From Ochrobactrum chromiisoli (GTDB taxonomy: Bacteria; Pseudomonadota; Alphaproteobacteria; Rhizobiales; Rhizobiaceae), in NCBI RefSeq assembly GCF_026241335.1, contig NZ_JAPHAV010000003.1:124001-188000 (forward strand): a stretch of DNA of 64,000 nt. Direction: 5' to 3'. Shown here in pieces: positions 1-64,000 of this stretch (position 1 is its first letter; each line of letters begins with the position of its first letter). The notes beneath the pieces were generated by a model. The model was not told where the DNA came from. It searched no databases and saw only the letters and a program-made list of their open reading frames with translations. The position numbers were made by a program, and so were the translations under genes.

Positions 1-1728
1 AATCCACGTAACAGCTGGAACTTCTCATCCCGTCGCGCTTATGTCGAAAAGCCGGACGCTTGGATTTGCAAGTTTCAGGATGAAGGCAATGATTTTAAAG
101 AGGCGCAGCGCGTTATCCGCAGGCCCGGTTTTGAGGGCGACATCAAGCTGACCGAAACGCTTGAACTGCCCGGTCTGACAAACCCAACCGTTGTTTATCG
201 CGAAGGTCTGCGCCGCTTCTTCGAGGCTGAATACCGACCAGACGTTTATGAGGCCATACAAGAGGGAGCCGTTCGGGTAGCAACACGCGGTGATTCCGTC
301 ATGCTGAGCCATGACGTGCTGAGCCGCTCGCAATGGGCTGGCCGCGTTCGTTCCCAGAATGGCAATATGGTAGAACTGGATGAAGTCGTGACCATGGAAG
401 CTGGCAAAAGCTACGGCGTCCGCTTCCGTCACTTTGCCTCGGAAAGCGACACGGTTGGCACGTCTGTCGTGCGCGCTGTTGAGACTTATCCGGGCGAAAC
501 CACGCTCCTTTCCATGAAAGGAACAGGCGCGCAGCCAATGGCGCGGGACATCGTTCACTTTGGTGAAATGGGGACCGATAGCTATCAGGTCGTCGTTAGC
601 CAGGTCGAACAGACCGAAGATCAATGTTCAATCATTCGGGCGATTGATGCCTCGCCAATCATCGATACGCTGACCGATGCGGCCGTCATTCCAGCATGGT
701 CATCGCGCGTTGGTGCTGAGATCAATGAAAACATGCTCCAGCCGTCAGCGCCGCGCTTTACGTCGATCACATCGGGCGTCAAAGGTACGGATCGTTCCGG
801 CACCATTACCTATCTGATTGAACCGGGCAGCGGCGGCATTACAGCCACACAGTTTCGTATCGAGCATCGTTTGGGAACGTCCGGCAACTGGACAGTCACC
901 ACAATCCCAGCGGCCAACGGCGGCGGCACGATCTCAGCCTACAGTCAGGGCAATACGATTCAGATACGCGCTCGCGCTCTTTCGTTCACAGGTGCAGCTG
1001 GTCCATATACATCCACAGTCACAATCGTTATCGGATCGGATGACGCGCCGATCCCACAGGCACTTGATGCCAATGCGATCTCAATCACGCCGCTTTTAGG
1101 TGGCGCACTCATTCAGCTTGCCACGGGATCAGATGCTAACACCAAGCGCGTTCAGGTCTATCGCTCGACCGCTTCCGTGTTGGATCGTGAAACCGACGCT
1201 GTAGGTCAGCCTTATAGTGTCAGCGCGCTACAAAGCTTCAGTTTTGCGTTAGGCGATACGACGCGATCAACGCTGATCGTGGGTGGCGCGATGGATAGTG
1301 CTGCTTCTTGGACGCTCGATCCTGACTGGACGATTGCAGGCGGTAAGGCAACGCATGCGGCTGGCACATCTGGCAGCATCGGTCAGGCTTTGTCTCTGAC
1401 GTCCGGCAAATGGTATCGCTTTGGATATTCGGTTGAAAGCCGGTCGGCAGGCTCAATCATGCCACGTTTCAACGGTGGCTCGCCGCGTGCTGGAACGTCT
1501 GTTTCAACGAACGGCCGCAAGCTTGATCGCATTCAGGCTGTCACCGGCAACAACGCCATTCAGTTTGAAGCCAGCACTGCGTTCGACGGCAGTCTTGATG
1601 ACATCGTCGGCTATCTCGAAACCGCTGCCTGCCTTTCGCAAGGCATTCATTACGTCTGGATTGAGCCACAGAACGCAGACGGCGTTCCCGGCCCGATTTC
1701 AGGTCCCTTCACAATCGAAATCGTTTGA
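1..1728 (+). CDS. Phage tail tip / host-specificity protein, 5' partial
   Basis: The frame is open from base 1, so at least 575 C-terminal residues of a larger protein are present; the ATG at 301 is internal. The first part resembles the central region of TipJ/GpJ-type tail tip proteins of rhizobial phages, which sit at the tail end and contact the host. From about residue 250 the chain turns into beta-rich, Ser/Thr/Gly-rich sequence, consistent with fibronectin-III-like repeats, with an inserted jelly-roll-like segment near residues 420-530. It ends 10 bases before the next tail gene, and its stop overlaps that gene's GAGG ribosome site. Assignment to the tail tip is by recognition of the sequence style and by position; host receptor unknown. 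Confidence 0.7.
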   Translation, partial: NPRNSWNFSSRRAYVEKPDAWICKFQDEGNDFKEAQRVIRRPGFEGDIKLTETLELPGLTNPTVVYREGLRRFFEAEYRPDVYEAIQEGAVRVATRGDSVMLSHDVLSRSQWAGRVRSQNGNMVELDEVVTMEAGKSYGVRFRHFASESDTVGTSVVRAVETYPGETTLLSMKGTGAQPMARDIVHFGEMGTDSYQVVVSQVEQTEDQCSIIRAIDASPIIDTLTDAAVIPAWSSRVGAEINENMLQPSAPRFTSITSGVKGTDRSGTITYLIEPGSGGITATQFRIEHRLGTSGNWTVTTIPAANGGGTISAYSQGNTIQIRARALSFTGAAGPYTSTVTIVIGSDDAPIPQALDANAISITPLLGGALIQLATGSDANTKRVQVYRSTASVLDRETDAVGQPYSVSALQSFSFALGDTTRSTLIVGGAMDSAASWTLDPDWTIAGGKATHAAGTSGSIGQALSLTSGKWYRFGYSVESRSAGSIMPRFNGGSPRAGTSVSTNGRKLDRIQAVTGNNAIQFEASTAFDGSLDDIVGYLETAACLSQGIHYVWIEPQNADGVPGPISGPFTIEIV

Positions 1729-1738
1729 GGCTCAGATC

Positions 1739-4426
1739 ATGGCTAATCATGCAGGTGTGACGACAGAAAATATCGACCCAATGACCTTGGCCGACGAGAT
1801 TATCGTCAACCGAGGCAAGCGCACCGGCCGACTGCCCGTTGCCAACTTTTCTCAGCAGCTCGCTTCTGAAGGCATGGTCGCCAGCCTCCTTAGCGAAAAA
1901 GCCACAAAGTCGGAAATCGAGGCGCTGGAAAGCGTCGCCTATGTAAATGCGGCTGTTTACGAAACAGTTGTTGCTGGTCTGGCTGCAACGGCAAACGGTC
2001 AGCAGTTTCAGGTTCAGGAAGGGAAATTCATCGTGCGCTACCGCAATAATGGTGGTGGGGCAGTCGAAGTGCAGCGCTCTTTAAGGCTGGCAGAAAACAG
2101 CGTTCCACCCGACTATGTTGAAAATACTTTCGTGCCTGCCAAAAATCTTGTTGATTCGACCAAAATCAGGCGTGGGCGGTATTTCTCAAACGCAGCCGGG
2201 GGAATTTCTGGTAGTTCTTCCTATCGCTGCACGGGTTTTATACCTGTTAAGCCCGGACAGACTATTGCTGTTAGCGGTGCGATGAATACCACGGCAGTCG
2301 TAGCTTTTCAGTCAGCACAAGATACAGGCGCCGCTTTCACTCATCTTGGCAACACATCTTTCGGACAAGGTGTTTTCGTCATCCCGGCAGACCGGCATTT
2401 TTTGGTTGTAAACGTAACAAATGCGGGACAGGACAATCTTGCATATGACGCGACATTACAGGTCGAGATCGGGAATGCTCCTACGGCCTATGAGCCTTAC
2501 AATTTGATCGTGCGAGACAGCCGGTTGCCCTTACTGCTTCGCCCCGATGAAGTGATTGAACTGATATCGTTCAATATGATTGATTTGGCGAAAGTCAGCT
2601 TTGTTCAGCGATATTCGGCATCAGGTCTGGTGATGGTGAACGACACGTCAGGGATTGCCTCAACAGCGCACATCGCGGTTGAGGAAGGCAAGCTTTATGC
2701 AGTTTCCGGGTCGTTTTACAGCAATGCGAACGGCATGCAGGGCGGCTACTTTGTCGGAAGCGGAACGCAGGCAATTGCTAACATTGTGTTTGGTTCACCG
2801 CCATCTGGTTCAGGACAGTTCTTTCAGGTGCCCACAGGACTAGGTATCACCCACGTTGTGCTCAATTTGTGGAAGGAAGGCCGCGTCAGCAGTTCCACTA
2901 CGCTGGAAGGTAACGTTCAGATGGAACGCGGCGAGATTGCTACCGACTGGCGACCTTATAGCCTGTTCCAGCGTATCAAGCCCGCGCTTATTGATGGCAA
3001 CCCGACCCCAACACCGGGAGGCGGCAGCTTTAATGTATCGGCATGGTATCAGTTTGTGGAAGCCGATGAAGGCAGCTCGCACATCGAGAAGCTGCCGAAA
3101 TTCCGCAAGGCATGGCTGGAAAAGAAAGCTGATTTGTGTGTGGTCAATACCGGCACAAGCCTGACAGCGCGTAGCACGGAACATTGCACTGATCATCCAA
3201 AAGCGCCGCTTCGTCCACCTTTGATGCATTCGCGTAATTTTGCCTCGCACATCTGGGATCGCTTGTGCTGGCAGGGACAGCAATACCGGCGTTATGATGC
3301 GTCTGGTGTTTTTACCGAAACAGGCACTTGGGCGACTTCATTCAATCTCGCTGAATGGGATGATGGTGCTTATCGCCATGGTCTTACCCGCTATTCATCC
3401 GCAGTATCCGCTTCAGTGTCGTTCGGTGTGCCGGTGGGCGCTTGGCAGTATAACTTCATCTATCGAACTGACAGCAAGGGCTGCACCGCATCGGTCACAA
3501 TTGATGCTGGCAATGGCAAAATGCAGGTGTTTGATCAGGCAACACAAAGCTGGATTGAGGCCAACGGTTATTCGTTCTCAATGAATGAACCTGCACCCGT
3601 AACCCGCAACGTTAATTATCCGCATCCTTCGACCGGCACGATCAGTGTCATCAACGTTGCGAGCAAGGGCAATACAACGTATCAAAAGCGCCTCAAAATG
3701 CGTTGCCGTGGTGGAGTTGTCGATAGTCTGGCAGAGGCCAAGATCGTCACGATTGCGCGCACGGGCGGCGGGGAGCGATTGATGTATTGGGGCGTTGAGT
3801 GGTCGCCACGCCAATATATGATCACATACATCAATGCTGCTCGTGGGAGCCATAACACGCAGGCGAACTCGGAGCGAGGTTTGCCGCGCTTTCAGGATAA
3901 CGAGGTCTGGTCGTTTAAACCAGATTTGTTCTTCTCAGAATTGCCGATCACAAACGATGGTGCAGGTGGCAGCGGGCAATATGCTGGAAACTTCTGGTCT
4001 GGCCTAACCGAGAATTTTATCTTCAAATCCAGTTACGAGCTATCTCTCACGGCCAGAGCGACGCACTTCGGTCTTGCACCGGAATTCGCTTTCTTCACCA
4101 CATCTTATGGCTGGAATGGTGGCGGCGTTGCAGACGATGGGCAGTTGAGCTTCTCCATTCAGAATGACGGCACGGCTATGTCGCCACTGGATAAGATGAC
4201 ACAGGCCTATCAGCACGTTGTTGAAAATCATCCCACGGCCGTGATCGTCAACTTGGCGCAACGCTGGACTGATGCTGGTTTTGCAATCTTTGGCGAAATG
4301 CGAACGCCAACTGAAGGAAGCGGAAAGGCCGGTTCCAGCTTCACAAACGATGGCACTCACTGGAACGATACCGGTTCGCGCATTCAGGCCAAGGGGGCGC
4401 TAGCGGTGCTCAACTTCACGAAATAG
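1739..4426 (+). CDS. Phage tail fibre/appendage with C-terminal SGNH-hydrolase-like domain
   Basis: 895 residues. The ATG at 1739 is chosen because GAGG lies 8 bases upstream over the previous stop and the adaptor-like N-terminus starts here; the frame stays open further upstream but overlaps the tail tip gene. Residues ~1-130 look like a tail-fibre adaptor (motif GLAATANGQQF). Two similar beta modules follow, ~135-254 and ~278-407, each ending in a Q-E-G...PY type motif. From ~465 an SGNH hydrolase-like fold is suggested by NTGTSLTA (candidate nucleophile S474), ITND (candidate block III) and DGTHWND near the end (candidate D871/H874 pair), with a ~200-residue insertion. Such domains deacetylate surface polysaccharides. 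Inference: receptor binding plus glycan ester cleavage. No signal or membrane segment. Confidence 0.7.
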   Translation: MANHAGVTTENIDPMTLADEIIVNRGKRTGRLPVANFSQQLASEGMVASLLSEKATKSEIEALESVAYVNAAVYETVVAGLAATANGQQFQVQEGKFIVRYRNNGGGAVEVQRSLRLAENSVPPDYVENTFVPAKNLVDSTKIRRGRYFSNAAGGISGSSSYRCTGFIPVKPGQTIAVSGAMNTTAVVAFQSAQDTGAAFTHLGNTSFGQGVFVIPADRHFLVVNVTNAGQDNLAYDATLQVEIGNAPTAYEPYNLIVRDSRLPLLLRPDEVIELISFNMIDLAKVSFVQRYSASGLVMVNDTSGIASTAHIAVEEGKLYAVSGSFYSNANGMQGGYFVGSGTQAIANIVFGSPPSGSGQFFQVPTGLGITHVVLNLWKEGRVSSSTTLEGNVQMERGEIATDWRPYSLFQRIKPALIDGNPTPTPGGGSFNVSAWYQFVEADEGSSHIEKLPKFRKAWLEKKADLCVVNTGTSLTARSTEHCTDHPKAPLRPPLMHSRNFASHIWDRLCWQGQQYRRYDASGVFTETGTWATSFNLAEWDDGAYRHGLTRYSSAVSASVSFGVPVGAWQYNFIYRTDSKGCTASVTIDAGNGKMQVFDQATQSWIEANGYSFSMNEPAPVTRNVNYPHPSTGTISVINVASKGNTTYQKRLKMRCRGGVVDSLAEAKIVTIARTGGGERLMYWGVEWSPRQYMITYINAARGSHNTQANSERGLPRFQDNEVWSFKPDLFFSELPITNDGAGGSGQYAGNFWSGLTENFIFKSSYELSLTARATHFGLAPEFAFFTTSYGWNGGGVADDGQLSFSIQNDGTAMSPLDKMTQAYQHVVENHPTAVIVNLAQRWTDAGFAIFGEMRTPTEGSGKAGSSFTNDGTHWNDTGSRIQAKGALAVLNFTK

Positions 4427-4472
4427 ACAGAGTTTTGCAATTTGGCTCAACTATTCAAATGAGGAAAGTTGA

Positions 4473-4820
4473 ATGGAACCAGAATTAGGAAGCGTGTGGC
4501 GGCATAAGCGGACAGGGCGTGAATGCCTCGTTGTCCGCAACGTCACCGAGAACTTGGCTTCACGCTGTAAGAATGGCGATAGAGCCTATCTTTGGGGCTG
4601 GGCCGATGCACGTGATGCGTACAATCTGATTGCGCCATACGAGCCGAGAAAGAGCAACGACGATTCGAGCTACATGCGTATTCCTCTAACGGTCGTGATG
4701 GAAAACCATACCGAGCGTTTCGGCGTCATCGTCGTATATCAGGATCAGACCGATAACCGTCTCTGGGCGAGTTACGCTGATGAGTTTCTCGACGGTCGAT
4801 TTGAAAAGTTGAGTGATTAA
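4473..4820 (+). CDS. Hypothetical prophage protein (115 aa)
   Basis: I do not recognise this protein. It is a charged, soluble 115-residue chain rich in W, R and Y, with no signal peptide, transmembrane segment or obvious catalytic motif. The start is supported by GAGGAAAG seven bases upstream of ATG. It lies 46 bases after the tail fibre gene and directly before a hairpin-rich noncoding stretch. A position after the tail fibre often holds a fibre chaperone or a lysis/regulatory gene, but nothing in the sequence selects one of these. Confidence 0.65.
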   Translation: MEPELGSVWRHKRTGRECLVVRNVTENLASRCKNGDRAYLWGWADARDAYNLIAPYEPRKSNDDSSYMRIPLTVVMENHTERFGVIVVYQDQTDNRLWASYADEFLDGRFEKLSD

Positions 4821-4986
4821 GTGCGCGAGGCGTCCGCGCCTCAAGCAAGTAGGGACGGCCACGTTAATTCGTGGCGGCGGGCCATTCCGGCAAGAGCAAC
4901 CCGCCCGACAGTAGATAAGAATAACCGTCGCATCCTATGCCCCGAAGGGCAGAGGCCATGTGGCAGATTCTTGAGATTGAGTCACC
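4821..4986 (+). ncRNA. Hairpin-rich noncoding stretch, possible structured RNA
   Basis: Four stem-loops occur in 166 bases: GAGGCG/CGCCTC with a TCCG loop (4827-4842); GCCACG/CGTGGC with a TTAATT loop (4858-4875); GGCGGG/CCCGCC with an 18-base loop (4876-4905); TGCCC/GGGCA with a CGAA tetraloop (4938-4951). None is followed by a T-run, so they are not ordinary terminators. A GTG-initiated 60-codon frame covers the stretch but its sequence looks like noise. Inference: 5' leader of the methyltransferase mRNA or a separate phage RNA. The start of the methyltransferase also overlaps the stop of a 17-codon ATG frame (4937-4990) as ATGA. Confidence 0.35.
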
Positions 4987-5796
4987 ATGACCTTTCAAAC
5001 TGATTTTACACCTGTTCATCCTGTTTCGCCGCCTGCCGCTTACATCGGCGGCAAGCGCCAGCTCGCCAAGCGCCTTTGCGCTAAGATCGAAAAGACGCCA
5101 CATGCGCTTTATGCTGAACCATTCGTCGGTATGGGCGGTGTGTTCTTCAGGCGAACATCATCGCCACGCGCTGAATTCATCAATGATCGCTCAAGAGACG
5201 TCACCAACCTGTTTCGCATACTCCAGCGCCACTACCCGCAGCTTATGGACACATTACGCTTCCAAATCACCAGCCGGACCGACTTTGATCGACTAACGTC
5301 AACTGATCCTGACACACTAACCGATCTGGAGCGTGCAGCCCGATTCCTTTATCTCCAGCGCCTAACGTTTGGCGGCAAGGTCGCTGGCCGTTCATTCGGC
5401 ATCAACTATAGCGGCTCTTCGCGTTTCAACCTGAATACACTTGCAGCCGTGCTGCAGGACGTTCATGAGCGGCTTGCATCAGTCGTCATAGAGAACTTGA
5501 ATTGGCCCGACTTCATTGATCGCTACGACCGTCCGGAAACCTTATTCTATCTCGATCCACCATATTGGGGAACGGAAGACAGCTATGGCAAAGAGATGTT
5601 CAGTCGGGATCAGTTTGAAGTGCTGGCCGAGCGTCTCGGTCGTATCAAAGGTCGCTTCATATTTTCGATCAACGATGTTCCTGAAATCCGCTCGATCTTC
5701 TCGTCATTCGACATTGAGGATGTTTCGCTGACGTACAGTGTGGCAGGCGGAAAGGGAAAGCCGGTGCGTGAGTTGATAATTTCGGGAGGGGCTTAA
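4987..5796 (+). CDS. D12-class DNA N6-adenine methyltransferase
   Basis: 269 residues, the usual size for Dam-like D12 enzymes, which transfer a methyl group from S-adenosylmethionine to the N6 of adenine in DNA. Visible motifs are YIGGKRQL near residue 19, the AdoMet-binding AEPFVGMGG near residue 43 and the catalytic DPPYW near residue 190, in the D12 order. No restriction endonuclease lies beside it, so it is an orphan phage methylase; recognition sequence unknown. Such genes may protect phage DNA from host restriction or affect phage gene timing. The stop codon lies inside a GGGGCTT/AAGCCCC hairpin. Confidence 0.88.
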   Translation: MTFQTDFTPVHPVSPPAAYIGGKRQLAKRLCAKIEKTPHALYAEPFVGMGGVFFRRTSSPRAEFINDRSRDVTNLFRILQRHYPQLMDTLRFQITSRTDFDRLTSTDPDTLTDLERAARFLYLQRLTFGGKVAGRSFGINYSGSSRFNLNTLAAVLQDVHERLASVVIENLNWPDFIDRYDRPETLFYLDPPYWGTEDSYGKEMFSRDQFEVLAERLGRIKGRFIFSINDVPEIRSIFSSFDIEDVSLTYSVAGGKGKPVRELIISGGA

Positions 5797-5812
5797 AGCC
5801 CCTTCTATATGT
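5788..5812 (+). terminator. Hairpin overlapping the methyltransferase stop
   Basis: GGGGCTT (5788-5794) pairs with AAGCCCC (5796-5802) and is followed by TTCTATATGT. The TAA stop (5794-5796) is in the loop side of the stem. The T-tract is weak, so termination may be partial. It separates the phage late-type genes from the cargo gene. Confidence 0.5.
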
Positions 5813-5829
5813 ATTCGGCTCCGACATTC

Positions 5830-5857
5830 TATAGTGTAAGCATTGTCCAATCGGACA
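5830..5857 (+). promoter_or_regulatory. Possible promoter and operator of the cargo gene
   Basis: TATAGT (5830-5835) is a fair -10 box without a good -35 match. An expected start near 5842 falls at the inverted repeat TGTCC-AATC-GGACA (5844-5857). A strong G-rich ribosome site precedes the ATG at 5888. Separate transcription of the cargo gene in the lysogen is an inference. Confidence 0.3.
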
Positions 5858-5887
5858 TTTAACAAAGGTCTTAACCGGGGGGGGAAT

Positions 5888-6838
5888 ATGGAAAATTCAA
5901 AAGCTAACATCGCCGAGTTTTTCGCGACATTGAAGGTTGGATTTAACAAATGTCTTTGGCCGACACTCGCATGCAAAGAGAAAGCAATAAACGCGCATTC
6001 GGTACAAAATGCTTCATCTCTCGGATTGATAGCTGAAAACAATCATGTTGCCGCACTTGGGATGAGGGTAAACGGCGGTGAGCCTAACTGTGTATTTTCA
6101 AAAGTCGGGCGCAACAAAGCGTCAACTTTTGCCGGTTTTTGTTCGCACCACGATACAAAACTCTTCAAGCCAATCGATACGAAGCCTCTGTCACTCTTAG
6201 ACCAAGAGCAGCTTTTCCTCATAGCCTATCGATCAGTAACACGCGAGCTACACACCGCTATGGAAAGTGCAATGCGTTTGCAAACCGCACTTGATAAGAA
6301 GATTAAAGCCGGTGCTGTCCCCAAAGATGCACCGTCCCCGATTATGACACTCGCAACTCAACATATGCTAAAGGCTTGGGGTGTGTGGAAACATCGATAC
6401 GAATTCTACGATCAGCTGCTTTTTAAGAATCAACTTAACAAAATTCTTCATTCAAGTTTTATGATTGAAGAGCGTAAGCCAGTTTTAGCATCTTCTGCGT
6501 TCTTTTCGGTCGATAATAAACCATGGGGAAAGCGCTTTTCAGCCGTAACTCTAAACGTTATCCCAATATCAGTATCCCAGACCGCAGTCGTGGTGAGTTA
6601 TCCCAAAGAGCAGTCAGGCGCAGCACGTAAGTATGTCTCACCAGTTTTTACGAAACAGGGCGATGAACGTCTTCTAGCCTTGTCGCATCTGCTTGTTGAT
6701 CGTGCGGAGAATTTTTTTGTTTTGCCGTCACACGTAGACGGATGGACAGCCGAAAAGCGAACAACAATCGAATCTCAATACTTGGGTACCATTCTTAACA
6801 AGCCCGCAACCCTATCACCTGCTTTGATGCTTTTTTAA
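5888..6838 (+). CDS. Cys/His-rich prophage cargo protein of unknown function
   Basis: 316 residues from the ATG at 5888, which follows a run of eight G bases; the TTG at 5843 is a less likely start. I cannot name the family. Visible: a Cys/His cluster in the first 90 residues (C22, C29, H37 in NAHSVQ, H53, C68, C85, H87/H88, D89 in GFCSHHD) that could form a zinc site or an HNH-like/treble-clef fold; the rest looks mixed alpha/beta and soluble. Base composition and codon use are visibly AT-richer than in the flanking tail and host genes. It is the last prophage gene before the host junction, where lysogenic conversion, exclusion or defence genes are common. A defence role is inference only. 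Confidence 0.6.
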   Translation: MENSKANIAEFFATLKVGFNKCLWPTLACKEKAINAHSVQNASSLGLIAENNHVAALGMRVNGGEPNCVFSKVGRNKASTFAGFCSHHDTKLFKPIDTKPLSLLDQEQLFLIAYRSVTRELHTAMESAMRLQTALDKKIKAGAVPKDAPSPIMTLATQHMLKAWGVWKHRYEFYDQLLFKNQLNKILHSSFMIEERKPVLASSAFFSVDNKPWGKRFSAVTLNVIPISVSQTAVVVSYPKEQSGAARKYVSPVFTKQGDERLLALSHLLVDRAENFFVLPSHVDGWTAEKRTTIESQYLGTILNKPATLSPALMLF

Positions 6839-6935
6839 GATTTCGCCCACATCCGGCGTTAGCGAATTCATCTTTTTGTCCAGAAGCTAACGCCCAACTG
6901 TCCAGAAGCTGCCGCCGCGCCACAGTCTGCGCGTG
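6839..6935. other. Prophage/host junction region (attachment site side)
   Basis: Seen: an 11-base direct repeat GTCCAGAAGCT (6879-6889 and 6900-6910) and an inverted repeat GGCGTTAGC (6855-6863) / GCTAACGCC (6886-6894). The comEC-like frame opens after the TAA at 6888-6890, and recognisable ComEC sequence starts near 6933. Repeats at such a place are compatible with integrase/excisionase sites, but the core sequence cannot be identified without the left junction. Confidence 0.5.
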
Positions 6936-8756
6936 CCTTCTGGGCCAGTGAGACCGGGCAATTATGATTTTGCATTCCATGCTTATTTTGCCGGCATTGG
7001 AGCGAATGGCTTTTTTCTTGGAACTCCAAAAATTGCAGATGTTTTGGAGCCGAAGGGGCTTAAGGCGACGATTGCAACTGAAATTGCCAGATTGCGTGTC
7101 CATGTTTCCGAGAGGATTGTGGAGGTGCTTTCAGGGGAAGATGGCAGTGTTGCTGCCGCACTGATCGCAGGCGAGCGGGCAGGGATCAGTGATGAAACCA
7201 ACAATGATCTGCGCAAGGCGGGGCTTGCGCATATTCTGTCAATTTCTGGCCTGCATATGGTGCTGGCAGCCGGTGTGGTCATGATGTCTCTTCGTGCATT
7301 ATTCGCGCTTTTTCCCGCATTCAGCGCACGTTATGCTGTCAAGAAATATGCTGCATTTCTCTCGCTTTTGAGTTGCACTTTTTATCTCGCTATGTCGGGC
7401 GCAGATGTTGCGGCACAGCGCAGCTACTTGATGATTGTCGTCATGCTTTGTGCGCTGTTGGCTGATCGTGCGGCGATCAGTATGCGAAATCTGGCTATTG
7501 CGGCCGTGGCGATGATTGCCATTTCTCCGCATGAAATTCTGGGGCCGAGCTTTCAGATGTCGTTTTCGGCGACTGCGGGGCTGATTGCTGCATTTGCCTG
7601 GTGGAGCGACCGAAAAATGCGCAAGCAATCGGCAGGTAATGATCTGCGCTCATCACCCCGTGGAACGATGAAAAAAATACTTTTTCCGACATTTGCGACG
7701 GGGGCGACATCCATTGTTGCCGGTGTAGCGAGCGGTATATTTGCGGCCTATCATTTTAACAACACGGCGCCCTTTGGACTTGTTGGAAACGTGCTGGCGC
7801 TGCCAGTCATTTCAATACTTGTGATGCCGTTTGCAGTGTTAAGCTTGATATTGATGCCGTTGCAACTTGATTGGCTGCCATTGCAGGTCATGGGATTTGG
7901 CATCTTGCTGGTGAGATATATTGCGAGCTTTGTGGCCAGCTTTTCACCCGATGGTAATCCGGGTGTCATGCCGGTGATGACGCTGATCCTGTGGACTGTC
8001 GCGCTTGTCATATCCGTCACATTCACCACAAGATTGCGATTGTTGGCATTGCCTTTCGTTATGGCAGGTCTTGTGGTGTTTATGCGCTCGCCCATGCCCG
8101 ATATCCTCATTAGCGAGAACGCGAAATTCGTGACGGTACGATTGCGCGATGGAAGTTTCGCAGTCAACCGCAGCAGACCTCCGCAATTTACGGCGCAGAA
8201 CTGGCAGACGGCCTATCTGATTGATGATTTTATCCCACCGCAGAGTGCGATGAAACGAAGTGCTGGCGCGCGCGAGGATGGCTTTATCTGTGAGGATGGG
8301 CTTTGCACCCTGTCACTTCGGGACGGGCGCATATTTGCCTATACCGCTCAGGAAGAGATGCACGAGATTGCCTGTAATGTCGGGGACGTTGTGGTTCTGG
8401 CGATTGCAGGCAAAGACTTAAGCTGCACGCGTTCGTCTACGCTGGTGATTGGCCGACAGGAACTGGCCTTGAAAGGAACGCTCGAAATAAGGCTGGGAGA
8501 GGAAATGCAGCGCCATCAGGCGGTTTCTCCTGATCCAGCGGTCCGCGACAATCATCAGATTTATCGCTTTAGCGTTGCGGAGCAGCGCAAGGATGCAGCC
8601 TATGCCGATTATTTAAATTTTTCAGTCGGTGCGCCAACGCGCCCCTGGCAGCTTCATCGTCTCTATTCGCGCGCCGCACGCGGTCAGCCTGAGCGCGAAT
8701 ATAAGAAGAGAGCGAAAGTATTTACTATCGGGGTGGAAACAGAAGAAACGCTCTAA
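6933..8756 (+). CDS. comEC: ComEC/Rec2 competence channel, N-terminally truncated by the prophage
   Basis: ComEC forms the inner-membrane channel for single-stranded DNA uptake. The frame keeps the end of the N-terminal OB-like domain (PSGPVRPGNYDF, GIGANGFFLG) and the competence domain, including SISGLHM near residue 105 and a long run of hydrophobic helices to about residue 390. The first membrane helices and most of the OB-like domain, perhaps 150-200 residues, are missing; the prophage ends just before. GTG 6933 is the first start in frame and has no good ribosome site. The C-terminal soluble part shows no metallo-beta-lactamase HxHxDH motif. Function is probably lost in the lysogen; excision would restore the gene. 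Confidence 0.8.
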   Translation: MPSGPVRPGNYDFAFHAYFAGIGANGFFLGTPKIADVLEPKGLKATIATEIARLRVHVSERIVEVLSGEDGSVAAALIAGERAGISDETNNDLRKAGLAHILSISGLHMVLAAGVVMMSLRALFALFPAFSARYAVKKYAAFLSLLSCTFYLAMSGADVAAQRSYLMIVVMLCALLADRAAISMRNLAIAAVAMIAISPHEILGPSFQMSFSATAGLIAAFAWWSDRKMRKQSAGNDLRSSPRGTMKKILFPTFATGATSIVAGVASGIFAAYHFNNTAPFGLVGNVLALPVISILVMPFAVLSLILMPLQLDWLPLQVMGFGILLVRYIASFVASFSPDGNPGVMPVMTLILWTVALVISVTFTTRLRLLALPFVMAGLVVFMRSPMPDILISENAKFVTVRLRDGSFAVNRSRPPQFTAQNWQTAYLIDDFIPPQSAMKRSAGAREDGFICEDGLCTLSLRDGRIFAYTAQEEMHEIACNVGDVVVLAIAGKDLSCTRSSTLVIGRQELALKGTLEIRLGEEMQRHQAVSPDPAVRDNHQIYRFSVAEQRKDAAYADYLNFSVGAPTRPWQLHRLYSRAARGQPEREYKKRAKVFTIGVETEETL

Positions 8757-8828
8757 AGGACTCTATTAAAAGCATGCTCCTATCGATCCTTGTTTTGATC
8801 CGACAAGACTTATGCCTTCCGTCTATGC

Positions 8829-8868
8829 AGAGCATTTCCCGTTTTGATTGAATTATGGGAAATGCTCT
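8829..8868. repeat. Intergenic palindromic repeat element
   Basis: AGAGCATTTCCC (8829-8840) and GGGAAATGCTCT (8857-8868) form a perfect 12-base inverted repeat around a 16-base loop containing TTTTGATTGAAT. The loop motif recurs in degenerate form at the 3' end of phnN (~56035) and at ~54297. Short dispersed palindromes of this style are common between genes in Rhizobiales. It lies between the convergent comEC and lexA genes. Confidence 0.65.
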
Positions 8869-8906
8869 ATCTGTTTGTTTTTACGCATTTTGCCAGCAAT
8901 AATCGA

Positions 8907-8928
8907 TAGAAAAGAGGCTGTCGGCCTC
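8907..8928 (-). terminator. lexA terminator
   Basis: Read on the minus strand, GAGGC-CGACA-GCCTC is followed by TTTTCTATC. It starts 18 bases after the lexA stop. Confidence 0.7.
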
Positions 8929-8946
8929 TCCTTTCTCGAACGATTT

Positions 8947-9672
8947 TTAGTACCGTCGTATCAGACCGATCAGCTTGCCCTGTACGCGGACCCGGTCAGG
9001 TCCGAAAATGCGTGTTTCATAAGCTGGGTTGGCGGCTTCCAGCGCAATCGATGCGCCCTTACGGCGGAACCGCTTCAGTGTCGCTTCTTCATCATCGACG
9101 AGAGCCACGATGATTTCGCCCGGGCTGGCGGTATCGCCACGCTTGATGATGACCGTATCACCATCAAAAATACCGGCTTCAATCATCGAATCGCCTTTGA
9201 CCTCGAGCGCGTAATGCTCACCCGCACCAAGCATTTCGGGTGGAAGGCTGATGGAATGTGTCTGATTTTGAATGGCCGAAATTGGTACACCGGCTGCGAT
9301 GCGACCCATCATGGGAATGGAGACCATTGCCGATGCATCACTATTGGCTGAAACCGGGGCGGTGCGCGCTGCTGAAGGCGCAGAGGGGGTTTTGCCGAGG
9401 CTACCCTCAATAACGCTGGGCGCGAATTTCTTCTGCGCGTTCAGACCGGGGGCTATCGAATCGGGCAGGCGCAACACTTCAAGCGCGCGGGCACGGTTTG
9501 GCAGCCTGCGGATGAAGCCACGTTCTTCAAGGGCGGTAATCAGCCGATGAATGCCCGATTTGGATGCCAGATCGAGCGCCTCTTTCATCTCATCGAAAGA
9601 GGGGGGAATGCCTGTTTCTTTCATACGTTCATGAATGAACAGCAGGAGCTCGTGCTGTTTACGGGTCAACAT
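8947..9672 (-). CDS. lexA: LexA SOS repressor
   Basis: 241 residues starting at [10 protein letters not shown]; the frame extends 17 codons further but without the conserved N-terminus. The N-terminal winged helix (residues ~1-65) binds SOS boxes; the C-terminal S24 peptidase domain is cleaved after RecA activation. Visible are the Ala-Gly cleavage region (RIAAGVP, ~145), the catalytic serine in GDSMIEAGI and the lysine region near the C-terminus. A perfect GAAC-N7-GAAC box lies 57 bases upstream of the start, so autoregulation is expected. It is the last gene of the minus-strand cluster after moeA, but has its own promoter region. Confidence 0.97.
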
Positions 9673-9728
9673 GCGCATACCCTCCGGACCAGAATCAAAT
9701 AAAAACATAACCAGAACAAACACTATAT

Positions 9729-9743
9729 GTTCCAGTCTTGTTC
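9729..9743 (-). promoter_or_regulatory. LexA box of lexA
   Basis: Plus strand GTTC-CAGTCTT-GTTC; on the coding strand GAAC-N7-GAAC, the alphaproteobacterial SOS operator. Both half sites are perfect and the spacing is exact. Confidence 0.85.
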
Positions 9744-9791
9744 CGCAATGGTTTTAAAATTATTAATATGGGCCGACCCTATTGGATTTTA

Positions 9792-11006
9792 CTATAGCAT
9801 CATTATCGTGCAAGCATCACCCGCTGCGGCCGCGGGTGCATTTTCTTCTCTGATCAAAAGGGCATCGGAAGCCACCAGCGCTGACAGCATTGAGGAATCC
9901 TGAAGTGGATACGGCGTCGCGGTGAGTGTGCCATCCGCCGCCCGTTCAACCGTTGCGCGGACATAATCACGACGATGATCGTTCGCATTCATTGGCTTGC
10001 CAAGACGTGCCGGGCGGAAATCCGCGGTCAAATGACGCCCTGATAATTTCGCGATCAGCGGACGCAGAAATACCAAGCTGCAAACGAGGCTTGAAACCGG
10101 GTTGCCCGGCAGGCCGATGACATGAACGGTTTTGCCGGATACAGTTTTGTGTCCATACATCAGTGGTTTGCCGGGACGCATGGCGATTTTCCAGAAGTCG
10201 AGATCGACACCACAATTTTTCAACGCGCTGTGCACAAAATCGCGATCACCAACCGATGCGCCACCGATGGTCACGAGAATGTCGACACCATCATCGAGAA
10301 CCTGACTGATTGCGGATTCGATCTTTGCGGGGTCGTCGCTGATAATGCCCATATCTTCAGGTTTTCCACCTGTACGACGCACGATTTCAGCAACGCCAAT
10401 GCTGTTGGAGGCGACGATCTGGTCGGCACCTGGAATCGTGCCCGGAGGAACGAGTTCATCCCCTGTGGCCAGAATGGCAATGCGCGGCTGCTTGAAAACA
10501 GAAATCATGGCATTGCCGCTGGCAGCGGCAAGCGAAAGGGCCGGGGCATCAAGTTCCCGCCCACTTGGCAGAATAGTGTCACCAGGGGCAAAATCGAGGC
10601 CCGCATGACGGATGTGACGGCCTTTGTCCAATCCCTGACGGATTGTGAGCTTGTCGCCGGATCGTTCCGTGTCTTCCTGAATAACGATACTATCAGCGCC
10701 TACTGGCATCGGCGCGCCGGTGAAGATGCGGACCGCTTCGCCTTGTTTCAGTTGGCCTTCGAAGCGTTTTCCGGCGGCTGATTCGCCGATGATACTGAAT
10801 TCAAGAGGATAGTTGATGTTTTGTGGGGCCATCAATGCATAGCCATCCATGGCCGAGCAATCGAAGGGCGGCTGTTTCAGCTTGGCTTGAACAGGTTCTG
10901 CAACAACACGTCCGCCTGCTTCAGAAAGAGAGAGCGTCTCTGTGCCATGCGGCTCTGCATTATTGAGAATACGTGCAAGGGCCTCATCGATTGGAAGCAG
11001 GGACAT
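9792..11006 (-). CDS. moeA: Molybdopterin molybdenumtransferase MoeA
   Basis: 404 residues, full length. MoeA inserts molybdate into adenylylated molybdopterin, the last step of molybdenum cofactor synthesis, in the cytoplasm. Visible: SAMDGYAL near residue 50, ATGDELVPPG near 185, the TIGGASVGDRD active-site loop near 245, RPGKPLMYG near 278 and GLPGNPVSS near 300, followed by the domain-IV tail. It starts 23 bases after moaC, another cofactor gene, and the pair is likely cotranscribed with trpD and trpC. Confidence 0.95.
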   Translation of the reverse strand: MSLLPIDEALARILNNAEPHGTETLSLSEAGGRVVAEPVQAKLKQPPFDCSAMDGYALMAPQNINYPLEFSIIGESAAGKRFEGQLKQGEAVRIFTGAPMPVGADSIVIQEDTERSGDKLTIRQGLDKGRHIRHAGLDFAPGDTILPSGRELDAPALSLAAASGNAMISVFKQPRIAILATGDELVPPGTIPGADQIVASNSIGVAEIVRRTGGKPEDMGIISDDPAKIESAISQVLDDGVDILVTIGGASVGDRDFVHSALKNCGVDLDFWKIAMRPGKPLMYGHKTVSGKTVHVIGLPGNPVSSLVCSLVFLRPLIAKLSGRHLTADFRPARLGKPMNANDHRRDYVRATVERAADGTLTATPYPLQDSSMLSALVASDALLIREENAPAAAAGDACTIMML

Positions 11007-11029
11007 GCGTTTTCCTCTCGTCAGAAAAA

Positions 11030-11506
11030 TCAGGCTTTCCAGTCACCTGACTTGCCACCGCTCTTTGCCGAAACGCGAATGTTGGTAATTTCCATGTGGC
11101 GATCAACGGCCTTCGCCATATCATAGATGGTCAGGCAAGTGACTGATACGGCAGTCAGCGCTTCCATCTCAACGCCGGTTCGGCCTTTTAGTTTCGCAGT
11201 CGCAGAGATGCGAAGGCCGGGAAGTGACAGATCCGGTTCAATGTCTACTGACACCTTTGTCAGCATCAATGGGTGGCAAAGTGGAATGAGATCAGCGGTC
11301 TTCTTCGCGGCCATAATGCCTGCAAGACGGGCAGTGCCGATAACGTCGCCTTTTGCGGCATTGCCTTCCAGAATAAGCGCCAGAGTTTCCGGCTTCATTC
11401 TCACCGCACCTTCGGCGGTGGCCACGCGTTCAGTTTCAGCCTTGTCGCCGACATCGACCATATGGGCGGCGCCTGTCTGGTCGATATGGGTGAGCTTGGC
11501 AGACAT
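11030..11506 (-). CDS. moaC: Cyclic pyranopterin monophosphate synthase MoaC
   Basis: 158 residues, typical length. MoaC converts the MoaA product into cyclic pyranopterin monophosphate early in molybdenum cofactor synthesis. The family motifs [21 protein letters not shown] and YDMAKAVDR are all present. It is 3 bases downstream of the trpC stop and 23 bases upstream of moeA, so translational coupling in one transcript is likely. Confidence 0.96.
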
Positions 11507-11509
11507 GGT

Positions 11510-12310
11510 TCACACCCTACCGGTCAGAAGTTCACGGGTGGCTGATGCCACATCTTCTTTACGCATCAGGCTTTCGCCGATGAGGAATGTGCCGATATTC
11601 GATTTTTCGAGACGCAGGCAGTCGTCATGGGTGAAGATGCCGCTTTCGCCCACCAGAAGGCGGTCCGAAGGCACCATCTTTGCGAGGCGTTCGGAGACTG
11701 CGAGATCGACTTCAAATGTGCGCAGATTGCGATTGTTTACGCCAACGAGGCGCGATGAAAGTTTCAGCGCACGTTCCATTTCTTCCTCGTCATGCACTTC
11801 AATCAGTGCATCCATGCCGAGATCAAAAGCAGTTTCTTCCAGCGCTTTTGCAAGGTCATCATCGACGCTTGCCATAATGATAAGAATGCAATCTGCGCCC
11901 CAGCTGCGCGCCTCATAGACCTGATAGGTATCGAAGAGGAAATCTTTGCGCAGGGCGGGCAGCGAGCATGCATTGCGCGCTGCAATCAGAAATTCAGGCG
12001 CGCCCTGAAAAGAGGGCGTATCTGTGAGAACAGAAAGGCAGGCAGCACCACCATCTTCATAGGCTTTTGCCAATGCCGGTGGGTCAAAATCCGGGCGGAT
12101 AAGGCCTTTTGACGGGCTTGCCTTCTTGATTTCGGCAATGAGTGCGAATTGGTCTGCAGCGCGCTTGGATTCCAGTGCTCTTAGAAAGCCGCGCGTTGCG
12201 GGCTGATCTTTGGCCTGTGCCGTTACTTCTTGGAGCGGAAGGCGAGCCTTGGCAGCAGCGATTTCTTCGCGCTTATAGGCTTCGATTTTCCGCAGAATGT
12301 CAGTGGACAT
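11510..12310 (-). CDS. trpC: Indole-3-glycerol phosphate synthase TrpC
   Basis: 266 residues, a monofunctional TIM-barrel enzyme that closes the indole ring in tryptophan synthesis. Visible: the first-strand catalytic lysine region [12 protein letters not shown] (~60), LRKDFLFD (~120), [10 protein letters not shown] (~191) and VGESGI (~221). It follows trpD by 15 bases. trpD and trpC are joined here to moaC-moeA rather than to trpE or trpBA, the usual rhizobial arrangement. Confidence 0.96.
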
Positions 12311-12325
12311 GTTTTTTCTTCTCCG

Positions 12326-13345
12326 TCAAAGCGGCTTGTCATGAGACACAGCGATAACTTTTTGCAGCACTTCAAGCGCTGAACCGCTGTCGATTGATTG
12401 CGCGGCGAGGGTGATGCCTTCCATGAGGTCGTTTGCTTTGCCTGCAATCACCAGTGCTGCGGCAGAATTCAACAGCACGATGTCACGATAAGCATTTTTC
12501 GCGCCCTCAAGTACGTCAAGCAAGGCTTTGGCATTCACTTCGGCATCGCCCCCTTTAAGCTCGGACATGTCCACGCGACGCAGGCCGACTTCTTCAGGAG
12601 TGATCTCAAAAGTGCGAATGTTTCCGTTTTCGAGTGCCGCGATCTTTGTTGTGCCAGCCGTGCTCATTTCATCAAGGCCATCGCCATAGACAACCCATGC
12701 CGTTTCAGAGCCAAGCTCTTTAAGCACTTCTGCCAGCGGTTCGACCCATTCAGCGGAAAAGACGCCAACCAGTTGCCGCTTAACGCTTGCCGGGTTTGAA
12801 AGTGGTCCAAGCAGATTGAAAATTGTTCTCGTGCCGAGTTCGACACGTGACGGTCCGACATGACGCATTGCTGAATGATGCATCGGTGCAAACATGAAGC
12901 CGAGACCAGCTTCATCAATGCTGCGCGCAATGGTATTGGCATCAGCTTCGATATTCACGCCCAAAGCAGCCAAAGCATCGGCTGCACCAGAGCGGGATGA
13001 GAGGGCGCGGTTGCCATGTTTTGCAACCGGAACACCTGCGCCCGCTACAACAAAAGCGGAGCAGCTGGAGACATTATAAGAACCAGACTGGTCACCGCCG
13101 GTGCCAACGATGTCAACCGCGTCAGCAGAAGCGCTTACCGGCAGCATACGTGAGCGCATGGATGAAACAGCACCTGCAATTTCAGGTACGGTTTCGCCAC
13201 GCACACGCAACGCCATCAGGAAACCACCAATCTGCGACGGTGTCGCCTGACCGGACATCATGATGTCAAAAGCTGCCTTGGAATCCTCAAACGACAGTGG
13301 GGTGCCTAAGGCAGCCTTGGCGATATAGGGTTTTAAGTCAGCCAT
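12326..13345 (-). CDS. trpD: Anthranilate phosphoribosyltransferase TrpD
   Basis: 339 residues. The enzyme joins anthranilate to PRPP in tryptophan synthesis. Visible: the PRPP-binding [12 protein letters not shown] (~80), [15 protein letters not shown] (~107) and the anthranilate-site segment [12 protein letters not shown], then the conserved [10 protein letters not shown] (~176). It is monofunctional, with no TrpG glutaminase fused. It lies 35 bases downstream of ppiD and 15 bases before trpC in a likely operon. Confidence 0.96.
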
Positions 13346-13380
13346 GATTTATGTCCGTTGCCTATCAGAGTGCCAGAAGA

Positions 13381-15267
13381 TCAGAATGCCAGCGCGCGGT
13401 TGATCGCTGCTTGATTGATCTTCACTGGGTATTGCTTCTGCAATTCACCAACCAGTTGCTCAAGAACATCGTCGGTCAGTGCGTTTGCCAGATATTGCTG
13501 TTGTTGCGCAGGAATTGCTTCCGGGCCTGCTGCGGTTGGTTCGGTGACTTCGGTAACCTTGAAAAGGATTTGTCCGTCGTTTGAAACCGCGCCAGCGGTG
13601 CCCGTGTGGTTAAGTGGCCCACGGAAAACCTGAGCGGTTGCAGCCGAACCAAAATCCGCATCGTTCGTATTGCGGGTAATGCCGCGCTTGGTCTGCTTTT
13701 CAAGCCCAAGCTCTGCTGCAATCGCATCGAGAGTTTCTCCACCATCAAGGCGCTTCTTCAGCTCTGCCATGCGGTCGTTAAGGCGCTTTACAGCTTCTTC
13801 GCCTTTCCATTCAGCGATAACCTTGTCTTTGACTTCATCAAGGGTGCGATCACGGGCAGGGGTGATGCCATCGACCTGATACCAGAGGTAACCCGTGTTT
13901 CCCAATGTCAGCGCATCATTATCAAAGCCCTGATCCGCCTGAAACGCCGCCGAAATAAGGGCTTGCGAATTTGGCAGATCAACGTTTTTGCCGGTCGGAT
14001 CGTTGCCTTCTGCATCAACCGCATCAACCGTTACAGATTTGAGATTGAGTGCTTTGGCAACGTCAGCCATGCTGCCGCCTTCCGAACGCTGCTGCTCATA
14101 AGCATCATGAATGCCGTTGATGCTGCTGATTGCGATATTGGTCGCAACTGTATCGCGAATTTCTTTTTCGACGTCTGACAGCGCCTTTACATTTGCCGGA
14201 TTAACCTTCGTAACGCGCAGAATAACAGGACCAAATGCGCCCTTGACCACATCAGTTACGCCACCTTCCGGCAACGCAAAAGCCGCATCTGCGATAACCG
14301 CATCAGGAAGTGCCGTTTTCTCGAAAGTTCCCAAAACCAGATCAGCTTCGCTCTTTCCCTGTTCCTTGCCGATATCGACAAAGCTGGTACCGGCAGCGAT
14401 TTTTTCATGCGCTGCTTTCGCCGCAGCTTCATCGGCAAAATTCAGCTGTTCGATGGTGCGGGTCTCATTGGTGCTGAAGCGGCTTTTGTTCTTCTCATAA
14501 TATTCTTTGATTTCATCCTGCGTGACGGCGGATGCATCAGCAATATCGGAAGGTTCAAGCTTCACATAGGTGATCTTGCGGTATTCCGGTGCCTTATATT
14601 CAGCCTTGTGCTCATCAAAATATGCTTTGACGGCTTCGTCTGACGGTGCAGGAATGGCGTCAGCTTTCTCAGCCGGAACAGTAATATAATCAGCACTGCG
14701 GCTTTCGCCCTGATACAGCGCCAGTGCCTTCAGCATGGTGTTTGGCATTTTCAGGCCATCTGTTGATGCTTCAACGATCTGCTGGCGGCGCGCAACCTTT
14801 GCGCGGTTATCAAGATAATCCTGCGGGCGGATATTGGACTGGCGGAGCACAGCATCAAACTGCGCACGGCTGAAATTGCCGCTTGCATCTTTAAAGGAAG
14901 GATCTTCAGCGGTGAGGCGTGCGATACCGTCCTTGGAGAGGCCAAGCTGCATGTTACGGGCCTGCTCGTCGAGCACGACGCCGGCTGCAAGCTGCGCCAG
15001 AACCTGCTGGTCCACGCCAAGCTGCTGAGCTTGTTCCCGGGTCAGACGCTGACGGAACTGTTGCGAGAGCCGCATGAGTTGCTGCTCGTAAGCAAAGCGA
15101 TAGTCGGACGTGCTTACAGAAGAGTCGCCTGCGCTGATCGCTTCATCAACCTGAAGCTCGCCATTGAACGCATCTGCAATACCCCAGACTGCAAAGCTTA
15201 AAACGAGCAAACCGAGAAGAAGCTTAGCAACCCATGATCTGGCGGCATCACGCATACTGTCGAGCAT
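13381..15267 (-). CDS. ppiD: PpiD-like membrane-anchored peptidyl-prolyl isomerase/chaperone
   Basis: 628 residues. One N-terminal transmembrane helix (about residues 14-32, LLLGLLVLSFAVWG) anchors a periplasmic body with a SurA-N-like helical domain (~35-170) and a parvulin-like PPIC domain (~235-350), then a long C-terminal part. PpiD-type proteins sit near the Sec translocon and help secreted proteins fold. It reads away from tpiA across a 212-base divergent gap and is the first gene of the minus-strand cluster, a common alphaproteobacterial order. Confidence 0.88.
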   Translation of the reverse strand: MLDSMRDAARSWVAKLLLGLLVLSFAVWGIADAFNGELQVDEAISAGDSSVSTSDYRFAYEQQLMRLSQQFRQRLTREQAQQLGVDQQVLAQLAAGVVLDEQARNMQLGLSKDGIARLTAEDPSFKDASGNFSRAQFDAVLRQSNIRPQDYLDNRAKVARRQQIVEASTDGLKMPNTMLKALALYQGESRSADYITVPAEKADAIPAPSDEAVKAYFDEHKAEYKAPEYRKITYVKLEPSDIADASAVTQDEIKEYYEKNKSRFSTNETRTIEQLNFADEAAAKAAHEKIAAGTSFVDIGKEQGKSEADLVLGTFEKTALPDAVIADAAFALPEGGVTDVVKGAFGPVILRVTKVNPANVKALSDVEKEIRDTVATNIAISSINGIHDAYEQQRSEGGSMADVAKALNLKSVTVDAVDAEGNDPTGKNVDLPNSQALISAAFQADQGFDNDALTLGNTGYLWYQVDGITPARDRTLDEVKDKVIAEWKGEEAVKRLNDRMAELKKRLDGGETLDAIAAELGLEKQTKRGITRNTNDADFGSAATAQVFRGPLNHTGTAGAVSNDGQILFKVTEVTEPTAAGPEAIPAQQQQYLANALTDDVLEQLVGELQKQYPVKINQAAINRALAF

Positions 15268-15479
15268 TGGAAACCCTTTAAGAACAAAATAAAGCCTGGC
15301 GAAAGATAAAAAGCCGTCACAGGGGATAACCTCAAGCCAGCCCCAGATGCAAGTTCTGATTAGGTTTTGAGCACTAAGAACATTGCAATGAACGACGAAT
15401 ACGCTTAGTCAGTGGCAAAAATTTGCGCTGCTGTAAGGCTATTGAGCAGTTCAACGTCATTAAAGGCGAGGAGAATGAC

Positions 15480-16244
15480 ATGACTCCGGGAATCCGCCCG
15501 CTGGTTGCTGGCAATTGGAAAATGAACGGTACGGGAGAATCTCTGACAGAACTCCGCGCAATTGCGGCCGGTTTGAGTTCAGATCTTGGCCGTAAGCTTG
15601 ATGCTGTCATTTGTGTTCCTGCGACATTGTTGTCGCGCGCTGCTGACACGTTGGAAGGCGAAACGGTTGCACTGGGCGGACAGGATTGCCATCAGAAAAC
15701 CTCCGGCGCGCATACAGGGGATGTTTCGGCGCTGATGTTGAAAGAAGCGGGCGCAAGTCATGTTATCCTTGGTCACTCCGAGCGTCGGACTGATCACCGT
15801 GAAGCGAATGAACTGGTTCGCAGCAAAGCAGAAGCCGCATGGAGTGCGGGACTCGTCGCTATCGTCTGTGTCGGTGAAACGGCAGATCAGCGTAAAGCAG
15901 ATCAAACCCTTGAAGTGATTGGCAGCCAGTTGGCAGTTTCACTCCCCGATGGTGTTCATGCTGAAAACACGATCATTGCTTATGAGCCAGTATGGGCGAT
16001 TGGTACAGGACTCACGCCAACCGTGCAGGATGTCCGCACAGCACACGCATTTATGCGCGAAAAGCTCATTGAACGTTTTGGTGCGAATGGCGCACATTTG
16101 CGTTTGCTTTATGGTGGTTCGGTCAAGCCGGGCAATGCGCCGGAATTGCTGGGCGTCGCTGATGTGGATGGCGCGCTTGTCGGTGGTGCGAGCTTGAAAG
16201 CTTCGGACTTCCTAGCCATATGCGAAGCCTATCGTAATTTGTAA
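15480..16244 (+). CDS. tpiA: Triosephosphate isomerase
   Basis: 254 residues from the ATG at 15480, preceded by GAGGAG; an upstream TTG-type extension lacks conserved sequence. It interconverts dihydroxyacetone phosphate and glyceraldehyde 3-phosphate. Visible: AGNWKMNG with the substrate lysine (~10-17), the catalytic histidine in ILGHSERR (~98), the catalytic glutamate in [11 protein letters not shown] (~170) and the phosphate loop LLYGGSV (~215). Full-length TIM barrel with all catalytic residues. Confidence 0.97.
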
Positions 16245-16387
16245 GGCGTGCAACACAATCTATTGAGGATGTAGGGCTTGGATTATCACGCAATAGCGTG
16301 TAAAGAGCCGCTCTATCTATTTGTATCACAGCGCTGCGGGGTTGTTTCCCGTGGCTGCATTAGTTCAGAGATATAAAGACCTAACCT

Positions 16388-16804
16388 ATGCAGACCATTG
16401 TCATTGTCATTCATCTGTTGATCGTTCTGGCGCTTGTTGGCGTTGTGCTCATCCAGCGTTCCGAAGGCGGTGGCCTTGGCATCGGCGGTGGTTCGGGCTT
16501 TATGACAGCGCGGGGCGCGGCCAATGCCCTGACCCGCACAACCGCTATTCTGGCGATTGGCTTTTTTGCGACTTCCCTCGCTCTGGGCATTATGGCTCGT
16601 TACGGTGAGCGTCCGACTGATATTCTTGATCGTATTCCTGCGACGGGAACGCAGACTCAGCCCGCAGGCGGAACGAATACAGGCGGCGGCATTCTGAATC
16701 AGCTTGGCGGCGAATCTTCGCAGACCAATGAGACACAAACGCCTGCGCCTGCGCAGCCTGAAACCACACAGCCACAGGCTCCACAGGTTCCAAATTCGCA
16801 GTAA
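16388..16804 (+). CDS. secG: Preprotein translocase subunit SecG
   Basis: 138 residues. Two hydrophobic helices (about residues 3-22 and 54-74) flank the conserved GGGLGIGGGSGFM loop, as in SecG of the SecYEG channel. The C-terminal ~55 residues are an unstructured Gln/Thr/Pro-rich tail, typical of alphaproteobacterial SecG. It lies between tpiA and pyrG and is followed by a strong terminator. Confidence 0.93.
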   Translation: MQTIVIVIHLLIVLALVGVVLIQRSEGGGLGIGGGSGFMTARGAANALTRTTAILAIGFFATSLALGIMARYGERPTDILDRIPATGTQTQPAGGTNTGGGILNQLGGESSQTNETQTPAPAQPETTQPQAPQVPNSQ

Positions 16805-16827
16805 GCGGTTTGAAATATAAAAATTTG

Positions 16828-16857
16828 AAAGCCGGTCCGTCAGGGCCGGCTTTTTTT
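16828..16857 (+). terminator. secG terminator
   Basis: GCCGGTCC-GTCA-GGGCCGGC (16831-16850, one T-G pair) followed by TTTTTTT and preceded by AAA. Confidence 0.9.
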
Positions 16858-16927
16858 ATTGGATAAGATACGCGCAGTTAGAGTGCACATTCCGAAAGTG
16901 TTGCAAGCAGGCAATAGAGTGCTCTGA

Positions 16928-16946
16928 ATCGTGATGAACTCACGAT
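16928..16946. promoter_or_regulatory. Dyad upstream of the L,D-transpeptidase gene
   Basis: ATCGTGA-TGAAC-TCACGAT is a perfect 7-base inverted repeat about 105 bases before the start codon. It could be an operator or an mRNA hairpin; nothing selects between them. Confidence 0.25.
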
Positions 16947-17051
16947 GCTGTTAATTGAGTAGTGACGCTCTTTACAGTATGCAGGGCTAAAGCCTGGGCG
17001 CGATAGTGCGGCAGGCACTTTCCGCATTGCTTGGGTTTTCGGGAACAGATC

Positions 17052-17753
17052 ATGTCTTCACGTTTTATTTTAATGGCGGGCATTGCAAGCCTTTGCATTG
17101 GATTTGCCACTCCGGGCTTTGCAGCTGGTGCTGCCGGCGCTGAAGCCGAGCTTGATGCTGCTGCGGCAGGCAATGTTCAGCAGGTCGCAATGGCCAGCGA
17201 TACCAAAGCAAAGCCTGCAAAGAATAAAAAGAAAAGCGCTTCGAATGCTGGTGCTGCCAAGAAGGTAGGGCTGAATCGCTATAATGTTGATCCGCGTTAT
17301 AAGGCGCAGACCGTATCATTCTCCGGTTATGAGCCGGGTACGATCGTTATCGACCCTTCGAAGTATTTTCTTTATCTCGTCGAGAGCTCAGGCACTGCGC
17401 GCCGCTATGGCATTGCTGTGGGTAAAGTCGGTCTTGAGTTTAAGGGAACCGCAACTGTTAACGCCAAGCGCGAATGGCCACGCTGGATTCCCACCAAGGA
17501 AATGATCGAGCGTAATCCTTCGCAATATGGCCGTTACAAGAATGGCATGGATGGTGGTCCGGGCAATCCGCTTGGTTCGCGCGCGATGTACCTGTTTCAG
17601 GGTAACAAGGATACCTATATCCGTATCCACGGCACAACGCAGCCATGGACCATCGGTAGCCCGGCTTCAAACGGTTGCTTCCGCATGACCAATGAAGATG
17701 TCATGGATCTTTATGATCGAGTCGGGATGGGCGCAAAAGTCGTCGTTCTCTGA
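17052..17753 (+). CDS. Exported L,D-transpeptidase (YkuD domain)
   Basis: 233 residues from the ATG at 17052; the TTG at 17031 would spoil the signal peptide. A signal peptide (residues ~1-25, cleavage near GFAAGA) leads to an Ala/Lys-rich linker and a YkuD catalytic domain (~95-233). The active site is IHGTTQPW followed by SNGCFRM, with the catalytic cysteine. Such enzymes make 3-3 peptidoglycan cross-links, and in Brucellaceae some attach outer-membrane beta-barrels to peptidoglycan. Which of these this paralogue does cannot be read from the sequence. A single-gene unit with its own terminator. Confidence 0.9.
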   Translation: MSSRFILMAGIASLCIGFATPGFAAGAAGAEAELDAAAAGNVQQVAMASDTKAKPAKNKKKSASNAGAAKKVGLNRYNVDPRYKAQTVSFSGYEPGTIVIDPSKYFLYLVESSGTARRYGIAVGKVGLEFKGTATVNAKREWPRWIPTKEMIERNPSQYGRYKNGMDGGPGNPLGSRAMYLFQGNKDTYIRIHGTTQPWTIGSPASNGCFRMTNEDVMDLYDRVGMGAKVVVL

Positions 17754-17772
17754 TATTGGTTTAAAATACCCG

Positions 17773-17800
17773 AAAGGCCGGGAATTTCCCGGCCTTTTTT
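17773..17800 (+). terminator. Terminator after the L,D-transpeptidase gene
   Basis: GGCCGGGAA and TTTCCCGGCC form a near-perfect hairpin (17776-17794) with AAA before and TTTTTT after; probably bidirectional. Confidence 0.9.
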
Positions 17801-17867
17801 CGTGCGCGTGTAACATTGAATGCTACATCGTGTGAGAAGAATTGAGCTTGGTGAAAGCATCCGGTTT

Positions 17868-17879
17868 TCCCATATGGGA
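17868..17879. promoter_or_regulatory. 12-base palindrome upstream of pyrG
   Basis: TCCCATATGGGA is a perfect palindrome about 90 bases before the pyrG start. It may be an operator; low confidence. Confidence 0.25.
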
Positions 17880-17957
17880 GGCCGATCGGATGTGATTTTG
17901 ATGGAAAAAGCGCTGGTCGCACTTTTTTTAGTGGCGGAATCAGCAAGAAGGGTCTAA

Positions 17958-19598
<1,641 letters not shown>

Positions 19599-19604
19599 AG
19601 CTTT

Positions 19605-19632
19605 TGCGCCCCTTCGGGGGCGCATTTCATTT
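19605..19632 (+). terminator. pyrG terminator
   Basis: TGCGCCCC-TTCG-GGGGCGCA (19605-19624), a perfect 8-base stem with a TTCG loop, followed by TTTCATTT. Confidence 0.85.
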
Positions 19633-19706
19633 GTGCGTCTTGTTTTTGTAAGATTTGCACGCCAGATAAGTGCCTTTCAGGCATCTGTAATTGAAGGTTC
19701 CCAATC

Positions 19707-20540
19707 ATGACGACCGCTAATCCTACTGTCAAAATCGGCAATGTTACGTTCTCCAACACTGCGCCACTCGCTTTGATAGCCGGGCCTTGCCAGATGGAAA
19801 GTCGTGAACATGCCTTCGATATGGCCGGACGTTTGGTGGAGATTACCCAAAAGCTTGGCATGGGGCTCGTTTATAAGTCGAGCTTCGATAAAGCGAACCG
19901 CACATCGCTCAGCGCGCAGCGCGGCATTGGTCTGGAAAAGGCGCTCGAAGTTTTTGCCGATCTCAAGAAAGAGTTCGGTTTTCCCGTTTTGACTGACATC
20001 CACACCGAAGAGCAATGCGCGACTGTTGCTGAAGTTGTCGATGTCCTACAGATTCCAGCATTCCTTTGCCGCCAGACTGATCTTCTGGTTGCGGCTGCCA
20101 AGACGGGCCGCGTGATCAATGTGAAAAAGGGCCAGTTTCTGGCGCCCTGGGACATGAAGAACGTGCTCGCCAAGATCACCGAGAATGGCAATCCGAATGT
20201 TATGGCGACCGAACGCGGCGTATCTTTTGGCTATAATACGCTTGTTTCCGACATGCGCGCGCTGCCGATCATGGCTGGCTTTGGTTCACCAGTGATTTTT
20301 GACGCGACTCATTCGGTACAGCAGCCGGGTGGGCAGGGCGGCTCTTCCGGCGGTCAGCGCGAGTTTGTTCAAACACTTGCAAGTGCTGCGGTTGCAGTGG
20401 GTGTCGCGGGTGTCTTCATTGAGACACACGAGGACCCGGATCATGCGCCTTCAGACGGTCCAAATATGGTGCCGATCGATAAAATGTCCGCACTTCTCGA
20501 AAAGCTCATGGCTTTCGACAGAATTGCTAAATCGATTTAA
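19707..20540 (+). CDS. kdsA: KDO-8-phosphate synthase
   Basis: 277 residues. KdsA condenses arabinose 5-phosphate with phosphoenolpyruvate, giving the 8-carbon sugar of the lipopolysaccharide inner core. Visible: [10 protein letters not shown] (~23), [11 protein letters not shown] (~54), the [11 protein letters not shown] loop (~210) and [14 protein letters not shown] (~242). It is in the pyrG-kdsA-eno order common in proteobacteria, though separated from each neighbour by a terminator. Confidence 0.97.
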
Positions 20541-20560
20541 AAATTCATCAGGAATTCACA

Positions 20561-20585
20561 GGCGGGGGATTTTCCTCCGCCTTTT
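20561..20585 (+). terminator. kdsA terminator
   Basis: GGCGGGGG and CCTCCGCC (20561-20581, one G-T pair) around a short loop, followed by TTTT. Confidence 0.85.
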
Positions 20586-20587
20586 AA

Positions 20588-21946
<1,359 letters not shown>

Positions 21947-21961
21947 GGATCTCTCTTTAAT

Positions 21962-21996
21962 AAAAAAACGGCGGCTTATGTGCCGCCGTTTTTGTT
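21962..21996. terminator. eno terminator, bidirectional
   Basis: ACGGCGGC-TTATGT-GCCGCCGT (21968-21989) flanked by seven A bases and TTTTTGTTT. It serves eno and probably also the convergent DUF2165 gene. Confidence 0.92.
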
Positions 21997-22006
21997 TGTC
22001 CTGTCC

Positions 22007-22522
22007 TTAGGCCTCTTCTTTGTGGAGCATCATCACCACCACAGCCATCATGCAGGGAAGACAATAGAGCAGGGCACCCAATTGCGTGTTGAGCGGGTTT
22101 TCCTTGGCTTGCCATGCCATAAACCAATCACCCGCAACGACCATAAAGCCAAGGCCCCAAACTGCGATTGCGCACAAAGCTCCCAGCATCGCCCATGCTT
22201 TGCCTCTGGCGAAAGCTGCATAGTCTTTACCAAGGTTTGTTCCCATCTTGAGAACGCCGATCATTGCCAGAATTCCTGCAAGTGTTTCCATTGCGGTAAT
22301 ACCGGCAAGGCCAACATAGGGTGCCCAACCGGCGGTAATCGAGCGCCAGGTCAGAGCCGGATTTCCATAAGTGTCGGCCATGGATAAGAGCGGCGCAACG
22401 GCATTCTGAGCAGTGCCCGAAAAATCGGCGGTGTTGTTCAGAAAGCTGAATAAACCCCATAAGGCGGGGAACAGAGCCATGATGATGCATGCAAGGCGCT
22501 TTACCAATTTTTCGGTTGCCAT
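22007..22522 (-). CDS. DUF2165 family small integral membrane protein
   Basis: 171 residues with four hydrophobic segments (about residues 8-28, 67-88, 108-130 and 145-165), matching the DUF2165 predicted membrane proteins, whose function is unknown. No signal for substrate or partner is visible. It points against eno, sharing its terminator, and its upstream region is very AT-rich. In related genomes eno and ftsB are usually close neighbours, so this gene may be an accessory insertion. Confidence 0.75.
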   Translation of the reverse strand: MATEKLVKRLACIIMALFPALWGLFSFLNNTADFSGTAQNAVAPLLSMADTYGNPALTWRSITAGWAPYVGLAGITAMETLAGILAMIGVLKMGTNLGKDYAAFARGKAWAMLGALCAIAVWGLGFMVVAGDWFMAWQAKENPLNTQLGALLYCLPCMMAVVVMMLHKEEA

Positions 22523-22937
22523 TTTTTCTTCCTATATCTGAGTATAAAATAACAATTATTCTATATTTGTTTTTAATTGTTAAAATATCACTCTTATCAT
22601 TTAAGTTAAAGATATTTGCCTTATTTAATTCCCTATGTCGATTTTCGATTTCTTAAATTCTGATAAAATATATTGGCAATTTATGATTAATATTTAAGTT
22701 GTTTCTTACTTAAGGTGATGATTTAATGTCAGCGTTAAACTGAATTGGATTGATGTCGAATTGTGGTGGCCGTGCTTGCACGCTGAAGCCGCCCCTTTGA
22801 AAAAATGCACCTGGATGGCTCGTCATCCTTTGGATGGTAAAGCTCTGTTAAGCAAAATAATGCTTCATAGTGGAAATCGGATAGACGGCTTTAATTCAGA
22901 ATCAAAACCGTCGTGAGCGTCCGGGAAGGAAGCCGAA
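22523..22937. other. AT-rich intergenic region between DUF2165 gene and ftsB
   Basis: 415 bases, strongly AT-rich in the first ~220 and returning to normal composition towards ftsB. It must hold the divergent promoters of the DUF2165 gene and ftsB. I see no convincing ORF; only a 20-codon ATG frame near 22636. GGAAGGAAGCC just before 22938 is the ftsB ribosome site. Confidence 0.5.
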
Positions 22938-23267
22938 ATGTGGACCAAGCAGAAACGTAAATCTATTCGCGGCCGATTTGTGCTGCCCGTTTTGACGGCT
23001 GCGTTTCTGAGCTATTTCGGTTTTCACGCCTATCATGGCGAATTTGGTCTCTATTCTCGTATTCAGCTCGAACAACAGAAAAGCCTTCTGACGCAGCAGC
23101 TTGAAAAGGTGACTGCCGATAGAACTGCGCTTGAAAAGCGAGTCACGCTTCTTCGTGATGGGACGATTGAAAAGGACATGCTTGACGAGCAGGCACGCAG
23201 AGCGCTTAATCTCTCCCACGCTGATGAAATGACAATTATCATTTCTCGGGAAGATCGATCAAATTAA
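22938..23267 (+). CDS. ftsB: Septum formation initiator FtsB/DivIC family
   Basis: 109 residues. A basic N-terminus, one transmembrane helix (about 16-35) and a coiled coil (~40-75, rich in Q/L/E/K) match FtsB, part of the FtsQLB divisome complex that activates septal cell-wall synthesis. The sequence ends in a short polar tail. It lies just before the pyruvate dehydrogenase genes, the common alphaproteobacterial order. Confidence 0.88.
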   Translation: MWTKQKRKSIRGRFVLPVLTAAFLSYFGFHAYHGEFGLYSRIQLEQQKSLLTQQLEKVTADRTALEKRVTLLRDGTIEKDMLDEQARRALNLSHADEMTIIISREDRSN

Positions 23268-23317
23268 CTGAAATCCAGTTAATTGTCTTTTTGTGATATG
23301 TTTTTAAGGGCTTGGCG

Positions 23318-23398
23318 GCATAGCAGCTATGCTCTACGTGCATATTGTATCTTGTAAATTGCCCGTATAACGTCACAATAGAACGACAATCGTAGAGC
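23318..23398. promoter_or_regulatory. Dyads in the pdhA promoter region
   Basis: GCATAGC-A-GCTATGC (23318-23332) is a perfect 15-base palindrome. Overlapping it, GCTCTACG (23331-23338) pairs with CGTAGAGC (23391-23398) across 52 bases. Both lie 105-186 bases before the pdhA start. A regulator site for the pdh operon is an inference. Confidence 0.4.
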
Positions 23399-23503
23399 GC
23401 CGCGCGTCCTTTGTGTGCGTGAAAGGGCTCTGATAATTTGAATCGACGCATGTTGCTTTCAAAATCGATGCTGGTTTTGGGTGCATGCTATAGGGAGCGA
23501 GAT

Positions 23504-24544
23504 ATGGCACCGAAGGCTAATAAAGCGTCGGCTGGAAAATCGCAGGCGTCTTTTGGGAATGTTCCCAAGACACCAGCACCGGCTGATTTCAATAAAGAGC
23601 AGGAACTGAACGCCTACCGCGAAATGCTGTTGATTCGCCGTTTCGAAGAAAAGGCCGGTCAGCTTTACGGTATGGGTTTCATTGGTGGCTTCTGTCACCT
23701 TTATATTGGTCAGGAAGCTGTCGTCGTCGGTATGCAGACAGCACTTAAGGAAGGTGATCAGATTATCACCTCCTATCGTGACCATGGTCATATGCTGGCA
23801 ACTGGCATGGAAGCGCGTGGCGTTATGGCAGAGCTCACCGGCCGCCGTGGGGGTTACTCCAAGGGCAAGGGCGGCTCCATGCACATGTTCTCCAAGGAAA
23901 AGGGCTTTTACGGCGGCCACGGTATCGTTGGTGCTCAGGTTCCTCTTGGAACAGGTCTTGCCTTTGCGAATAAGTATCGCGGCAATGACAATATCTCGGT
24001 TACCTATTTCGGTGATGGCGCTGCCAATCAGGGCCAGGTCTATGAAGCGTTCAACATGGCATCGCTGTGGAAGCTTCCGGTGATCTACGTGATCGAAAAC
24101 AACCGCTATGCAATGGGTACGTCAGTTTCGCGTTCATCCGCTGAAACGGATTTCTCAAAGCGCGGTGTTTCGTTCAACGTTCCGGGCATCAAGGTTGACG
24201 GTATGGATGTTCGCGCCGTTGCTGCTGCTGCGGAAGCGGCTGCTGAATGGGCACGTGCTGGCAAGGGTCCGCTGATCCTTGAAATGGAAACCTATCGTTA
24301 TCGCGGTCACTCAATGTCCGATCCTGCGAAGTATCGCTCGAAGGATGAAGTGCAGAAGATGCGTTCCGAGCACGATCCGATTGAACAGGTTAAACAGCGC
24401 CTGATCGAAAAGAACTGGGCCACTGAAGAAGAGCTGAAAGAAATCGACAAAGAAGTCCGCGACATCGTGGCTGATTCTGCCGAATTCGCTCAAAACGATC
24501 CAGAGCCGGATGTTTCCGAGCTCTACACGGATATTCTGCTCTAA
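23504..24544 (+). CDS. pdhA: Pyruvate dehydrogenase E1 component alpha subunit
   Basis: 346 residues from the ATG at 23504, preceded by GGGAGCGAG; the longer frame adds an unconserved 22 residues. With PdhB it decarboxylates pyruvate using thiamine diphosphate. Visible: RRFEEKAGQLY, the GDGAANQGQ thiamine-diphosphate/Mg motif near 175 ending in EAFNMA, and the phosphorylation-loop-like YRYRGHSMSDP near 265. First gene of pdhA-pdhB-pdhC-lpdA, spaced by 18 and 13 bases to pdhB and pdhC. Confidence 0.97.
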   Translation: MAPKANKASAGKSQASFGNVPKTPAPADFNKEQELNAYREMLLIRRFEEKAGQLYGMGFIGGFCHLYIGQEAVVVGMQTALKEGDQIITSYRDHGHMLATGMEARGVMAELTGRRGGYSKGKGGSMHMFSKEKGFYGGHGIVGAQVPLGTGLAFANKYRGNDNISVTYFGDGAANQGQVYEAFNMASLWKLPVIYVIENNRYAMGTSVSRSSAETDFSKRGVSFNVPGIKVDGMDVRAVAAAAEAAAEWARAGKGPLILEMETYRYRGHSMSDPAKYRSKDEVQKMRSEHDPIEQVKQRLIEKNWATEEELKEIDKEVRDIVADSAEFAQNDPEPDVSELYTDILL

Positions 24545-24562
24545 TTCGGGAAAGGTGTTGAC

Positions 24563-25951
24563 ATGCCCGTAGAAATTCTCATGCCCGCCCTTTCTCCAAC
24601 CATGGAAGAAGGCAAGCTTTCCAAATGGGTGAAAAAGGAAGGCGACAAAGTTACATCCGGTGATGTGATTGCCGAAATCGAAACCGACAAGGCAACGATG
24701 GAAGTCGAAGCTGTTGATGAAGGCACAATCGGCAAGATTCTCATCGAAGAAGGCACGGAAGGCGTGAAGGTTAATACGCCGATTGCTATTCTGCTCGGTG
24801 AGGGTGAAAGCGCCTCCGACATCGGTTCCGCACCTGCTGCAAAAGCAGAGGCACCGAAGGAAGAAGCAAAAGAAGCGCCAAAGGCTGAAGAAAAGAAAGC
24901 CGATAGCGTGCCTGCTGCTCCAAAGGTTGAAGTTGCATCTGATCCAGATATTCCAGCCGGTACAGAAATGGTTTCGATGACGGTGCGTGAAGCACTGCGC
25001 GATGCCATGGCCGAAGAAATGCGTCGTGACGACGATGTCTTCATCATGGGTGAAGAAGTCGCTGAATATCAGGGCGCCTACAAGATTACGCAGGGTCTTC
25101 TTGACGAATTCGGCCCACGCCGCGTTGTCGATACCCCGATCACTGAGCATGGCTTTGCTGGTATCGGTGTCGGTGCTGCTATGGCTGGCTTGAAGCCAAT
25201 CGTCGAATTTATGACCTTCAACTTCGCCATGCAGGCGATTGACCAGATCATCAATTCGGCTGCCAAGACGCTCTATATGTCGGGTGGTCAGATGGGCGCA
25301 CCAATGGTGTTCCGTGGCCCTTCGGGCGCTGCTGCGCGCGTTGGTGCACAGCACTCCCAGTGCTATGCCGCATGGTACAGCCAGATTCCGGGCCTCAAGG
25401 TCGTCATGCCTTATTCGGCGGCTGATGCGAAGGGTCTTCTCAAGGCTGCAATCCGTGATCCAAATCCGGTCATCTTCCTTGAAAACGAAATTCTCTACGG
25501 TCATCATTTCGATGTACCGAAGCTGGATGATTTCGTGCTGCCAATCGGCAAGGCCCGCATTCATAAGCAGGGCAAGGACGCGACCATCGTTTCGTTCGGC
25601 ATCGGCATGACCTATGCGGTCAAGGCTGCTGACGAACTGGCTGCACAGGGTATTGACGTTGAAGTCATTGATCTGCGCACCATCCGTCCAATGGATATTC
25701 CAACGGTTGTTGAATCGGTCAAGAAGACCGGTCGTCTCGTCACCGTTGAAGAGGGCTTCCCGCAGTCTTCCGTTGGTACGGAAATTGCCACCCGCGTCAT
25801 GCAGGAAGCTTTCGATTATCTCGATGCGCCAATCCTGACGATTGCTGGCAAGGACGTTCCGATGCCATATGCGGCAAATCTCGAAAAGCTGGCTCTGCCA
25901 ACTGTAGCAGAAGTGGTGGAAGCGGTGAAAACCGTGACCTACACCGCCTGA
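24563..25951 (+). CDS. pdhB: Pyruvate dehydrogenase E1 component beta subunit with lipoyl domain
   Basis: 462 residues, about 130 longer than a plain E1 beta. Residues ~1-80 form a biotinyl/lipoyl domain with the lipoylated lysine in ETDKATMEV, then an Ala/Glu/Lys/Pro-rich linker (~85-130), then the E1 beta catalytic domain (from [12 protein letters not shown], ~143). E1 beta with an extra lipoyl domain is known in rhizobia and relatives. The lipoyl domain is almost the same as that of PdhC, with a continuous identical stretch of about 30 residues. Confidence 0.97.
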
Positions 25952-25964
25952 GGAGGTACTGGAC

Positions 25965-27299
25965 ATGCCGATTAAGATCACCATGCCAGCGCTTTCGCCA
26001 ACCATGGAAGAAGGCAATCTTTCCAAGTGGCTGGTCAAGGAAGGCGACAAGGTAACGTCCGGCGATGTGATCGCCGAGATCGAAACCGACAAGGCGACGA
26101 TGGAAGTCGAAGCTGTCGATGAAGGCACTGTTGCCAAGCTGGTCGTTCCTGCGGGTACGCAGGGCGTGAAGGTCAACGCGCTGATCGCAATTCTCGCCGA
26201 AGACGGCGAGGATGTTGCTGAAGCTGCGAAAGGCGGCGATTCTGCTCCTGCACCAAAGGCCGAAACGCCTAAGGAAGAGCCGAAGAAGGAAGCTGCGCCT
26301 GCGGCAGCTTCGGCTCCTGCAAAAGCTGACGCGCCAGCGGCTGCACCGGTAGAAAACAAGGGTGAGCGCGTTTTCGCGTCCCCGCTTGCTCGTCGCATCG
26401 CCAAGGATGCAGGCGTTGATGTTGCGGCTGTAAAAGGCACTGGTCCTCATGGCCGTGTTGTTCAGCGTGACGTTGAAGCTGCAATCAAGTCCGGCGGCAC
26501 GAAAGCTGCATCGGCCGCACCACAGGGAGCGGCATCGGCTCCAAAGCCTCAGTCGGATGATGCCATCCTCAAGCTCTTTGAAGAAGGCACATACGAAATT
26601 GTTCCTCATGACGGTATGCGCAAGACTATTGCCCGCCGTCTGGTCGAATCGAAGCAGACTGTTCCGCATTTCTATCTGACCATCGATTGCGAACTCGATG
26701 CGCTTCTGGCTCTGCGTTCGCAGATCAATTCGGCTGCGCCGCTTATCAAGACAGAAAAGGGCGAGGTTCCGGCCTACAAGCTTTCTGTCAATGATCTGGT
26801 GATCAAGGCTGTTGCTCTTGCACTGCGTGATATTCCTGAAGCCAACGTCTCATGGACCGAAGGCGGCATGATCAAGCACAAGCGTGCGGATGTCGGTGTT
26901 GCTGTGTCCATTCCAGGCGGTCTGATTACGCCAATCGTGCGTCAGTCAGAATCGAAGACGCTGTCTGCCATCTCCAATGAGATGAAAGACCTTGCCAAGC
27001 GTGCGCGTGATCGCAAGCTCAAGCCTGATGAATATCAGGGTGGTTCGACCTCTGTGTCCAACCTCGGCATGTTCGGCGTGAAGGACTTTGCCGCGATCAT
27101 CAACCCACCACATGCGACGATCTTCGCAATTGGTGCCGGTGAACAGCGCGCAGTGGTCAAGAACGGTGAAATCAAGGTTGCGACGGTTATGTCCGTCACC
27201 CTTTCCACCGATCACCGTGCGGTTGATGGCGCTCTGGCTGCTGAACTTGCACAGGCCTTCAAGCGTCACATCGAAAACCCGATGGGTATGCTGGTCTGA
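25965..27299 (+). CDS. pdhC: Dihydrolipoamide acetyltransferase (E2) of pyruvate dehydrogenase
   Basis: 444 residues. One N-terminal lipoyl domain (~1-80, ETDKATMEV), an Ala/Pro linker, a peripheral-subunit binding domain (~135-170, FASPLARRIAKDAG) and the acetyltransferase core (~215-444) with the catalytic STDHRAVDGA motif near the C-terminus. It transfers the acetyl group to CoA and forms the core of the complex. An AGGAGGT ribosome site precedes it. Confidence 0.97.
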   Translation: MPIKITMPALSPTMEEGNLSKWLVKEGDKVTSGDVIAEIETDKATMEVEAVDEGTVAKLVVPAGTQGVKVNALIAILAEDGEDVAEAAKGGDSAPAPKAETPKEEPKKEAAPAAASAPAKADAPAAAPVENKGERVFASPLARRIAKDAGVDVAAVKGTGPHGRVVQRDVEAAIKSGGTKAASAAPQGAASAPKPQSDDAILKLFEEGTYEIVPHDGMRKTIARRLVESKQTVPHFYLTIDCELDALLALRSQINSAAPLIKTEKGEVPAYKLSVNDLVIKAVALALRDIPEANVSWTEGGMIKHKRADVGVAVSIPGGLITPIVRQSESKTLSAISNEMKDLAKRARDRKLKPDEYQGGSTSVSNLGMFGVKDFAAIINPPHATIFAIGAGEQRAVVKNGEIKVATVMSVTLSTDHRAVDGALAAELAQAFKRHIENPMGMLV

Positions 27300-27300
27300 T

Positions 27301-27423
27301 ATGATTGAACGCCGCGTGTTGTCTGACATGCGGCGTTTGCTTATTTGTAAGCCGACAGAGGTCGGCGATCCGGGAATGCGCACCGCTAAGAATATGCGTA
27401 TGATGCCGCTTCCCGTTTTCTGA
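27301..27423 (+). CDS. Possible 40-residue peptide between pdhC and lpdA
   Basis: An ATG one base after the pdhC stop opens a 40-codon frame ending 20 bases before lpdA. The peptide is basic with Met-rich C-terminus and has no recognisable motif. The same DNA forms a hairpin, ACGCCGC/GCGGCGT (27309-27334), so the stretch may instead be an mRNA processing or partial termination element. Coding status is uncertain. Confidence 0.25.
   Translation: MIERRVLSDMRRLLICKPTEVGDPGMRTAKNMRMMPLPVF
27309..27340 (+). terminator. Hairpin between pdhC and lpdA
   Basis: ACGCCGC and GCGGCGT with additional GTG/CAT pairing close a short loop; TTTGCTTATTTG follows. It could reduce transcription into lpdA or protect the pdhABC mRNA end. 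Confidence 0.45.
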
Positions 27424-27443
27424 TAGATCAAAGGCAGGATAAA

Positions 27444-28907
27444 ATGGCCGACATCTACGACGTTATTATCATTGGATCGGGACCGGGCGGTTATGTCACG
27501 GCTATCCGCGCAGCGCAGCTTGGTCTTAAGACCGCGATTGTCGAGCGCGAACATCTGGGTGGAATTTGCCTCAACTGGGGTTGTATTCCAACCAAGGCGC
27601 TGTTGCGTTCGGCGGAAGTGCTGCATCTGGGTGAACATGCCAAGGATTACGGCCTCAAGCTTGAAGGCTCGATCAGCGCTGATGTGAATGCAGTTGTTGC
27701 GCGTTCGCGTGGCGTGTCGGCGCGTCTGAATGGTGGCGTTGCCTATCTGATGAAGAAGAACAAGATCGACGTGATCTGGGGCGAAGCCAAGCTCGTTAAG
27801 GGTGCTTCCGGCAACACGCCAGCAGAGATTTCGGTCGGTAAATCATCGAAGCAGCGGATGCAGCCGCAAAATCCGGTGCCAAAGGGCGTGCTGGGCGAGG
27901 GCAGCTACAAGGCCAAGCACGTGATTGTTGCAACCGGCGCACGTCCTCGTTCGCTGCCGGGCATTGAGCCGGATGGCAAGCTGATCTGGACCTATTTTGA
28001 AGCGATGGTGCCGCAGGCGCTGCCAAAGTCGATGGTGGTGATGGGGTCCGGTGCTATCGGCATTGAATTTGCATCTTTCTACAATGCCATGGGCGTTGAT
28101 GTGACGGTTGTTGAATTGATGCCAAACATTATGCCAGTTGAAGATGTGGAAATTTCCACCTTCGCGCGCAAGCGTCTGGAAAAGCTTGGTCTCAAGATCA
28201 TCACCGAAGCCAAAGTGACCAAGGTCGAGAAGGGCACGGATTCCGTGACCGCTCACATTGAAACCAAGGACGGCAAGGTTGAAAAGCTCACCGTTGATCG
28301 TCTGATTTCAGCTGTGGGCGTTCAGGGCAACATTGAAAATCTCGGTCTTGAAGCGCTTGGCGTGAAGACAGATCGTGGTTGCGTCGTCATTGATGGCTAT
28401 GGCAAGACCAATGTCGAAGGCATTTACGCGATTGGTGACGTTGCCGGTCCTCCGATGCTCGCTCACAAGGCTGAGCATGAAGGTGTGATTTGCATTGAAA
28501 AGATTGCCGGCCTGCCGAATGTTCATTCGCTTGATAAGCTGATGATCCCGGGCTGCACCTATTGCAATCCGCAGGTTGCATCGGTTGGTCTGACGGAAGC
28601 CAAGGCCAAGGAACAGGGCTTTGACATTCGTGTCGGTCGTTATTCCTTCTCGGCAAATGGTAAGGCCATTGCGCTGGGTGAAGATCAGGGGCTGGTCAAG
28701 ACGATTTTTGATAAGAAAACCGGGCAGCTGCTTGGCGCGCACATGGTTGGCGCGGAAGTGACCGAACTTATTCAGGGCTTTGTCGTTGCGATGAACCTTG
28801 AAACCACGGAAGAAGAGCTGATGCATTCGGTCTTCCCGCATCCAACCCTTTCTGAAATGATGAAAGAAAGCGTTCTGGATGCCTATGGGCGTGTGCTGAA
28901 CGCATAA
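27444..28907 (+). CDS. lpdA: Dihydrolipoamide dehydrogenase (E3)
   Basis: 487 residues. It reoxidises the dihydrolipoyl groups with FAD and NAD. Visible: FAD-binding IGSGPGGYVTAIRAAQLG (~10-28), the redox disulfide GGICLNWGCIP (~40-50), the NAD-binding VVMGSGAIGIEFASF (~195), YAIGDVAGPPMLAHKAEHEG (~330) and the active-site HPHPTLSE-type segment (FPHPTLSEM, ~468). An insertion of about 30 residues near 125-155 is typical of the rhizobial pdh-linked E3. Confidence 0.97.
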   Translation: MADIYDVIIIGSGPGGYVTAIRAAQLGLKTAIVEREHLGGICLNWGCIPTKALLRSAEVLHLGEHAKDYGLKLEGSISADVNAVVARSRGVSARLNGGVAYLMKKNKIDVIWGEAKLVKGASGNTPAEISVGKSSKQRMQPQNPVPKGVLGEGSYKAKHVIVATGARPRSLPGIEPDGKLIWTYFEAMVPQALPKSMVVMGSGAIGIEFASFYNAMGVDVTVVELMPNIMPVEDVEISTFARKRLEKLGLKIITEAKVTKVEKGTDSVTAHIETKDGKVEKLTVDRLISAVGVQGNIENLGLEALGVKTDRGCVVIDGYGKTNVEGIYAIGDVAGPPMLAHKAEHEGVICIEKIAGLPNVHSLDKLMIPGCTYCNPQVASVGLTEAKAKEQGFDIRVGRYSFSANGKAIALGEDQGLVKTIFDKKTGQLLGAHMVGAEVTELIQGFVVAMNLETTEEELMHSVFPHPTLSEMMKESVLDAYGRVLNA

Positions 28908-28970
28908 CGAAGAGGTGGTCACATTCCGCTGATTGATAATGGAGGGCCATGGCGGCGCGCCGCATGGCCC

Positions 28971-29186
28971 ATGATTAAATGGTGTACCGTTGGTGGTCTT
29001 GCGCTTGGCTTTGCTGTCGGGAGCTTGAGCCTGATCGGAGGAAACACCATATCGGTCAATGGAATGGCGATTGCTGGCTGGTACGGCGTCTGGACACTGG
29101 CCTTTGCACTCGGATTTGGCGGACTTCTGTTTGGCCTGATCTGGGCACTGGTGTTCAGAGCATTAGGAATGGCGGCGAGACGGTAA
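28971..29186 (+). CDS. Small two-helix membrane protein
   Basis: 71 residues, almost entirely two hydrophobic helices (about 5-25 and 38-64) joined by a short polar turn, with a basic C-terminal end. I do not recognise a family. It lies between lpdA and lipA, on the same strand, 63 bases after lpdA. GGAGGGCC upstream is a plausible ribosome site, although 17 bases from the ATG. Role unknown. Confidence 0.6.
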   Translation: MIKWCTVGGLALGFAVGSLSLIGGNTISVNGMAIAGWYGVWTLAFALGFGGLLFGLIWALVFRALGMAARR

Positions 29187-29311
29187 GCCGCAGTATATTG
29201 ACGATGTCTCCGGGCGTGCCAAGTTGACAGGGTAGAAGCCAGAGATTACGAACCGGACCCAATTTAGAAGCGTTTCAGATTTGTGATAGCTTCGGATAGG
29301 CAGGAAACAGC

Positions 29312-30274
29312 ATGGTTACAGTTCTCGACACGGTGAACCAGAGACGTCTTCGTCATCCGGAGAAGGCACATCGTCCGGACAATGAAATCCTGAAAAAGCC
29401 GGAATGGATCCGCGTTAAGGCTCCTGTTTCACGCGGTTATAATGAAACGCGTGAGATTGTTCGTTCGAACAAGCTTGTGACCGTTTGCGAAGAAGCCGGT
29501 TGCCCGAATATTGGCGAGTGCTGGGAAAAGAAGCACGCAACCTTTATGATTATGGGTGAAATCTGCACGCGCGCCTGTGCGTTCTGTAATGTTTCAACCG
29601 GCATTCCGAAGGCTCTCGATCCGAATGAGCCGGAAAGTGTAGCACGAGCCATCAAGCAGATGGGCCTTACCCACGTTGTGATCACTTCTGTTGATCGTGA
29701 TGATCTGGCCGATGGTGGCGCGCAGCATTTTGCCGATGTCATTCGCGCGATCCGCGAGGCAACACCGAAGACCACGATTGAAATTCTCACACCTGACTTT
29801 CTTCGCAAGGAAGGCGCGCTTGAAATCGTGGTCAAGGCCCGCCCCGATGTGTTCAATCACAATCTGGAAACGGTTCCGTCGAAATATCTCAAGGTTCGTC
29901 CGGGCGCTCGTTATTTCCATTCGATCCGTCTGTTGCAGCGCGTGAAGGAACTCGATCCGACAATCTTCACAAAATCCGGGATCATGGTCGGTCTTGGCGA
30001 AGAGCGGAACGAAATCTTGCAGCTTATGGATGATCTTCGTTCGGCTGACGTGGATTTTATGACCATCGGTCAGTATCTGCAGCCAACCCGCAAGCACCAT
30101 CCGGTGATCCGCTTCGTCACGCCAGACGAATTCAAGTCTTTTGAAACGATTGGCCGTACCAAGGGCTTCCTGCTGGTAGCGTCCAGCCCGCTGACGCGTT
30201 CATCACACCATGCCGGTGATGATTTCGCGAAGCTCAAGGCTGCGCGCGAAGCGCAGGTTGCAGTACAGGCTTAA
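29312..30274 (+). CDS. lipA: Lipoyl synthase
   Basis: 320 residues. LipA is a radical-SAM enzyme that inserts two sulfurs into octanoyl groups, making the lipoyl cofactor used by PdhB and PdhC just upstream. Both iron-sulfur sites are visible: the auxiliary cluster [12 protein letters not shown] (~56-67) and the radical-SAM CTRACAFC (~82-89). The C-terminal serine ligand region [11 protein letters not shown] is present. The next gene starts 6 bases after its stop. Confidence 0.97.
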
Positions 30275-30280
30275 ATTCGC

Positions 30281-30730
30281 ATGCCGCAATTCACCAACGT
30301 CAGACGCGTTCATCACAGGGCAGACGAAATGTTTGCCCTGGTTTCGGACGTGGAAAAATATCCGCAATTTTTGCCGATGTGTGAGGCTTTGTCCGTTCGT
30401 TCTCGTAAAGAGAAAGACGGCAAGACGCTTCTGATTGCCGATATGACGGTGGGCTATAAGCTGATCCGCGAGACGTTCACCAGCCAGGTGCTTTTGAAGC
30501 CTGAAGAAAACGTCATCGACGTGAAATATGTCGATGGTCCGTTCCGCTATCTCGACAATCGCTGGACTTTTAAACCGGTTGGGAACGGTTCGGAATGCGA
30601 TGTCGAGTTCTTCATCGATTATGAGTTCAAAAGCCGCACGCTTGGGCTTTTGATGGGGTCAATGTTCGATCTGGCGTTCCGCAAGTTTTCGGAAGCCTTT
30701 GAGAAGCGCGCCGATGCGATTTACGCTTAA
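30281..30730 (+). CDS. COQ10/RatA-like START-domain protein
   Basis: 149 residues of the polyketide cyclase/START family, beginning with the typical [19 protein letters not shown] (~11-29) and ending with [10 protein letters not shown]. In alphaproteobacteria and mitochondria COQ10 proteins bind ubiquinone and help its use in respiration; the related RatA name comes from E. coli. It is 6 bases after lipA, and its stop overlaps the stop of convergent cinA by four bases (TTAA). Confidence 0.85.
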
Positions 30731-31218
30731 GAATTAAGCGCTTCTAAAACCAGTCCCAGCGCGGACAGCACTGTTTCGTGACGAATATCTTCGCGCGATT
30801 TTTCACCAAAGCGGCATTCTTTATGCAACGTGGCAAAGCCTTTGCGTGCGCTGGCAATATGCACGAGGCCGACTGGCTTTTCAGTTGATCCGCCGCCCGG
30901 ACCGGCAATGCCTGTCACAGCAATGCTGATGCCTGCGCGGGAGTTGTGAAGCGCTCCTTCCGCCATGGCGATTGCCACTTCTTTTGAAACCGCGCCCAAA
31001 CGATTGATCAATTCCATCGGAACGCCGATCATTTCATTCTTGGCTTCATTGGAATAGGTGACAAAGCCGCGATCCACCACATCGGACGAACCGGCAATAT
31101 CGGTGAGTGCTGCCGCGATCAGCCCGCCGGTGCAGGATTCAGCTGTCGCAATCATAATGCCGTGTTTGCGACAAGCATTGAGTACGTCGGTGGCTTGAGC
31201 TTCCGCAATAAGCGTCAT
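30727..31218 (-). CDS. CinA C-terminal domain protein (nicotinamide-nucleotide amidase)
   Basis: 163 residues, the stand-alone CinA/PncC domain without the N-terminal molybdopterin-like part. PncC enzymes hydrolyse nicotinamide mononucleotide to nicotinate mononucleotide. Visible: [11 protein letters not shown] (~25-35), FVTYSNEAK (~52), and [16 protein letters not shown] (~103). Its ATG overlaps the ispDF stop (ATGA), so both are probably translated from one mRNA. Confidence 0.9.
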
Positions 31219-32438
31219 TCTGGCACCTCGCCGGGATAAATCACAGTTGCTGTTACAATAGCGGCAATGCCTTCGCCACGGCCAACAAAGCCCATCTTCT
31301 CGTTGGTGGTTGCTTTGACAGATACACGATCCTGCGAAATTCCAAGCATGTTGGCCATGGATTCCATCATTGCGGGGCGGTGGGGGCCGATCTTTGGTTC
31401 TTCTGCGATGATCGTCACATCGGCATTGGCAATGCGGCCACCCGCTTCACGCACGATCTTGACCGCATATTCAACGAAGATGTGCGATGCGGCACCTTTC
31501 CATTGCGGATCGGATGGCGGGAAGTGCGTGCCGATGTCGCCTGCGCCGCGTGTGGCAAGAAGCGCATCAGTCAGGGCATGCAGAGCCACATCGGCGTCCG
31601 AATGACCATTCAGTTTCCTGTTATGCGGAATGGCCACGCCGCAAAGCGTGACATGATCGCCGGGTTCAAAGCTGTGAACATCATAGCCATTGCCGGTGCG
31701 AATATCTGGAAATGAAGTCATACCTTGCCTCAAACGTTTATCGGCCATTTCAATATCTTTGGCCCATGTCAGTTTTGTATTGTCGGGGGAACCTTCAATG
31801 ATGCGCACGGGCAGGCCAAAAGCCTCTGCAATGGATGCATCATCGGTAAAGTCTGAGCGGCCGCTAAGATATGCCTTTTCATGCGCATCAAGGATTGGCG
31901 CAAAAGGAAAAGCCTGCGGGGTTTGCGCGGAAAAAAGACCAGCTCGTGGAACTGTTGTTTTTACGGTTCCATCACTGGCCGATTGTTTCAGCGTGTCGGA
32001 TACAGCAAGTGCTGGCAATACGCCTTCTGTTGGTGTCAGCGTGCCGAATATGCCTTCAAGAAAACTCTGGTTGATGAAGGGGCGCACACCATCGTGAATA
32101 AGCACATAGTGCGGTGCATCGTTTTTCAGTGCCAGCAATCCAAGCCGTGTTGATTCCTGTCGCGTTGGGCCGCCAATGACGACACGCACGTTTGAATAGT
32201 GCCCGGTGATGGCATTTTCATAGAGATTGCGATCATCGGCATGAATGACCACGATGATCTCCTCAATCGCAGAGCATTGCGCAAAAACCCGCAGTGTGCG
32301 CGAAAGCACGGCTTCGCCGCCGATGCGCCGATATTGTTTCGGCCCTTCGATGCTTTGTCCTGCCCGTTCGCCGCGTCCTGCGGCTACGATCACTGCTGCT
32401 GCCCGTGAAATCTCGCTCGCCTCTGCCAAAAGATTCAT
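31215..32438 (-). CDS. ispDF: Bifunctional IspD/IspF isoprenoid enzyme
   Basis: 407 residues from the ATG at 32438; a 14-residue upstream extension is not conserved. It combines two steps of the methylerythritol phosphate pathway. The N-terminal IspD domain (~1-240) has [12 protein letters not shown] (CTP binding), HDGVRPF and a DD in [11 protein letters not shown]. The C-terminal IspF domain (~250-407) has GNGYDVHSF and [16 protein letters not shown] (metal-binding Asp/His). The fusion is common in alphaproteobacteria. Confidence 0.96.
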
Positions 32439-32585
32439 CTCGTTCAATGCCGAATAATGCCTTGCGCAAATAATTGCCACACCGCAATGGATTTATCCGC
32501 ATGAGCATGCGCTTTTCCTTGCGTTCAACACGTCAAATGATTAAAGTGTGTGCTAATTGCATCATGCACACCAAATGAGCATATC

Positions 32586-33581
32586 TTGATCACTCCTCTC
32601 GGTCAGCCTTTAAGCATAGGCAATGTGGTTGTTCCAAACCGCATATTTCTGGCGCCTATGTCCGGCGTTTCTGATCTTCCATTTCGAAAACGTGCCGCCG
32701 AAGCCGGTGCGGGAATGGTTGTTTCGGAAATGGTTGCAAGCGCTGAACTCTGCAATCGTCATAAGGAAAGCCTGTTGCGTCTCTCCGGTGAGGGGCTTGG
32801 CACGCATGTGGTGCAGCTTGCTGGTCGTGAAGCGCATTGGATGGGCGAGGCAGCCAAGATCGCTGAAGGCGAGGGCGCTGATATTATCGACATCAATATG
32901 GGGTGCCCTGCCAAAAAGGTAACGGGTGGCTATTCCGGTTCTGCGCTGATGCGCGATCTGGACCATGCGATGACCTTGGTTGAGGCAACCGTGAATGCTG
33001 TGAAAGTGCCGGTTACGCTCAAAATGCGTCTTGGCTGGGACGAAAACAGCATCAATGCGCCGGAACTTGCAAAGCGCGCCGAGGATGCGGGCGTTATGAT
33101 GGTGACAGTGCATGGGCGTACGCGCTGCCAGTTCTATGAAGGCAAAGCCGACTGGGATGCCATTCATGCGGTGCGCGATGTCGTGAAGATCCCACTGGTT
33201 GCCAATGGCGATGTGTCATCATTGGAAGATGCGGAAGAATTGCAGCGCCGTTCGGGTGCTGATGCGGTGATGATCGGGCGTGCGTCTTATGGCCAGCCAT
33301 GGCTTGCGGGATTGATTGCGGGCAGCGACTTTGCACCGCGATCAGATCAAGAGATTCTTTCTTATATTATAAGACATTACGAAGATATGCTCGACCATTA
33401 TGGCAGCAAGACCGGCATTCGCCATTCAAGAAAACATCTTGGTTGGTATCTGGAACCTCATGCGGGTGAAGCATTCTCTCACGCAGATAAGGCTGAAATC
33501 ATGACGCTCACTGATCCTCAAGCGGTTATCGCGGCGCTTTCCCGCGTTTTTCTGCATGAAGCAGACAGAAAGGTCGCATGA
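32586..33581 (+). CDS. dusB: tRNA-dihydrouridine synthase DusB
   Basis: 331 residues if translation starts at TTG 32586 ([11 protein letters not shown] follows); GTG 32550 would add 12 residues. The FMN enzyme reduces uridines in the tRNA D-loop. Visible: [13 protein letters not shown] (~24), the catalytic cysteine in [12 protein letters not shown] (~102), RLGWDENS and [10 protein letters not shown] (~178), and VANGDVSS (~203). In alphaproteobacteria this gene (formerly nifR3) heads the ntrBC operon; here its stop overlaps ntrB as ATGA. Confidence 0.93.
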
Positions 33582-34708
33582 TGGGTGGTCGAGGAGACAT
33601 GAACGGTATTCCAGCAATCATTCTGGATGCGATCAATCAGCCTGTGATTATGGTCGGTGCCGACAATCATATTGTCTATGCGAATATGGATGCGGAACAG
33701 TTTTTCCGCTCAGGCTCTTCCATTTTGGCGCGCAATCGTCTCGAATCCTTTTTGCCTTTCGGGAGCCCTTTGCTGGCTCTGGTGGATCAGGTGCGCACAG
33801 CGCAAGTGCCGGTCAATGAATATCGCGTCGATATTTCATCGCCCAAACTGGGTGCCGAACGTATTGTCGATCTTTATGTTGCGCCGGTTATCGAAACGCC
33901 GGGGGCAGTGGTTATTCTGTTTAAAGAAAAGACCATGGCGGAGAAAATCGACCGCCAGATGACCCATCGGGGCGCTGCACGGTCGGTGACAGGCCTTGCT
34001 TCCATGCTGGCGCACGAGATCAAGAATCCACTTTCTGGCATTCGTGGCGCAGCGCAATTGCTTGAACAGGTTGTTGGCGATGAAGATCGCCCGCTGGCTC
34101 GACTGATTACCGACGAAACGGATCGTATTGTGAAGCTTGTCGATCGCATGGAAGTGTTTTCCGACGAACGTCCAATCGAACGCACGGCGGTCAATATTTA
34201 TTCGGTGCTGGACCATGTGAAGACATTGGCGCGCAACGGTTTTGCGCGGCATATCCGTTTTATTGAGGAATATGACCCGTCATTGCCGCCAGTTTACGCC
34301 AATCGCGACCAGCTGGTGCAGGTATTTCTCAATTTGGTGAAAAATGCTGCGGAGGCACTGGGTGATAGCGAAGGTGCGGAAATTACGCTCTCGACAGCGT
34401 ATCGTCCGGGGATTCGCCTGCAAGTGCCGGGTGCGAGTGATCGGGTGGCTTTGCCCCTGGAGTTCTGCGTGCAGGATAATGGTCCGGGCGTGCCAGAGGA
34501 TATGCTGCCGCATCTGTTTGATCCGTTTGTGACGACCAAGACCAATGGATCGGGGCTTGGATTGGCGCTGGTTGCCAAAATCATTGGCGATCATGGCGGG
34601 GTGATTGAATGCGACAGCCATCCATCGCGCACCACATTCCGTATTCTTATGCCGCAGTGGAAAAGTTCTGCCGATAATATGTCTGCAAAGACAGGAGACA
34701 AAGCATGA
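33578..34708 (+). CDS. ntrB: Nitrogen regulation sensor kinase NtrB
   Basis: 376 residues; the ATG at 33578 overlaps the dusB stop, and MNGIPAII at 33599 is an alternative start. Cytoplasmic, with an N-terminal PAS domain (~8-120), an H-box [11 protein letters not shown] (~145), an N-box LVKNAAEA (~258) and G-boxes [10 protein letters not shown] and GSGLGLALV. It phosphorylates or dephosphorylates NtrC under PII control. The stop overlaps the ntrC start by 4 bases, so the genes are coupled. Confidence 0.95.
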
Positions 34709-36174
34709 TAGCCGGACGTCCGACAGGAACGATACTCGTCGCAGACGACGATGCTGCAATTCGTACAGTGCTAAATCAGGCATTGTCGCGCGCAGGTTTT
34801 GATGTTCGGGTTACGTCCAATGCGGCCTCGCTCTGGCGCTGGGTCGCGGCTGGCGATGGCGATCTGGTGATTACAGACGTCAATATGCCGGATGAAAATG
34901 CCTTTGATCTGTTGCCGCGCATCAAGAAAATGCGCCCTGATCTGCCGATTGTGGTGATGAGCGCGCAGAATACATTTATGACTGCGATCCGCGCTTCGGA
35001 AGCGGGGGCGTATGAATATCTGCCAAAGCCTTTCGATCTGACGGAACTGATCAATATTGTTGGGCGCGCGCTTTCCGAGCCAAAGCATAAGCCTGTTGCG
35101 GTTGTTCCTGATGAGCAGTCGGAACATATGCCACTGGTCGGTCGCTCGCCTGCAATGCAGGAAATCTATCGCGTCTTGGCGCGCATGATGCAGACAGATC
35201 TCACCATGATGGTGACAGGTGAGTCGGGTACGGGCAAGGAACTGGTAGCGCGCGCGCTTCATGAATATGGTCGCCGTCGCAAAGGGCCATTTGTGGCTAT
35301 TAATATGGCTGCAATTCCGCGCGATCTGATCGAATCTGAACTGTTTGGCCATGAAAAAGGTGCCTTTACCGGGGCGCAAAACCGCTCCAGCGGTCGTTTT
35401 GAGCAGGCCAATGGCGGCACACTGTTTCTTGACGAAATTGGCGACATGCCGATGGAAGCGCAGACGCGTCTGCTACGCGTGCTACAGCAGGGCGAATATA
35501 TGACGGTTGGTGGCCGCACACCGATCAAGACCGATGTGCGGATCGTGGCTGCAACCAACAAGGATTTGCGCCAGCTCATCGCGCAGGGGCTTTTCCGTGA
35601 AGATCTCTATTATCGTCTGAATGTTGTGCCTTTGCGCCTGCCACCACTTCGTGAGCGCAGCGAAGATGTGCCCGATCTCGTGCGCCATTTCTTTAAGCGG
35701 GCAGCGGAAGAAGGGTTGCCAGAAAAGCGTATCACCGCGGCAGGCTTTGATATGATGCGCCGTTATCCTTGGCCGGGTAATGTGCGTGAGCTCGAAAACC
35801 TGGTGCGCAGGCTCGCCGCGCTTTATCCGCAGGATGAAATATCTCCCGAAATCATTGAAGCCGAGCTTAAGTCTGAGCTTGCCAAGCCGGATGCCCCGGC
35901 AGTTGTTTCGGGTGATCTGGAAAACATAACCATCTCGCAGGTGGTGGAGCAGAATATGCAACGCTACTTCGCATCATTTGGTGCGGATCTGCCGCCGCCA
36001 GGGCTTTATCATCGTGTGCTTGCCGAACTGGAATACCCGCTGATTCTTGCATGTCTTACGGCAACGCGCGGCAACCAGATCAAAGCGGCTGAGATTCTCG
36101 GGCTTAATCGCAATACGTTGCGCAAGAAAATCAGAGAACTTGGCGTCAACATCTATCGCGGCGCCAAGCAATAA
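34705..36174 (+). CDS. ntrC: Nitrogen regulation response regulator NtrC
   Basis: 489 residues. Receiver domain (~8-125) with the phospho-acceptor in [11 protein letters not shown]+ domain (~145-375) with GESGTGKE (Walker A), the sigma-54 contact loop GAFTGA and LDEIGDMP (Walker B), and a C-terminal Fis-type helix-turn-helix ([18 protein letters not shown]). All activator residues are present, so it should activate sigma-54 promoters for nitrogen assimilation. A hairpin with a bulge follows (36220-36251). Confidence 0.97.
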
Positions 36175-36219
36175 GCCGCCGTTGGTGAACGCACGATAAT
36201 TTCGCGAAATTTGATCAGT

Positions 36220-36258
36220 GCGCCTTTTGATCTGATTTATCAGATCGGCGCTCTTGTT
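36220..36258 (+). terminator. Hairpin after ntrC
   Basis: GCGCC-tttt-GATCTGA-TTTA-TCAGATC-GGCGC, a two-part stem with a TTTT bulge, followed by TCTTGTTTG. Likely separates ntrBC from ntrYX at least partly. Confidence 0.6.
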
Positions 36259-36350
36259 TGGTGTTTGTGCATTATCCAGCATAAGGCCGCGTCGCAGTTT
36301 TGCTGGAAATGCTATTAACCTGTAAACAATCGTTGCATTTTCGCCACAAT

Positions 36351-36370
36351 GCGTTGCATAGATGCAACGC
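36351..36370. promoter_or_regulatory. Palindrome upstream of ntrY
   Basis: GCGTTGCAT-AG-ATGCAACGC has perfect 9-base arms. A half copy, CGTTGCAT, lies 15 bases further upstream (36330-36337). It is 12-21 bases before the likely ntrY start codons, so it could be an operator or an mRNA hairpin limiting translation. Confidence 0.45.
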
Positions 36371-36381
36371 TATTGGGTAAC

Positions 36382-38664
36382 ATGGTTAACATGAACACAG
36401 CGAATCTGACCACGGAAATGGACAAAGCGGAGCAATCATCGCGTAGCGGTGAGGGGCGCAGACTTCTTGCGCTGCCTGGTATCATCACCGTTGTCCTGGC
36501 GCTGATCACAGCGTCTATTTCTTTTGCCATCCTGATCGGCATTACGCCAATCACGCCGGATCGTGCAGTGACGCTTGCGCTGGTGATTGTTAATGTTGCG
36601 CTGATTGTATTTCTCATCCTGCTGATTTGCCGAGAAATCTACCGGATCATCTCGGCACGCAGGTTGGGAAAAGCCGCTTCAAGACTTCACGTCCGTATTG
36701 TGGCGCTGTTCTCGTTGATTGCGGCAATTCCCGCAATTGTGGTGGCAATTGTTGCATCGGTCACACTCAATCTCGGTCTCGACCGCTGGTTTGATACCAA
36801 TACGCGTGACATTGTCAGTTCGTCGCAGAGTCTGACGACGGCCTATATTCGTGAAACGGCGCTCAACCTGCAAAGCACATCATTTTCAATGTTGCAGGAA
36901 CTGGATGCGCAACGCACACTCTATAGTCTCGATAGAGGTGGTTTCATTCGATATATGACCCTGCAAGCGGGTGGCCGGGGGCTGCTGGGTGCGTTTTTGG
37001 TGCGTGAAGATGGGGATGTCGTTGTTAAAAGCGAGACTGGTGTTGAAGCACGCCTTCCAGCACCAACCGAAGATGCTTTGAAGACGGCTGTAGACGGCAA
37101 GCCGGTGATCATCCCTCCGGGCAACAGTAATTTTGTTGGCGCAGTTATCAAAATGCGCGAGATTCCAGATCTTTACCTTTATACGGTGCGCTCGGTTGAT
37201 CAGCAGATTCTTGAAGCCATGCGCCTGATGGAAGCGAACACTGCGCGCTATCAGGAGATGGATGCCAACCGCATTCCAACGCAGATCGCTTTTGCGCTGC
37301 TTTATTTCGGTCTGACGCTCATTGTTCTGTTGTCAGCGATATGGACTGGTATTGCTGTTGCCGACCGTCTTGTTCGCCCGATCCGGTTGTTGATCGGTGC
37401 TGCTGACGATGTGGCTGCCGGCAATCTTGATAGCTCTGTGCCCGTGCGTTCTTCAGACGGTGACGTTGGCGCGCTGTCTGGCACGTTCAACAACATGGTT
37501 GCTGAACTCAAAAGCCAGCGCAATGAACTCTTGTCTGCCAAAGATCAGATTGATGAGCGCCGTCGCTTCTCGGAAGCTGTGCTTTCTGGTGTGACAGCGG
37601 GCGTTATCGGCATTGAGTCGGATGGCTCGATTTCTATCCTCAACCGCTCTGCCGAGCATATGTTTGGTGTCAGCTCAGAGGATGCCATCGGCAAGAGCCT
37701 GAGTAGCATCGCGCCCGAAATCGGGCAGGCCTTTGAAGTTGCGCGCACAACGGGGCGTACGGTTCATCGTGAGCAGGTCAGTATGACCCGTAACGGTGTT
37801 GCACGCACCTATAATGTGCAGGTGACGGTTGAAGATGCAGATTCCGACGATCATTCCTATGTCGTGACCGTCGATGACATTACGGATCTTGTTCAGGCGC
37901 AGCGGTCTTCTGCATGGGCAGACGTCGCACGTCGAATTGCCCATGAGATCAAAAATCCGCTCACCCCGATCCAGCTTTCGGCAGAACGTATTCGCCGTCG
38001 CTATGGTAAGGTGATTGTCGAAGATCGTGAAGTCTTTGATCAGTGTACGGATACGATCATTCGGCAGGTCGGTGATATTGGTCGCATGGTGGATGAGTTC
38101 TCGTCTTTTGCGCGGATGCCGAAGCCTGAAATGAAGGCCATGGACATGCGCGAGGCTTTGCGCGAGGCATCATTCCTTATCGAGGTAAGCCGTCAGGACA
38201 TAAAATTCACCAATGACTATGGTTCTGAAAAGCTGATTGGTTCTTTTGATAGCCGATTGATTGGCCAAGCATTCGGCAATGTTATCAAGAATGCCAGCGA
38301 GGCAATTGACGCCGTGCCAAAGGAAGAGCGCGGTGAGGGGCATATCCTCGTTCGCTCGAAAAAGGCGGATGGACAGCTCATCGTTGATGTCATCGACAAT
38401 GGCAAAGGTTTGCCGCGTGATGATCGTCAGAAGCTTTTGGAGCCTTATATGACAACGCGAGAGAAAGGCACCGGCCTCGGTCTCGCTATTGTTCGCAAGA
38501 TCGTGGAAGACCACGGCGGACATCTGGAATTGCATGATGCGCCAGCAGATTTTTACGAAGGTCGTGGCGCAATGATACGGATGATTTTCCCTGAAGTTTC
38601 CACTGGTTCGTCCGGTTCGGAAGAGGGAAGTCATGGAAACGAGATAATTGGACAGGTGATCTAA
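36382..38664 (+). CDS. ntrY: Membrane sensor kinase NtrY
   Basis: 760 residues from ATG 36382 (36391 is equally possible; 36349 would put the start inside a palindrome). Three hydrophobic helices near the N-terminus and one near residue 310 enclose a periplasmic segment; then HAMP (~325-385), PAS (~405-510), and kinase domains with [13 protein letters not shown] (H-box), IKNASEA, DNGKGLPRDD and GTGLGLAI. NtrY responds to nitrogen or redox conditions in related species and phosphorylates NtrX, whose gene follows directly. Confidence 0.94.
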   Translation: MVNMNTANLTTEMDKAEQSSRSGEGRRLLALPGIITVVLALITASISFAILIGITPITPDRAVTLALVIVNVALIVFLILLICREIYRIISARRLGKAASRLHVRIVALFSLIAAIPAIVVAIVASVTLNLGLDRWFDTNTRDIVSSSQSLTTAYIRETALNLQSTSFSMLQELDAQRTLYSLDRGGFIRYMTLQAGGRGLLGAFLVREDGDVVVKSETGVEARLPAPTEDALKTAVDGKPVIIPPGNSNFVGAVIKMREIPDLYLYTVRSVDQQILEAMRLMEANTARYQEMDANRIPTQIAFALLYFGLTLIVLLSAIWTGIAVADRLVRPIRLLIGAADDVAAGNLDSSVPVRSSDGDVGALSGTFNNMVAELKSQRNELLSAKDQIDERRRFSEAVLSGVTAGVIGIESDGSISILNRSAEHMFGVSSEDAIGKSLSSIAPEIGQAFEVARTTGRTVHREQVSMTRNGVARTYNVQVTVEDADSDDHSYVVTVDDITDLVQAQRSSAWADVARRIAHEIKNPLTPIQLSAERIRRRYGKVIVEDREVFDQCTDTIIRQVGDIGRMVDEFSSFARMPKPEMKAMDMREALREASFLIEVSRQDIKFTNDYGSEKLIGSFDSRLIGQAFGNVIKNASEAIDAVPKEERGEGHILVRSKKADGQLIVDVIDNGKGLPRDDRQKLLEPYMTTREKGTGLGLAIVRKIVEDHGGHLELHDAPADFYEGRGAMIRMIFPEVSTGSSGSEEGSHGNEIIGQVI

Positions 38665-38665
38665 T

Positions 38666-40027
38666 ATGGCAGCCGATATTCTTGTAGTTGATGACGAAGC
38701 GGATATTCGGGAACTCGTTGCCGGTATTCTGAGCGATGAAGGTCATGAAACCCGCACGGCCTTTGATGCTGATAGTGCGCTTGCGGCAATTGATGATCGT
38801 GTGCCGCGACTGGTGTTTCTGGATATCTGGTTGCAGGGAAGCCGTCTCGACGGGCTTGCGCTGCTTGATGAAATCAAGAAGCAACACCCTGATCTGCCTG
38901 TTGTGATGATTTCCGGTCACGGCAATATTGAAACGGCTGTGTCGGCGATCCGTCGCGGCGCTTATGACTTTATCGAAAAGCCGTTCAAGGCCGACCGTCT
39001 TATTCTGGTTGCCGAACGTGCACTCGAAACATCGAAGCTGAAGCGCGAAGTTTCCAGCCTGCGTAAGCGTAGCGGCAACAGCATGGAGCTCATTGGCGCG
39101 TCGCTTGCGATCAACCAGTTGCGTCAGACCATTGAGCGCGTTGCGCCAACCAATAGCCGCATCATGATTACCGGCCCTTCGGGCGCAGGGAAAGAACTTG
39201 CTGCGCGCGCTATTCATGCGCAATCGAGTCGCGCCAATGGCCCGTTCGTGACCGTTAATGCTGCAACCATTACGCCGGAACGTATGGAAATTGAGCTTTT
39301 CGGCACCGAAATGGACGGTGGTGAGCGTAAGGTCGGTGCGCTGGAAGAAGCGCATGGCGGTATTCTCTATCTCGATGAAATCGCGGATATGCCGCGTGAA
39401 ACGCAAAATAAGATTTTGCGTGTTCTTGTCGATCAGCAGTTTGAGCGTGTTGGCGGAACCAAGCGCGTGAAGGTTGATGTTCGTATCATTTCCTCCACAG
39501 CACAGAACCTTGAAGGCATGATTGCTGAAGGTACATTCCGCGAAGACCTGTTTCATCGTCTCTCTGTGGTGCCCGTACATGTTCCGCCCCTCGCGTCGCG
39601 TCGAGAGGATATTCCTTCTCTGGTCGAATATTTCATGACGCAGATTGCGGAACAGGCAGGCATCAAACCGCGCAAGATCGGCTCTGATGCGATGGCTGTT
39701 TTGCAGGCGCATAGCTGGCCGGGTAATATTCGTCAGTTACGCAACAATGTTGAACGTCTGATGATTTTGGCGCGTGGCGATGATCCGGAAGCGCCTATTA
39801 CAGCCGATCTTCTGCCTGCGGAAATTGGTGATACGCTGCCACGCGCGCCAACAGAATCCGATCAGCACATTATGGCTTTGCCCTTGCGGGAAGCGCGCGA
39901 GCGTTTCGAGAAGGAATATCTTATTGCGCAGATCAATCGCTTTGGCGGCAATATTTCACGCACGGCGGAATTTGTTGGCATGGAGCGCTCGGCATTGCAT
40001 CGCAAGCTCAAGTCGCTTGGCGTATAA
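38666..40027 (+). CDS. ntrX: Response regulator NtrX lacking the GAFTGA loop
   Basis: 453 residues. Receiver domain (~1-120; VFLDIWLQG holds the phospho-acceptor), AAA+ domain (~135-365) with an intact Walker A GPSGAGKE and LDEIADMPR, and a C-terminal Fis-type helix-turn-helix. Where NtrC has GAFTGA, this protein reads MDGGERKVGALEE, so contact with sigma-54 is unlikely. Absence of this loop has been described for NtrX in other alphaproteobacteria. It starts 1 base after the ntrY stop. Confidence 0.95.
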   Translation: MAADILVVDDEADIRELVAGILSDEGHETRTAFDADSALAAIDDRVPRLVFLDIWLQGSRLDGLALLDEIKKQHPDLPVVMISGHGNIETAVSAIRRGAYDFIEKPFKADRLILVAERALETSKLKREVSSLRKRSGNSMELIGASLAINQLRQTIERVAPTNSRIMITGPSGAGKELAARAIHAQSSRANGPFVTVNAATITPERMEIELFGTEMDGGERKVGALEEAHGGILYLDEIADMPRETQNKILRVLVDQQFERVGGTKRVKVDVRIISSTAQNLEGMIAEGTFREDLFHRLSVVPVHVPPLASRREDIPSLVEYFMTQIAEQAGIKPRKIGSDAMAVLQAHSWPGNIRQLRNNVERLMILARGDDPEAPITADLLPAEIGDTLPRAPTESDQHIMALPLREARERFEKEYLIAQINRFGGNISRTAEFVGMERSALHRKLKSLGV

Positions 40028-40048
40028 CGGTAAACAGGCGGGGCTATC

Positions 40049-41425
40049 ATGCGGGTAATCGTGTGCGGAGCGGGGCAGGTCGGCTATGGTATTGCTGAAC
40101 GTCTTGCTGCTGAAGAAAATGACGTCTCGGTTATCGATACGTCTGCGCGCCACATTGAGATTGTGCGCGATACGCTGGATGTGCGTGGCTTTGTTGGTCA
40201 TGGCTCACAGCCGGATGTTCTTGCCGCAGCCGGTGCCAATGAAGCCGATATGATCATTGCGGTAACATTATCTGACGAAGTCAACATGGTGGCTTGTCAG
40301 GTGGCGCATTCGGTTTTCAACGTGCCAACCAAGATCGCTCGTATTCGTGCGCAATCCTATCTCAAGGCTGAGTATCAGGATCTGTTTTTGCGCGAAAACC
40401 TGCCGATCGATGTGATTATCTCGCCGGAGCTTGAAGTTGGTGAAGTGGTTCTGCGGCGTATTGCCTTGCAGGGCGCGACTGACGTGCTGCGATTCGCGGA
40501 TGATAAGATCATCGGTCTTGCAATAGAATGCCTAGAAGAATGTCCAGTTATCAATACGCCGCTCAAACAGTTATCAGACCTGTTTCCTGATCTGGCTGCG
40601 ACTGTGGTTGGTGTTGTGCGCAATGGCAGTCTGTTCATTCCCCGTTCGACCGATCAGCTTCACGCCGGTGATCTGGCCTATGTTGTCACAACGCGCGAGC
40701 AGGTGCGCAGAACGCTCTCTTTGTTTGGGCATGAAAAGCCGGAAGCACATCGGATTGTCATTGCCGGGGGTGGCAATATCGGTCTTTATGTTGCCAAGGC
40801 CATTGAAGAGCGTAAATGGCAGACACGCATCAAGATGATCGAAAGTGAGCATGAGCGTGCCTTTACGATTGCTGATCAGCTTAGCCGTACAATGGTTTTG
40901 CACGGCAGCGCGCTCGATCAGGCGCTTTTGCAGGAAGCTGATATTGAGGATGCCGATCTGTTCGTGGCACTGACCAATCAGGATCAGGTCAATATTCTTT
41001 CCAGCATTATGGCGAAGCGCCTCGGTTGCAAGGCGAATATGGCGCTGATCAACACGGTTGCCTATCAGGACTTCACCCACATGGTGGGGATAGATGCCTA
41101 TATCAATCCCAAGGCGGTGACGGTATCAAAGATATTGCAGCATGTGCGACGCGGGCGCATCCGTGCGGTTTATAGTGTCTATCGTGATATGGCCGAAATT
41201 ATCGAAGCAGAAGCACTTGAGACGTCTTCGCTGGTAGGTAGCCCTCTTCGTGATCTTGATTTACCTGAGGGGCTGCGTATCGGGGCGATCTATCGCGATG
41301 GGCTGGTTATTCAACCGAATGGTGACGTCCGCATAAAGCCTAAAGACCGCGTTGTGATTTTTGCCTCTGCTGATGCTATCAAGCATGTTGAGCAAATGTT
41401 CCGTGTTAGTCTTGAATTCTTCTGA
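40049..41425 (+). CDS. trkA: Trk potassium transport regulator TrkA
   Basis: 458 residues with the duplicated TrkA-N/TrkA-C layout: Rossmann motifs VCGAGQVGYGIAERL (~4) and VIAGGGNIGLYVAKAI (~235), each followed by a small TrkA-C domain. It is a cytoplasmic, NAD-binding subunit controlling the TrkH/TrkG potassium channel, whose gene is not in this window. It follows ntrX by 21 bases, a conserved alphaproteobacterial arrangement. Confidence 0.95.
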   Translation: MRVIVCGAGQVGYGIAERLAAEENDVSVIDTSARHIEIVRDTLDVRGFVGHGSQPDVLAAAGANEADMIIAVTLSDEVNMVACQVAHSVFNVPTKIARIRAQSYLKAEYQDLFLRENLPIDVIISPELEVGEVVLRRIALQGATDVLRFADDKIIGLAIECLEECPVINTPLKQLSDLFPDLAATVVGVVRNGSLFIPRSTDQLHAGDLAYVVTTREQVRRTLSLFGHEKPEAHRIVIAGGGNIGLYVAKAIEERKWQTRIKMIESEHERAFTIADQLSRTMVLHGSALDQALLQEADIEDADLFVALTNQDQVNILSSIMAKRLGCKANMALINTVAYQDFTHMVGIDAYINPKAVTVSKILQHVRRGRIRAVYSVYRDMAEIIEAEALETSSLVGSPLRDLDLPEGLRIGAIYRDGLVIQPNGDVRIKPKDRVVIFASADAIKHVEQMFRVSLEFF

Positions 41426-41469
41426 TTTAGGCTCCAATAGATGCCTAAATTTATTGGCCGGTGGCTTTA

Positions 41470-42291
41470 ATGGATATTTGTACGTTCTGGTATGGGCCGC
41501 GTCTGCGCGATGTCGATCGCATCTGTCTCGCATCAATGGTGATGACTGGCCAGCGTGTGAAACTGTTTTCATATGCGCCGATTGAGAATGTACCCGTAGG
41601 CGTCGAGCTGCATGATGCCAGCAAAATTCTACCTGAGGTGGTGTTTAAGCGACTTGATCCGGGCTATCCGAGTTTACGAAGCCGAACGACTATCGTTCAG
41701 TTCAGCGATATTTTTCGCATCATGCTGATGAAGCATAAGCAGGGTGTGTGGCTCGATACGGATGTGTATCTGCTCAAGCAGTTTCATCCTGATCCATCGA
41801 AACCCTATCTCGCTCGCGAGAATCGTTTCCGCGTTGGAGTTTCTGCGCTTTACCTGCCGCATGATCATCCGATTATCCGTGAATTCGAAGCCTATGTGGC
41901 GGCAAGCTATCCATTACCGCGCTGGCTTGGATTGCGGCGTGGGAAGTTGCGGCCATTATACTATCGTCTCATTGGTAAGGACGTAACGCCTGCCGCCATC
42001 GGGATTACGATTTTCGGAAATGACGGCATATCACGGCTAGCACGCAAATACGGTATCTTCAGAAACGCCGCTCCTCAGGAGAATTTCTATTATTGGGTGG
42101 GCAAGGAAGCGACGCGGATTTACGATCCGGCTTATGGGCTGGAACCCACGAAACACCCTGATTTCATTGGATTTCACATTCACAAGAAGCATAAAGAAGT
42201 TGTCTCAATGCAACCGGGAAGCTTCTATATGTGGGCGATTGATCGCGTGAAGCCATTGCTGGGTGGTCCGCTTTCAGATCATCCGAAATAG
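41470..42291 (+). CDS. Glycosyltransferase with DXD motif (GT32-like)
   Basis: 273 residues from ATG 41470; GTG 41461 would add three. The core GVWLDTDVYLL contains the DXD metal/nucleotide-sugar motif, preceded by SDIFRIMLMKHKQG, the usual layout of Gly_transf_sug/capsular-type transferases. No membrane helix or signal peptide is seen. Donor and acceptor sugars are unknown. It lies between trkA and hfq, on the same strand, and looks like a later insertion into the ntrX-trkA-hfq order. Confidence 0.75.
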   Translation: MDICTFWYGPRLRDVDRICLASMVMTGQRVKLFSYAPIENVPVGVELHDASKILPEVVFKRLDPGYPSLRSRTTIVQFSDIFRIMLMKHKQGVWLDTDVYLLKQFHPDPSKPYLARENRFRVGVSALYLPHDHPIIREFEAYVAASYPLPRWLGLRRGKLRPLYYRLIGKDVTPAAIGITIFGNDGISRLARKYGIFRNAAPQENFYYWVGKEATRIYDPAYGLEPTKHPDFIGFHIHKKHKEVVSMQPGSFYMWAIDRVKPLLGGPLSDHPK

Positions 42292-42520
42292 GGGCTGCTT
42301 ATTCGTACCTGCAAGGATTTGCATATCAGGTTTTAAATTTGGCGGTTGCGCAAAGATTCCCATCCTGTTAACCGAAGCTTAAGAGCGAAGCAGTTGTCTT
42401 TCCACAGCAATTGCGATTAGTGACTGGTTTAGCGCGATCCGGGAGCTTGATTTATATTTGCGCGCATGTTCGTCTGGCATTTAGCGAACTGACTGCTGAT
42501 CGATTAAAGGAATAAAAACA

Positions 42521-42757
42521 ATGGCTGAACGATCGCAAAATCTTCAAGACCTTTTTCTCAATTCTGTACGCAAGCAGAAAATTTCACTGACCATCTTCCT
42601 TATCAATGGCGTGAAACTCACGGGTATCGTGACGTCTTTTGACAATTTCTGCGTATTGCTGCGCCGCGATGGACACTCGCAGCTTGTCTATAAGCATGCA
42701 ATCTCGACCATCATGCCAAGCCAGCCTGTGCAGATGTTCGAAGGCGAAGAAGCCTGA
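42521..42757 (+). CDS. hfq: RNA chaperone Hfq
   Basis: 78 residues, the short alphaproteobacterial form. Sm1 ([19 protein letters not shown]) and Sm2 ([11 protein letters not shown]) motifs are intact; the C-terminal tail is only about ten residues. Hfq forms a hexamer that pairs small RNAs with mRNAs. AAAGGAA seven bases before the ATG is a good ribosome site. A perfect 12-base hairpin follows in the gap to hflX. Confidence 0.97.
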
Positions 42758-42770
42758 CGCATATCAGTTC

Positions 42771-42801
42771 AATATTGGTCAGTTTTATGCTGACCAATAT
42801 T
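42771..42801 (+). promoter_or_regulatory. 12-base-pair hairpin between hfq and hflX
   Basis: AATATTGGTCAG (42771-42782) pairs perfectly with CTGACCAATATT (42790-42801) around a 7-base loop, 13 bases after the hfq stop. No T-run follows, so it is more likely an mRNA processing or stability element than a terminator. A second structure (TACGGA/TCCGTA around CTATC/GATAG, 42833-42870) lies just before the hflX ribosome site. Confidence 0.5.
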
Positions 42802-42887
42802 ATGCCGGGGCGTCTTCTATTTGAAACCGCTAATACGGATACCTATCTGTATGGATAGTTATTTTCCGTATCCCGGAGTAAGTATAT

Positions 42888-44306
42888 TTGTCGAAATTCA
42901 AGGATAAGAACGTTTCGCCTGCCGATGAAAATAAGGGATTTGGTTTGTCTGAACCAGAGCCGACCAGAGCAGCGGTTATCGTTCCCATATTACCCGAACG
43001 ACACACAACAAGCACGGCAAGTGACGAAGGTGAGCGACCACAGTTTCAGCGCTCCAATGAAGCACGGCTGGAGGAAGCCGTCGGTCTTGCACGTGCGATT
43101 AATCTCGAAATAGCCCATGCCGAGAGTGTGATCGTCAATCAACCGCGTCCTGCGACCCTTCTGGGGACGGGTAAGGTTGAGGCAATCGCCGAAATCATTG
43201 AAGAGAAGTCGATCGGACTTGTCATTGTCGATCATGCTTTGACGCCGGTGCAGCAGCGCAATCTTGAAAAAGAGTGGAACGTCAAGGTTATCGACCGGAC
43301 CGGCCTTATCCTTGAAATCTTCGGTGAGAGAGCACGCACCAAGGAAGGTGCGTTGCAAGTCGAACTTGCGCATCTGAACTATCAGAAGGGCCGTCTGGTC
43401 AGAAGCTGGACCCACCTTGAGCGTCAGCGCGGTGGTGGCGGCTTCCTTGGCGGTCCGGGTGAAACGCAGATCGAAGCCGACAGGCGTATGCTTCAGGATA
43501 AGATTCTGAAGATCAAGCGCGAGCTTGAGACGGTTGTGCGTACACGGACGCTGCATCGGCAGAAGCGTCGCAAGGTTCCGCATCCGGTGGTGGCGCTCGT
43601 TGGCTATACCAATGCGGGCAAATCAACGCTGTTCAACCGTATGACCGGCGCTGACGTGCTGGCCGAAGATATGCTGTTTGCTACGCTCGACCCGACATTG
43701 CGTCGCATTCGTTTGCCGCACGGTGAGACGGTTATCCTGTCCGATACAGTCGGTTTTATTTCAAATCTTCCGCACCATCTCGTTGCCGCATTCCGGGCAA
43801 CGCTTGAAGAGGTTGTCGAGGCTGATCTGATCCTGCATGTGCGTGACATTTCCGATCCCGACAATGCAGCACAGGCTGAGGACGTTGAAAGTATTCTCGC
43901 CGGGCTCGATGTCGAGCCGCATGATCATAAGCGCGTGATCCAGATCTGGAACAAGATCGATAATCTGGATGAAGCGGGTCGTGAGGCAGCACTTCGCTTG
44001 GCTGCCGCCGGCAGCGAGGAGGGGCGTCCGATCCCGCTTTCAGCGTGGACGGGGGAAGGCGTTGACAGGTTGCTTTCCTTGATTGAGACCCGCATTGCAG
44101 GGGCGCTTGGAACTGTCGATGTTGTGCTTTCTCCATCCGAGCTTCGCATTCTTGACTGGATTTACCAGCATGGCAGCGATGTAAAGCGCGAAGATCTGGA
44201 AGATGGCTCTGTTCGTATTCAGGCCCGCCTTACAGAAACAGCACGAAAAATGCTGGATGAGAAACGCGGCATTAAGCCTGTCCCTCAGGATTCGGACTGG
44301 GATTGA
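42888..44306 (+). CDS. hflX: Ribosome-associated GTPase HflX
   Basis: 472 residues from a TTG start with CCGGAG 12 bases upstream. N-terminal HflX domain (~55-210, with the [16 protein letters not shown] Gly-rich linker) and GTPase domain with [16 protein letters not shown] (G1), DTVGF (G3) and WNKID (G4). HflX splits stalled or heat-damaged 70S ribosomes. It follows hfq, as in many proteobacteria. The TTG start behind an mRNA hairpin suggests reduced translation. Confidence 0.94.
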
Positions 44307-44340
44307 TCGGCATCTTGCGGAACAGGGTTGCAAAGCCCTA

Positions 44341-44357
44341 TGTATGGAACATCCATA
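44341..44357. repeat. Dyad upstream of clpP
   Basis: GTATGG-AACAT-CCATAC, a perfect 6-base inverted repeat about 40 bases before the clpP start; it may be an operator or leader hairpin. Confidence 0.25.
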
Positions 44358-44394
44358 CGATTCATATTCGTCATACACTATCCAGAGGCCCATA

Positions 44395-45024
44395 ATGAGA
44401 GATCCTATTGAAACCGTCATGAACCTCGTGCCGATGGTTGTCGAGCAGACCAACCGTGGCGAGCGGGCCTATGATATCTTTTCGCGCTTGTTGAAAGAAC
44501 GCATCATCTTCGTCAACGGTCCCGTCGAAGATGGAATGTCGATGCTGATCTGTGCGCAGTTGCTGTTTCTTGAATCGGAAAATCCGAAGAAAGAAATCAA
44601 CATGTACATCAATTCGCCCGGCGGTGTTGTGACCTCCGGCATGGCGATTTATGACACGATGCAGTTCATCAAGCCGCCAGTGTCCACGCTTTGTATGGGG
44701 CAGGCAGCCTCTATGGGCTCGCTGTTGCTGACAGCTGGTGCCACCGGCCAGCGTTATGCGCTTCCAAATGCCCGTATCATGGTTCACCAGCCATCGGGTG
44801 GTTTCCAGGGGCAGGCGTCTGATATTGAGCGCCATGCGCAGGACATCATCAAGATGAAGCGTCGCCTCAACGAAACTTACGTCAAGCATACTGGTCGTGA
44901 TTATGAGACGATCGAACGCACGCTTGACCGTGATCACTTTATGACAGCGCAGGAAGCTCTGGAATTTGGTTTGATCGATAAAGTGATCGAATCGCGCGAA
45001 GTGAGCGCCGAAGAAACCAAGTAA
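44395..45024 (+). CDS. clpP: ClpP protease proteolytic subunit
   Basis: 209 residues from the ATG at 44395 ([10 protein letters not shown]); the longer frame overlaps hflX. ClpP forms the two-ring proteolytic chamber used by ClpX and ClpA. The catalytic serine ([11 protein letters not shown], ~105), histidine (MVHQPSGG, ~128) and aspartate region are intact. The clpX gene follows after 398 bases. Confidence 0.97.
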
Positions 45025-45030
45025 TTTGGG

Positions 45031-45060
45031 GAGGCAGATAGTCTGCCTCTTCGTATTTTA
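45031..45060 (+). terminator. clpP terminator
   Basis: GAGGCAGA-TAG-TCTGCCTC, a perfect 8-base stem, followed by TTCGTATTTT; 7 bases after the clpP stop. Confidence 0.75.
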
Positions 45061-45422
45061 GCGCGCTTTGCCACAAAAGGGGCTTATTTCGTGGTCCTAC
45101 GTGAAGGATAACGCATGGTGTTAAGCATCTGTTGGGGTTCAGGGCGCTAAAATTGATCAGATTGTGCCGAATCTCTATGGGGAACATGATTTTTCATTTG
45201 TTCCCCGCCTGAGGTTCTGCAAAAGTCTCCATCAAAGGCTTACTCGGTCGGAAAGCCTGCGGTGACTGGGATCCAAAATGACAAGCAGTGCGTAAAAGCT
45301 GCTGATGGAGCCTGAAGGGAGCGGCGTTTTGCTTACCCTCATGGATCCGAACCGGAAAAAACGATCGAAATGAACACGCGATGAGGTTGTTGTTCGTTTC
45401 GGTTTATTGAAAGGAAACTGCA
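45061..45422. other. clpP-clpX intergenic region
   Basis: About 360 bases without a convincing gene. It holds a perfect inverted repeat GGGGAACA (45179-45186) / TGTTCCCC (45199-45206) around a 12-base AT-rich loop, about 215 bases before clpX, and presumably the clpX promoter. GAAAGGAAA before 45423 is the clpX ribosome site. Confidence 0.5.
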
Positions 45423-46697
45423 ATGAGCAAAGTCAGCAACAGCGGCGGCGATTCAAAGAATACGCTTTATTGCTCTTTCTGTGGCAAAAGCCAGCATGAA
45501 GTTCGTAAGCTGATTGCAGGCCCGACCGTATTTATTTGTGACGAGTGCGTCGAACTTTGCATGGACATCATCCGCGAGGAAAATAAAACCTCAATGGTGA
45601 AGTCGCGTGAAGGCGTGCCTACGCCACAGGAAATCAAGGACGTTCTTGACGATTACGTCATCGGCCAGAAAGACGCCAAGCGTGTTCTCTCGGTTGCGGT
45701 ACACAATCACTACAAGCGTCTTGCACATCAGAGCAAGAGCAACGACATCGAGCTTGCGAAGTCGAACATTCTGTTGGTCGGCCCAACGGGTTGCGGCAAG
45801 ACCTACCTTGCCCAGACACTCGCACGCATCATTGATGTACCGTTTACCATGGCGGATGCAACGACGCTGACAGAAGCCGGTTATGTCGGTGAGGATGTTG
45901 AAAACATTATCCTGAAGCTGCTTCAGTCGGCCGATTATAATGTTGAACGCGCGCAGCGCGGCATTGTTTATATCGATGAAGTCGACAAAATCAGCCGCAA
46001 GTCTGATAATCCTTCGATCACCCGTGATGTATCGGGCGAAGGTGTTCAGCAAGCGCTTTTGAAGATCATGGAAGGCACTGTTGCTTCTGTTCCACCGCAG
46101 GGTGGTCGCAAGCATCCACAGCAGGAATTCCTGCAGGTGGACACGACAAATATTTTGTTCATCTGTGGCGGTGCTTTTGCCGGTCTCGACAAAATCATCT
46201 CGGCGCGCGGTGAGAAGACTTCGATTGGCTTTAGCGCAACTGTGAAGTCGGTTGACGACCGCCGCATTGGTGATGTGTTTAAAGAGCTGGAACCGGAAGA
46301 TCTGCTGAAGTTCGGTCTTATTCCGGAGTTCGTTGGTCGTTTGCCGGTAATCGCGACACTGGAAGATCTGGATGTTGATGCACTGGTACAGATCCTGACC
46401 GAGCCGAAGAATGCGCTCGTGAAGCAGTATCAGCGGCTGTTCGACATGGAAAATGTTGAACTGAGCTTCCACGACGATGCTTTGCGCGCAATTGCCAATA
46501 AGGCTGTTGAACGCAAGACCGGTGCACGTGGTCTGCGCTCGATCATGGAAAAGATCCTGCTCGACACCATGTTTGAGCTTCCAACGCTGGAAGGCGTGCA
46601 GGAAGTGGTCATTTCCGGTGATGTTGTGGATGGAAGCGCTCGTCCGCTTTATATCTACGCTGAGCGTCAGGAAGAAAAGGGCAATGCGTCGGCTTGA
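45423..46697 (+). CDS. clpX: ClpX ATPase subunit
   Basis: 424 residues. An N-terminal zinc-binding domain (CSFCGKSQ and CDECVELC, ~15-45) that recognises substrates and adaptors, then the AAA+ motor with [14 protein letters not shown] (Walker A, ~120), VYIDEVDKI (Walker B), the ClpP-binding IGF loop (SIGFSA) and the C-terminal small domain. It unfolds proteins for ClpP, encoded just upstream, and in alphaproteobacteria takes part in cell-cycle proteolysis. Confidence 0.98.
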
Positions 46698-46716
46698 CGA
46701 TTTGCCGGACTTTTGG

Positions 46717-46747
46717 AAAAAAGGCCGCGCAAGCGGCCTTTTTTTGT
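46717..46747 (+). terminator. clpX terminator
   Basis: AAGGCCGC-GCAA-GCGGCCTT (46721-46740) with A-rich 5' and TTTTTTTG 3' flanks; likely bidirectional. Confidence 0.92.
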
Positions 46748-46851
46748 TTATCTCCTGGCAAATGCTGAATACTGGAAAAGCTTGTTATTGTACAAATCTC
46801 CGTGACAGCGCAGGATAAATGACGATTCTATGAAAGCTGCCCTGGAATCAG

Positions 46852-46882
46852 CTTGAATTTGGGAGTTCGACACTCCAATTAT
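46852..46882 (+). promoter_or_regulatory. Possible heat-shock promoter of lon
   Basis: CTTGAA (46852-46857), 17 bases, then CCAATTAT (46875-46882) approaches the alphaproteobacterial RpoH pattern CTTG...CCTATAT. The spacer holds an imperfect dyad around TTCGA. It is about 90 bases before lon. lon is a heat-shock gene in related species; the match here is only partial. Confidence 0.35.
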
Positions 46883-46971
46883 GGACCGAAGCACTGGTCA
46901 TGGACTGCCTCATTATGAAAGGGGCCATAACCAGTGGCAATCGGGTCGAATGACCTGAGAAAGGACTTACA

Positions 46972-49410
46972 ATGACGGGTATTGAACAGAAGACTCCTTT
47001 GGGTGGTTCTGGAGCGAATGGTGAAGACGGGCTGTATGCCGTCCTGCCGTTGCGCGATATCGTAGTTTTCCCGCATATGATCGTTCCGCTGTTTGTTGGA
47101 CGCGAAAAGTCGATCAAGGCACTTGAAGAGGTGATGGGCGTTGATAAGCAGATTTTGCTTGCAACGCAGAAGAATGCGGCGGACGACGATCCGGCACCGG
47201 ATGCAATTTATGAGATCGGCACGATCGCCAATGTGCTGCAGCTTCTCAAGCTGCCAGACGGTACCGTTAAGGTTCTCGTCGAAGGCACCGCGCGCGCCAA
47301 GGTTTCCAAGTTTACCGATCGTGAGGATTATCACGAAGCTTACGCAACTGCTCTGCCTGAGCCGGAAGAAGACGCTGTTGAGGTTGAGGCTCTGGCCCGT
47401 TCAGTGGTTTCCGATTTCGAAAACTACGTGAAGCTGAACAAGAAGATTTCGCCGGAAGTGGTTGGCGCTGCAAGCCAGATCGACGACTATTCCAAGCTCG
47501 CTGATACGGTTGCTTCGCATCTCGCAATCAAGATTCCTGAAAAGCAGGAAATGCTGTCGATTCTCTCGGTGCGTGAGCGTCTTGAGAAGGCGCTTGCCTT
47601 CATGGAATCTGAAATTTCTGTTCTTCAGGTTGAAAAGCGCATCCGTGGCCGCGTCAAGCGCCAGATGGAAAAGACCCAGCGCGAATATTACCTCAACGAG
47701 CAGATGAAGGCGATCCAGAAGGAGCTTGGTGATGGCGAGGACGGCCGCGATGAAGCGGCTGAACTCGAAGAACGTATCAACAAGACCAAGCTTTCCAAGG
47801 AAGCGCGCGAAAAGGCACAGGCTGAGCTGAAGAAGCTGCGCAGCATGAGTCCGATGTCAGCGGAAGCGACTGTTGTTCGCAACTATCTCGACTGGCTGCT
47901 GTCTATTCCTTGGGGCAAGAAGTCCAAAGTCAAGCAGGACCTGAACTTTGCCGAGGAAGTGCTTGATGACGAGCATTTCGGTCTCGACAAGGTCAAGGAG
48001 CGCATTGTCGAATATCTGGCCGTGCAGGCTCGCTCGACCAAAATCAAAGGCCCGATCCTCTGCCTCGTTGGACCTCCCGGCGTTGGTAAGACTTCGCTTG
48101 CCCGTTCGATTGCCAAGGCAACCGGTCGTGAATATGTCCGTATGTCGCTTGGTGGCGTGCGTGACGAGGCTGAAATCCGTGGTCACCGCCGCACTTACAT
48201 CGGTTCGATGCCCGGCAAGGTCATCCAGTCGATGAAGAAGGCGAAGAAGTCCAACCCGCTCTTCCTGCTCGATGAAATCGACAAGATGGGCCAGGATTTC
48301 CGTGGTGATCCATCTTCGGCAATGCTTGAGGTGCTGGACCCGGAACAGAACTCAACCTTCATGGATCACTACCTTGAGGTTGAATATGATCTGTCGAACG
48401 TCATGTTCGTGACGACTGCCAATACGCTGAACATTCCGGGTCCGCTTCTGGACCGTATGGAAGTCATCCGTATTGCCGGTTACACCGAAGATGAAAAGCT
48501 CGAGATTGCCAAGCGGCACCTGCTGCCAAAGGCCATCAAGGATCATGCGCTGCAGCCGAAGGAGTTTTCGGTCACAGACGATGCGCTGCGCAACGTTATC
48601 CGTCTTTACACGCGTGAAGCCGGTGTTCGTAGCCTTGAACGTGAAATGATGACCTTGGCGCGTAAGGCCGTGACTGAGATTCTCAAATCGAAGAAGAAGT
48701 CGGTGAAGATCACCGACAAGAATCTCTCCGATTATCTCGGTGTCGAGCGTTTCCGATATGGTCAGGCCGAAGGCGAAGATCAGGTTGGCGTTGTCACAGG
48801 TCTTGCATGGACTGAAGTGGGCGGCGAATTGCTGACCATCGAAGGCGTCATGATGCCCGGTAAGGGCCGCATGACCGTTACGGGTAACCTCCGTGATGTG
48901 ATGAAGGAATCGATTTCTGCGGCGGCATCGTATGTTCGCTCGCGCGCAGTTGATTTCGGCATTGAGCCTCCGCTGTTCGACAAGCGTGACATCCACGTGC
49001 ACGTGCCGGAAGGCGCAACGCCTAAGGATGGTCCATCGGCTGGTATCGCTATGGTTACGGCAATCGTCTCTGTTCTGACCGGTATTCCGGTTCGCAAGGA
49101 CATTGCAATGACTGGCGAAGTGACGCTGCGTGGCCGTGTGCTGCCTATTGGTGGGTTGAAGGAAAAGCTGCTTGCTGCATTGCGTGGCGGCATCAAGAAG
49201 GTTCTGATCCCGGAAGAAAACGCCAAGGATCTGGCGGATATTCCGGACAATGTGAAGAATAATCTTGAGATCGTTCCAGTGTCGCGAGTCGGCGAAGTGC
49301 TGAAACATGCACTGGTTCGGGAGCCGCAGCCGATCGAATGGACAGAGCCAGAAACGCCTGTCGCATCCGCTCCGGTGGACGACGAAGCAGGTGTTTCGAC
49401 AGCACATTAA
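46972..49410 (+). CDS. lon: ATP-dependent protease Lon
   Basis: 812 residues, full length. N-terminal substrate-binding LON domain (~25-220, starting [14 protein letters not shown]), a coiled coil, the AAA+ domain with [13 protein letters not shown] (~363) and LLDEIDKM, and the peptidase domain with the Ser-Lys dyad (PKDGPSAGI serine ~687; lysine in the [10 protein letters not shown] region). It degrades misfolded and regulatory proteins and in Caulobacter-type alphaproteobacteria also CcrM and DnaA. Confidence 0.98.
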
Positions 49411-49437
49411 TCATTGTCTGTGCCTAATAAGCTAACA

Positions 49438-49496
49438 ATGCCGGGCTAAAAGCCCGGCATTTCTGTGTTTAACCCCGGGTTTCCGGGGTTTTTTCG
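49438..49496 (+). terminator. Tandem terminators between lon and hup
   Basis: First hairpin ATGCCGGGCT-AAA-AGCCCGGCAT (49438-49460) with TTTCTGTGTTT; second hairpin AACCCCGG-GTTT-CCGGGGTT (49471-49490) with TTTTTTCG. Two stems in a row give strong separation of lon from hup. Confidence 0.9.
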
Positions 49497-49588
49497 TGTT
49501 GACAGGCTTGGTTTGTCAACCGATTTGAATAAACTGCACGCAATCCGGTCGCGTTATTCGTTCCGGTAGATAAAGAAAGGAAATGCCT

Positions 49589-49864
49589 ATGAACAAGAAC
49601 GAATTGGTCGCCGCAGTAGCGGAAAAGGGCGGTTTGACTAAAGCCGACGCAGGAACTGCCGTTGACGCAGTTCTCGCAGCTGTAACCGGTGCACTCAAGG
49701 CTGGCGAAGAAGTACGTCTGCCTGGCTTCGGCGTTTTCTCCGTATCGCATCGCGCAGCGTCGACTGGCCGCAACCCTTCGACTGGTATGGAAGTTGCTAT
49801 TCCTGCCCGCAACGTGCCGAAGTTCTCGGCTGGTAAGGGCCTGAAGGATGCCGTTAACGGCTAA
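49589..49864 (+). CDS. hup: DNA-binding protein HU
   Basis: 91 residues from MNKNELV (49589); ATG 49583 adds two residues and is less usual. The HU/IHF fold is recognisable by GFGVFSV, the DNA-contacting arm with RNPSTG and IPARNVPKFSAGKGLKDAV at the end. HU is an abundant nucleoid protein that bends DNA. lon-hup adjacency is conserved across many proteobacteria. Confidence 0.96.
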   Translation: MNKNELVAAVAEKGGLTKADAGTAVDAVLAAVTGALKAGEEVRLPGFGVFSVSHRAASTGRNPSTGMEVAIPARNVPKFSAGKGLKDAVNG

Positions 49865-49906
49865 TCCAGTAAACTGACGCGGCATGATCGCGCTCAGTTA
49901 TACGAG

Positions 49907-49933
49907 AAGGCCCGGTTTAACCGGGCTTTTTTG
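49907..49933 (+). terminator. hup terminator
   Basis: GCCCGG-TTTAA-CCGGGC (49910-49926) followed by TTTTTTGC. Confidence 0.9.
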
Positions 49934-49955
49934 CTTTATAAGGGGAGGTTTTGCG

Positions 49956-50729
49956 ATGCGATTTTATAAAATGAGTGTGGCACTTCCGACCCTCGGTTTC
50001 GCGGGGCTGCTTTTCGGTATGCAACCGGCACAGGCGGACACCTGTGATGAGCAGGTCTTTCAGGATACAAAATTCATTATCTGTACGGTGAAGGCCAAAG
50101 AAAACCTGCGTCTGTTTTGGAAGGGCGCAGAGGGTGAGCCGTATCGCAATTTCTCGAAAATTGCAGATGCGGTGGCTGCGCAAGGCAAGACGCTGTCATT
50201 CGCGTTTAATGCAGGAATGTATCAGACCGATTTCTCGCCGATGGGGCTTTATGTCGAGGACGGGCAGGAACTGGTTGCTGCCGATACAAAAGCGCCTCAG
50301 CGTGCGTCTGGCCCGGTTCCAAACTTCTATAAAAAGCCCAATGGCATTTTCTATTTTGATAAAGACAGCGCCGGTATTGTTTCAACCGAGCGATTTCTAA
50401 AGCGCCGACCGCAGGCGCGCTTTGCGACGCAGTCCGGACCGATGCTGGTCATTGAGAACAAGCTCAACCCGATTTTGATCAAAGACTCGACGGACCGGAC
50501 CCGCAGAAGCGGTGTTGGTGTTTGTGATGATGAGAGCATTCGCTTCGCAATTAGCGAAGATGCGGTGAATTTCTATGATTTCGCATCGCTGTTTCGTGAC
50601 GGGCTGAAATGTCCGAATGCGCTGTTCCTCGACGGCGGCGGCGGTGCTGGAATTTATAATCCTGCCATGGGAAGAAATGACATCTCATGGCATGGCGGAT
50701 ATGGGCCGATTGTGGGATTTGTTGAATAG
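49956..50729 (+). CDS. Exported phosphodiester glycosidase (NAGPA) family protein
   Basis: 257 residues from ATG 49956 with AGGGGAGG upstream. A signal peptide (~1-26, ending PAQADT) indicates export. The body has family features: FAFNAGMYQ (~81), GLYVEDG, NGIFYFD, SGPMLV, RSGVGV and the Gly-rich FLDGGGGAGIYNP (~228). Proteins of this family (NAGPA/YigE-like) may cleave glycosidic phosphodiesters in envelope polymers; the substrate here is unknown. It is alone between hup and convergent uvrA and shares a terminator with uvrA. Confidence 0.82.
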   Translation: MRFYKMSVALPTLGFAGLLFGMQPAQADTCDEQVFQDTKFIICTVKAKENLRLFWKGAEGEPYRNFSKIADAVAAQGKTLSFAFNAGMYQTDFSPMGLYVEDGQELVAADTKAPQRASGPVPNFYKKPNGIFYFDKDSAGIVSTERFLKRRPQARFATQSGPMLVIENKLNPILIKDSTDRTRRSGVGVCDDESIRFAISEDAVNFYDFASLFRDGLKCPNALFLDGGGGAGIYNPAMGRNDISWHGGYGPIVGFVE

Positions 50730-50737
50730 AGTGCATG

Positions 50738-50768
50738 AAAAAGGCGGGTTTAAAAACCCGCCTTTTTC
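50738..50768. terminator. Bidirectional terminator shared with uvrA
   Basis: GGCGGGTT (50743-50750) pairs with AACCCGCC (50755-50762); AAAAA precedes and TTTTT follows, so it works for both convergent genes. Confidence 0.92.
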
Positions 50769-50770
50769 AT

Positions 50771-53695
50771 TCATTCAGCAGCTTCTGCTTTGCGCCCCGG
50801 ACGGCGCTCCAGCAGTTCCTTGAGGAATTGGCCTGTGTAAGAGCGCTTTTCCTTCACGATGTCTTCGGGGCGCCCAACAGCGACAATCTCACCGCCGCCA
50901 TCGCCGCCTTCCGGACCAAGATCGATAACCCAGTCGGCAGTCTTGATGACTTCGAGATTGTGCTCAATGACCACAACTGTATTGCCCTGTTCAACCAGTT
51001 CATGCAGCACTTCGAGAAGTTTTGCCACATCATGAAAGTGCAGGCCGGTTGTCGGTTCATCCAGAATATAGAGCGTTCGCCCGGTGGCTTTGCGTGAAAG
51101 TTCCTTGGCGAGTTTCACGCGCTGCGCTTCACCGCCAGAAAGGGTTGTGGCCTGCTGGCCTACTTTTACATAACCAAGTCCCACTTTAACGAGCGTCTCA
51201 AGCTTGTCGCGCACAGCTGGAACGGCTGTGAAGAATTCAGCGCCTTCTTCAACTGTCATATCGAGAACATCGGCAATCGACTTGCCTTTGAACTGTACTT
51301 CCAGAGTTTCACGATTGTAGCGTTTGCCGTGGCAGACGTCACAGGTGACGTAAACATCCGGCAGGAAGTGCATCTCGATCTTAATGACGCCATCGCCCTG
51401 ACAGGCTTCACAACGACCACCTTTCACGTTGAAGGAGAAGCGTCCGGGCTGATAACCACGGGCTTTGGCCTCCGGCAGACCTGCGAACCAGTCACGGATC
51501 GGTGTGAAAGCGCCGGTATAGGTTGCCGGATTGGAACGTGGTGTGCGGCCAATCGGTGACTGATCAATGTCGATGACTTTATCGAGGAATTCGAGGCCTT
51601 CTATACGGTCATGTTCCGCCGGATGTTCGCGTGAGCCCATGATGCGACGCGAGGCAGCCTTGAACAGCGTTTCGATCAGGAAGGTGGATTTACCGCCGCC
51701 AGACACCCCGGTTACAGCGGTGAATGTGCCAAGTGGAATATCCGCCGAAACATTTTTCAGATTGTTGCCGCGTGCGCCGACAACCCGGATGCGCTTGTTC
51801 TTGGTCAGTTTGCGGCGCTCAGCCGGAACTGCCACCTCCATCGCACCCGACAAATATTTGCCGGTTAGCGAGTTCGGGTTGGACATGACGTCTTTCGGCG
51901 TGCCCTGCGCGATGATCTTGCCACCATGAACACCAGCCGCCGGGCCAATATCGACCACATAATCGGCTGTCAGGATCGCATCTTCATCATGCTCGACGAC
52001 GATCACGGTATTGCCGAGATCGCGTAAGTGACGAAGCGTGTCGAGAAGACGGGCATTGTCGCGCTGATGAAGGCCGATGGATGGTTCATCAAGCACGTAA
52101 AGCACGCCGGTCAGACCGGAGCCGATCTGAGAAGCGAGGCGAATACGTTGACTTTCACCGCCCGAAAGTGTGCCGGAGTTGCGCGCAAGCGTCAGATAGT
52201 CGAGGCCGACATCATTGAGGAATTCCAGACGCTCGCGGATTTCCTTCAAGATACGGGCTGCAATTTCGCGCTGCTTGTCATTGAAGCTGCCATCAATATC
52301 ACGAAACCATGCATCGGCATTGCGGATCGACATGCCGGTGATTTCACCAATGTGTTTCATGCCAACTTTGACGGCCAGCGCTTCCGGCTTCAGGCGAAAG
52401 CCTTTACAAGCCGGGCAGGGCGTTGAAGACATGAAGCGCTCGATTTCCTCACGCGACCATGCCGAATCGGTTTCTTTCCAGCGGCGTTCGAGATTGGGGA
52501 TCACACCCTCAAAAGCCTTGGTGGTCTGATAGGCGCGCAGGCCATCATCATACTGGAAGGTGATTTCCTTGCCCTTGGTGCCATAGAGAATGGCAGTCTG
52601 CGCTTCATCGGAAAGATCGGACCATTTGGCACTCAGCTTGAAGCCATAGGCTTTGCCGAGCGCTTCCAGCGTCTGATTGTAATAAGGTGAAGACGAACGG
52701 GCCCATGGCGCAACGGCTCCATCTTTCAGAGAGGCGGAATGATCGGGAATGATCAGGTTCGGGTCAATCGCCTGTTGCGTGCCAAGACCGTCACAGGTCG
52801 GGCATGCACCAAAGGGATTGTTGAATGAGAACAGGCGCGGTTCGATTTCGGGAATGGTGAAACCGGACACCGGACAGGCAAATTTTTCCGAAAACATAAC
52901 GCGTTCATGCGTTTCATTTGCCGATTTGTTGGCGCTACCACCGGCAGATGTATCCTCGGCCAGCAATGGTTTGTCGGCGAATTCTGCGATTGCCAAACCT
53001 TCTGCCAGTTTGAGGCAGGTTTCAAGGCTGTCGGCGAGGCGGGTTCCGAGATCAGGGCGCACCACAACGCGGTCCACAACCACATCAATATCGTGCTTGT
53101 ATTTCTTGTCGAGGGCTGGAACGTCAGCAATTTCGTAAAAGGTGCCATCGACCTTCACGCGCTGAAAACCCTTCTTCTGAAGCTCGGCCAATTCCTTTTT
53201 GTATTCGCCTTTACGCCCACGAACGATAGGCGCCAGGATATAAAGACGGGTGCCTTCTTCCAACGCCAGAACCCGATCAACCATCTGGCTGACAGTCTGG
53301 CTTTCAATCGGCAGGCCGGTCGCAGGCGAATAAGGCACGCCCACGCGCGCGAAGAGCAGGCGCATGTAATCGTAGATTTCGGTGACGGTGCCGACAGTTG
53401 AACGCGGATTGCGGCTCGTTGTCTTCTGTTCGATGGAAATGGCCGGGGATAGACCATCGATCTGATCAACATCCGGCTTCTGCATCATTTCAAGGAACTG
53501 GCGCGCATAGGCTGAAAGGCTTTCGACATAGCGACGCTGGCCTTCCGCGTAGATCGTATCGAAAGCCAGCGATGATTTGCCGGAGCCTGAAAGGCCGGTC
53601 ATCACGATCAGCTTGTCGCGTGGCAGATCAAGATCGACATTTTTCAGATTGTGTTCACGCGCGCCACGTATGGAAATGAATTTCTGATCGCTCAT
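50771..53695 (-). CDS. uvrA: Excinuclease ABC subunit A
   Basis: 974 residues from [11 protein letters not shown]; a start 8 codons upstream is possible. UvrA detects bulky DNA lesions and loads UvrB. Two ABC ATPase halves are seen: Walker [13 protein letters not shown] (~30) and [13 protein letters not shown] (~660), signatures [11 protein letters not shown] and [11 protein letters not shown]. Zinc sites include CPVSG...CPTC, CPACKG and CEACQG...CDVCHG. A perfect LexA box lies about 135 bases upstream, so SOS induction is expected. Confidence 0.98.
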
Positions 53696-53829
53696 TCCGC
53701 GTCCTGCCTGTTTCGTCATGTCGTAGAGTGGCTGGCGCCGAAAAATTTATGGTGCGCCGCTCCACAATATGGGGATGAACCCTTTCAAAGGAAAGGGGCT
53801 GTTCAGTCGCTTTCCGGGTTCTAACGCCG

Positions 53830-53844
53830 GAACAAAGATCGAAC
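53830..53844 (-). promoter_or_regulatory. LexA box of uvrA
   Basis: GAAC-AAAGATC-GAAC, both half sites perfect with the 7-base spacer of the alphaproteobacterial SOS operator; located in the uvrA-ssb divergent gap near uvrA. Confidence 0.8.
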
Positions 53845-53898
53845 AACCAGTCATCTGATAGGCGATACGAAATGTGAACGCAAGAGCGTTGACTGTTA

Positions 53899-53927
53899 CT
53901 CCTGACAGGAGCAAACTATATTTGCTC
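53899..53927 (+). promoter_or_regulatory. Two overlapping, mutually exclusive hairpins
   Basis: CTCCTG-A-CAGGAG (53899-53911) and GAGCAAA-CTATA-TTTGCTC (53909-53927) share the bases GAG, so both cannot form at full length. Function unknown; the layout resembles an RNA switch or a pair of protein sites. Confidence 0.3.
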
Positions 53928-54296
53928 GCCGGATGGAGGGACATCGCAGAATTGAAACGATGTCGACAAGAGGTCTGACTGGCTGAGTAAACGTAATAGG
54001 GAGATAGGAGCATGAGTCCACCTGACGACGTTGCATAGCTTTCATCATGATGAGAGCACAATTACTTGCAGTCTTAACTGCTTCATTTGCAAGGAATGAT
54101 GCATTTTTGATTGAGACAGGTAGTTGCAGAAAATTTAAAAAATGCGCGGCAATCTGGCATCGTCGCTCAGATTTCCGAATAAATTTATCGGCGAATTACT
54201 GTCGATATAAGAGCTTAGCTCAACCCCAAGCCCTGCGCGCCTAAGAAACAGTGAGCGGCAGGGCTTAACTCTGCGAAGATTTTCCGGTTTCTATAG

Positions 54297-54330
54297 CGTG
54301 TCGCGTTTAATCGAATCCAATACGCTTGCT
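54297..54330. repeat. Degenerate palindromic repeat element
   Basis: AGCGT near 54296 pairs with ACGCT near 54322, around GTTTAATCGAATCC, similar to the loop motif of the element at 8829-8868. Probably a decayed member of a Rhizobiales-type intergenic repeat. Confidence 0.35.
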
Positions 54331-54490
54331 TTTTCTTCTTGTTTTACACATGCCGTTCTCGGATCGTAGGGGGAATGGAAATCAGGCCGGTGAACGAATT
54401 TCCCCCGACGTTGGACCTCACTTTTCCGCAACATGCTTTATCTCTCCATGTATAAAATCTGCATTAAAATCCATTTCAAGCTTGTAAATT

Positions 54491-54505
54491 GAACAAAACA
54501 AGAAC
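54491..54505 (+). promoter_or_regulatory. LexA box of ssb
   Basis: GAAC-AAAACAA-GAAC, perfect half sites and spacing, about 195 bases before the ssb start. Confidence 0.75.
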
Positions 54506-54698
54506 ATAAACTTCTGTGGACATTGCCGGAATTCGCCGCGCGAGCATGAGCGCGGTGGAAGTGGCTGCTGTAAGGTGATAGTTGAATTTTAGGCCAATAC
54601 CTTTTGGTATTTGACCATTCTTTAAAAGTAGACGCCGTTTGGCAGGGCTGAGAAGCGCGCTGGATGGGTGGATGCGAGAGATCCGGAGTAAGTTTTCA

Positions 54699-55217
54699 AT
54701 GGCTGGTAGCGTCAACAAAGTCATTCTGATCGGCAATCTTGGTGCTGATCCAGAAATCCGCCGCCTTAATTCAGGCGATCAGATCGCCAATCTGCGTATT
54801 GCGACGTCGGAAAGCTGGCGCGACCGTCAGTCCGGTGAGCGCAAGGAACGTACCGAGTGGCATAGTGTTGTCATCTTCAATGAAAATCTTGCCAAGGTGG
54901 CAGAGCAGTATTTGAAGAAGGGGTCCAAGGTTTATATCGAGGGCGCGCTGCAGACGCGTAAGTGGCAGGATCAGAACGGTAATGATCGTTACTCGACTGA
55001 AATCGTGTTGCAGAAATTCCGGGGCGAACTTCAGATGCTTGATAGCCGCGGCGAAGGTGGTGGCGAGGGGCGGTCGTTCGGCGGCGGTGGTAATCGCAAC
55101 CAGATGTCGGATTATTCCGGCGGCGGAAGCGATTTTGGATCGTCCGGCCCATCCAATCAGGGTGGTGGCAGCGGCGGCGGTTTCGCGCGCGACCTTGATG
55201 ATGAAATTCCATTCTGA
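54699..55217 (+). CDS. ssb: Single-stranded DNA-binding protein
   Basis: 172 residues from [15 protein letters not shown]; the longer frame is not conserved. An OB-fold domain (~1-112) with the [13 protein letters not shown] and YSTEIV segments, a Gly/Ser/Asn-rich linker (~118-162) and the acidic tip DLDDEIPF that binds partner proteins. It coats single-stranded DNA in replication and repair. A perfect LexA box lies upstream. CCGGAG is the ribosome site. Confidence 0.97.
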
Positions 55218-55218
55218 T

Positions 55219-55252
55219 AAAAAAGCGGGCGTCACAAGCGCCCGCTTTTTTA
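55219..55252. terminator. ssb terminator
   Basis: GCGGGCG (55225-55231) and CGCCCGC (55239-55245) with six A bases before and six T bases after; bidirectional form. Confidence 0.93.
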
Positions 55253-55481
55253 GTTGGATTGATTGATAAAAAGAATAATATAAGCTGCTGTTTTAGCTTA
55301 TTATTATCTGTTATCGTCTCGTTGATTATTTCCATAAAATGCGCCGTAGACAGATGACTTTTGCGATCGGACTGGATGAACGAAGTGAAATGGCTTTTGG
55401 CGGAAGAGCTGATCTGCTGCATCCCCATTCGCTGGGCATTATTTTTTCCGATGTGATTTTCTGTTGGGCGCGTGTGTTGTG

Positions 55482-56051
55482 ATGCGGGCGGATCATACTC
55501 TTAACGGGTGTTTTGTTGCTGTTGTCGGTCCCAGTGGTGCCGGTAAAGATACGATTATGGACGCGGCGCGTGAGATACTGAAAGATGATCCGCGGTTTCA
55601 TTTTGTGCGGCGCGTTATCACCCGACCACAAATGCCGGGCACTGAAGATCACGACAGTCTGGACGAGGAAGCTTTTCGCAAAGCGGCAGACGAGGGTGCT
55701 TATGCGCTTCAATGGCAGGCGCATGGTTTGAGCTATGGTCTGCCGCGTTCGCTGGATACCAAACTTGCGGAAGGCGCGGTTGTTATCGCCAATGTTTCGC
55801 GTCGGGTTCTGACGGATATTCGCAGACAGTATCAATCACGTTCCATCGTGCTGATAACTGCACAATCGTCCGTATTGGCTGAGCGACTGGCAGCACGTGG
55901 GCGAGAAACACGGGCACAGATCGAAAAGCGTTTGGCGCGTGAAGTGCGCTTCGATCATCAGGCTGACGACGTTGTGATGATCGATAATTCTGGAGCAGTG
56001 GCGACATCCATCGAAGCCTTCCTCGCACACTTAGAGCGGTTCCGGTTCTGA
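55482..56051 (+). CDS. phnN: Ribose 1,5-bisphosphate phosphokinase PhnN
   Basis: 189 residues from ATG 55482. A guanylate-kinase-like fold with P-loop VVGPSGAGKDT (~14-24), RVITRPQ (~43), and the lid LAARGRET region. PhnN phosphorylates ribose 1,5-bisphosphate to PRPP at the end of phosphonate degradation and can supply PRPP elsewhere. No other phn genes are near. The last codons, GAGCGGTTCCGGTTCTGA, match the left arm and loop of an intergenic repeat, which therefore appears to supply the stop. Confidence 0.88.
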   Translation: MRADHTLNGCFVAVVGPSGAGKDTIMDAAREILKDDPRFHFVRRVITRPQMPGTEDHDSLDEEAFRKAADEGAYALQWQAHGLSYGLPRSLDTKLAEGAVVIANVSRRVLTDIRRQYQSRSIVLITAQSSVLAERLAARGRETRAQIEKRLAREVRFDHQADDVVMIDNSGAVATSIEAFLAHLERFRF

Positions 56052-56066
56052 TTGAATTCAGATCGG
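56035..56066. repeat. Half-element of palindromic repeat at the phnN 3' end
   Basis: GAGCGGTTCCGGTTCTGATT resembles GAGCATTTCCCGTTTTGATT of the full element at 8829; the second arm (TCAGATCGG) is degenerate. The phnN stop codon lies in the shared TCTGATTGAAT part. Confidence 0.45.
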
Positions 56067-56107
56067 CAGCCTAAAGGGAAAACGAAGTGTCGGCGAGGGA
56101 TATGTGC

Positions 56108-56737
56108 TTATCCTGTGATCAGCGACCTGACGCCATCTGCAACGAATTGCACGGCAAGGGCTGCCAATATGACGCCTAGCAGGCGCGTCAGGATTGAGCG
56201 GCCCGTTTCTCCGAGGAAGCGGTCAACGCGTTCTGCAAGCAACAGCACCAGATATGTAATGAGCAGGCAGGTAAATATGACCAGTAGCAGAACGGCGTGT
56301 TCTGCCGGTCCAGTGAACGAATCGGACGTCAGAACAATGGCGGAAATTGCACCCGGACCGGCTATCAGTGGTATGGCAAGCGGGAAGGCTGCGATATTGC
56401 GGATATGATCCTTGGTGATGGCAACTTCGGCGCTCTTTTCCTTGCGCTCGGTTCGCTTTTCGAAAATCATTTCGAAGGCGATCCAGAACAGAAGCAGACC
56501 GCCTGCGACGCGAAAAGCGCCGATACTGATGCCGAACATGCCGAGTATCTGCGCGCCAGCAATTGCAAACAGCGCCATTACCCCAAAGCCGATGATGGAT
56601 GCGCGCAGCGCAACCTGTCCGCGATGGTTGCGATCCATGCCGGGTGTCAATGCAAGAAACAAAGGAGCCAGACCGGGCGGATCGATTGTGACAAGCAGGG
56701 TGACGAAGGCGCTGAAAACCGTATCGTAGAACCCCAT
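56108..56737 (-). CDS. MarC family integral membrane protein
   Basis: 209 residues with six hydrophobic helices, starting with the typical FVTLLVTIDPPGLAPLFLALT and containing FWIAFEMIFEK and PLAIPLIAGPGAISAIV, the MarC/YhcE family hallmarks. The family was once linked to multiple antibiotic resistance, but that role was not confirmed; function is unknown. It converges with phnN and is divergent from gyrA. Confidence 0.92.
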   Translation of the reverse strand: MGFYDTVFSAFVTLLVTIDPPGLAPLFLALTPGMDRNHRGQVALRASIIGFGVMALFAIAGAQILGMFGISIGAFRVAGGLLLFWIAFEMIFEKRTERKEKSAEVAITKDHIRNIAAFPLAIPLIAGPGAISAIVLTSDSFTGPAEHAVLLLVIFTCLLITYLVLLLAERVDRFLGETGRSILTRLLGVILAALAVQFVADGVRSLITG

Positions 56738-56987
56738 GCTAAACGCGCCTCTTTTTTTGATATTTTTTGCCTGATTTGTGAAGCAGAGTGTAGCTGATCA
56801 AAGCCGCGCGGTCGATGTAAAGCACACGCTCAGGCAACATCATTACGCGATGTTTATGTGAATATCTTTCAAGTGCTTGATAAGATGGGCGAAATTAGCT
56901 GCTCGAATTGGCCTCGAAATTGGCGTTTTGCACCATTTTGCTCTATAAAGTGACTTTATCGATTCTGTTGAGAAAGATATCTGAATA

Positions 56988-59798
56988 GTGTCAGATCTAA
57001 CGCCTCCACCCGGTTCCGAAGATATGAATGGCGGCCCGAGCGGCCCTACAGGTATCGAACCGATTTCCATTATTGAGGAGATGCAGCGCTCCTATCTCGA
57101 TTACGCAATGAGCGTTATCGTGAGCCGCGCCCTGCCTGACGTGCGCGATGGCTTGAAACCAGTGCATCGTCGTATTCTCCATGCCATGAACGAGATGAAC
57201 CTCGCTTACAATCGCCCCTACCGAAAGTCGGCAGGTGTGATCGGTGAAGTGATGGGTAAGTACCATCCGCATGGTGACGCTTCTATTTATGACGCCTTGG
57301 TGCGTATGGCGCAGGACTTCTCCTTGCGCGATCCACTCGTGGACGGCCAGGGCAACTTCGGTTCCATCGATGGCGATCCGCCAGCGGCGATGCGTTATAC
57401 CGAATGCCGTCTGGAGAAGGTCACTGAATCCCTTCTGTCGGATATCGACAAGGATACGGTTGATTTTCAGGACAACTATGATGGCCGTGAGCGGGAACCA
57501 ATGGTTCTGCCAGCCCGCTTTCCGAACCTGCTTGTCAATGGTTCGGGCGGCATTGCGGTTGGTATGGCAACCAACATTCCGCCGCATAATCTGGGCGAAG
57601 TCATTGATGGTTGCGTTGCGCTGATTGAAAATCCAGCCATTGAGCTGGAAGAAATCATGGAAATTATTCCCGGCCCGGATTTTCCGACCGGTGGTATTAT
57701 CCTTGGACGTGCTGGCATCAATTCTGCCTATACGACGGGTCGTGGCTCGGTCATCATGCGTGGTCGCGTGGCGATTGAACCGATGCGTGGTGATCGTGAA
57801 GCGATCATCATCACTGAAGTTCCCTATCAGGTGAACAAAGCATCGATGATCGAGAAAATGGCCGAACTGGTACGCGACAAGCGTATCGAGGGCATTTCTG
57901 ATCTGCGCGATGAATCGGACCGCGATGGTTATCGCGTTGTGGTCGAGCTCAAGCGTGATGCTGTTGCGGATGTCGTGCTCAACCAGCTTTACCGCTACAC
58001 ACCGCTGCAAACCTCTTTCGGCTGCAACATGGTGGCGCTGAATGGCGGCAAGCCTGAACAGCTTAATCTTCTCGATATGCTGCGCGCTTTCGTGGCGTTC
58101 CGCGAAGAAGTGGTAACGCGCCGCACCAAGTTCCTGCTCAACAAAGCGCGTGATCGCGCGCATGTGTTGGTTGGTCTGGCAATCGCAGTTGCCAATATTG
58201 ACGAAATCATTGCTCTCATTCGTCGTGCGCCGGATCCGGCAACCGCGCGTGAGCAGTTGATGGAGCGTCGCTGGCCTGCTGCTGATGTGGCGCCGCTGAT
58301 TCGTTTGATCGATGATCCGCGTCACAGGATCAATGAGGATAACACCTATAACCTCTCGGAAGAGCAGGCGCGTGCTATTCTTGATCTTCGCCTGCAGCGC
58401 CTGACAGCGCTCGGTCGCGAAGAAGTGGCGGATGAGCTGAACAAGATTGGCGAAGAAATTCGCGATTATCTGGATATTCTCAGCTCGCGCATTCGCGTTA
58501 TGACAATCGTCAAGGAAGAGATGATTGCTGTTCGCGACGAGTTTGCCACGCCGCGCCGTACCGAGTTTGGTCTTGGTGGCGCCGAAATGGACGATGAAGA
58601 CCTGATCGCTCGCGAAGATATGGTCGTGACTGTCAGCCATGCCGGTTATATCAAGCGTGTGCCGCTGGCCACTTATCGTGCACAGCGCCGTGGCGGCAAG
58701 GGCCGCTCCGGTATGGCCACCAAGGACGAGGATTTCGTAACCCGTCTGTTCGTCGCCAATACGCATACGCCGGTTCTGTTCTTCTCCTCGCGCGGTATCG
58801 TCTACAAGGAAAAAGTCTGGCGTCTGCCGGTCGGCAATCCGCAGTCGCGTGGCAAGGCGCTCATCAACATGTTGCCGTTGCAGCAGGGCGAGCGCATCAC
58901 CACGATCATGCCGCTGCCGGAGGATGAGGAATCCTGGGCAAACCTCGACGTCATGTTCTCGACCACGCGTGGTACGGTTCGCCGTAACAAGCTCAGCGAC
59001 TTCGTTCAGGTCAACCGCAACGGTAAGATCGCGATGAAGCTCGAAGAAGAGGGCGATGAAATCCTCTCGGTTGATACCTGTACGGAATTCGATGACGTTC
59101 TTCTGACCTGTGCTGGTGGCCAGTGCATTCGCTTCCCTGTCACTGATGTGCGCGTCTTTGCTGGTCGTAACTCGATTGGCGTGCGCGGTATCAATCTGGC
59201 AGAAGGCGATAAGGTCATCTCGATGGCTATTCTGCATCACGTTGATGCGGATGCTGCCGAACGTGCAGCTTACCTCAAGCGTTCGATTGCGGAACGCCGT
59301 GCGCAGGGTGCGGACGATGCCGATGATATTGTTGTTGTCGGTGAAGACGTCGAAAATGAAACCGAGCTTAACGACGAACGCTATCAGGAACTGAAGGCGC
59401 GTGAGCAGACCGTTCTTACCGTTAGTGAGTATGGTTATGGTAAGCGGTCTTCGTCTTATGAGTTCCGCGTTTCCGGCCGTGGTGGTAAGGGTATTCGCGC
59501 AACCGATACGTCGAAAACCGATGAAATCGGCAAGCTGGTTGCTCTGTTCCCGGTCGAGGCCAGCGATCAGATCTTGCTGGTTTCAGACGGCGGTCAGCTG
59601 ATCCGTGTGCCGGTCGGCGGCATTCGTATCGCTGGACGTTCGACCAAGGGTGTCACGATCTTCAATACGGCTGACGGCGAAAAGGTCGTCTCGGTTGAGC
59701 GCATTTCGGAAACGGAAAGCGATGAAGAGAATGGCGCTGCCGAGATTGATGAAATCGCGGTTGAAGGTGATGCACCTGCAGCCGGTGGCGAAGAGTAA
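56988..59798 (+). CDS. gyrA: DNA gyrase subunit A
   Basis: 936 residues from a GTG start. GyrA cuts and rejoins DNA in the gyrase tetramer. The winged-helix/tower part has the catalytic tyrosine in AAMRYTE (Y137) and the quinolone region [10 protein letters not shown] (A98 and D102, equal to E. coli S83 and D87). The C-terminal pinwheel domain carries the GyrA box [10 protein letters not shown] (~570) and an acidic tail. An insertion rich in Asp/Glu (~770-800) lies between pinwheel blades. A terminator follows. Confidence 0.97.
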
Positions 59799-59845
59799 AA
59801 AAATGCGCTGATACGCAAGTGTCAGCGCGCTCTGTGATCCAAATG

Positions 59846-59878
59846 AAAAGGCCGGTGGCGGAAGCCATCGGCCTTTTT
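59846..59878. terminator. gyrA terminator
   Basis: AAAAGGCCGGTGGC (59846-59859) pairs with GCCATCGGCCTTTT (59864-59877) around a GGAA loop, followed by T; symmetric, so it can also serve the minus-strand small gene. Confidence 0.92.
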
Positions 59879-59922
59879 GAGATGTCAGGACTGGAGGGCA
59901 CTGACGATCTTTGAAACTTTAT

Positions 59923-60072
59923 TTAACGCGAACTCAATTTACGCACGGCGTTTAGATTAAAAGCGGCGGGACGTATGCGTTGGCGCTTTGCTTCATTCTC
60001 TTCCAGAAGCAAAACAATCGCCGATGCAGCCATTGCTACCATCATGGATAATGCCAGAAGAAATATCATCAT
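59923..60072 (-). CDS. 49-residue single-helix membrane peptide
   Basis: A short minus-strand frame begins ATG ATG at 60072, preceded by GAAAGGA eight bases upstream, and ends TAA at 59923. The peptide starts MMIFLLALSMMVAMAAS, forming one hydrophobic helix to about residue 23, then an acidic turn (LEENEAK) and a basic C-terminal tail (RQRIRPA, VRKLSSR). The topology is that of bacterial small membrane proteins. I do not recognise a family. It lies between gyrA and coaD and ends 45 bases before the symmetric gyrA terminator. Confidence 0.55.
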   Translation of the reverse strand: MMIFLLALSMMVAMAASAIVLLLEENEAKRQRIRPAAFNLNAVRKLSSR

Positions 60073-60268
60073 CGCGGTATCCTTTCATTATAGATACGCT
60101 TGAGAAGCAAAAAGGTTGCAGCAAAGGTGCGCTCATGATGGTAAATCGGTTGTGAACTTGTCGTGAAATCGTGCTTCATTGCTCATTCAATTTGTTTTCT
60201 TGGTTTCTGATTTCTTTCCAATTGTGGTTGTTGTTGAAAATCTGATGAGAAAAGGCTAGCTGGTAGAA

Positions 60269-60763
60269 ATGACGATCGCGATTTATGCGGGTTCATTCGA
60301 CCCGATCACCAATGGCCATATGGATGTCCTGAAAGGCGCGCTCCGTCTTGCCGATCAGGTTATTGTTGCTATCGGCGTACATCCGGGTAAAAAACCGCTT
60401 TTCAGCTTTGAGGAGCGTGTTGCGCTTATTAACGCAAGCTCCAGCGAATTGCTTGGCGCTGATGCAAAGCGTGTGTCGGTAATTTCATTCGATGCACTGG
60501 TGATTGATGCGGCGCGCAAGCATGGCGCAAAGCTCATGGTGCGCGGCCTGCGCGATGGCACCGATCTTGATTATGAAATGCAGATGGCAGGCATGAATGG
60601 GACAATGGCACCGGAATTGCAGACTGTCTTTCTGCCAGCCGATCCTGCTGTGCGCACAATTACTGCCACATTGGTTCGCCAGATTGCCTCAATGGGAGGC
60701 GACATAAAGCCCTTCGTTCCGGTTGCTGTCGCTAAAGCACTGGAAGCAAAATTCAAATCCTGA
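60269..60763 (+). CDS. coaD: Phosphopantetheine adenylyltransferase
   Basis: 164 residues. CoaD makes dephospho-CoA from 4'-phosphopantetheine and ATP, the fourth step of coenzyme A synthesis. Visible: [15 protein letters not shown] (~6-20) with the nucleotidyltransferase TxGH histidine, [14 protein letters not shown] (~90) and the late [10 protein letters not shown] loop (~130). Full length. The ppiA-type cyclophilin gene starts 20 bases after its stop. Confidence 0.96.
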
Positions 60764-60782
60764 TTCAGGGAGTTTCTCGGTT

Positions 60783-61349
60783 ATGTCATTTATTCGTTCG
60801 GCGTTCGCCGCAGCCAGCATTGTTGCGTTATCTCACGGGGCTGCCTTGGCAGCGGACACGCTTAATTTGCAGCTTAAAGATGGTAATGTTGCAATTGAGC
60901 TTGAACCAAAGCTTGCACCAAAACACGTTGCTCAGATTGAGAAGCTGGTAAAGGAAGGCGCTTATGATGGCGTTGCTTTCCACCGCGTGATTCCGGGCTT
61001 CATGGCTCAGACCGGCGATGTGAAGTTTGGTAATGTCGACAAGGGTTTCAATGCATCGCGTGTGGGTACTGGTGGCTCTGAATTGCCAAACATTCCAGCC
61101 GAATTCTCCAAGGAGCCTTTTGTGCGTGGCACGGTTGGCATGGCACGCAGCCAGGATCCAAATTCGGCCAACTCGCAATTCTTCATTATGTTCAATGACG
61201 GCGCCTTCCTGAACGGCCAGTACACTGTGGTTGGCAAGGTTGTCAGTGGCATGGATGTGGTTGATAAGATCAAAAAGGGAAGTGAATCCGACAATGGCTC
61301 GGTTGAAAACCCTGACAAAATCATCAAAGCCACAATCGAAAAGAAATAA
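60783..61349 (+). CDS. Periplasmic cyclophilin-type peptidyl-prolyl isomerase
   Basis: 188 residues from ATG 60783 with AGGGAG upstream. A signal peptide (~1-22, ending ALAAD) sends the enzyme to the periplasm. The cyclophilin core has FHRVIPGFMAQTGD (~64), a GMARSQDPNSANSQFFI segment and the C-terminal VVGKVVSGMDVVDKI. It speeds proline isomerisation in exported proteins. A second, signal-less copy follows after 75 bases, so the two probably arose by tandem duplication. Confidence 0.93.
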   Translation: MSFIRSAFAAASIVALSHGAALAADTLNLQLKDGNVAIELEPKLAPKHVAQIEKLVKEGAYDGVAFHRVIPGFMAQTGDVKFGNVDKGFNASRVGTGGSELPNIPAEFSKEPFVRGTVGMARSQDPNSANSQFFIMFNDGAFLNGQYTVVGKVVSGMDVVDKIKKGSESDNGSVENPDKIIKATIEKK

Positions 61350-61424
61350 GTTTTAAATTCAACGCGTATCCCTGTCCCAAAAACCAATCAAATTTGGGGG
61401 GATACGCTCAATAGGAGAGGCCCG

Positions 61425-61931
61425 ATGGCTTATAAAGACCCGGAAAACACGCTCGTTCTTGAAACCACCAAGGGCAATGTCGTTCTCGAACTCTTCCCTG
61501 ATCTGGCTCCCGGCCATGTCGAACGCATCAAGGAACTGGCACGCGAAGGCGCATATGACGGCGTTGTATTCCACCGTGTAATCGACGGCTTTATGGCGCA
61601 GACCGGCGACGTGAAGTTCGGCAAGACGGGTGGTGCGCATTTCAACGGCGCACGCGCTGGCATGGGCGGTTCGGATAAGCCTGACCTCAAGGCTGAATTT
61701 TCGAACACCCAGCACAAGCGCGGTACAGCTTCGATGGCTCGTTCGCAGAACCCGAATTCGGCTAACTCGCAGTTCTTTATCTGCTTTACCGATGCTCCAT
61801 GGCTTGACCGTCAGTACTCCGTATGGGGTCAGGTTATCGAAGGCATGGACAATGTTGACAAGATCAAGCGTGGCGAACCTGTTACTGATCCAGACGTGAT
61901 CGTCACAGCACGCATCGCTTCCGACATCTAA
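61425..61931 (+). CDS. Cytoplasmic cyclophilin-type peptidyl-prolyl isomerase
   Basis: 168 residues without signal peptide, so cytoplasmic. It shares the core motifs of its upstream neighbour: FHRVIDGFMAQTGDVKFG (~48-65), the SMARSQNPNSANSQFFI segment and WLDRQYSVWGQVIEGMDNVDKI. The AGGAGAGG ribosome site is strong. It is followed by a hairpin terminator before queA. Confidence 0.94.
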   Translation: MAYKDPENTLVLETTKGNVVLELFPDLAPGHVERIKELAREGAYDGVVFHRVIDGFMAQTGDVKFGKTGGAHFNGARAGMGGSDKPDLKAEFSNTQHKRGTASMARSQNPNSANSQFFICFTDAPWLDRQYSVWGQVIEGMDNVDKIKRGEPVTDPDVIVTARIASDI

Positions 61932-61954
61932 TTCTGTCATTTCTATAGAAATAT

Positions 61955-61989
61955 AGCGGCTCCGGTTTTGCCGGGGCCGCTCTTGCTTT
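61955..61989 (+). terminator. Terminator after the second cyclophilin gene
   Basis: AGCGGCTCCGG (61955-61965) pairs with CCGGGGCCGCT (61971-61981, one T-G pair), followed by CTTGCTTTG; moderate T-tract. Confidence 0.7.
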
Positions 61990-62002
61990 GCCGAGGTTTA
62001 TG

Positions 62003-63073
62003 ATGCGTGTTGATCTTTTCGATTTCGATTTACCGGAAGAGAGTATTGCTCTGCGTCCAGCCGAGCCGCGCGATCACGCCAAGCTGTTGCGTGTGCGTCC
62101 CGGCCAGCCATTCGAAGATCGACAGGTATTTGAATTGCCTGATCTGTTGCAGCCGGGTGATGCACTGGTTTTCAACGATACAAAAGTCATTCCCGCACAG
62201 CTTGAAGGGATGCGTGAGCGCGATGGCAATATTTCGCAGGTGAGTGCGACGCTTCACATGCGTACCGGCCCGGATCGCTGGAAAGCATTTCTGCGCCCGG
62301 CCAAGCGCGTGAAAGAAGGCGATCGCATCCGTTTCGGTCATTCCGGTTCAAGCTGTTCCCTTGGAACTCTCGACGCGACCGTTGCCGAAAAGGGAGATGC
62401 GGGGGAGGTGCTGCTGGTGTTTGACCTTTCGGGTGCCATGCTCGATGAAGCCATTGCTTCCGTTGGCCATATTCCTTTGCCGCCCTATATCGCATCCAAG
62501 CGCTCTGAAGACGAGCGCGACCGCAGCGATTATCAGACTGTTTACGCGCGCGAAGAAGGCGCTGTCGCTGCACCGACTGCCGGGCTGCATTTCACACCAG
62601 AGCTGCTCAAAAAAATCCGCGAGCGTGGCATCGAAGAGCATTTCGTGACGCTGCATGTCGGGGCGGGCACATTTCTGCCGGTCAAAGCCGACGATACGAC
62701 GGACCACAAGATGCATTCCGAGATCGGTTATGTTTCGCAGGAGACTGCCGATGCGCTCAATGCCGTTCATGCCCGCGGTGGCCGGGTGATCTGTGTTGGT
62801 ACAACATCGCTGCGTCTTATTGAGAGTGCTGCCGGTGAAGATGGCATCATTCGCCCATGGGCCGGGCCGACGGATATTTTCATCACACCGGGCTACAAGT
62901 TCCGGGCAGTCGATCTGCTGATGACCAATTTTCATCTGCCGCGCTCGACGCTCTTCATGCTTGTTTCGGCCTTCAGCGGTTTTGAAACCATGCATGAAGC
63001 TTATAAGCGCGCCATCGACACAGGCTATCGTTTCTATTCCTACGGGGACTCTTCCCTTTTAGAACGTGCATGA
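62003..63073 (+). CDS. queA: tRNA preQ1(34) S-adenosylmethionine ribosyltransferase-isomerase
   Basis: 356 residues from the second of two adjacent ATGs, set by GAGG six bases before. QueA adds the epoxycyclopentane group from S-adenosylmethionine to preQ1 in tRNA. Visible: [23 protein letters not shown] (first ~30 residues), [13 protein letters not shown] (~57), APTAGLHFT (~190), [11 protein letters not shown] (~218) and the C-terminal [17 protein letters not shown]. The next queuosine gene, tgt, follows by 40 bases. Confidence 0.96.
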
Positions 63074-63113
63074 ACCTGTTTCCTTTTCCGGCATAATTCA
63101 TTAGAGACACGCC

Positions 63114-64000
63114 ATGACCAGCGAAAATTTTGAATTCAAAGTGCTTGCGCGTGATGGCGCAGCCCGTCAGGGCGAAATCTCCATGCCGCGCGGCGTGGTA
63201 CGTACGCCTGCCTTCATGCCGGTTGGCACAGCCGGAACCGTCAAGGCCATGTATATGGATCAGGTGAAGGATTTGGGCGCGGATATTATCCTCGGCAATA
63301 CCTATCATCTGATGCTGCGTCCGGGTGCCGAACGCGTGGCCCGTCTTGGCGGCCTGCATGAATTTGGCGGCTGGAAAGGCCCAATTCTGACCGATTCCGG
63401 CGGGTTTCAGGTCATGTCGCTCGCACAGTTGCGTAAGCTTAATGAAAATGGCGTGACCTTCCGCTCGCATATCGACGGCAAGCCATATGAAATGACGCCG
63501 GAGCGCTCCATCGAAATTCAGGGGCTGCTCGACAGCGATATTCAGATGCAGCTCGATGAGTGCGTGGCGCTGCCATCACCGGAAAGCAACACAGAACGCG
63601 CGATGGAACTGTCGCTGCGGTGGGCTGAGCGTTGCAAGGTGGCATTTGGCACGCAGCCAGGGAAAGCGATGTTCGGCATCGTGCAGGGCGGTGACAATGC
63701 GCGCCTGCGTGAGCGCTCGGCGGAAGCACTGAAAGCGATGGACCTCAAGGGCTATTCCGTTGGTGGTCTGGCCGTTGGTGAGCCTCAGAACGTCATGCTC
63801 GACATGCTCGAAGTAGTTTGCCCGATCCTGCCAACAGAAAAGCCACGCTATCTGATGGGCGTCGGCACGCCGGATGATATTCTGAAATCCGTTGCCCGCG
63901 GGATCGACATGTTTGATTGCGTGATGCCGACACGCGCCGGGCGTCACGGTCTGGCGTTCACGCGCTTTGGCAAGGTGAACCTGCGCAATGCGCGTCATGC
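63114..64000 (+). CDS. tgt: Queuine tRNA-ribosyltransferase, 3' partial
   Basis: The first 295 residues are present; the frame is still open at the window edge. Tgt exchanges guanine 34 for preQ1 in certain tRNAs, the step before QueA. Visible: [17 protein letters not shown] (~31), the catalytic aspartate in [11 protein letters not shown] (~91), GIVQGG (~185), [11 protein letters not shown] (~214) and the nucleophile region [16 protein letters not shown] (~267). The zinc-binding C-terminus is beyond the window. Confidence 0.95.

What the first reader, a model, noticed from the sequence alone, without database searches (positions are those of the whole stretch)
6839..8756. Prophage inserted inside comEC: possible active lysogeny
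The comEC frame lacks its N-terminal part and begins directly after the phage genes, with an in-frame stop at 6888-6890. In Listeria, a prophage in comK excises to restore competence (established); a competence channel gene as an attachment site in a Brucellaceae genome would be a parallel case. Reversible switching here is inference.
Basis: partly seen in the sequence, partly recalled or inferred. Interest (0 to 1): 0.75.

Follow-up and report, generated by a model that had tools for sequence, protein, structure and literature searches.

The report
Mu-like prophage splits comEC gene
A jumping (Mu-like) phage has landed inside the gene for this bacterium's DNA-uptake channel and cut it in two, most likely a lasting gene loss rather than a reversible phage switch.

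Summary
The comEC frame in the window (6925-8756) is the 3' part of a split gene. Its missing 5' part (223 codons) lies 37.7 kb upstream on the same contig. Of 35 genomes of the genus, 28 relatives have one unbroken comEC match, and none of the 34 others carries this phage's transposase in full. The insert is a prophage, C34:93187-130924, 37,738 bp.

Active lysogeny is not supported. The insert is a Mu-like transposable phage: MuA, MuB, GemA, Mor, Mu portal. Its ends are those of Rhizobium phage RR1-B and, one base apart on the right, RcapMu. A 5-bp target duplication, GTCTG, flanks it. No tyrosine-integrase or large-serine-recombinase match lies on the contig. Relatives sit elsewhere: 0 of 22 flanks match comEC, dprA or comM. 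Mu insertions are described as extremely stable (PMC3562280 passages).

Best reading: a chance transposition that knocked out comEC. The genome keeps an RcGTA-like cluster, dprA and a comM-like gene, so the cell may have lost reception of gene-transfer-agent DNA. That is inference.

The parts
1..6924 (+). right-hand 6.9 kb of the Mu-like prophage (whole element C34:93187-130924; the window starts at C34:124001)
   Evidence: ends
1..1728 (+). 3' part of a 1,114-codon tail protein (C34:122384-125728)
   Evidence: 55% identity to the RcapMu region annotated putative tail fiber protein
1421..4426 (+). mechanical ORF, perhaps a tail spike-like protein; the true start is probably downstream of 1728
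   Evidence: no Pfam or PHROG family for 1790-4423; only a 39-aa match to RcapMu; role inferred from position
4987..5796 (+). D12-class adenine DNA methyltransferase near the phage right end
   Evidence: PF02086 E 9.4e-25, phrog_56; 60% identical to the last gene of phage RR1-B
5888..6838 (+). accessory ORF next to the right end, low G+C, no named family
   Evidence: G+C about 0.45; no Pfam, PHROG or PADLOC match; 63% identical to a hypothetical protein on Aminobacter plasmid pAA04, weaker relatives often annotated SEC-C domain-containing
6877..6886 (+). inner right-end site TGTCCAGAAG (R2-like transposase site); the in-frame TAA 6888-6890 follows
   Evidence: RcapMu has attR2 annotated at a corresponding place
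6899..6908 (+). outer right-end site TGTCCAGAAG (R1-like)
   Evidence: two copies in the 64-kb window, 0.10 expected; an inverted copy at the left end, L003:9203-9212
6916..6924 (+). right terminus of the prophage, CGCGCCACA
   Evidence: same in phage RR1-B, one base different in RcapMu; same in G346, G429 and G432
6925..6929 (.). right copy of the 5-bp target-site duplication GTCTG (left copy L003:9182-9186 = C34:93182-93186)
6925..8756 (+). 3' piece of comEC, channel domain included, no internal stop
   Evidence: 5' piece at L003:8518-9186

Best explanation
A 37.7-kb Mu-like transposable phage, with most structural genes like those of RcapMu and early genes close to Rhizobium phage RR1-B, inserted by MuA/MuB-type transposition after codon 223 of comEC and duplicated 5 bp of target (GTCTG). 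Shown: the split gene, the ends, the duplication, the transposase genes, and other sites of relatives. Inferred: comEC is inactive, because the N-terminal piece ends 11 codons into the phage and the channel piece lacks its native start; the site was hit by chance; and the loss is practically permanent, because a Mu-type phage multiplies by replicative copying and not by precise excision. Further inference: the lineage can no longer import DNA through ComEC, in natural transformation or from gene transfer agents, while GTA genes, dprA and a comM-like gene remain.
For: 5' piece 37.7 kb away on the same contig. MuA: phrog_310 E 7.5e-140 and PF09299; MuB: phrog_296 E 3.1e-47; GemA, Mor, Portal_Mu. 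Base 1 of the left end is the first base of homology in RR1-B, G174, G420, G346 and two copies in G114, with different host DNA before it. TGTCCAGAAG occurs in the window and in L003 only at the phage ends (L004 was not tested). RcapMu has attL1, attR1 and attR2 annotated at corresponding places. The two GTCTG copies map to one site in the relatives' comEC, 23 of 29. Three other members have a right-end-like sequence followed by the 5 bases that precede their left end: GCCGG in G346, GTCCC in G429 and GTAGC in G432. 0 of 22 flanks of relatives match comEC, dprA or comM; the own flank, as control, matches comEC. 19 tyrosine-integrase and 3 serine-recombinase matches in the genome, none on contig C34.
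Against: Loss of function is not measured; a shortened protein could start at GTG 6933. One genome of the species is held, so fixation or reversal in the population cannot be seen. The right ends of the three other members were found with the help of the expected duplication, so they are not an independent count; in G420 and in 10 of 12 IMG/VR records no right end with the expected duplication was found, and the 9-mer CGCGCYACA alone was rarer than its backward control (15 against 32 matches). Some of the 22 flanks are only 127 to about 1,000 bp, so a com gene further out would be missed. Nothing seen here establishes natural competence in this genus; comF was not tested.
Confidence: 0.92

Rival explanations
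1. Active lysogeny: the prophage uses comEC as an attachment site and excises precisely to restore the channel on demand, as with Listeria comK.
For: The insert is in a competence gene, the borders are clean, and both comEC pieces are open without further decay.
Against: No integrase match on the contig; Mu-type transposase and ends; only 5 bp repeated; tested flanks of relatives lie elsewhere. Mu junctions stay in place through lytic growth and Mu insertions are described as extremely stable (PMC3562280 passages).
Confidence: 0.03
2. Chance insertion, then kept by selection (compatible with the best explanation): carriers that lost ComEC could no longer be cured of the phage by incoming DNA, so this copy persisted (intragenomic conflict, Croucher et al. 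2016).
For: Insertions in competence genes recur in many species and a model gives them an advantage (PMC4774983 passages). The host keeps dprA, a comM-like gene and an RcGTA-like cluster.
Against: A single case; 0 of 22 relatives' flanks match the three com genes tested; comEC is described as rarely hit (PMC12955456 passages). Random insertion alone explains it.
Confidence: 0.15
3. Assembly artefact that joined phage and comEC pieces.
For: Draft genome of 52 contigs.
Against: Both junctions lie inside one 291,631-bp contig, show the same 5 bp and true phage ends, and the host DNA on both outer sides is collinear with the relative L005.
Confidence: 0.02

Closest known systems
Rhodobacter phage RcapMu (JN190960)
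   Same: Mu-like phage with a broadly similar gene order from repressor to tail; MuA 49-50% identical; TGTAGGGGGG left end and CGCGCTACA right end; attL1, attR1, attR2 annotated at corresponding places. Described as having a flexible noncontractile tail (PMC8601537 passages).
   Different: No RcapMu match to our right-end methyltransferase at E 1e-5; portal and MuF are separate genes there; another host.
Rhizobium phage RR1-B (JF974315)
   Same: MuA 74% identical, same ends, adenine methyltransferase as last gene.
   Different: Annotated with a tail sheath protein; our tail region matches RcapMu instead.
Listeria prophage in comK (active lysogeny)
   Same: A phage interrupts a competence gene.
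   Different: That one is described as excising to activate competence genes (Rabinovich 2012, not read; seen as cited, with its title, in PMC12955456). Here the mover is a transposase and the site is not shared by relatives.
comEC interruptions in Piscirickettsia salmonis and by a mefA cassette in pneumococcus
   Same: comEC broken by mobile DNA (PMC12955456 passages; PMC4774983 passages).
   Different: Transposable elements or a resistance cassette there; a whole Mu-like phage here.

Membership tests
Mu-like transposable phages (saltoviruses) | DDE-type transposase MuA with MuB-type ATPase | tested here: met
   phrog_310, PF09299, phrog_296; the catalytic residues were not tested one by one
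Mu-like transposable phages (saltoviruses) | 5-bp target-site duplication | tested here: met
   GTCTG on both sides, one site in relatives in 23 of 29 compared
Mu-like transposable phages (saltoviruses) | TG...CA ends with inverted transposase-binding sites | tested here: met
   that the sites bind transposase is inferred
Mu-like transposable phages (saltoviruses) | insertion at many unrelated sites | tested here: met
   for relatives: 22 flanks, alike only in one pair that is the same place, 0 in the three com genes; not testable for this very phage, seen once
Mu-like transposable phages (saltoviruses) | replicative transposition and virions with host DNA at the ends | not testable with these tools
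   needs induction of the phage
Active lysogeny (Listeria comK type) | site-specific integrase in the element | tested here: not met
   no PF00589 or PF07508 match on contig C34
Active lysogeny (Listeria comK type) | same attachment site used by related phages | tested here: not met
   0 of 22 relatives' flanks match comEC
Active lysogeny (Listeria comK type) | regulated precise excision restores the gene | not testable with these tools
   no reads or second isolate held
RcGTA-like gene transfer agent (elsewhere in the genome) | clustered HK97-type portal, protease, capsid, tail genes and megatron | tested here: met
   L164: TIGR01537, TIGR01543, TIGR01554, TIGR02126, TIGR02218, TIGR02219, NF048004; the terminase-position frame had no NCBIfam match

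The most novel reading that the evidence does not exclude
A transposable phage has turned a gene-transfer-agent-carrying alphaproteobacterium into a one-way donor: it may still make GTA particles but can no longer import their DNA through ComEC, and this loss of reception protects the phage from being cured. If Mu-like insertions that hit comEC persist for this reason, a randomly inserting phage gains by selection after landing what site-specific phages gain by choosing com genes as attachment sites.
Probability: 0.12. Interest if true: 0.6.

Novelty: new member of a known kind. Interest (0 to 1): 0.33.

Why it matters
Phage insertions in competence genes are used as evidence for conflict between mobile elements and transformation; the recurrent examples in the passages seen involve integrases (PMC4774983). 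comEC is described as rarely hit (PMC12955456 passages). Here a phage of a randomly inserting kind hit comEC in a genome that still carries a GTA cluster. ComEC, ComF and DprA are stated to be required to acquire RcGTA-delivered DNA (PMC10883770 passages), so the case suggests a natural test of whether cells that carry GTA genes but cannot receive persist. In the listings (20 of 82 and 10 of 36 hits, judged by titles and abstract starts) I saw no report of a Mu-like phage in comEC; this is not exhaustive.

Tried and rejected
Rejected: a long attachment core. Between 93001-93800 and 130600-131100 the only shared exact word of 9 or more bases was a 10-mer with both copies inside the phage. Rejected: an integrase-driven element (family scans of part of the element's frames). 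Rejected: a short comEC as the normal form in the genus.

Weak or negative results: the operator-like palindrome near the left end had 2 overlapping matches against 0.41 expected, reached by 23 of 200 shuffles. No right end with the expected duplication was found in G420 or in 10 of 12 IMG/VR records, and CGCGCYACA matched 15 times against 32 for its backward control. The left end in G039 was not recognised. The accessory ORF had only two weak phage matches, Listeria phages, 36% over 40% of its length. Paper search for precise excision listed mostly eukaryotic transposons; one search (Ochrobactrum, Mu-like) gave one paper, on Burkholderia phages; one search (Brucella, natural transformation, comEC) listed nothing on transformation of Brucella by title or abstract start.

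Rows dropped: of 66 MuA loci in viral contigs I examined 62, leaving out L068, L093, L100 and L121; 19 of 62 had a left-end motif and 17 of those had at least 60 bp of host DNA. Two of the 19 (L073, L117) are doubtful ends, by sequence or by distance. Of 34 relatives with a comEC match I compared the 29 with loci.

Full report
The window is contig C34:124001-188000 of a 4.65-Mb draft genome with 52 contigs. That is correct. The frame 6933-8756 holds the Pfam Competence domain and an in-frame TAA lies at 6888-6890.

The missing part is present. The N-terminal 247 residues of a relative's ComEC match C34:92518-93213, 78% identical, E 1.6e-111; the only other match in the genome is the window piece. 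Upstream, on the other strand, lies a gene that I read as gltX from its translation (L003:6882-8303). The 5' frame keeps 223 host codons, then runs 11 codons into the phage and stops. In the uninterrupted relative L005 (832 aa) Pfam places Competence at 301-586 and DUF4131, slightly below its cut-off, at 104-252. The break therefore lies in the DUF4131 region, before the channel domain. The 5' piece alone gave no Pfam match.

The insert runs from C34:93187 to C34:130924, 37,738 bp. Homology to the left ends of RR1-B, G174 (Phyllobacterium leguminum), G420, G346 and two copies in G114 begins exactly at its first base, TGTAGGGGGG, with different host DNA before it in each. The G039 copy was not recognised. 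The right border CGCGCCACA is shared with RR1-B and differs in one base from RcapMu. The 10-mer TGTCCAGAAG occurs twice in the 64-kb window, both within 50 bp of the right border (0.10 expected), and once, inverted, 16 bp from the left border in the 20-kb stretch L003; L004 was not tested. RcapMu has three repeats annotated as potentially associated with transposase recognition in a corresponding arrangement.

The genes are those of a Mu-like phage. Found: MuA (phrog_310 E 7.5e-140, Mu-transpos_C), MuB-like (phrog_296), an S24/HTH repressor, a ParB-like protein, GemA, Mor, terminase, Mu portal joined to MuF, protease, major head protein and tape measure. MuA is 81% identical to that of the P. 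leguminum prophage, 74% to RR1-B, 50% to RcapMu. Most structural proteins match RcapMu. In six-frame searches of the genome, 19 tyrosine-integrase matches and 3 serine-recombinase matches were found, none on C34.

GTCTG lies on both sides of the element. When the two comEC pieces are compared separately with 29 relatives, the last bases of the two copies fall on the same base of the relative's gene in 23 of 29; in six the best 3' alignment starts further in. In three other members a right-end-like sequence is followed by the five bases that precede the left end: GCCGG in G346, GTCCC in G429 and GTAGC in G432. These right ends were sought with the help of that duplication, so they illustrate rather than prove it. 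None was found in G420 or in the other ten of twelve IMG/VR records, and the 9-mer searched for was not more frequent than its backward control (15 against 32 matches).

Relatives do not share the target. Among family genomes 6 of 394 carry a MuA of this kind at E <= 1e-50, own included. The five other left flanks recognised there lie in or next to a luciferase-like monooxygenase, a phage integrase, an alcohol dehydrogenase, a DEAD helicase and a frame without Pfam match. In the fourth and third of these the gene appears to start just beyond the junction, so the phage is beside it. With 17 IMG/VR flanks these make 22, one pair being the same place. None matches comEC, dprA or comM at E <= 1e-3, while the own flank, the positive control, matches comEC. 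Several flanks are short, so com genes further out would be missed. Within the genus only the own genome has this MuA in full; G007 has two weak pieces, 27-35% identical.

Mechanism. In Mu the phage ends attack target strands 5 bp apart, Mu moves without leaving its site, and insertions are described as extremely stable with rare reversion (PMC3562280, passages). P. aeruginosa transposable phages insert largely at random with some hotspots (PMC5977238, passages), and the 5-bp duplication is called characteristic of Mu and Mu-like phages (PMC11406979, passages). So the best reading is a chance, practically permanent knock-out of comEC. That function is lost is inferred from the split, not measured.

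What the loss would mean. The genome has dprA, a comM-like gene, and an RcGTA-like cluster on C11 with portal, protease, capsid, tail proteins and the megatron baseplate protein; comF was not tested. ComEC, ComF and DprA are stated to be required to acquire RcGTA-delivered DNA, and comEC co-evolves with GTA genes in alphaproteobacteria (PMC10883770, passages; also PMC6473078, passages). A cell with the GTA cluster but no ComEC would be a potential donor that cannot receive. This is the most interesting reading left open, and nothing here tests it.

Literature. Mobile elements in competence genes are well known (PMC4774983, passages), comEC is said to be rarely the target (PMC12955456, passages), and the listings of two searches for comEC with Mu-like phage terms showed no such case (20 of 82 and 10 of 36 hits seen, by title and abstract start).

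Kind and novelty: a new member of a known kind, a Mu-like prophage in an uncommon target gene.

Noticed in passing
window 5888-6838: Low-G+C accessory ORF at the phage right end. Closest relative (63%) is a hypothetical protein on conjugative plasmid pAA04 of Aminobacter; many weaker plasmid relatives are annotated SEC-C domain-containing. No PADLOC match; two weak phage matches.
   Followed up: partly
L004:3276-6170: One 964-aa protein joins Mu portal, MuF and a C-terminal PBECR2 nuclease-like domain, whereas RcapMu has portal and MuF as separate genes.
   Followed up: no
L164 (G000:C11:879000-898000): RcGTA-like head-tail cluster with a 1,268-aa megatron gene, in a genome whose comEC is split.
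   Followed up: partly
L020 (G015) and L032 (G023): comEC in two overlapping pieces with a TGA (G015) or with one in-frame TAG (G023) in two other genomes of the genus, both of at least 99% completeness; real decay or sequencing error was not resolved.
   Followed up: no
L003:9519-9540: Palindrome-like GTCGGACATTTTGTCCGA upstream of the phage left-side genes, with related half-sites nearby; possible repressor operators, not significant in the shuffle test.
   Followed up: partly
L149 (G429): A second right-end-like sequence lies inside the outer one, 68 bp apart, as if the right end had been duplicated in that prophage.
   Followed up: no
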